A stretch of 32,046 nt of DNA from an archaeon (GTDB taxonomy: Archaea; Nanobdellota; Nanobdellia; Pacearchaeales; GW2011-AR1): the NCBI GenBank assembly GCA_030679115.1, contig JAUXTS010000021.1:1-32046 (forward strand), given 5' to 3'. A model generated the notes under the pieces. The model ran no database searches, had not been told where the DNA came from, and worked only from the letters and a program-made list of their open reading frames with translations. This document shows, in pieces, positions 1 to 32,046 of this stretch. Made by a program: the position numbers and the translations under genes. Numbering within the stretch: position 1 is the stretch's first letter; each line of letters starts with the position of its first letter.

Positions 1-115
1 ATTTATTTTCTTCAATTTTTCTAATACTCTCAATCTTCTTCACTCTTCCTGCAGTTTTACTTTGGATTCCTGCCTTTCTCCTATTAGCAAAAGGATTTGT
101 CAGTTTTATATAAAA

Positions 116-559
116 TTATAATCTTTTGATTATCCAATAAATAAATGAAAATTCTCTGCAATGTATTTTATTAGTTTTTATCATCCAGCCAATATCAAGA
201 ACAGAATGAAATAGCATTCCAATGAACGCATAAATTAATGGCTTCCAGACAAAGATAAGTACCAAACCCAGAATTAAAAGATTAAATTCAATCGTATGAA
301 AAATCTGCAGATGGTCTTTCATAAATATTCCCTTAGCTTTTTTTATTAAATATATCTTCCTTCTTTCCTCATAATGTTCAAATGAACTTCTCAATCCCAA
401 TTTTCCAGTATTATAAACTGCAGAAACATAATGGTCAAAATCAATTAAAAAAGAAGATAAGAAAATTATAACTGCCTCCAATAAACTAATCTGCGGCCAA
501 ATTAACCAGAGAATAACGCTGAATATCATTCCAAATAAGAAATGCCATCTTGGTAACAT
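116..559 (-). CDS. Small membrane protein, DUF457/YdjM-like putative metal-dependent hydrolase
   Basis: ORF with multiple hydrophobic helices and DFDH, HTIE, FHSVLD motifs, resembling the DUF457 protein at 23638..24174. Confidence 0.55.
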   Translation of the reverse strand: MLPRWHFLFGMIFSVILWLIWPQISLLEAVIIFLSSFLIDFDHYVSAVYNTGKLGLRSSFEHYEERRKIYLIKKAKGIFMKDHLQIFHTIEFNLLILGLVLIFVWKPLIYAFIGMLFHSVLDIGWMIKTNKIHCREFSFIYWIIKRL

Positions 560-563
560 AGTA

Positions 564-737
564 TCAATTAATTTTTATTGCTTCAACTGGACACGAACTT
601 GTTGCTTCTTTAGCACATTTGCCAGTTCCTTTTGCCTTGACTTCTGCCTTTCCATCTTTCATTACAAAAACTTCTGGGCAGATAGATTCACAAGCTCCGC
701 ACCCAATGCATTTTTCTTTGTTTATTTTTACCTTCAT
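564..737 (-). CDS. Ferredoxin (single 4Fe-4S type)
   Basis: CIGCGACESICPEVF and a later SSCPVEAI; start set at MKVKINKEKC; overlaps the start of the next upstream gene's stop region. Confidence 0.85.
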   Translation of the reverse strand: MKVKINKEKCIGCGACESICPEVFVMKDGKAEVKAKGTGKCAKEATSSCPVEAIKIN

Positions 738-1564
738 CTTTGTATATCCTTCCAAGAGATTCCCTTATTTTTTAAATCTTTCAGTTGTTTGAATTTATCT
801 TCAAAAATCTCTCTTTCTTTCTGGTAAAATATTCCTATAGGAATTTTATCAGTAGAGTCATAATTAAATTCTTCTGCTTTTTTCATAGCACTGCCCATAT
901 CTCCCTTATTATGCCCTTCTTTTTCAAGTAGGTACATTTTCTCTTTTAAATTAATATTATTGAAGATAAGGCACGATTGCAAAATTTCAATAAACGCAAA
1001 TCCTTTATGCTTGAATGCCTCTTCCAAAATCCATTCTATTTGCTTGACATCTGAAGAAACTCTTGCCACAAAACTTGCTCCAGAAGCGAGCATTATTCTG
1101 ATTGGATTCAACGGAGATAATTTTACTCCTTCAGGATTTGTCTTCCCTTTAAATCCAAGTTTAGTCGTCGGAGTTGGCTGTCCAACTGTAAGAGCAAAGA
1201 CTTGATTGTTCATTACAACATATTTCACATCAGCATTATATCTTGCTGCATGTATAAGATGTTCAATTCCTTCTGCATACGCGTCCCCATCTCCTGAGAA
1301 TCCAATTACTTTAAGATTTGGATTTCCTGTTTTTATTCCAAGACACATTGGCAGAACTCTTCCATGAAGAGTATTTATCCCATTCATATTGATATAATCA
1401 AATAATTTAGCATGACAGCCTATTCCTGTAACAATAGCAATATCATCTTTATCTGATTTTTCCAATTCTTTAGCAATTGCATTTTTCAACCCTGCTAAAA
1501 CCATAAAATTATTGCATCCGGGACACCATGTGCTCTTTACTCCAGTATTAAGCTCTTTTTTCAT
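734..1564 (-). CDS. 2-oxoacid:ferredoxin oxidoreductase, beta subunit (TPP-binding)
   Basis: TWCPGCNNF, GIGCHAKL, GFSGDGDAYAEG TPP motifs, NNQVFALTVGQPTPTT. Confidence 0.9.
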   Translation of the reverse strand: MKKELNTGVKSTWCPGCNNFMVLAGLKNAIAKELEKSDKDDIAIVTGIGCHAKLFDYINMNGINTLHGRVLPMCLGIKTGNPNLKVIGFSGDGDAYAEGIEHLIHAARYNADVKYVVMNNQVFALTVGQPTPTTKLGFKGKTNPEGVKLSPLNPIRIMLASGASFVARVSSDVKQIEWILEEAFKHKGFAFIEILQSCLIFNNINLKEKMYLLEKEGHNKGDMGSAMKKAEEFNYDSTDKIPIGIFYQKEREIFEDKFKQLKDLKNKGISWKDIQR

Positions 1565-3054
1565 GAGTTCCCCCCTATTTTGTTTTCAATTTCTTTTCTA
1601 AGCTCATCGCTAAAGAATGGCCAGCCATCATATCTTAATATTTTATCCTTAATCATAATGCCAGTTTTTTCAGCAATCAAGGCAGATAGCGGAGATGTTG
1701 CATTATTCTCTATTACAATAATTTTATTCATTTTTTTCAATTCATCTGCAATTTTGCTTGAAAATGGTTCAAGATAAATAATTTGAATCCCCTTAACATC
1801 AAGTTCTGAAATTGCATCCAATACTGCTCCCTTTGTAGAACCCCAGAAAATAACTGCATTTTTGCTGTCTTTTTTGCCGTGAATTTTAAACATTTCAAAA
1901 TTCTCACATTCCCAGGCAATATTCTCTTTTTTTCTTAATCTATTTTCAATATTCTTCTTTATTATTTCAGGATTTTCTGTAGCTACTCCTTTTTCATCGC
2001 TTTCGTAACTATTATATCTGCCAAGAGTTATATTTTTTTGAGATTTTATTACAACCGCATCTTTTTCACACGAGTACAGGCTTTCTGCAAGATGCTTATC
2101 TGTCAGAATTAAAAATGGAATTTTATATTTTTGCGAAAGATAAAATGCCTGCCCCATAACTTCTTCGCTTTCTGTCGGATCTCCAGGGGCAGTAAGCACT
2201 CGAGGGAATTCTCCATGCCCAAAATGCCTTGCAATATCCATGTCTCCCTGTGAAGTATATGTAGCAACTCCTGTTCCAGGTCCGGGTCTCGATGCTAGAT
2301 AAACAACAATAGGTATTTCAGCAACTCCACTCATGCTAAGTGCCTCCGTCATCAAATCAAATCCTCCTCCAGAAGTGCCTATCATGCTCTTGGCTCCAGT
2401 AATTGCTGCCCCAAGAGCCGCATTGACAACTGCAATTTCATTTTCAAGCTCCAAGACAAAAAAATTCTTTTCATATTGTTTTGCAGCCAGTTCAATCATA
2501 AGTGACGTTGCGGGAGTCATAGGATAGGCAAAATAAGTGTCTAATCCAGATTTAATTGCCCCTTCAGCACTGGTTTCTGCGCCGTTTAAAAGTTTAAGGA
2601 AAATATTTCTTTTTTCAAGCTTAAATTTAATCTCTTCATCATCATATCCTTTTTTTGCATTTGCAAGATTATCTTCAAAATGCCCTAATTTTTTCAATTC
2701 TTCTTCCAAAAATTCAAAATCTATTCCAAATAGCTTGGCAAGTCTTCCTGCGAAATACATATTTTCTTCTCCTTCTTTTTCAATTACTTTTTTTCCAATA
2801 AATAAGTTATCTTCATTTTTCTCCAAAGAAACAAGAACATCTGTTTTATTTTCATTTGACATAATTAATTTATCAGAAATAGTTATCTGATTTGAATTTG
2901 TTCCTCCTCGGATAAAAGAGCCATAATCTCTCGAGATAAAAATATAATATCCCCATTTTGTAAAAACATTTCCGATTATTTTAGCAAGTATATTCGGTCC
3001 TTTTCCTGCCTGCCCCTTTATTAAAATATTAATCTTCATATATTTTTTCTCCAT
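1561..3054 (-). CDS. 2-oxoacid:ferredoxin oxidoreductase, fused gamma/alpha subunit
   Basis: N-terminal gamma domain (IKGQAGKGPNILAKIIG) fused to alpha domain (YFAYPMTPATSLMIELA, SRPGPGTGVATYTSQGD); true start may be the internal Met at ~3039. Confidence 0.88.
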   Translation of the reverse strand: MEKKYMKINILIKGQAGKGPNILAKIIGNVFTKWGYYIFISRDYGSFIRGGTNSNQITISDKLIMSNENKTDVLVSLEKNEDNLFIGKKVIEKEGEENMYFAGRLAKLFGIDFEFLEEELKKLGHFEDNLANAKKGYDDEEIKFKLEKRNIFLKLLNGAETSAEGAIKSGLDTYFAYPMTPATSLMIELAAKQYEKNFFVLELENEIAVVNAALGAAITGAKSMIGTSGGGFDLMTEALSMSGVAEIPIVVYLASRPGPGTGVATYTSQGDMDIARHFGHGEFPRVLTAPGDPTESEEVMGQAFYLSQKYKIPFLILTDKHLAESLYSCEKDAVVIKSQKNITLGRYNSYESDEKGVATENPEIIKKNIENRLRKKENIAWECENFEMFKIHGKKDSKNAVIFWGSTKGAVLDAISELDVKGIQIIYLEPFSSKIADELKKMNKIIVIENNATSPLSALIAEKTGIMIKDKILRYDGWPFFSDELRKEIENKIGGNS

Positions 3055-3502
3055 TTTTTCTCTTTAAATAATCATCTATGGCTGAGCGCAATGCTTTATC
3101 TCCCAAAACAGAGCAATGAATTTTTATTTTTGGCAGTCCATCAAGTCTTTTCAAAATATCTTTTGGCCTCAATTTCAATGCTTTTTCAATTTTCATTCCT
3201 CCATTTTCAGTCACCATTACCGAAAGCATAGATGTAGACGCAATCGCGCTCGCACAGCCAAATGTCTGCCATTTCAATTCTTTTATTTTTTCTCCTTTTT
3301 CATCAATTTTAATCCAGACTTTCATAACATCTCCACAGGCAGGGCTTCCAACCATCCCAAGTCCATCGTATTTGTAATTGCTAATTTCTTCATCAGATAT
3401 AAAATTTTTCGGATTGAAAAAATGCTCTTTTACTGTCTTGCTGTAAAACCAGCTTTCCTCTCCCCCGCGACTTTTCAAATCTGCATAATTTTCCTTAGTC
3501 AT
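3029..3502 (-). CDS. iscU: Iron-sulfur cluster scaffold, IscU/NifU N-terminal type
   Basis: GSPACGDVMKVWIKID, FGCASAIASTSML, IHCSVLGDKALRSAI: conserved Cys positions of the IscU fold. Confidence 0.88.
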   Translation of the reverse strand: MTKENYADLKSRGGEESWFYSKTVKEHFFNPKNFISDEEISNYKYDGLGMVGSPACGDVMKVWIKIDEKGEKIKELKWQTFGCASAIASTSMLSVMVTENGGMKIEKALKLRPKDILKRLDGLPKIKIHCSVLGDKALRSAIDDYLKRKNGEKIYED

Positions 3503-4668
3503 TTTAATCCTCCTTTAATCTTTACAGGAGAAATTTTTCTCAAATTTTCAACAATTTTATGCATTATTTCAATTATGTACTCAATATCTTCTTCTTTGAT
3601 GTCTCTTCCTAGGCTGAATCTTATGCTCCCGTGTGCGATATCATGGGATAATCCTATAGCCAATAGAACATGGCTCGGTTCCAGATTATGCGATGAACAA
3701 GCCGAGCCAGTAGATGCATAAATTTCTTTTTCGTTCAAATGCAATAGGATAGATTCTCCTTCAATATCAAAAAAAGAAATATTCACATTATTCGGCAGTC
3801 TATTTGTCCGATGCCCATTCAATTTAGTATCTTTTATTTTTAGTAAACTATCAATCAGTTTGTCTCTCAATTTAATCAGCCTTTCATTTCCTTTCAATCT
3901 TTCATCTTGGGCCAATTCCAATGCTTTTGCAAATCCTACAATTGCAGGAACATTTTCTGTTCCTCCTCTTAATCCTCTTTCCTGCCCTCCACCATGAATT
4001 AATGGTTCAATATTTGTTCCTTGTTTAATATAAAGTATGCCAATTCCCTTTGGCCCATAGATTTTGCTTCCATTAAGCGTCAGCAAATCAACTCTCAACT
4101 TAGAAACATCAATATCCAATGCTCCCGCAATCTGGCACGCATCAGTATGAAAATAAATTTCTTTGTCTCTGGCAATTTTTCCTATTTCTCCAATTGGCTG
4201 AATAACACCAATTTCATTATTTGCAGACATCATCGATATGAGTATAGTATCTTCTCTAATATTATTTTTCAATTCATCAAGTTTCACAATTCCATTTTCA
4301 TCAACATCTATATAACTGACTTCAAATCCTTGTTTTTCAAGCCATTTGCATGAGTTTAATACTGCAGGATGTTCAATTTTTGAAGTGATTATGTGCATGC
4401 CCTTTTCACGATTAGCAAATGCAATTCCTTTCAAGGCAAAATTTATACTTTCAGTTCCTCCGCCAGTAAATACAATTTCATCTTCTTTACAATTTAGAAT
4501 TTCAGCAACCTTTTTTCTAGCATTTTCTACAGCCCGTTTAGCTTCAAGTCCGCGATAATGAAAACTGCTTGGATTTCCATATTCAACAGAATAAAATTTT
4601 TTCATCTCAATAATAACTTCCTCCCGCATTTTTGTTGTTGCAGCATTATCTGCATAAATTTCTTTCAT
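3499..4668 (-). CDS. iscS: Cysteine desulfurase IscS/NifS
   Basis: YADNAATTKM N-terminus, HTDACQIAG, NGSKIYGPKGIG (PLP Lys), STGSACSSHNLEPSHVL catalytic Cys loop. Confidence 0.93.
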   Translation of the reverse strand: MKEIYADNAATTKMREEVIIEMKKFYSVEYGNPSSFHYRGLEAKRAVENARKKVAEILNCKEDEIVFTGGGTESINFALKGIAFANREKGMHIITSKIEHPAVLNSCKWLEKQGFEVSYIDVDENGIVKLDELKNNIREDTILISMMSANNEIGVIQPIGEIGKIARDKEIYFHTDACQIAGALDIDVSKLRVDLLTLNGSKIYGPKGIGILYIKQGTNIEPLIHGGGQERGLRGGTENVPAIVGFAKALELAQDERLKGNERLIKLRDKLIDSLLKIKDTKLNGHRTNRLPNNVNISFFDIEGESILLHLNEKEIYASTGSACSSHNLEPSHVLLAIGLSHDIAHGSIRFSLGRDIKEEDIEYIIEIMHKIVENLRKISPVKIKGGLK

Positions 4669-5055
4669 TTATTCTCCGCAGAGTTTGCAGTCATCGCAAA
4701 CTCCTCTACATTTATGGTGTATTTCGCAAAGTTGTTCTCTTATTTCAGGAAGATTTAAAATTCTCTGAACTTCCTTAAAAATTAAATTATTATTCTTCAG
4801 AATATTATCAACGCTTTTTTCAACTTCCTTCCTCAATTTTGCATTGAATTTGATTTCTCCTCCTCTTTTGTTTCCAAAATAATAAGATACTGCCGCCTCA
4901 GTAATTCCCAATAATTTTGCTATCTCTCTCTGTTCCAGCCCTTTCTTTTTCATCTCTTTTGCAATTTCTCTTCTTATCGCAGGAATTGCATACCAAACTT
5001 CAATTTCCTGCGGATGAACAATCCTCCTTTTCATAAATTCAGCAATTTTAGACAT
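4669..5055 (-). CDS. XRE-family transcriptional regulator with C-terminal Cys cluster
   Basis: HTH (LEQREIAKLLGITEAAVSYYFGNKRGG) and C-terminal LCEIHHKCRGVCDDCKLCGE. Confidence 0.8.
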   Translation of the reverse strand: MSKIAEFMKRRIVHPQEIEVWYAIPAIRREIAKEMKKKGLEQREIAKLLGITEAAVSYYFGNKRGGEIKFNAKLRKEVEKSVDNILKNNNLIFKEVQRILNLPEIREQLCEIHHKCRGVCDDCKLCGE

Positions 5056-5056
5056 C

Positions 5057-5076
5057 TAATTAACTATAGTTAATTA
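5057..5076. promoter_or_regulatory. 20-bp perfect palindrome TAATTAACTATAGTTAATTA (putative operator)
   Basis: Read directly; one base upstream of the regulator ATG and just downstream of a TTTATAAATA TATA-like box (minus strand). Confidence 0.7.
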
Positions 5077-5119
5077 TTTATAAACTTTGTGGAAGAAGGA
5101 TATACTCTTAAAAACAAAT

Positions 5120-6631
5120 TTATTTTTCTTCTATATACTTAATCATATCTGCAAAGGCAGGTCTAGATATGAATACTCCTGCAGTTATACCTATCAATGA
5201 AGTTATAGCAAAACCTTTCAATAACCCTGCGCCTGCCCAATACAATGGAAGAAGCGAAGCAACTGCAGTAGCATATGAAGCAAAAATTATGAACAGCGCC
5301 CTCTTCAATCTCTCCTTCAGGCTCAAATGCTTAGACGTTTCAGCTTCATCAATAATTACAATCTGGCTGTCAACTCCTGTTCCAATTGTTGCAAGAATTC
5401 CAGCTATTGAAGGCAAATCAAGATTCCATTTTATCAGTGAAGCAACTCCAAGTATGATTAAAATTTCAGAAAATGAAGTAAATAACAACGCAATAGAAGC
5501 CTTTATTCTTCTATATCTTAAAAATACAATCAAGGAAACAAGTCCAATAGCTACCAAACCCGCCATTAAAATAGTTCTTGTAAATTCTTTTCCCAAAGTA
5601 GGCGAAATTGTATCTAATTTTACAATTCTAAGTTTATATGGGAGACTTCCTGTTAAAAGAATAGTCTGAAGCTTTTTCATATTCTCCTGCGCACTTAAGA
5701 ATGCTTCCTGCTGTGTTTCTCCGGTTCCCGAACCTTGTATAGATATCTGTGTAGTCTCTTGTCCTTTCAAATCCCTTCCTATTTTAAGCATATCTGTTTC
5801 TTTATCATCGACAAATAAATATAAATCTTCAACTAAATATTCTCCACTTTCATCAATAGGAATATCTCTTGTAACCTCTGCATGTCTCTTTGCTGCACTT
5901 TCAGTAAGATAAATTACGAATGCGAAATTGCACCCATATCCTCCTTCAATTGGCGAACAGCTTCTTATTCCAGAGCATTGAGCGTTATTTCTGCAAACAT
6001 CACTTATATCTCCTTTTCCTCCCTGAAATACAGACACATTCCCAACCTTTGCTTCAAATTTTCCCTGTTTAGATATCAATTCTTCTAAATCAGTAGGAGT
6101 TGCTCCTGCAACTTCAATCAGCATAAATTTATTTCCCTCTAAATCAGAAACTCCTCTTATTTGTACATCAGTCAATCCATAAACATTAAATCTATTTCTG
6201 CTCACTTCAACTAAATCCTGCAATTGCACATCATTTATTTTTTCTTCAGCTTCAACTAAAGCCCTTGCTCCTCCAGTCAAATCTAATCCTGTTTTTATTT
6301 TAGTATTAGGAATATCCGCTATTGTTATTTTAGGTGTTTCGTTAGTAAATAAAATATATCCATTTTTATCTGTAACTATCTCAATTTTATTTTTTTCATC
6401 TCCATTAAATCTAATTTCTCCAATTACTTTAGTATAATCTTCTACTTTTTCAATACTCTGCCCATTTACAGATTTTATTATTTCTCCAGATTTAATTCCT
6501 TGAAGAGCCGCTTCAGAATTGATTTCAACTGATTTTATTACAACCCCCTTTCCAAATAAGTTTGGCTGTATTGCTAATATGGAAAGAATCAATATAATAA
6601 TCAATAGCCACATTTTCCAAGTTAATTTCAT
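5120..6631 (-). CDS. secD: Preprotein translocase subunit SecD
   Basis: KTGLDLTGGARALVEAE, multi-TM C-terminus with GTGVDSQIVIIDE; start set at MKLTWKMW rather than the longer ORF. Confidence 0.88.
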   Translation of the reverse strand: MKLTWKMWLLIIILILSILAIQPNLFGKGVVIKSVEINSEAALQGIKSGEIIKSVNGQSIEKVEDYTKVIGEIRFNGDEKNKIEIVTDKNGYILFTNETPKITIADIPNTKIKTGLDLTGGARALVEAEEKINDVQLQDLVEVSRNRFNVYGLTDVQIRGVSDLEGNKFMLIEVAGATPTDLEELISKQGKFEAKVGNVSVFQGGKGDISDVCRNNAQCSGIRSCSPIEGGYGCNFAFVIYLTESAAKRHAEVTRDIPIDESGEYLVEDLYLFVDDKETDMLKIGRDLKGQETTQISIQGSGTGETQQEAFLSAQENMKKLQTILLTGSLPYKLRIVKLDTISPTLGKEFTRTILMAGLVAIGLVSLIVFLRYRRIKASIALLFTSFSEILIILGVASLIKWNLDLPSIAGILATIGTGVDSQIVIIDEAETSKHLSLKERLKRALFIIFASYATAVASLLPLYWAGAGLLKGFAITSLIGITAGVFISRPAFADMIKYIEEK

Positions 6632-7788
6632 AAAAGTTTCTTTGCCCCCATATACCATCTCAATATTGAAGCATTCGTTATCCAAGTATTAATTATATCA
6701 AACGACAATCCTATTAACAATATTGTAAATATTTGTTTCAATGTTTCAGAAGAATTGCCTATCACAATATACGCTGCTCCAACAGAAGCAATTGAAGTCA
6801 GAGTCATAGTCATTCCTGTTTTAAACGCGCCGTATAATCTGCTATTTACATTCCCTTCTTTCTTTTTTAATAATCTTGTAGTCATTAATATATCTGTATC
6901 AACAGAATATCCGATAAGCATAAGAAAAGCCACAATGCCTGCAGTAGAAAGATTTATTCCCATATAATCAACAACGGCAATAGTCATCACTATATCTGCA
7001 AAAGCGCACAAAATAACTACAACACTAGGCATAGAATAATATGCATAGAGTCCTATCAATACTATTCCTAGAGGTATCAAAATAATTAATTTAGCATAAA
7101 AGAAAAATATTCCTAAAATTATTAAAGATATTAACAATGTTCGAATTCTATCTTTTTTATCTGAATGCCAAATTGCAAGAAAGAAACCAATCAATATTGC
7201 AAATATAGCCACTATCTTTATTAATCCAACTTGGGCAAGAGTTATTTTTATTCCTAAAGCAGTAAGCATCAATGTAATTCCAGTTATTTTTTTAGAAGCT
7301 CCAAAAACAAAGAATACTACCCAAGACATTAAAAGAAAAGCAGCTATAAGAGAATTTCTTAATTGCTGATAAAATCCTGCAGATAAATTAGAACTAGAAA
7401 ATTCAATACTTGAATTTTCACTTATTAGTTTATATCCCAAATATTCTTCTATTTTTGGCTTTACTATATCTACATTTTCTTTCGTTTCAACAGTAAATCC
7501 ACTTTGCCCACCGGCTTGCATGTTTGAAATTATTCTGACATTTAAATCAGGGAAACTCTCTCTTAATGCATCTTTGAGTTTGATAACATCCACATTCTTG
7601 TCAAAAACACTTATTGTAGTTCCTCCAGTGAGAGAAACATCTTTGTAAATTATATCTCCATTTGTATTATAGAAATTAACTAAATAGAGTATGGAGATAA
7701 TAAATAATATCGTGGTAGGAATAAGAAGCCATTTGTAGCTTTTATCATACCAATTTTTTTCCGAATGCGCCTGTTTTATTTGTTCCAT
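6628..7788 (-). CDS. secF: Preprotein translocase subunit SecF
   Basis: DVSLTGGTTISV, GYSVDTDILMTTRLLKK, paired with SecD. Confidence 0.86.
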   Translation of the reverse strand: MEQIKQAHSEKNWYDKSYKWLLIPTTILFIISILYLVNFYNTNGDIIYKDVSLTGGTTISVFDKNVDVIKLKDALRESFPDLNVRIISNMQAGGQSGFTVETKENVDIVKPKIEEYLGYKLISENSSIEFSSSNLSAGFYQQLRNSLIAAFLLMSWVVFFVFGASKKITGITLMLTALGIKITLAQVGLIKIVAIFAILIGFFLAIWHSDKKDRIRTLLISLIILGIFFFYAKLIILIPLGIVLIGLYAYYSMPSVVVILCAFADIVMTIAVVDYMGINLSTAGIVAFLMLIGYSVDTDILMTTRLLKKKEGNVNSRLYGAFKTGMTMTLTSIASVGAAYIVIGNSSETLKQIFTILLIGLSFDIINTWITNASILRWYMGAKKLL

Positions 7789-7819
7789 TTAATTTACTCT
7801 ATTTTGTAGTTTTTTAAAT

Positions 7820-7889
7820 GCGCGGTACGGGAATCGAACCCGTGTCCGCTGGTTGGAAACCAGCTATTCTGCCATTTAACTAACCGCGC
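7820..7889 (-). tRNA. tRNA-Gly(TCC)
   Basis: Reverse complement GCGCGGT...AGCTGG TTTCCAA CCAGC...GGGTTCGATTCCC ACCGCGC; 7-bp acceptor stem, anticodon TCC. Confidence 0.92.
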
Positions 7890-8001
7890 TTAATTTATTA
7901 TCAAGAATGGTAGTTTTAAAGTTTATTATGTCAAGAAGCTTGACAGAAAACCGCACCATTCATGGTGTGGAGGCACATTTTTTTGATTTTGCAAAATAGA
8001 C

Positions 8002-9867
8002 TTACTTCACCTTCATCTCAAAGACGCCGTCCCAGCCGTCAGCAGGAGGGTTTTTGGAGAATTCATCACATCTTTCTATAAATAGATTGCAAGATTTATC
8101 GCCCTTTTTCATCTCTTCAGCCTTCTCAAAATCTTTCTTTGCCTCTTTAAACTTCATTTTAAAGTAAAGTTCAAGAGCTTTTTCAAATTGCACACTAAAC
8201 TTCTCATCATAATCTGTGCATAGTTCGTATATCTTTACCGCATTTTTTCTTCCCTTGACTGTTACTCTGTCTAATCTTCTGAAACTAAACTTGTTTTTTA
8301 CCTTTTCATAGGTAGATTCGGATACAATTATATTTACACCATACGGTTTAGTCAACCCTTCCAATCTTGAAGCTAAATTAATATTATCTCCTATTGCCGT
8401 GTAATCAAATCTTTCATGACTGCCCATATTTCCTATAATTGCCTCTCCAGTGTTTATCCCGCATCCAATATTTATGTCGGGAAGGTTCTTTTCAGCGAAT
8501 TTTTTCTTAAGTTCTTTAACTGCATTTGATTGTTCAATCGCGCTTTCACAGGCAAATTTTACATGTTCCCTTTCTTCTAAAGGAGCATTCCAGAAAGCCA
8601 TAATCGCATCGCCTACAAACTTGTCAACAGTTCCCTTGTGCTTCAAAATTATCTTAGTCATTATGCTAAGATACTCGTTAAGGAAATGCACAAGCTCTTC
8701 AGGGCTTAATTTTTCCCCTATTGATGTAAATCCCCTTATATCGCTGAAGAACACAGTTATCTCTTTCTTTATCCCGCCAAGCTTCAATTCCAGTCCTTTG
8801 CTCACTATTTCATTAAGCAAATCCTTGCTTACATATTTTCCAAAAGCTTCCGTAATGAACTTATTTTGTTTTTTTTCTTCCATATAGTTTATTCCAATTC
8901 CTGCCCCTGTTGAAATCAGCAACGCCAATGGTAGGAAAAACAAATCAATTATATAATCAAATTTAGAGAAAAATATTATGCTCAAATAAAAGTTTGCAGC
9001 AATTGCAAGAACTAAAATCAACAAAGCATAATAGATTTTTAGTCTGGATATTAAAAATATTCCAAGCAAACTGAATATTATAACAAACAGCATAATCATA
9101 TTGTTGCTTTCTTTCTTGACAAAATTGTTAAGGATAAAGTTTCTCAATGTATTCGCGTGAATTTCCACTCCGCTCATTGCAATCCCATTTGAAGTTGGAA
9201 CAAAATAATTATCGTGCAGGTTGGGGGCAGTAGCCCCTATAAGAACAAATTTATCTTTGAAGCCGATATTTGAGTTTAATAGTTCATATGCTCCAATAGA
9301 ATTAAACGTTCCAGGTTCGCCTGCAAAATTTATATAATATCTTTTGTCATTTAATTTTGCATTTTTATCCCATCCAATTTTATAAAGAGCAAAAGAAAAT
9401 GGCTCTGCCTCTTCGCTTAATCTGCCCTCAAAGCTTCTTGTAACTCCATCGCTGTCTGTGAAGAAATTGACATATCCGACTTCTGTATCAAATATCGGCT
9501 TGTAAAGCTTGTTTCCATTTATTTCAGTAGCCAATATAGTATTATCCATTCCCTTCAGCTTATTTTCCAAAGATGAATCGTTATTGCTTGGCTCAAAGAA
9601 AGAGACATCGACCCCAATAGCTTTGGCGTCTTTTACTTTGTCCAAAATCTGTGCAAAAACATCTCTATCCCAAGGCCATCTTCCAATCTTATTTATGCTG
9701 TCATCATCAATCTTCACAATAATAATATTATCTAATGATTTACCTCCGCCATAAAGCCCGTCAGTCATGCTGTTCTTAACCTGCGAGAATGAATTACTGT
9801 ATGTCAGAATCGCAAATAATGCGATAATTATTCCAAGAGTTAATAGCGCCCTAGAATTTATTTTCAT
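8002..9867 (-). CDS. CHASE2-domain class III adenylate cyclase
   Basis: CHASE2-like extracytoplasmic region (IGRWPWDRDVFAQILDKVKDAKAIGVDVSFFEPS), TM segments, cyclase domain with FSDIRGFT, DKFVGDAIMAFW, DYTAIGDNINLASRLEG. Confidence 0.93.
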   Translation of the reverse strand: MKINSRALLTLGIIIALFAILTYSNSFSQVKNSMTDGLYGGGKSLDNIIIVKIDDDSINKIGRWPWDRDVFAQILDKVKDAKAIGVDVSFFEPSNNDSSLENKLKGMDNTILATEINGNKLYKPIFDTEVGYVNFFTDSDGVTRSFEGRLSEEAEPFSFALYKIGWDKNAKLNDKRYYINFAGEPGTFNSIGAYELLNSNIGFKDKFVLIGATAPNLHDNYFVPTSNGIAMSGVEIHANTLRNFILNNFVKKESNNMIMLFVIIFSLLGIFLISRLKIYYALLILVLAIAANFYLSIIFFSKFDYIIDLFFLPLALLISTGAGIGINYMEEKKQNKFITEAFGKYVSKDLLNEIVSKGLELKLGGIKKEITVFFSDIRGFTSIGEKLSPEELVHFLNEYLSIMTKIILKHKGTVDKFVGDAIMAFWNAPLEEREHVKFACESAIEQSNAVKELKKKFAEKNLPDINIGCGINTGEAIIGNMGSHERFDYTAIGDNINLASRLEGLTKPYGVNIIVSESTYEKVKNKFSFRRLDRVTVKGRKNAVKIYELCTDYDEKFSVQFEKALELYFKMKFKEAKKDFEKAEEMKKGDKSCNLFIERCDEFSKNPPADGWDGVFEMKVK

Positions 9868-10727
9868 AGTGGAGAACTTACGCTAAGATTTTGAAGCTGT
9901 CTAATTCTATCTCTCAACTTTCTGATTTCCCTGGTGTGGTCTGCTATTTTCTGTATTCCTTCAGCCCTTACAGGAGATTGGTCAACCAAATCATCTATAT
10001 TCTCTTTGCCATCATCTGCATTCTCCAAGAATTTCTTAATATCTTCATCATTCCATCCTTTAGCCACCTTTAGTCTGTTAACTAGGAATTTATTTTTTGC
10101 TAATTCAAGTTCCCTCATATACTTCATTCTCTGCAGACTTCTTTCCAACCCTTTAGCTATTTTTGCTCTCTCTTCCGCGTTTGCTATCCTCTTTATTCTC
10201 TTTCCATTCTCATTAACCACAACTTCATCCTCTCCAGCCTCAAATGATTCTCCATCAATATCATATCCTACATTTCCTTCACCAACAATTAACATATTAT
10301 TTGATATGCCAAATGCCGTTCCCCTAACAGAAGCTACACTGTTCCCTGTTTTTACAGAATATTCTTCAACTCCAGATAGTTTTGTAAACTTGCTCCATGT
10401 CTCTCCTCCGTCCTGAGTTATCTGCGGATGCTGCCTTGTCAAATCATCAAGAGTTATTTTTGTTCCTGGCTCCAAACTCACAAGAACACTTTCATAAAGT
10501 ATGACTGTTGCCTGCCCGTCTGCTCCAGTTTCAATAATATCTCTTTGTTTTAGTCTTGTTCCGTCCGCGGCAACCATTCCATTGACTAAAACCTGTCCGC
10601 TCTCCACATTAAGCTGTGCAGTTACAGTAGCAGAACCTATTAGTGATTTATAGATAAAGAAAACTGCAATAACCACAAGCAATGCAAAAATACCCAATCC
10701 TATAAGAACTTTTTTTCCCGTACTCAT
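9864..10727 (-). CDS. FecR-domain membrane-anchored protein
   Basis: N-terminal TM, then FecR-like SGQVLVNG...LKQRDIIETGADGQATVILYESVLVSLEPGTKI...TGNSVASVRGTAFGI; 4-nt overlap with the cyclase. Confidence 0.85.
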   Translation of the reverse strand: MSTGKKVLIGLGIFALLVVIAVFFIYKSLIGSATVTAQLNVESGQVLVNGMVAADGTRLKQRDIIETGADGQATVILYESVLVSLEPGTKITLDDLTRQHPQITQDGGETWSKFTKLSGVEEYSVKTGNSVASVRGTAFGISNNMLIVGEGNVGYDIDGESFEAGEDEVVVNENGKRIKRIANAEERAKIAKGLERSLQRMKYMRELELAKNKFLVNRLKVAKGWNDEDIKKFLENADDGKENIDDLVDQSPVRAEGIQKIADHTREIRKLRDRIRQLQNLSVSSPL

Positions 10728-10820
10728 ACATTATCCATTTCTTTCATATTTATAAATCTTAATAAAAGCCGTGTCTAACAATCCGATAGGATAAAAGTAG
10801 TTTCTTTGATGCATACAAAC

Positions 10821-10952
10821 GCGCCCGATAGGATTCCTGAAGGTTCGTAAGAACCGAGGGGACAGAGAATTTGAAAAATTCTCTGGATGTCAAGAACTTT
10901 AGTTCTTGATCACCTCGAAAATCGAAGATTTTCTTAGTGTTCAAATCCAGAC
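10821..10952. mobile_element. Putative hairpin-array mini-element 3' of tRNA-Arg
   Basis: Four consecutive perfect hairpins (10842-10855 GGTTC-GTAA-GAACC; 10864-10884; 10890-10909; 10917-10933), bounded by GCGCCCGATAGGATT (10821) and GCACCCGATAGGATT (10953). Confidence 0.5.
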
Positions 10953-11027
10953 GCACCCGATAGGATTTGAACCTACGACCCCTGCCTTAGGAGGGCAGTG
11001 CTCTAATCCAGGCTGAGCTACGGGTGC
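10953..11027 (-). tRNA. tRNA-Arg(CCT)
   Basis: Reverse complement GCACCCGTAGCTCAGCCTGGATTAGAGCACTGCCCTCCTAAGGCAGGGGTCGTAGGTTCAAATCCTATCGGGTGC; loop CTCCTAA. Confidence 0.93.
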
Positions 11028-11075
11028 ATTTATTTGAAATGAGTGTTATCGTTTTAAAACTAACTATATCCTAAT

Positions 11076-11582
11076 TTAGAAATTATTAACTTCTTCAATG
11101 TTTTTTTCAGCAACAATATTCTCATTGTTTATATTTTTAAAAATAAAAGATGCCTTTAATTTTTTTCCTTTCAAAATCAAGGGAAGCCAGTATTTGTCAT
11201 CGTCCCACATCTGTGAGTAGGGTATTTCATCGAGTGAAAACCACTTAAAAGCCATCTCTTCTGTTTCTCCTGGCTCTCCGTTTATATTATCCATCCAGTA
11301 TACATGCACAGTCTGATTAAATTCAGGCTTATGCAGAAAGTAAAAATCAAATTCTCCAACTTTATTTAAATCAGTCAAATTAGCTTGCAAACAAGATTCT
11401 TCCATAAATTCTCTCAATGCTGCCTCTTCAAATTTCTCTCCCTGATTGACTTTTCCTCCAAATCCATTATATTTTCCAACACCAAACCCTCTTTTTTTCA
11501 TTCCAAGTAAAATTCTTTCATTTTCTTTATCTACGAATACACAAAGTGTTGCCTGCTTTTTTGGTTTATCATTATTTATCAT
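11076..11582 (-). CDS. NUDIX hydrolase, MTH1/8-oxo-dGTPase-like
   Basis: LLGMKKRGFGVGKYNGFGGKV, NUDIX box GGKVNQGEKFEEAALREFMEES, SQMWDDDKYWLPLIL. Confidence 0.9.
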   Translation of the reverse strand: MINNDKPKKQATLCVFVDKENERILLGMKKRGFGVGKYNGFGGKVNQGEKFEEAALREFMEESCLQANLTDLNKVGEFDFYFLHKPEFNQTVHVYWMDNINGEPGETEEMAFKWFSLDEIPYSQMWDDDKYWLPLILKGKKLKASFIFKNINNENIVAEKNIEEVNNF

Positions 11583-11594
11583 ATAATACTATAA

Positions 11595-11671
11595 GGATGA
11601 TTCGAACGCTTCAATCATGTAAATGTTGAAGCTCCCGCGGACTTTGTCTGCGAGGACTTTCGAATCATGAA
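11595..11671. mobile_element. Putative hairpin mini-element 3' of tRNA-Leu(CAA)
   Basis: GATTCGAA...TTCGAATC outer stem, GCTTCAA(T)CAT-GTAA-ATGTTGAAGC hairpin (11608-11632), CGCGGAC-TTT-GTCTGCG hairpin; near-identical copy at 19750. Confidence 0.5.
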
Positions 11672-11672
11672 T

Positions 11673-11755
11673 GCGGGAAGGAGGATTCGAACCTCCGTAA
11701 GCACTAAGCTAGTAGCTCTTGAGGCTACCCCGTTTGACCGCTCCGGCATCCCCGC
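11673..11755 (-). tRNA. tRNA-Leu(CAA)
   Basis: Class II tRNA with long variable arm; GTAGC CTCAAGA GCTAC; acceptor GCGGGGA/TTCCCGC. Confidence 0.93.
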
Positions 11756-11809
11756 AAATCGCAGATTTGTGGGTACTGGGATTAATTCTCCCAATCCCTC
11801 AACCAGCGC
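11756..11809 (-). repeat. Conserved tRNA-Leu 5' leader, copy 1
   Basis: aaatcgcagatttgtgggtactgggattaattctcccaatccctcaacc; near-identical copies at 19969 and 26500. Confidence 0.85.
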
Positions 11810-11846
11810 AATAAATCTAAATCAAGAGTGTTTTAAAGGTTATTGT
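11810..11846. repeat. 37-bp perfect direct repeat, copy 1
   Basis: aataaatctaaatcaagagtgttttaaaggttattgt; identical to 12607..12643. Confidence 0.95.
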
Positions 11847-11874
11847 TCCAATGATAGTTATTGGGCCTAAATAA

Positions 11875-12450
11875 TCACAAGAAATATTCCTTTCTAATTT
11901 CCCTATACAATTCTCTTCTAGAATTTTTTATAGCATCTATAGTCGGTTTTGCAAATTCTGGTTTCTGTCCATCTGACCATCCTAAAAATCCTCCTCTAGC
12001 AAAATAAACTGCCATTCTTCCAAAATGAAGAGCAGCAACTTTGTAATCACCCAATGTAATGAATTTTTCATCAGATAAGATTCTTATCGGTATCATTTTT
12101 CCATCATTATATAAATTGATATCATCTTCTATAGAGATTTCTCCCTGCTGTCTTTCCAATTGTCTTTTCATATCTAATCTATGTAATTCTGGAAGATAAG
12201 ATTGTTCAGCTTCAGAAATTATCTGTAGTATCTCCTGAGCATAATCTTCTTGTCTCTGCCAGAATTTATCTAAATCATAACTAAGAATTTGTGTTCTATG
12301 TAGTCGAGGATTTTTTGCAAGGTGTTGTATTAATTCACATAAATGTCTTGTAGCAAAAGTATGTTCACCTAATCTAGCAAATTGTGTAAATGTGCTAAAA
12401 AATCCTGATTCTACTTCCCCATGCGACTCTGTTTCAAGTATTAATGTCAC
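11875..12450 (-). CDS. Hypothetical protein (191 aa)
   Basis: Long ORF with protein-like composition; no family recognised. Confidence 0.7.
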   Translation of the reverse strand: MTLILETESHGEVESGFFSTFTQFARLGEHTFATRHLCELIQHLAKNPRLHRTQILSYDLDKFWQRQEDYAQEILQIISEAEQSYLPELHRLDMKRQLERQQGEISIEDDINLYNDGKMIPIRILSDEKFITLGDYKVAALHFGRMAVYFARGGFLGWSDGQKPEFAKPTIDAIKNSRRELYREIRKEYFL

Positions 12451-12606
12451 AATAACTAGCCAAATATCTCATTTATAAACTTTTCTATATGTTACTACTA
12501 ATAAATTAGTAAAATTATCTTTTAACGCTTAATCTTAAAAAATTTATCTTCCTAATCTTGATTTTATTACTCCGAATTTTATGATAATTTTTAAGATACT
12601 TAATAT

Positions 12607-12643
12607 AATAAATCTAAATCAAGAGTGTTTTAAAGGTTATTGT
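12607..12643. repeat. 37-bp perfect direct repeat, copy 2
   Basis: Identical to 11810..11846. Confidence 0.95.
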
Positions 12644-12694
12644 CGCATCAATTATCACAACAATTCTTTTAAACTTATTTTATTGCAGAGGGGA

Positions 12695-13321
12695 ATGAAA
12701 ACCTTCTCAAATGAACAATTAACAAGAATAGTCTTAGCAAGGACTCCCCCAAGAGTTTTAGCAAAAGATGAAAACTATGCATTTTATAATCTTAACATGT
12801 ATGGGAATAAAGTTCTCACTTGGCAAACTCCAGAAGAAATTTTTAGGAGCAATTGGAAGGGAGATGTATGTATCCGTTCAAATAAAGGAATTGCAAGAGG
12901 AAGCACAAAATACAATATTCCTCAAGAAAAGCTAATGGAAATTATAGATGCAGAATTTGAATCTAATGGGATGCCTCTAAACACACTAACATTTAATCAA
13001 TCAATGCCTGATGAACATCTATCTATCCAGGGAGAAGTCATGCGCAATCTTGATGGGCTTTGCTTGACATATTCTAAAATAAAAAAACCAATGAATCTCG
13101 CACTCAAGGAAAAAACAGAAAGAGCCAAAGGGTTTAATGCACATCTTATTCTCAAACAGGAATTATGGCCTGCAAGTCTAAATGAATTGGAGAGACTGCT
13201 TGATAGATTTGGAGGCGATTTGACAACCTCTTCTTCTGTCGTTGAATTCAGTGCCTATGATATTGCAGTTGGAGATTCTCCAGGAAGAAATACAGTCATC
13301 TGGGAAGTCAGGGATTATTGA
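12695..13321 (+). CDS. Hypothetical protein (~208 aa)
   Basis: ORF; start placed at MKTFSNEQL after GAGGGGA, because the longer ORF start runs through the 37-bp repeat. Confidence 0.7.
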   Translation: MKTFSNEQLTRIVLARTPPRVLAKDENYAFYNLNMYGNKVLTWQTPEEIFRSNWKGDVCIRSNKGIARGSTKYNIPQEKLMEIIDAEFESNGMPLNTLTFNQSMPDEHLSIQGEVMRNLDGLCLTYSKIKKPMNLALKEKTERAKGFNAHLILKQELWPASLNELERLLDRFGGDLTTSSSVVEFSAYDIAVGDSPGRNTVIWEVRDY

Positions 13322-13359
13322 TTTCAGTAAGATTTAAAAATACCTTATTCCCCCGATTT

Positions 13360-13477
13360 ATGAAGACGGCCATAGTAACCGTGAAACGCCTGTTCCCATT
13401 CCGAACACAGAAGCTAAGTCGGTTACGTCGGTTGTGTTAGTGTCCGAAAAGACGCGAAACTCCGATGTTGTCTTCGT
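13360..13477 (+). rRNA. 5S ribosomal RNA
   Basis: Conserved CCCATTCCGAACACAGAAGCTAAG; terminal helix ATGAAGAC/GTCTTCGT. Confidence 0.92.
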
Positions 13478-13504
13478 TATACTCTTTTATTTATAATAAA
13501 ATTA

Positions 13505-13687
13505 TTATTTATACAAAGCTACAGTCAACATCGCTTCCGCAACTTCATGTGCTATTAAACATTTTCTAGGATTAACAGCCTGATAACTACCACAACTTAT
13601 AAACAAAGGTTCTGCTTGATAAGCCCTGACAATTCTTCTAGCTTTACTATATTCAAAATAATCTCTTATCTTATCAATTAATCCCAT
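13505..13687 (-). CDS. Small hypothetical protein, paralog of the 13732..13950 product
   Basis: Shared pattern KI/LRDY..Y.K...IVR...P....EVAEAMLTVALYK. Confidence 0.6.
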   Translation of the reverse strand: MGLIDKIRDYFEYSKARRIVRAYQAEPLFISCGSYQAVNPRKCLIAHEVAEAMLTVALYK

Positions 13688-13731
13688 ACAAATTAAATGC
13701 TAATTCTGTTTTTAAATTTATACTTTTTATT

Positions 13732-13950
13732 TTATCTATGAGAAGTGAATTCTTCAATCGCACCAATAGCTTCTCTTTCATTATTTCTATTAGGATATTT
13801 ATTTTTATATGAACCAATTATTAAATAAGCTTCAACGATTTCATAGGGCACGCAGACTTTAATATCATCAGGCATAGATTCAAATTTTCTGACTATATTT
13901 TTAGATTTTCTATATTTAACATAGTCTTTCAATCTACTAAGCAAATTCAT
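13732..13950 (-). CDS. Small hypothetical protein, paralog of the 13505..13687 product
   Basis: MNLLSRLKDYVKYRKSKNIVRKFESMP...EIVEAYLIIGSYK. Confidence 0.65.
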   Translation of the reverse strand: MNLLSRLKDYVKYRKSKNIVRKFESMPDDIKVCVPYEIVEAYLIIGSYKNKYPNRNNEREAIGAIEEFTSHR

Positions 13951-14000
13951 CTTTTCTTTTGATTAAACGAGTTTTTAAACTCTTCTCACTTTTACATATA

Positions 14001-14255
14001 ATGAAAACTGCCTTATCAAAAACACAGGCAAAAGAGAAAATAGACTCTTTCTTTCAAGGAGAGTCTTTCACGGCAGAAGAAGTCAAAAAAATTAAAAGAT
14101 TGGCGATGAAATTCAATATTAAGCTCGGAGCATATAGAAAATTATTTTGTAAAAAATGCCTGTCAAAACTGAAAGGAAAATTAAGGATTGCAAAAACCCA
14201 TAAGATTGTAGAATGCGCTTCCTGCGGTTATAAAAATAAGATTAAAATCAGATAA
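14001..14255 (+). CDS. RNase P protein component 4 (Rpp21/Rpr2-like)
   Basis: FCKKCLSKLKGKLRIAKTHKIVECASCGYKNKIKI zinc-ribbon typical of archaeal Rnp4; start set at MKTALSK. Confidence 0.75.
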   Translation: MKTALSKTQAKEKIDSFFQGESFTAEEVKKIKRLAMKFNIKLGAYRKLFCKKCLSKLKGKLRIAKTHKIVECASCGYKNKIKIR

Positions 14256-14256
14256 T

Positions 14257-14384
14257 TTACGCTTTTTTAAACCTTCAATCTCGTAAGAGTTGAATGGGTC
14301 AAAAAGACTTAAGCCTTTTTGAACAGAAAAATCTTAGAGCTTTAGATTTTTAAGGCATAAGAAAGCGTTTACGCTTTCTTAAAT
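14257..14384. mobile_element. Putative hairpin-array mini-element at the rpoN 3' end
   Basis: Four hairpins (TTCAA(T)CTC-GTAA-GAGTTGAA 14275-14295; CAAAAAG/CTTTTTG; AAAAATCT/AGATTTTT; AAGAAAGCG-TTTA-CGCTTTCTT 14360-14381) flanked by 16-bp direct repeat tttacgcttttttaaa / tttacgctttcttaaa. Confidence 0.5.
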
Positions 14385-14566
14385 TTAGAAATTCCAGGCA
14401 GCATTTCTGCATGTCCCAATAGAACCGCTCTGCAGCAATATCTTTCTACACCCAACTCATCAAGAACTTTTCCAGCATCTTCGCCGGCGTCTATTCTTTT
14501 TTTGTATTCTTCCCAAAGATGACCAATTGGTTTTCCGCATGAAAAACATCTAACAGGTATTATCAT
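14369..14566 (-). CDS. rpoN: DNA-directed RNA polymerase subunit N
   Basis: [21 protein letters not shown]...[14 protein letters not shown]: archaeal RpoN/Rpb10 signature. Confidence 0.96.
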
Positions 14567-14654
14567 AATATTATTGCTTAAAGATGCTTTTTAAATGTTT
14601 TTCTTAAAGATAATCTATAAATTTAAAAGATTTAATCTCGATTAGTTGTCGGGG

Positions 14655-14773
14655 AGGCCCATAGTATAACCGCAGAATATCACATTCGCAATGTGGGGAT
14701 CCGAGTTCAATTCACTTCGACATGTGAATGTTGAAGTTGTCCACGGAACTTGTTCTGTAGCATCGGTGGGCCC
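14655..14773 (+). tRNA. tRNA-Ala(CGC)-like gene interrupted in the T arm (possible intron or disrupted tRNA)
   Basis: GGCCCA/TGGGCC acceptor, TCACA TTCGCAA TGTGG anticodon arm, CCGAGTTCAATTC then ~50 nt structured insertion then TCGG; 1:72 would be A-C and the D-loop GG is not canonical. Confidence 0.55.
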
Positions 14774-14814
14774 ATCTTCAAAATCTATATAAACGCTTTT
14801 CCCCATTTCTTAAT

Positions 14815-15447
14815 ATGAAAAAAGAGAACTTTTTTGTAAAACATAAATGGACTATTTTAATTTCATTTATTATAGTTCTTATAGCATTATCTCTATCGGG
14901 AATTCTAAAAAAAATAGACTTGCTCATAAATCAGAAAATAATTCTGCTTTATGCCCCATTATTTGATAATATAATGTTTTCATTTATCAATTTAACAAAT
15001 CCTATAAATGCAATAATTTTAACGATAATAATTTTAGTCAGTCTTATCTTATTGAAAAGATATAATTATTTTATTATATTCTGTATTGGATTAGGCATAA
15101 GCTTTTTTGCAGAATATTTAATAAAGCCGATTATCCAGAGAGCCCGTCCTGAAAATGCTTTAATCAGTTTGACAGATTATAGTTTCCCAAGCGGGCATGC
15201 AGTAATCTCCGCATTTATATTCACATTTTTAATTTATACATTCAAAAGAGATATAAAAAATATTATTTTAAAAAATATATTTATAATATTTTGCATTTTT
15301 GCCTTCTTATTCATAGGATTTAGCAGAATTTATACAAATGTTCATTGGTTTTCAGATGTAATATCTGGATTTGTTTTTGGAATCTTTTCGCTTTTTCTTT
15401 CCATTGAATTGATTAAACTTTACAAATCCCTTAATAATCATAGATAA
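14815..15447 (+). CDS. PAP2-superfamily membrane phosphatase
   Basis: KPIIQRARPE, YSFPSGHAVIS, RIYTNVHWFSDVISG: the three PAP2 motifs. Confidence 0.9.
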   Translation: MKKENFFVKHKWTILISFIIVLIALSLSGILKKIDLLINQKIILLYAPLFDNIMFSFINLTNPINAIILTIIILVSLILLKRYNYFIIFCIGLGISFFAEYLIKPIIQRARPENALISLTDYSFPSGHAVISAFIFTFLIYTFKRDIKNIILKNIFIIFCIFAFLFIGFSRIYTNVHWFSDVISGFVFGIFSLFLSIELIKLYKSLNNHR

Positions 15448-15618
15448 TGCAATTGCAATATATGCGATTAAGACATATAAATTATGAAAAATAATTATTC
15501 CCAATAATTTATCTTCAATTTCATAATTCGCCCCATATTTTGTTATAGTAATAAAATAAGATATCCCTAAAATAATCAAAATTATCGCTCCAATCCATAA
15601 ATAAATATCCTTCTTCAT
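15352..15618 (-). CDS. Small hypothetical membrane protein (convergent overlap with the PAP2 gene)
   Basis: ORF with two or three hydrophobic helices and basic tail. Confidence 0.5.
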   Translation of the reverse strand: MKKDIYLWIGAIILIILGISYFITITKYGANYEIEDKLLGIIIFHNLYVLIAYIAIALSMIIKGFVKFNQFNGKKKRKDSKNKSRYYI

Positions 15619-15692
15619 TATGTAAAAATATCACAAGAATATTTAAATACTCTCATATATTTTGTTCAAAGTTAGAAATAAAAAGAGGAAAA

Positions 15693-15896
15693 ATGGCAAA
15701 GAAATGTATTTATTGCAAAACCGAAATTGATGATGGTTCAGTCATAGACTTCTGCCAAAGATGCGGAATAGGTGTCTGGGGCGAAAAAATGTTCAAGGCA
15801 ATTGTTCAGAGCATGGAAAAATCCCGTGAAGCAGGCGACTTATTCCAGGGCTCGGTAACAGACAATAAAGTAGCTAAGAACTGGAAGCAGATTTAA
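15693..15896 (+). CDS. Small zinc-ribbon protein
   Basis: CIYCKTEI...DFCQRCGIGVWG; preceded by aagaggaaa. Confidence 0.75.
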   Translation: MAKKCIYCKTEIDDGSVIDFCQRCGIGVWGEKMFKAIVQSMEKSREAGDLFQGSVTDNKVAKNWKQI

Positions 15897-15950
15897 TTTC
15901 TACCCATTTTTATCCGAAGGTTTTAAAAACTAATTTTATCAGTTATTTTC

Positions 15951-16211
15951 ATGTTAAAACATAAAAGTCAGAAGCAAAAAGGAAAAATCTCTTTTTCAAG
16001 ATTTTTCCAGAAATTCAAGGAAGGAGACCATGTAGCAGTAGTTAGAGAATTAAGCATACCTATGGCTTATCCAAGCAAAATTCAGGGACGCACAGGAAAA
16101 GTAATAGAAAAGCGCGGTTCTTCTTATTATATAGAAATAAAAGATATTAATAAACCAAAAAAATATACAATTCATCCAATTCATTTGAAGAGAATAGAGG
16201 TGGCAAAATGA
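15951..16211 (+). CDS. 50S ribosomal protein L21e
   Basis: FKEGDHVAVV...AYPSKIQGRTGKVIEKRGSSYYIEI, HPIHLK. Confidence 0.9.
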   Translation: MLKHKSQKQKGKISFSRFFQKFKEGDHVAVVRELSIPMAYPSKIQGRTGKVIEKRGSSYYIEIKDINKPKKYTIHPIHLKRIEVAK

Positions 16212-16504
16212 TACTCAATAAAAAACCTCTTTCTTTAGTAGAAGTAAAAGAATTAAGAAAAGAAAGGGAAGAAAAGAAACCAATAGACGAATATCTCGCT
16301 AAATTTGCCAAAATCTCAAAAGATAAAGCAAAAAAAATAGCTGAAGAAATTCGTGCATTGAATAATCCAAAAATAAATGAAGAGCAAATAGTAAAAGTTG
16401 TAGACTTATTGCCTGAAGACATAGAAGAAGTAAATAAGATATTCAACGAAATAAATTTAAACGAAGAAGAAGCAAATGCAATACTTCAAATTGTTAAAAA
16501 GTAA
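16208..16504 (+). CDS. RNA polymerase subunit F (Rpb4)
   Basis: Position after L21e; LSLVEVKELL-like N-terminus and HRDC-like ..QIVKVVDLLPEDIEEVNKIFNE. Confidence 0.85.
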   Translation: MILNKKPLSLVEVKELRKEREEKKPIDEYLAKFAKISKDKAKKIAEEIRALNNPKINEEQIVKVVDLLPEDIEEVNKIFNEINLNEEEANAILQIVKK

Positions 16505-16509
16505 ATCCC

Positions 16510-17049
16510 ATGACAGAGAAAGAAGAACACGCAATAATACTAGATTATCTACCCTATGGGTATCCTATGGGTGGCAAGATGATGCCCATAGCCCAAGCAG
16601 TAGGTGAAAAAACTCTAGCGTTATTAGAACTTATTCCGAGAAGAGGAGTTACTTTAGTGCAGAAAGAAAAAGTTTATATAGGCGCCGAGAAGAGAGATAA
16701 GATATACTACATCGCAGGCAGACTGCCTTGCGATAAGTTGACAGAGACTGCAAAGATCCAACTACAAGAGTTCATCACAGGCGTAGTTGCGGAGCAGAAC
16801 AAGAAATTTTTAGATTTCTTTAATAACGCTCAGGCAATTAATACACGTCTTCATCAAATTGAACTTCTGCCTGGCTTTGGAAAAAAGCATATGCAGGAGA
16901 TTTTGAAAGAAAGGAAGAATAAACCCTTTGAATCTTTTGAAGACATAAAGGAAAGGATAAGCAGCATACCTGATCCAAGAAAAGCTATCGAAAAAAGGCT
17001 TTTTGAGGAATTGACAGAAAGGCAGAGGTTCTACCTCTTCGTTAAATAA
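16510..17049 (+). CDS. DUF655 family protein
   Basis: HAIILDYLPYGYPMG...AQAVGEKTLALLELIPRRG...LLPGFGKKHMQEILKERKNKPFESFEDIKER; conserved archaeal context. Confidence 0.88.
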   Translation: MTEKEEHAIILDYLPYGYPMGGKMMPIAQAVGEKTLALLELIPRRGVTLVQKEKVYIGAEKRDKIYYIAGRLPCDKLTETAKIQLQEFITGVVAEQNKKFLDFFNNAQAINTRLHQIELLPGFGKKHMQEILKERKNKPFESFEDIKERISSIPDPRKAIEKRLFEELTERQRFYLFVK

Positions 17050-17050
17050 A

Positions 17051-17584
17051 ATGGCAGAAAAACCACAAATACCGGCCCCACATAAACAAACTCAGCCAAA
17101 GCCAGCGCAAAAAGTTTCTAAAAAACCTCAAGAAGAACAAAGTAATGAAATTTTGGTAAGAATCTTAGGTTATGATGTCCCCGGTTCAAGAAATATTTAT
17201 GCAGGATTGACAAGAATTAAAGGAGTGTCATGGGCAATTTCAAATGTAATCTGCTTAAAATTAAATTATCCAAGAACTAAAAAAATATCCGAACTTTCCA
17301 AGGAAGATATAAAGAAAATAGAAGCATTCTTAGAAGATATCCCAATTCCAGATTTTATGAAAAATCGCAGATTAGATTTAGAAACAGGCGAAACAAAACA
17401 TCTTTTCGGTTCAGACTTGGATATCACAAGAGAATTTGATATCAAGAGAATGAGAAAGATTAAGAGTTATAAGGGAATTAGGCATGCATTAAGGCTTCCA
17501 GTAAGAGGACAAAGAACAAAGTCTCACTTTAGATTAAACAAGATGAAAAGCGGAGGAATAAAGAAACATGATAAGAAAGCATAA
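17051..17584 (+). CDS. 30S ribosomal protein S13
   Basis: ILGYDVPGSRNIYAGLTRIKGVSWAIS...YKGIRHALRLPVRGQRTKSHFR. Confidence 0.94.
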   Translation: MAEKPQIPAPHKQTQPKPAQKVSKKPQEEQSNEILVRILGYDVPGSRNIYAGLTRIKGVSWAISNVICLKLNYPRTKKISELSKEDIKKIEAFLEDIPIPDFMKNRRLDLETGETKHLFGSDLDITREFDIKRMRKIKSYKGIRHALRLPVRGQRTKSHFRLNKMKSGGIKKHDKKA

Positions 17585-18068
17585 TAGTTATGTACGTCCA
17601 AAAAAAGCATTTGAAAAATCAAGAATAAAAGAAGAAAATGTTTTGATGAAAAAATACGGATTAAAGAATAAAGTTGAAATTTGGAAAACTATCGCAAAAG
17701 TAGATTATTTCAGAAGAAGGGCAAAAGCTTTGGCAAGAGCTTCATCTGAAGAACAGCAGATATTTTTTGATAAATTGAAAAAAATTGGTTTGAAAATAAC
17801 CGGACTTTCAGACGTTCTAGAATTAAAAGTAGAAGATTTGCTTGAAAGAAGACTTCCAACAATAATTTTCCAGAAAAAATTAGTAGACACAATAAAACAT
17901 TCAAGACAATTAGTAACTCATAAAAAAGTTTTAGTTAATGGAAAAATAATAAATATCCCGAGTTATATTGTATCTGTAGAAGAAGAAAATTCTATAAAGT
18001 TAAAAAATTCAAAAGTTAAATCTATTAAACCTGTCGCTGCTCAAGTAGGAGGACAAGAAAATGGCTGA
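17568..18068 (+). CDS. 30S ribosomal protein S4
   Basis: S4 domain RRLPTIIFQKKLVDTIKHSRQLVTHKKVLVNGKIINIPSYIV. Confidence 0.94.
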   Translation: MIRKHNSYVRPKKAFEKSRIKEENVLMKKYGLKNKVEIWKTIAKVDYFRRRAKALARASSEEQQIFFDKLKKIGLKITGLSDVLELKVEDLLERRLPTIIFQKKLVDTIKHSRQLVTHKKVLVNGKIINIPSYIVSVEEENSIKLKNSKVKSIKPVAAQVGGQENG

Positions 18069-18519
18069 AGAAGTTACTGAAAATCCTAAAGTTGAAACTG
18101 TTTCTCCAGAAGTTGAAAAAGAATCAAAGAAAGAGAAACCTAAAGAAGAAAGAACTGGAATAGCTTATGTTTATGCTACTTCAAATAATACTATCGTTCA
18201 TATTACTGATTTAGCAGGAAATACTCTTTCAAGAGTTTCCGGCGGAATGATTACAAAACATTCAAGATTAAAATCAAGTCCTACAATTGCTATGTTCGTA
18301 GCTAAGAAAGCTGCAGAAAGAGCAAAAGATTTGGGCATAACAAGTCTTTATGTAAGAATCAGAGGAAAAACAAATGCAATTGGGACAGGGCCCGGCGGAC
18401 ATGCTGCAGTAAAAAGTCTTGACAAGGAAGGATTTAAGATAATAAACATATTAGATACTACAAGGGTTCCAAGAGGAGGACCAAAGAAGAAAGGAGGTAA
18501 GAGAGGAAGAAGGGTTTAA
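18061..18519 (+). CDS. 30S ribosomal protein S11
   Basis: AYVYATSNNTIVHITDLAGNTLSRVSGG...RIRGKTNAIGTGPGGHAA...RGGPKKKGGKRGRRV. Confidence 0.95.
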   Translation: MAEEVTENPKVETVSPEVEKESKKEKPKEERTGIAYVYATSNNTIVHITDLAGNTLSRVSGGMITKHSRLKSSPTIAMFVAKKAAERAKDLGITSLYVRIRGKTNAIGTGPGGHAAVKSLDKEGFKIINILDTTRVPRGGPKKKGGKRGRRV

Positions 18520-18544
18520 GAACCCATAATTTTTATTTACTAAA

Positions 18545-19240
18545 ATGGACACAATAGAAAAATCACCAAAGAAGCTTGTTCTTCGCATGCCTGCAAACGA
18601 ATCGCTTGCAAATGCAATAAGAAGAAGCGTTGCTGAAGTTCCTGTTCTTGCAATAGATGAAGTTGAAATTTTCAAGAATGACTCTGCACTTTATGACGAA
18701 ATTCTTGCCCATCGTCTCGGACTTGTTCCATTAAAAACTGAAAAAGGGATGTCTTCAAAAACAAAAATAGAATTAAAAATTTCAAAAGTTGGTCCATGCA
18801 CAATATATTCAGGAGATTTGCAGGGTTCCACAGATGTAGTTTATGATAAAATTCCTCTGACTATTCTTGGCGACGGGCATAAATTAGAATTGGTTGCTAC
18901 AGCCGTGCTTGGAAGAGGAGTAGAACATGCAAAATATAATCCTTGCCTATGCTATTACAGGCATCTTTTGGAAGTTACTTCTTCTTCAGAAATAGATAAT
19001 GTTATAAAAAATGCAAAAAGTTTCATAAAATCTGAAAAGAAAGGAAGCAAATGGATTTGCGATTTAAAAGATGCAGATATAGATAAAATAAATTCCATAG
19101 ATAAAGATGCCATAAAAGATTCTGATGAAATGCTTTTCGTAATAGAATCTTATGGGCAGATGGACGCAAAAGATATTTTCACAAAAGCAGTTGAAGAATT
19201 GGAAGAAAATCTTGATAAATTTGAGAAATCAATAAAATGA
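18545..19240 (+). CDS. DNA-directed RNA polymerase subunit D (Rpb3)
   Basis: [43 protein letters not shown]. Confidence 0.95.
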
Positions 19241-19296
19241 TTTCTCTGCACTTTCGCTTCTTATAAAGCTTCAAGTTTGAAAAAGATATTAAATAA

Positions 19297-19692
19297 TTAC
19301 CAAGGCTTTAATCTTTGAGTTACATAGACATCTACAAAACCATTCCCATCTACAACAGCTATTCCTACTCCAATTCTTTTACAATATTTCAAATCTTGAA
19401 CGCATGGGCAATCTCCTCTGAATCTGGTTGCTAAATGCGCCAGTGCTTCTTCAGCTGTTCTTGCACTATGACTAAAATTGTGCTCGAGCGCTCCATCTCT
19501 AAACTCTACGGGAGAATACCACGGCCCTTTTCTTGTTATAGCCATAGTATTGGAATGCTTTCTTGCAGCTTCTTCAAGTTGCAAATCATAGATAAAGTCT
19601 TTTCTTAAAGCAAGTTTGGTATAGCCCATAAATTCCCTAGTAAGTTTATCTATCCATTCAAGATAATTTTGAGAAAACCTTACATCGCCCAT
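19297..19692 (-). CDS. CAP/SCP-superfamily-like protein
   Basis: LEEAARKHSNTMA...ALEHNFSHS...RIGVGIAVVDGNGFVDVYVTQRL resembles CAP motifs; no obvious signal peptide. Confidence 0.55.
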   Translation of the reverse strand: MGDVRFSQNYLEWIDKLTREFMGYTKLALRKDFIYDLQLEEAARKHSNTMAITRKGPWYSPVEFRDGALEHNFSHSARTAEEALAHLATRFRGDCPCVQDLKYCKRIGVGIAVVDGNGFVDVYVTQRLKPW

Positions 19693-19746
19693 TTATTAAT
19701 ATTCAGTATTCTTCTTTTTATATACTTTATTGCTTTAGAAAAGTAT

Positions 19747-19861
19747 AATGCGGGAAGGAGGATTTGAACGCTTCAATCATGTAAATGTTGAAGCTCCCGC
19801 GGACTTTGTCTGCGTGGACTTTCGAATCCTTGAACATAAATGCGGGAAGGAGGATTCGAAC
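19747..19861. mobile_element. Putative hairpin mini-element 3' of tRNA-Leu(TAA), with duplicated tRNA 3' end
   Basis: aatgcgggaaggaggattYgaac at 19747-19769 and 19839-19861 (23 bp, one mismatch, spacing 92 bp); between them the same two hairpins as at 11600. Confidence 0.6.
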
Positions 19862-19968
19862 CTCCGTAGGCACTAAGCACACAGGATTTCTTCAATCCTG
19901 ACTTAAATCTTCCTAATGGAAGAACGACTTCTTAAGTCCTGCCCGTTTGACCACTCCGGAATCCCCGC
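19842..19968 (-). tRNA. tRNA-Leu(TAA) with 43-nt intron at 37/38 (intron 19888..19930)
   Basis: CAGGACTTAAG|AAGTCG...TTGAAGAA|ATCCTG; removing 43 nt restores stem CAGGA/TCCTG and loop CTTAAGA. Confidence 0.88.
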
Positions 19969-20020
19969 AAATAGCAGATTTGTGGGTACTGGGATTAAAT
20001 CTCCCAATCCCTCAACCCGC
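19969..20020 (-). repeat. Conserved tRNA-Leu 5' leader, copy 2
   Basis: aaatagcagatttgtgggtactgggattaaatctcccaatccctcaacc. Confidence 0.85.
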
Positions 20021-20067
20021 AATCAGAAATAAATTATTTAAAAGACTTATAAAGGTTTCTTATTAAT

Positions 20068-20217
20068 TCAATCAACATTCTTCAGAATTTCATCAACGTC
20101 TTTCGTTACTTTTTGCAGAACTTCTTCGTCAGATATCATTCTCTCTTTTTCTTTATATTTCAATGCTCTTGATGCTCCGGCAATAACTGCCATCTTGAGT
20201 CTCTTTTCATCATCCAT
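20068..20217 (-). CDS. Small hypothetical protein (49 aa), absent from the ORF track
   Basis: Translates as MDDEKRLKMAVIAGASRALKYKEKERMISDEEVLQKVTKDVDEILKNVD*. Confidence 0.6.
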   Translation of the reverse strand: MDDEKRLKMAVIAGASRALKYKEKERMISDEEVLQKVTKDVDEILKNVD

Positions 20218-20278
20218 GCTTTTCTATCGTTTAATCAATTTAAAAGTATTATTGTGATAAATTGTATAGCAATAGGTT

Positions 20279-20300
20279 TAAAGATTGTTAACAATCTTTA
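20279..20300. promoter_or_regulatory. 22-bp perfect palindrome upstream of the XerA-like gene
   Basis: TAAAGATTGTTAACAATCTTTA, followed by hairpin TTCCACACTAAAGTGCGGAA (20306-20325). Confidence 0.6.
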
Positions 20301-20370
20301 TCCCATTCCACACTAAAGTGCGGAAGGTTTAAATAAAGGTTCGGTTTAATTAGATAATCTAAAGAGGAAA

Positions 20371-21192
20371 ATGACAAAAGAAATAGACGCATTAAAAGCT
20401 GAATTAAAATTAAGAGGATTCTCTCCACTCACAGTTAGAAATTATTCTTTCTTTGCTGAAAAATTTTTACAAAAAACAAATAAAACAACTGAAGAATTAA
20501 ATCAGCAGGATGTGAAATTATATCTTTCAAGTTTATTTGATTCAAAATCCAAGAATACAGTAATGCTTGCCGCCGCCGCCCTTAAATTTTTATATATAGA
20601 AGTTTTAAAAAAAGATTTTGAGCAGATACGAATGCCTAAAAAAGATAATCCTCTGCCTGAAGTTCTCATAAAAGATGAAGTGAGAAAATTAATTGATTCT
20701 GCAGATACAAATAAATCAAGACTAATTATTTCTCTCCTTTATTCAACTGGGTTGAGAGTTTCCGAACTTGTAAATTTAAAAATTGAAGACTTAAATCTTA
20801 CTGAAAAGACAGGATGGGTTCGCCGCGGAAAAGGAGCAAAAGACAGAATGTTTGTCATATCAGAATCTCTATCTAAGGAATTAGAAAATTATTTTAAAGA
20901 TAAAGGAAATATCTATGTTTTTTCAAAAGATAAACCCCTTACAACAAGAAATATCCAAAAGATTGTAAAGAATGCAAGAATTCGGGCAGGATTAAATAAA
21001 AGAGTAACTCCCCACACTTTGAGGCATTCTTTCGCAACTCATTTATTGGAGCAGGGAACAGATATAAGAATGATACAAATTTTATTAGGTCATTCAAGTT
21101 TGAATACGACAACTGTTTATACTCATGTCTCAACAGACCAGATAAAGAAAGTCAAAAATCCATTCGATGCTCTAAATTCCCCGCAAGTTTAA
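20371..21192 (+). CDS. xerA: Tyrosine recombinase, XerA-like
   Basis: STGLRVSELVNLK, RGKGAKDR, HTLRHSFATHLLEQGTDIRMIQILLGHSS, TTVYTHVS: R-K-HxxR-H-Y residues. Confidence 0.92.
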   Translation: MTKEIDALKAELKLRGFSPLTVRNYSFFAEKFLQKTNKTTEELNQQDVKLYLSSLFDSKSKNTVMLAAAALKFLYIEVLKKDFEQIRMPKKDNPLPEVLIKDEVRKLIDSADTNKSRLIISLLYSTGLRVSELVNLKIEDLNLTEKTGWVRRGKGAKDRMFVISESLSKELENYFKDKGNIYVFSKDKPLTTRNIQKIVKNARIRAGLNKRVTPHTLRHSFATHLLEQGTDIRMIQILLGHSSLNTTTVYTHVSTDQIKKVKNPFDALNSPQV

Positions 21193-21217
21193 ATACTAAG
21201 ATGTCCTAGTTTAGCTT

Positions 21218-22348
21218 GTGAAAAAGTGGGATAAGTTTGAAGTAAATTATTTGAAAGAGAATTATGAAACTAAAACTAATCGTGAAATTTCTAAAGTAAT
21301 AACCCGCAGTAATAAGGCATTAATTTATATGGCTATGAAATTAGGATTAAAAAAGACTCAGGAAACTATTTGTCAAGCTCGTAGACATAAATCATTTGAA
21401 ATTACAAAAGAACTTTTAGAGAAGATGTATCTCCGTGATAAAAAGTCTATAAGGAAGATTGCTCTTGAATTAAAATTTGGAAAGAATACTATTGCGCATT
21501 ATTTAAATAAATTTAATATGCCTCTTAGAACAACTTCTGAAGCAAATAAAAGCTTTTATAAAAAAGGAGGAAAGGTATGGAAAGAAGGTTTAACAAAAAA
21601 GACTGATAAGCGTATAGAAAAAGCCACAGAAAAAATGAAAGAAAGCTGGAACAAAAAAAGAGCAATTAGATTTTCAATTATAGAAAAAAAGTTTGATATC
21701 CCAATAAAAGATTTGATAGGAAATCTTTATTGGAATGATAAGTTAAATCAAGAAGAGATTGCTAAAAAATTAGAATTATCCAGAGTAATAATCATAAATT
21801 TAATGAAATTTCACAATATTAAAAAAAGACTCAATTATCAACATATTTCTAGTCTAAAAGGTGAAAATCATTCGATGTATGGGAAAAAATGGGAAGAAAC
21901 TTATGGTATAGAAGAAGCTAAAAAATTAAAGGCAGAGCTTTCTATTCGAAGTAGAACTAATATAATCAAAAGATTATCTAATAATGAGATGCCATTTATA
22001 AATACTAAAATTGAAAAGAAACTTGCAAAAGCAATGGAAAATAAGGGGATTAAATTCATACATCAATATCCTATAGATAATAAATTTGTATGCGATTTTG
22101 CAATACCTGAATTTAAGATAATGATAGAATGCGACGGAGATTATTGGCACGCAAATCCTAGAATATATAATAAAAATAATCTTAATCAGATACAAAAAAG
22201 AAAAGTACAAACTGATAAATTCAAAGATATTTATCTCTCAAAAAAAGGCTGGAAAGTTTTACGATTTTTTGAATCAGATATAAAGAAATCTATTGCAAAT
22301 TGCATAAGTTCAATTGAAAAGACTATAAACTCTTCTCAAATAATTTGA
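21218..22348 (+). CDS. Homing-endonuclease-like protein (HTH repeats, NUMOD3-like motif, Vsr/EDxHD-type nuclease); GTG start
   Basis: Repeated HTH-like segments, SMYGKKWEETYGIEEAKKLKAELS (NUMOD3-like), C-terminal TKIEKKLAKAMENKGIKFIHQYPIDNKFVCDFAIPEFKIMIECDGDYWH...KGWKVLRFFESDI. Confidence 0.82.
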   Translation: MKKWDKFEVNYLKENYETKTNREISKVITRSNKALIYMAMKLGLKKTQETICQARRHKSFEITKELLEKMYLRDKKSIRKIALELKFGKNTIAHYLNKFNMPLRTTSEANKSFYKKGGKVWKEGLTKKTDKRIEKATEKMKESWNKKRAIRFSIIEKKFDIPIKDLIGNLYWNDKLNQEEIAKKLELSRVIIINLMKFHNIKKRLNYQHISSLKGENHSMYGKKWEETYGIEEAKKLKAELSIRSRTNIIKRLSNNEMPFINTKIEKKLAKAMENKGIKFIHQYPIDNKFVCDFAIPEFKIMIECDGDYWHANPRIYNKNNLNQIQKRKVQTDKFKDIYLSKKGWKVLRFFESDIKKSIANCISSIEKTINSSQII

Positions 22349-22358
22349 ATATTAATAT

Positions 22359-23222
22359 TTAAGCAGGAGGCAATCCATCTTTTCCAAACATTTTTTGTGA
22401 TTGTGCCCCGTATTTAACATGATGGATTGGGGAAGTAAATGCACTATATCTTTCATGTCTTTGAAAATCTCTTCTTTCAATTGATTGAAATATATAATCA
22501 ATTAAATTTATATTTTTAGGAGACCCAGATATAATGTTATAAGATGTTTTTGCTCCTCTTTTTAAATCATCTACACAATGAGCATCATCATTCGCTATAA
22601 CTGGAATTTTATCCGCTAATGCTAAAACTCTATGATTGCTCTCCCTATTAGGAGTTTTTTTCCTTAAAAATTTTGGAAGCCATGAAGGGAAAGTTAGCCC
22701 GCCATTCCATTCTAATGCCTGAATTAATTTTTTATCATATAAATCAAGAACCTCTTCTTCAGTCCATGCATCACACATAAATGGATGGTCTAAAATAGCA
22801 TAGCCTCCTTTGTCTTTTATTTCTTTCAAGGTATCCCTTGCATTTCTTCCACCAAATATATCTTCTTTTACTCCTGCAACAAGTATATGTTTGAAATGTT
22901 TATTAGTTAATATCTCCTGAGTTCTCGGGATTGTAAATTCGTTCCCATATAGCCAAACTCTTGCTTCTATGCCATTATTTTCAATATGCAAATCTTTGTC
23001 TTTAGGGTCTGCTGTCGCAAGCAATGCACTATATCTATGCTCAGTAAATTCTTTCCATTCAGGCCAATTAGACATTATATCGGTTATTGCCTGGAAATCC
23101 AAGTATTTTATACAAGCACCTACAAAATATTTCAGATTAAATGGGGCCCTTGCCGTTTCGTTTGGATTTCTATAATCTGTCCAAAATCCATGTGTATGCA
23201 GACTTCCTGTTATTGAGTTCAT
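22359..23222 (-). CDS. PHP-domain metal-dependent phosphoesterase
   Basis: GSLHTHGFWTDY, YAILDHPFMCDAW, VIANDDAHCVDDL. Confidence 0.85.
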   Translation of the reverse strand: MNSITGSLHTHGFWTDYRNPNETARAPFNLKYFVGACIKYLDFQAITDIMSNWPEWKEFTEHRYSALLATADPKDKDLHIENNGIEARVWLYGNEFTIPRTQEILTNKHFKHILVAGVKEDIFGGRNARDTLKEIKDKGGYAILDHPFMCDAWTEEEVLDLYDKKLIQALEWNGGLTFPSWLPKFLRKKTPNRESNHRVLALADKIPVIANDDAHCVDDLKRGAKTSYNIISGSPKNINLIDYIFQSIERRDFQRHERYSAFTSPIHHVKYGAQSQKMFGKDGLPPA

Positions 23223-23231
23223 TTGAATATT

Positions 23232-23600
23232 TTAAAAAACGACTTCGTAGAAATTATTTCGTGGGAGATCGTATCCTGGACCACCAGAATCGCAGACATG
23301 AGCCCCAGGAATATGATGTTTTATTACTATTCTGCTTCTTCCGTCTTTAGTTCTGCCTTCAGAAATATAAACTTCTCCATATCCAGGTATCCATTTATTC
23401 ATTGATTTTTTAATTATCTTTCCAGTCCGTCTTCCAGAGTTAAAACTTCCACTTTTTGATTCATTGCTATGCAATTCACATCTTGTAGAAAGTTCTAAAA
23501 CCCTTGAAATTGCATCATCTCGAGAAATTGGTTCAAATCCAGACATAACCTTTCTTACTTTTTGTTCACATAAACAGCCCAATAAATTAGTCATTTCCAT
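23232..23600 (-). CDS. Hypothetical protein (122 aa)
   Basis: ORF only. Confidence 0.55.
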   Translation of the reverse strand: MEMTNLLGCLCEQKVRKVMSGFEPISRDDAISRVLELSTRCELHSNESKSGSFNSGRRTGKIIKKSMNKWIPGYGEVYISEGRTKDGRSRIVIKHHIPGAHVCDSGGPGYDLPRNNFYEVVF

Positions 23601-23637
23601 AATCTTCTCTGTATAAAAAAGGATTATAAATCTTTCC

Positions 23638-24174
23638 CTAAATAAAATTACTAATTTTATGCTTCATTTCTAAATAAATAAGCCAGATAATAATTAATCC
23701 TCCGTCAAGCGAAGGTGCAGCAATAACTGCGAGTTCTTCAGGAAGATAACCAAATAAATCCAGCCCAATGGAGAAAGTAGACAAAGGATAAAATAGCATT
23801 ATGCTTCCCCCAAATATTGCATCTAAGATAAGATGAGAAAATGCTCCGATTGCAATCATCAAGAATATAATATTCCATTTCAGTTTATGCTTCCCAATTT
23901 TCAGAGTATTTGCCTTAATAGTTATAAATGCTAAACCCAGAAAAATCAATGGTACAAAGATAGTATGGGCAAAAGTTCTATGGACTTCTTCCCATGTGAA
24001 ATTGAAGAAATTTAAAATCCAAAAAGCCGCAACATCCAAATCTGGAATTGCTCCTGCAATTCCAGCAATTAATACATAATGCAATGGAAATTTCTTTCCC
24101 CTTTGGATATAATAGTCTCTGACTATGGACATCAAAATAAGTGGAATTAGTATGTGTGCTGCAGCTTGTGGCAT
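23638..24174 (-). CDS. DUF457/YdjM-like membrane protein
   Basis: AAAHILIP, GAIPDLDV, HRTFAHTI, FSHLILDAIFGG. Confidence 0.82.
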   Translation of the reverse strand: MPQAAAHILIPLILMSIVRDYYIQRGKKFPLHYVLIAGIAGAIPDLDVAAFWILNFFNFTWEEVHRTFAHTIFVPLIFLGLAFITIKANTLKIGKHKLKWNIIFLMIAIGAFSHLILDAIFGGSIMLFYPLSTFSIGLDLFGYLPEELAVIAAPSLDGGLIIIWLIYLEMKHKISNFI

Positions 24175-24332
24175 ATTTTACCTCTTATATTATTATCTAA
24201 TTCAGGTTTTTAATCCTTGCCCACACAATGTTTTAACTAGGCATAGGTAATCTTGTCTGAAAGTTCAAGTAAATTTGCATCCTTGAGATAAATATTTCTC
24301 TCGCCTTCGATCCTTAGTAGTACAACCTAACA

Positions 24333-24821
24333 TTAATATTTCCTCCAATCTTCCAATAAAACAATATTTGATAAAACTCTATTAATTATAGGGGCATCTG
24401 AAAAATCCTTGCTTTTTATCATTCTCAATATTTCCTTGTCAATTGCAAGGCTTCTTAAATTTTCAAATTGTGATTTAAGAAGATAAAGACGAATTGTTGC
24501 ATTTATTCTATGGCTGATTCTCTGGAAAAAGTTAAAGTTTGCTTCTGTCTCATTTGCAAATCTGAAAGTATATCCTCTTGGAGCAGTTTTAAGTAAATTT
24601 TGCATATATTCTACACGTGGAGCCCAATATATCAAATCCAATTCAGCCAAATGTGCCTGCAAGCCTTCAGGAGAATTTTTCACCTTTTTTTCAGAAACTA
24701 AATTCCTATCCAGCCATCCAATTTCTTTTTCCCTCCCATCAATAAATTCTGTTCTAGAATCATATCTCAATCCATTAGTCACAATATATTCTATTCTTTC
24801 TTGTATTGCAGTTTGTTTCAT
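24333..24821 (-). CDS. Hypothetical protein (162 aa)
   Basis: ORF directly downstream of S9. Confidence 0.6.
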   Translation of the reverse strand: MKQTAIQERIEYIVTNGLRYDSRTEFIDGREKEIGWLDRNLVSEKKVKNSPEGLQAHLAELDLIYWAPRVEYMQNLLKTAPRGYTFRFANETEANFNFFQRISHRINATIRLYLLKSQFENLRSLAIDKEILRMIKSKDFSDAPIINRVLSNIVLLEDWRKY

Positions 24822-25226
24822 TTATCTGTAAGACTTCTGCCTCTTAGCTCTTGCTTTAGAATCTCCAGGTTTTCTTGTTTCTTTTCTTCTTGCATCAGGA
24901 ACTATCATATTTCTATCATAATTCAAGAAGGCTTTCTTCAATGTATCCGAGCCGGTAGTTTTCAAAAGAGCCTTTGCAATAGCTAATCTTGATGCTTCTA
25001 TCTGCGCTTCTTTTCCGCCACTCATAGTTTTTATGAAAAAATCATGTTTTGGAAGCTCTCCAAATTCTCTTTCATAAATTCTAACAGGTTCAAGCAAGGC
25101 AAGTCTGTGGAACAATGATAATTCAGAAACAGGAAGATAATTATAGAAAATCTTTCCATTTCCAGGGTTCAATCTTAATTTTGCCACCGCAGTCTTTCTT
25201 TTTCCTGAAAATATTTGCTGAACCAT
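24822..25226 (-). CDS. 30S ribosomal protein S9
   Basis: GKRKTAVAKLRLNPGNGKIFYN...SGGKEAQIEASRLAIAKALL...RRKETRKPGDSKARAKRQKSYR. Confidence 0.95.
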   Translation of the reverse strand: MVQQIFSGKRKTAVAKLRLNPGNGKIFYNYLPVSELSLFHRLALLEPVRIYEREFGELPKHDFFIKTMSGGKEAQIEASRLAIAKALLKTTGSDTLKKAFLNYDRNMIVPDARRKETRKPGDSKARAKRQKSYR

Positions 25227-25630
25227 TATAATTCTCTGCTTACCTCCGCTAAAGCCAAAGTTCTGGTTTTTAATTCTCTAATCATTTTAATCTTTTTTGA
25301 AGACTCATATTCTACGGGCACTTTATCATAACAAATTATTCTTTTGAATGCTGAAAGTCCTCTTTCCTGTGTATAAGGGAGCATTCCTCTTACAGTTCTT
25401 TTTACAATTCTTTCAGATGATTTTGGAAAATGCGGACCTTTACGGCTTGAACCTCCTCTTCTTCTCTTTTCTTTATATTCTCCAATAATAAATCTTTTTC
25501 TTCCAGTAATAAGCGCCTTTTCACAATTGACTATAATAATAGATTTTCCAAGAAGAGATTGTTTGGCTGCAAAACTTGCGAGTCTTCCTAAAACTGCTCC
25601 TTCTGCGTCAATTATTATTTTCTCACTCAT
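25226..25630 (-). CDS. 50S ribosomal protein L13
   Basis: IIDAEGAVLGRLASFAAKQSLLG...VNCEKALITG...GPHFPKSSERIVKRTVRGMLPY. Confidence 0.94.
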   Translation of the reverse strand: MSEKIIIDAEGAVLGRLASFAAKQSLLGKSIIIVNCEKALITGRKRFIIGEYKEKRRRGGSSRKGPHFPKSSERIVKRTVRGMLPYTQERGLSAFKRIICYDKVPVEYESSKKIKMIRELKTRTLALAEVSREL

Positions 25631-26004
25631 TGTGGCGTTTTAATTCCCTCTGCTTTTGGATTTTTCTTTATTTCTTCAAGTATTGTAACTGCTTCAGATT
25701 TAGTTTTTTTCATTTTTTCAATTGCAGTTTTTGAAAATGAAAGCGCACAAATTCTCAATTTTTTTGTCAATTCTCCCTGCCCGAGAACTTTTCCCGGAAT
25801 TACAAGTGTATCTCCGGCTTTTGCATTTGCATCAATATCTGAAAGATTTGCAGAAATCTGCTTTCTTGTAGGTCCAGAAAGAACGTGGGATAATCTAAAC
25901 CATCCAGGATTTACTCTTGCTAATTTTATTGTCTCTACAAGTGCAAGGTCAGTTTTTCTGCTTGTTTTTTTCTTGATATGCGTCTTGCTTAATATTACTT
26001 TCAT
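25627..26004 (-). CDS. 50S ribosomal protein L18e
   Basis: VNPGWFRLSHVLSGPTRKQISANLSDIDANAKAGDTLVIPGKVLGQGELTKKLRI. Confidence 0.92.
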   Translation of the reverse strand: MKVILSKTHIKKKTSRKTDLALVETIKLARVNPGWFRLSHVLSGPTRKQISANLSDIDANAKAGDTLVIPGKVLGQGELTKKLRICALSFSKTAIEKMKKTKSEAVTILEEIKKNPKAEGIKTPQ

Positions 26005-26078
26005 AATATTCTGTAAAAAATAGTATATATAAATCTAACTGCCCAAAAGTTTATTAACACATTTATACACACTAATGT

Positions 26079-26312
26079 ATGAATAAGATTAGGATCAACA
26101 TAACTGTAGACAAAGATAATCTGGACAAGGCAAAGACTAAGCTGATGCTTTTTGGTGGAAAATTAAGCACATTGTTCAATGCATATCTTTCAGACTTTGT
26201 AAGCAGCATTGACAAGCAATTGGAAAGCAACCACAAGGTTCTTGAGGAAAAAAACAAAGAGCTTGAATCAAGGCTCAAGAAAATTGAGGAAAAGTTATCT
26301 AAGAAAAAATAA
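26079..26312 (+). CDS. Small protein, possible ribbon-helix-helix N-terminus with coiled-coil tail
   Basis: IRINITVDKDNLDKAKTKLMLFGGKLSTLFNAYLSDFV then KE-rich helix. Confidence 0.55.
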   Translation: MNKIRINITVDKDNLDKAKTKLMLFGGKLSTLFNAYLSDFVSSIDKQLESNHKVLEEKNKELESRLKKIEEKLSKKK

Positions 26313-26416
26313 TATGCAGGGAATAGTATTTATACAATAATAGCTTTTCTGAGGCATACAACTTTTCAAGTTGTAAGGTGAGAATCCTATCCTAATCTCC
26401 AATATCAAAGATATAT

Positions 26417-26499
26417 GCGGGAAGGAGGATTTGAACCTCCGTAAGCACTAAGCTACGTCGGCCTTAACGACGCCCATTTGACCACTCTGGCATCCCCGC
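26417..26499 (-). tRNA. tRNA-Leu with anticodon AAG
   Basis: CGTCG TTAAGGC CGACG anticodon arm; same acceptor/T arm as the other tRNA-Leu genes. Confidence 0.88.
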
Positions 26500-26553
26500 A
26501 AATCGCAGATTTGTGGGTACTGGGATTAATTCTCCCAATCCCTCAACCTGCGC
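26500..26553 (-). repeat. Conserved tRNA-Leu 5' leader, copy 3
   Basis: aaatcgcagatttgtgggtactgggattaattctcccaatccctcaacc, identical over this stretch to copy 1. Confidence 0.85.
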
Positions 26554-26598
26554 TTATAATTATCTGATTATAAGGGCTTAAAAGTCTTTTCGGTTGGT

Positions 26599-29112
26599 TT
26601 ATTTTCTTTTAGAAACTACTTTGATTATCCTGCTCTTTTTTTCTTTTGGCTTTCTTGCATTTTTTCTAATAAAAACAATTAAAATAATAATTATAGCAAG
26701 AATAATTAATCCAATTTGAACAGCTTTTGTATTTGATTTTATAACATCCAATATGGCTCTTCCGCTGATTCCTCCAGCTGTTTCTCCTTCACTTTCTTCA
26801 ATAGCTTCTGTTTCATTAACTAATTCATTCACAATACTATCGCTTCCTTCATTATTCACAAGATTATTAACCACATTTTCATTTTCTGTATTTACAACAA
26901 CCTCTGAAGTTGTACGGCTTGAACCTCCACCGCCTCCACCACTGCTCGGAGCAGGAACAGGATTTTCCACAGGAATAGAATCAATCACAAAATTTCTTAA
27001 TTCCGAGCCTCCAATATTATTTGCTTCATCCACGCAGTTTATTTTCCAAGAATAATTGCCTGGAGAAATTTCATTAATCATTTCATTTAATTCTAATCCA
27101 ATATTGTGGGATATATTCATCTCAATATCGTTTATAATCAAAGTACAATTTGAAATATTTGATTCATCACTTGCATTATATTGAAATGCAATTGCAGTTG
27201 TTCCAACAGCAGAATACTCTTCAACAGGAGAGATAAGGTTTACAATTGGGGAGACAATATCTGGCGCAGGAATAACTTCTTTCTCAATTCTGAAAGATAT
27301 CAAATCAGATGAATTTTCTATGCCTAAAGAATTATTGCAATAGAAAGTTGCATTATAATCTCCCGAACTTTCATTTTCATCAATATAATAAAATTCTCTC
27401 GAATCCAAACTAAGCATATCTATATTCTCCCCATTATTCAATGAAAACCAGCACGAGCCATTTTCATTCAAACTGACATTAAAATCAAGTTTATCATAAA
27501 TCTCATTATTTACTGGAGAGATTACATCAATAATTAAAACAGAAGAATCAGATGCATAGCCCAAGGTATAATTTGAATCTGCTCTCCCAACATTGTCATT
27601 TTCATCTGTAAATATACAATTCCATTCATAATTTCCTTCTGGAATATCACTAACATTAATAGAGAAGCTATAACTCGCACCATTAACACTCAAAGAAGTT
27701 TCATTATAAATTCTAGTAGAATTCCATAGATAGAAAGCCATACTCTTAATCTTCAAATCCGAAGCTTCACAATTAAATGTTATATTCTCTCCCAATCTAT
27801 TAATTTTATTATTTTCAGGATTTGCAAGAGTTACGATAGGCACAGTATTATCAAGATTGATTATAGCATCATAGAGATTTATTCTTGAATAATTTATATT
27901 TTGGGCAGAATCATAAATAATTTTTCCTGTATCTGCAAAAACATCTTCAATCTCTTTAGGATTCTTATTTTGTTCTGTCAATTTCAAAAACTGATTGACT
28001 ATCGCTATAGCTCCAGCCACATGAGGTGTCGCCATAGAAGTCCCAGATTTTGTAGTAGAATCTCCGCTTTTACTTGTAGAAACTATTGATTTTCCAGGAG
28101 CAAAAAGTTTCATCAAAGAATATCTATTTGAGAAAGAAGAAATAGAATCGTCTTTATCTGTTGAGCTTACAGGAATAGCATTTTCAACGCAGGCAGGACT
28201 GGCTATTTTAGTACTCCTTCCCCCATTTCCAGTTGCAATCACAACTGCAATATTATTCGCAACTGCATTATTTATTGAAGGGGCGATAGGATCATCATTG
28301 CAATAACTTGAATATGTTCCAGCACCCAAACTCATACTTATAATTGAAATATTGAATATAGAAGCATTATTTACGCACCAGTCAATTCCTGCAATAATAT
28401 TTCCTTCAGCACATGAACCGCCAGCACCGCAGACTTTTACCATTACAATTTTTGCATCGGGAGCAACTCCATTTATTACTCCTTTTGCAGCAGCAATCCC
28501 ACTTACATGAGTTCCATGCCCATTATCATCCAATGGATTATTATCATTATTTACATAATCGTATCCTCCGATTACTTTGCATCCGGAATTTGCATCATTA
28601 TTTCCATAGCATCCACCCAAATCTGAATGATTATAATTAACTCCCGTATCAAGAATGCAGATAGTTTCTCCGCTTCCAGTAAGATTAATTCCTTCAATTT
28701 GAAGCGGATAAGTTGGCGTAGCATTAATCAAAGGCACGCTGTCTTCAAGAAATATTTCCATTACTCTTTCAACTTCTATTTTTTCTACTTTTCTGTCTCT
28801 TCTTATTTTTTCAACTTCTTCCAGCGTAAGATTTGCAAAAACAGCTCCTTTAAATTCATATCTTGTCTTATTTTTTCCAATAGTATTTCTTATTCTCGTC
28901 ATATCTTCAGATTCTTTTCTTTCTCTTCCATTTTCTTTAAGTTTGATATAAACGCTGACTTCATTATTATCTCTTAATTTTGAATAAACATCAGGATTGA
29001 CTTTTGCTTCAGAAGAAGAAACAACAAATCCAGATATAGTTGGTTTATAATAAATAAAAAAAGCAGCCAATAAAATAAAAATCAAAGCATAAATCAAAAC
29101 AGATTTTTTCAT
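26599..29112 (-). CDS. Subtilisin-like (S8) serine protease, membrane-anchored, with Ig-like domains
   Basis: ICILDTGVNYNHSDLGG, NGHGTHVSGIAAAKG, SGTSMATPHVAGA triad; N-terminal signal/TM; GGGGGGSS linker and C-terminal TM. Confidence 0.93.
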   Translation of the reverse strand: MKKSVLIYALIFILLAAFFIYYKPTISGFVVSSSEAKVNPDVYSKLRDNNEVSVYIKLKENGRERKESEDMTRIRNTIGKNKTRYEFKGAVFANLTLEEVEKIRRDRKVEKIEVERVMEIFLEDSVPLINATPTYPLQIEGINLTGSGETICILDTGVNYNHSDLGGCYGNNDANSGCKVIGGYDYVNNDNNPLDDNGHGTHVSGIAAAKGVINGVAPDAKIVMVKVCGAGGSCAEGNIIAGIDWCVNNASIFNISIISMSLGAGTYSSYCNDDPIAPSINNAVANNIAVVIATGNGGRSTKIASPACVENAIPVSSTDKDDSISSFSNRYSLMKLFAPGKSIVSTSKSGDSTTKSGTSMATPHVAGAIAIVNQFLKLTEQNKNPKEIEDVFADTGKIIYDSAQNINYSRINLYDAIINLDNTVPIVTLANPENNKINRLGENITFNCEASDLKIKSMAFYLWNSTRIYNETSLSVNGASYSFSINVSDIPEGNYEWNCIFTDENDNVGRADSNYTLGYASDSSVLIIDVISPVNNEIYDKLDFNVSLNENGSCWFSLNNGENIDMLSLDSREFYYIDENESSGDYNATFYCNNSLGIENSSDLISFRIEKEVIPAPDIVSPIVNLISPVEEYSAVGTTAIAFQYNASDESNISNCTLIINDIEMNISHNIGLELNEMINEISPGNYSWKINCVDEANNIGGSELRNFVIDSIPVENPVPAPSSGGGGGGSSRTTSEVVVNTENENVVNNLVNNEGSDSIVNELVNETEAIEESEGETAGGISGRAILDVIKSNTKAVQIGLIILAIIIILIVFIRKNARKPKEKKSRIIKVVSKRK

Positions 29113-29408
29113 TCTAATTTAACTCCGCATTTATTTTCTATACATTCACAGCTTCCCTGTCCGCAGTCCAATGTTCCTAGTTCACAATCCTGACTGCAAT
29201 AAATTCCTTCACAATTTGGCTGTTTTTCTTTAGGCACACAGCTTGTAGCATGACAGCAGGTTTCAGGAACACAATCTTCATTAATTACACATTCTTTTAC
29301 GTCATCATTTTTATCATCGTTTTCAATTTTAATTTCCATAAACATAGAGCCAATAACCAATATCACAAAAACTGCAACTATCGCTGGAAAGAATCCTCTC
29401 TTATTCAT
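29109..29408 (-). CDS. Small Cys-rich secreted or anchored protein
   Basis: N-terminal TM then CVINEDCVPETCCHATSCVPKEKQPNCEGIYCSQDCELGTLDCGQGSCECIENKC; 4-nt overlap with the protease start. Confidence 0.7.
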   Translation of the reverse strand: MNKRGFFPAIVAVFVILVIGSMFMEIKIENDDKNDDVKECVINEDCVPETCCHATSCVPKEKQPNCEGIYCSQDCELGTLDCGQGSCECIENKCGVKLE

Positions 29409-29557
29409 AAATAACTGATATTTTCCAGATATTTAAAACTTTATAGCATAATAATCTCTTAATTCTTTGATTTAATTTGTTCCTATAAAGTAACGTCTTG
29501 ATTTTAAAAGTGTTACTACAATAAAGTTTAAATACCCTCCATTTATGCTATTAATTA

Positions 29558-31384
29558 ATGAAAATCAATTATATATTACCTGCATTCATACTGGCATTAT
29601 TCATGCTTGTAAGCGGAGTTTCAGCACAATATGACTGCACACAAGACCAGTTAATTCTTAGCCTTGCTACTTTAGCAAATACTCACGGAGAAGCATATTC
29701 AATGTATGGAAATTATCCTGTTCAAATATGCTATGATGAAATATTCGGAAGAGCTTATAATGGAGCAACTCCTAATACTTGCTCAGGAAATAATCTTGTT
29801 TTAAGATTTGCCTCACAAACTAATGCCCACGCTCAAATTCCTTCTCTTAATACCTATACTCAATCTGCTTGTTATGGAGACCTTCAATGCAGATCAACTA
29901 CATCTGATTGCGCCGCAAATGAAAAACTTGTAGTTTCTCTTGCTTCAGATACAAATTCACATCTTTCTGCAACAGATTCATATCCTACAAACATCTGTTG
30001 CTCTTCAGCAAATGCAGTTTGCAATAACGATAATGTCTGCAATGGAGCCGAGAATGTGCTTACATGTGCATCTGACTGCGCACCAATCCCTGCAACATGC
30101 GGAAACAATCTTTTGAATTTGGGAGAAGCCTGCGACGGAAATAACTTCGGAGCATTATCCTGTTCAAGCTTTGGATACACTGGTGGAAACCTTGCTTGTT
30201 CAGCTAACTGTTTGCAAATCAGCACAGCATCATGCACTTCAAATAATAACAATTCAATTTGTGGAAACGGAGTTGCTGAAGCTGGAGAAGCCTGCGATAA
30301 TCCAGATTACAGAGCACTCACCTGCCCAAGTTTCGGATTTGCATCTGGATTGCTTTCATGCGGAAATAGCTGCACTCAAATCAACACAGCATCCTGTTCA
30401 AATAATCCTGCAACTTGTGGAAACAGCTTAATTGAGCCACCTGAAGTTTGCGATAGTGCTAATTTCGGAGCATTATCCTGTTCAAGCTATGGATTCACAT
30501 CCGGAACTCTTGGATGCCTAAATAGCTGCGGTTTAATATCAATATCTTCATGCATAGCAACAAATAACACTTTAGTAATTTCAAATGTAACGACTAATCC
30601 TCAATTGCCTTTCACAAATAATGGCGGAGAGCAGAATGTATCTGTTAATTTCACAAGTTCTGTATTCCCAATAGATGTAACATTCAATTTATACAATTAT
30701 TTGAATGTAATAGCTGATACACAAGGCCCTACAACTCTAAACAGCGCTTCAGAACTTCCAATAATCTATACTCTTCCTGCTGGACTTCCAACTGGAATTT
30801 ATACTCTTTATATGACTGTAGAAGATAGCCTTGGGAATATTGTAACAATAAAACTTGGAACAATAACTGTCAATCCAAATGCAAACTTATGCGGAAACGG
30901 ACTTTTAGATAGCGGAGAAGTTTGCGATATAAATCAATTCAGCGGAGATAGCTGTACCGCTCACGGATTTTTATTCGGAACTTTATCTTGTGTAAATAGC
31001 TGTCAAACTATCAGCACATCTACTTGCTTCAATGATGGTAATGACGATGATGACAATGACAATGACAATGACAATGATGAAGAAAAGGAAAATAAGGTTC
31101 TTCCAGATTATTCACAAGACACAGGTTCAGCATCATCTGGCGGATTGTTCTCTTCAGGTTCAATCTCAAGCAAAACAAAGAATTTGCTTAATGGAGAAAC
31201 TTTCAGTTCTCTGATAACAAAGTATGGGAAATATCTTGTTGGACTGCTTATTTTGCTTATCCTATTCATTATATTGCTTATGTTGCTTGTTGCAAGAAAA
31301 GCAGCAGCATCAAGAAGAAGAAATCAGCAAAAGAAAAAGATGTTTGATGATACTAAAAAGATTAAGTCTTCAGTCAAGAAATAA
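29558..31384 (+). CDS. Cys-rich repeat surface protein with C-terminal TM anchor
   Basis: Signal peptide, four CGN.L...GE.CD...F.A.SC.S.GF..G.L.C...C..I...SC repeats, acidic DDDDNDNDNDND linker, TM and Lys-rich tail. Confidence 0.85.
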   Translation: MKINYILPAFILALFMLVSGVSAQYDCTQDQLILSLATLANTHGEAYSMYGNYPVQICYDEIFGRAYNGATPNTCSGNNLVLRFASQTNAHAQIPSLNTYTQSACYGDLQCRSTTSDCAANEKLVVSLASDTNSHLSATDSYPTNICCSSANAVCNNDNVCNGAENVLTCASDCAPIPATCGNNLLNLGEACDGNNFGALSCSSFGYTGGNLACSANCLQISTASCTSNNNNSICGNGVAEAGEACDNPDYRALTCPSFGFASGLLSCGNSCTQINTASCSNNPATCGNSLIEPPEVCDSANFGALSCSSYGFTSGTLGCLNSCGLISISSCIATNNTLVISNVTTNPQLPFTNNGGEQNVSVNFTSSVFPIDVTFNLYNYLNVIADTQGPTTLNSASELPIIYTLPAGLPTGIYTLYMTVEDSLGNIVTIKLGTITVNPNANLCGNGLLDSGEVCDINQFSGDSCTAHGFLFGTLSCVNSCQTISTSTCFNDGNDDDDNDNDNDNDEEKENKVLPDYSQDTGSASSGGLFSSGSISSKTKNLLNGETFSSLITKYGKYLVGLLILLILFIILLMLLVARKAAASRRRNQQKKKMFDDTKKIKSSVKK

Positions 31385-31425
31385 ACGCAACATATATATA
31401 TATTCTTAATTTAGATTATCTTAAT

Positions 31426-31986
31426 ATGAAATTAGATAAAAAAATACTAAAGAAAGGAGCATTTATTGGAATCTTATTTTTATTATTTATAGCATTCAAT
31501 GTCATAGGCGAAGGGGGCAAATATAGTGATTTATCCTATATAACCTTTGTAAATTTATTAATTATTTTTATTGTTATCATGTTAGTTATTTCAATAGGAT
31601 ATTATTTTTTAGTCAAACCGGTTTTATCTAGCAGGTTATTGTTAGGAATAAATCATCCTAAAACGACTTTTTCAATAATTGGATTAGTATTGGGCTTTCC
31701 AATTCAGATTTTGTTTATTCTCGGGGCCATTGCATGGGGTGGAGGAGGAAGTACAATTTTTGATATGATTAGTATGCCCCCTAGCTTATTCCATCGTTTA
31801 ATCGCATTAATACTTTACCCATTTCCTGAATCTTTCTCATCAGTTATTTTCTCATTTGCTACAATGATAACTTTCCTTTTGTTCTACCCAATCTTCTTCT
31901 CAATCATTGGCTACCTGATAGGAAAGTCCATAGAGAAGAAAAAATCATCATTAGGAAAGAAAAAATCATCATTAGGAAAGAAATAA
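31426..31986 (+). CDS. Hypothetical multi-TM protein with tandem C-terminal SSLGKK repeat
   Basis: Four hydrophobic segments; KKKSSLGKKKSSLGKK tail. Confidence 0.65.
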   Translation: MKLDKKILKKGAFIGILFLLFIAFNVIGEGGKYSDLSYITFVNLLIIFIVIMLVISIGYYFLVKPVLSSRLLLGINHPKTTFSIIGLVLGFPIQILFILGAIAWGGGGSTIFDMISMPPSLFHRLIALILYPFPESFSSVIFSFATMITFLLFYPIFFSIIGYLIGKSIEKKKSSLGKKKSSLGKK

Positions 31987-32046
31987 TCAATCCAAAAACA
32001 TCTTATTATAATTCCCTTCAATAATCTTCTCAACTTCTTCAATCTT
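31987..32046 (-). CDS. C-terminal end of a gene running off the window
   Basis: Reverse complement reads KIEEVEKIIEGNYNKMFLD*. Confidence 0.4.
   Translation of the reverse strand, partial: KIEEVEKIIEGNYNKMFLD

Follow-up and report, generated by a model that had tools for sequence, protein, structure and literature searches.

The tRNA-Ala(CGC)-like gene on the archaeal contig studied here (JAUXTS010000021.1 of assembly GCA_030679115.1, the whole 32,046 nucleotides of which we call the window) is split by exactly 49 nt, and this insert is very probably a copy of a small, non-coding and presumably non-autonomous mobile element of Pacearchaeota, E, which has inserted into the gene and most likely killed it. 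A sequence-only reading had already described a structured insertion of about 50 nt in the T arm, and the insertion is real: read directly, the locus runs AGGCCCATAGTATAACCGCAGAATATCACATTCGCAATGTGGGGATCCGAGTTCAATTC [49 nt] TCGGTGGGCCCA, with the gene at 14655-14773 and the insert at 14714-14762 (Table 1). Folding the insert gives two hairpins (-15.3 kcal/mol), reproducing the proposed 10-bp stem with its GUGA loop (GTGA in the DNA) at 14714-14737 and placing the second hairpin, which had also been noticed, at 14738-14762 with a core of 6-7 bp.

Table 1. Coordinates of E, its hairpins and the associated tRNA features in the window.
Feature	Position	Strand	Basis or content
tRNA-Arg(CCT) trailer: second 3'-end copy and other hairpins	10813..10949	-	direct repeat 10813/10945
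E copy downstream of, and antisense to, tRNA-Leu(CAA)	11608..11656	+	first covariance model, E-value 1.4e-9
tRNA-Leu(CAA), intact, upstream of E at 11608	11671..11756	-	ARAGORN/Rfam
tRNA-Ala(CGC)-like gene, 5' part	14655..14713	+	acceptor 5', D arm, anticodon arm, T stem 5', T loop, first T stem 3' base
E insert, 49 nt	14714..14762	+	first covariance model, 53.6 bits, E-value 2.2e-11; second model, E-value 4.1e-10
E hairpin 1	14714..14737	+	ACTTCGACAT-GTGA-ATGTTGAAGT; fold and covariation
E hairpin 2	14738..14762	+	TGTCCACGGAACTTGTTCTGTAGCA; fold and covariation
tRNA-Ala(CGC)-like gene, 3' end	14763..14774	+	TCGG (T stem), TGGGCCC (acceptor strand), discriminator A at 14774
Second 3'-end copy of intron-containing tRNA-Leu	19750..19769	-	GTTCAAATCCTCCTTCCCGC on the - strand
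E copy downstream of, and antisense to, intron-containing tRNA-Leu	19770..19818	+	first covariance model, E-value 2.7e-9
tRNA-Leu, 128 nt with intron, upstream of E at 19770	19841..19968	-	Rfam tRNA, 42.1 bits; anticodon TAA by eye

Neither ARAGORN nor Rfam calls a tRNA in the interrupted gene, and at a permissive threshold Rfam matches no family at the split locus; when the 49 nt are omitted, ARAGORN calls a tRNA-Ala(CGC) of 71 nt. Intact 71-nt tRNA-Ala(CGC) genes carrying G3:U70 are present in three relatives (G026, G027, and G209), and the window gene is colinear with them once the 49 nt are left out. The Ala(CGC) identity assigned from the sequence was therefore right, but relatives have intact orthologues and the window gene is a degenerate one: it differs from the G026 orthologue at 15 positions, position 1 is A (leaving A1:C72 mismatched), position 70 is C (so that G3-C70 replaces G3:U70), and one D-loop G is C. 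The A1:C72 mismatch and the missing G3:U70 had been pointed out correctly, and a weak D-loop GG had been noted as well. The gene has neither the G3:U70 identity pair nor the continuous T arm of a functional tRNA-Ala. The 7:66 acceptor pair and the anticodon stem are also altered relative to G026 and mostly still paired, compensated changes which suggest that constraint acted on the gene until recently, if not to the present, and that it could still be in use. Taken together, the call made without the insert, the intact orthologues, and the lost identity features point to a once normal Ala(CGC) tRNA with signs of decay. GCG codons can be read by a UGC anticodon, which makes the Ala(CGC) isoacceptor plausibly dispensable; a tRNA-Ala(TGC) gene was not found in the organism's own assembly, which is incomplete.

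The insert belongs to a dispersed family. E is a unit of about 49-53 nt with two hairpins and fixed ends (ACTT...), of which covariance models find about 18 copies in the 699-kb metagenome-assembled genome (MAG) that contains the window. The kinship suspected between the insertion and elements near 11600 and 19760 holds, CATGTRAATGTTGAAG occurring three times in the window (11616, 14721, and 19778); what had been called trailer elements are indeed related, and are more precisely copies antisense to the two tRNA-Leu genes that precede them, the copy at 11608 forming a three-way-junction fold with flanking GATTCGAAC/TTTCGAATC. The 16-base core, with three exact matches in the window, has more near matches across the genome, many of them 30-80 nt downstream of tRNA genes. 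A first covariance model, built from six copies with one T shifted by hand in two of the six rows, finds 18 places in the genome at E-values below 0.01, and a second model made only from unedited hits of the first gives the same picture, the E-values from the two models reaching down to 5e-17; this number of matches at such E-values indicates a family rather than chance resemblance. Both hairpins covary: two-sided changes occur at 15 of 20 pairs among 17 copies and at 18 of 20 among 71 distinct copies, where 96.6% of cells are paired compared with 30-46% for slid pairings, and although both alignments were fitted to the model structure and so favour it, the slid controls and the counts of two-sided changes far exceed that bias. 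Hairpin 2 has the form NNN-C-stem...stem-GA-NNN, the outer triplets of which covary (TAC/GTA, CAC/GTG, TCC/GGA, TGC/GCA, CGC/GCG). The left flanks of E include AAAT, ATTC, AATT, GATT, and others, with no constant tetranucleotide. As in small structured mobile repeats, there are many dispersed copies with common ends and a conserved fold, and there are filled and empty sites.

Several forms and settings of E depart from this outline. Around position 1808 of locus L050 (C49:22868) and in L060 (C19:10474-10606), a module of about 60 nt with hairpins of its own (CTTCAAGATTCTATRAATCTTGACAGTGCTCAA...) stands between hairpins 1 and 2, and the module-bearing copies on C19 follow a protein gene and have a 34-bp direct repeat on their flanks. 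A variant second hairpin, CACTAAGAA...TTCTTTCAG, precedes the copied 3' end in tRNA-Lys, Ile, and Glu trailers (L002, L006, L012, and L044), often with no recognisable hairpin 1. In G022, E lies on the strand opposite to a 23S rRNA gene, 9 nt past its 3' end (L074, 1501-1553).

The ends of the element are clearest in two RNase P RNA genes, which contain E in opposite orientations. The G193 gene reads CAAGAATT[51 nt]GTAATGAATTC compared with an uninterrupted CAAGAATTTTTATGAATTC in G190. The G190 gene in turn holds an antisense 50-nt E with left flank ACG (in full, GATGAAACG) and right flank GGCG, and G191 has none, its empty site reading GATGAAACGGGCG. Target duplication is absent at both sites, the junctions having been read by eye, with the program's G190/G191 alignment awkwardly gapped. 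These clean insertions in both orientations indicate that E is a distinct unit whose ends are fixed and which enters RNA genes either way.

At tRNA genes the arrangement is more elaborate. E nearly always lies close to where T loop meets T stem in an additional copy of that tRNA's 3' end, situated downstream, and the tRNA itself is intact; along the tRNA strand one meets the intact tRNA, a spacer, usually an antisense copy of the T arm, often a copy of the T loop, E in either orientation (23 copies with the tRNA strand and 22 opposite), and finally the second tRNA 3' end. Among loci fetched from other genomes, the downstream copy is present at 33 of 37 tRNAs with E and at 5 of 27 without detected E, an association within a set fetched mostly for E rather than a census. 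In the window's own genome, a 3'-end copy lies 65-165 nt downstream of at least 14 of 34 tRNAs by a strict test, and of more when two mismatches are allowed. The copied end matches its own tRNA, as seen for Gly(GCC), the unusual T loop of which (GAGTCCGATTC) recurs in the Gly(GCC) trailer. In 40 of 75 copies E is touched by an exact direct repeat of 12 bp or more, which none of 1500 shuffles reproduces; the repeats range from 12 to 44 bp, with clear examples in G057 (25 bp) and G074 (44 bp). Inverted repeats around E show enrichment at tRNA copies, beating all shuffles in 10 of 44, as against 2 of 28 elsewhere, about the chance level, so we claim no general rule for the non-tRNA copies. Differences between orthologous copies at Ser-GGA in G189 and G190 preserve pairing, which could reflect host-level selection on E rather than dead insertions. 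At a tRNA-Ile locus of G190, for which an empty site was sought, the relative G192 likewise has a hairpin trailer.

Some neighbouring loci extend this description. At five tRNA loci of G190 (L108-L112, with L113 of G189 noted alongside), the unit made of the 3'-end copy and E is repeated in tandem, with exactly two copies at each; longer arrays may possibly have been collapsed in assembly. Downstream of the intact tRNA-Ala(CGC) genes at L148 (G027) and L150 (G048), their own 3' end recurs at distances of 115 and 96 nt; at L150 the interval between tRNA and copy holds two hairpins with the C/GA pattern, although the model detects no E there. In the window, tRNA-Arg(CCT) has a 3'-end copy 118 nt downstream with one mismatch, and its trailer probably represents a diverged version of this layout. 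A 91-nt block (11717-11807 and 19930-20020) is common to the two tRNA-Leu genes at 89% identity and begins far ahead of the tRNA 5' end; tRNA-Leu(TAG) on contig C49 (L030) has a similar block in front of it, and the block may be a leader, structured or promoter-like, that tRNA-Leu genes share. A perfect 37-bp direct repeat links the region upstream of tRNA-Leu(CAA) (11810-11846) with the neighbourhood of the start of an ORF at 12581-13321 (12607-12643). Near the E-bearing tRNA-Leu lie an integrase-family gene (20371-21192) and then, at 21218-22348, a gene for a DUF559/Vsr-like endonuclease; nothing in the evidence ties either of them to E.

The window Ala(CGC) gene differs from this pattern in having E in the gene body and no spare copy of its 3' end. 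The missing spare copy and the decay (A1:C72, no G3:U70) together suggest that E most likely killed this tRNA, so that the locus would be a disrupted and now dead gene. The two kinds of locus may share one process. E would move as a folded single strand through a putative enzyme, and a hit in the T arm would be lethal unless the 3' end were duplicated, leaving survivors that carry a spare; a survivor needs an uninterrupted copy, and with a spare 3' end downstream the upstream gene stays whole. The duplication might arise by template switching during replication, which at hairpins would be expected to yield both direct and inverted target copies. Where the tRNA was dispensable, as Ala(CGC) may have been, the insert could have stayed in the gene body while the gene decayed to a pseudogene; alternatively, a spare copy once present in the window could have been lost by recombination between the two T-loop repeats. 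We consider it a tentative idea, with the balance against it, that E and the copied 3' end form one tRNA-targeting archaeal mobile system, performing or provoking duplication of the target's 3' end on insertion and possibly moving as folded RNA or single-stranded DNA. If true, E would spread through a large fraction of a genome's tRNA genes and still leave its essential target functional, a mechanism so far undescribed.

No mobilising enzyme was found: RVT_1 and Y1_Tnp each go undetected in some E-rich genomes. RVT_1 is present in 75 of 186 genomes of the family, including the window's own (G000), and was not detected in the E-rich G081 nor in G190, G189, and G029, all incomplete MAGs. Y1_Tnp (PF01797) is present in 73 of the 186, with no match in G000 (82% complete) or G081 (62% complete). 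The two obvious partner enzymes, reverse transcriptase and Y1 transposase, thus occur in some genomes with E but go undetected in several that are rich in it.

E is patchily distributed. Of 186 genomes in the GTDB family to which the window belongs, 36 have it, each with between 1 and 18 copies; in a class-wide sample it occurs in 19 of 378 genomes, 17 of them in that family, and is rare outside it. All genomes compared are MAGs, and among them no difference in presence or absence of E was seen within one species. An exact pattern scan of GTDB genomes returned 12 records: seven Pacearchaeota, one Nanoarchaeota, two further archaea, one Flammeovirgaceae, and one Acidobacteria MAG, the two single bacterial matches being compatible with chance. 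The host of the window is accordingly most probably one of the Pacearchaeota, an assignment drawn from the genomes that share E with it rather than from a marker-gene tree. The same scan of IMG/VR, bearing on a viral origin, gave zero matches.

The sequence-only reading had left open whether the insertion is a T-arm intron or a disruption of the tRNA, and the evidence favours disruption, by a family dispersed at tRNAs, in intergenic regions, and in RNase P RNA. Non-canonical introns cut out by the splicing endonuclease are known in archaea at positions such as 59/60 in the T arm (PMC4090602), and the insert resembles them in its T-arm position and in leaving a good tRNA when exactly excised. 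The expected splice-site motif, a 4-bp helix between two 3-nt bulges (PMC4090602), fails at the junctions: only one cut restores the tRNA, and there 3 of 4 pairs form in the central helix, 2 of 4 in the exon helix, and 0 of 4 in the intron helix. The intron reading also leaves unexplained why the same sequence also occurs antisense to tRNAs, in intergenic regions, and within RNase P RNA in both orientations, and we reject it as very improbable. It is scarcely more credible that the window tRNA functions with E retained as an expanded T arm. Several stems are kept through compensated changes and RNase P RNA appears to tolerate E, but G3:U70 is lost, A1:C72 is mismatched, E parts the T loop from the T stem, and other tRNAs instead keep an intact upstream copy; a tRNA with E between T loop and T stem is unlikely to work.

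Other explanations bear on the trailers as a whole. The hairpins and copied 3' end could serve a host function, for example in tRNA 3' processing or termination, the Ala locus being a collapsed form; the many tRNAs of the genome with a 3'-end copy downstream and the structure-keeping changes between orthologous copies would fit this. We think it unlikely given the patchy occurrence of E (36 of 186 genomes of the family) and its presence in RNase P RNA and intergenic regions, mostly with no 3'-end copy or direct repeat. Less probable still are relics of integration at tRNA 3' ends by a casposase (Cas1) or a tyrosine recombinase. Casposons also target tRNA 3' ends, with T-loop sequence near the insertion point and a target duplication that the direct repeats resemble, and the window has an integrase-family gene. 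The Aciduliprofundum boonei casposase, however, reads TCAAATC near tRNA-Pro about 8 bp upstream of its site (PMC6614799), whereas E abuts the T loop; its repeats vary from 12 to 44 bp and are absent at the RNase P sites, compared with a 14-15-bp duplication for casposons; and at about 50 nt E has no cargo and, in the copies inspected, hairpin ends only, with no terminal inverted repeats.

Insertion of a mobile element therefore remains our preferred reading, and it would account for the odd tRNA through damage done by hairpin elements, a family present in DPANN archaea. More broadly, a spare 3' end would let tRNA genes live with insertions aimed at the arm that is most conserved in them, and tRNAs that annotation tools miss, or that have odd trailers, would have an explanation in genomes with E. 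The question of what mobilises a 50-nt element with no gene of its own becomes approachable. Our literature searches, the coverage of which excluded most subscription journals and preprints, returned no description of E elements or of their tRNA focus.

Among known systems, elements derived from IS200/IS605 that move as single strands share with E hairpins at both ends and, at the RNase P sites, insertion with no target duplication; at tRNA sites E is accompanied by direct repeats. E differs from them in its lack of a constant left tetranucleotide and in the lack of a detected Y1 transposase in G000 and G081. Rickettsia palindromic elements, REP/BIME sequences, and bacterial MITE-like repeats (PMC3733652; PMC2229807) are likewise tens of nucleotides long, hairpin-forming, non-coding, dispersed, and tolerated in genes, whereas E is archaeal, has two covarying hairpins and fixed ends (ACTT...), and is concentrated where the T loop of a tRNA meets the T stem, together with a copied 3' end. 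A relationship to the GTAG- and CGTC-tagged families is not established. By analogy, E appears to behave most like the small palindromic repeats of bacteria (PMC3733652), with a focus on tRNA genes in addition.
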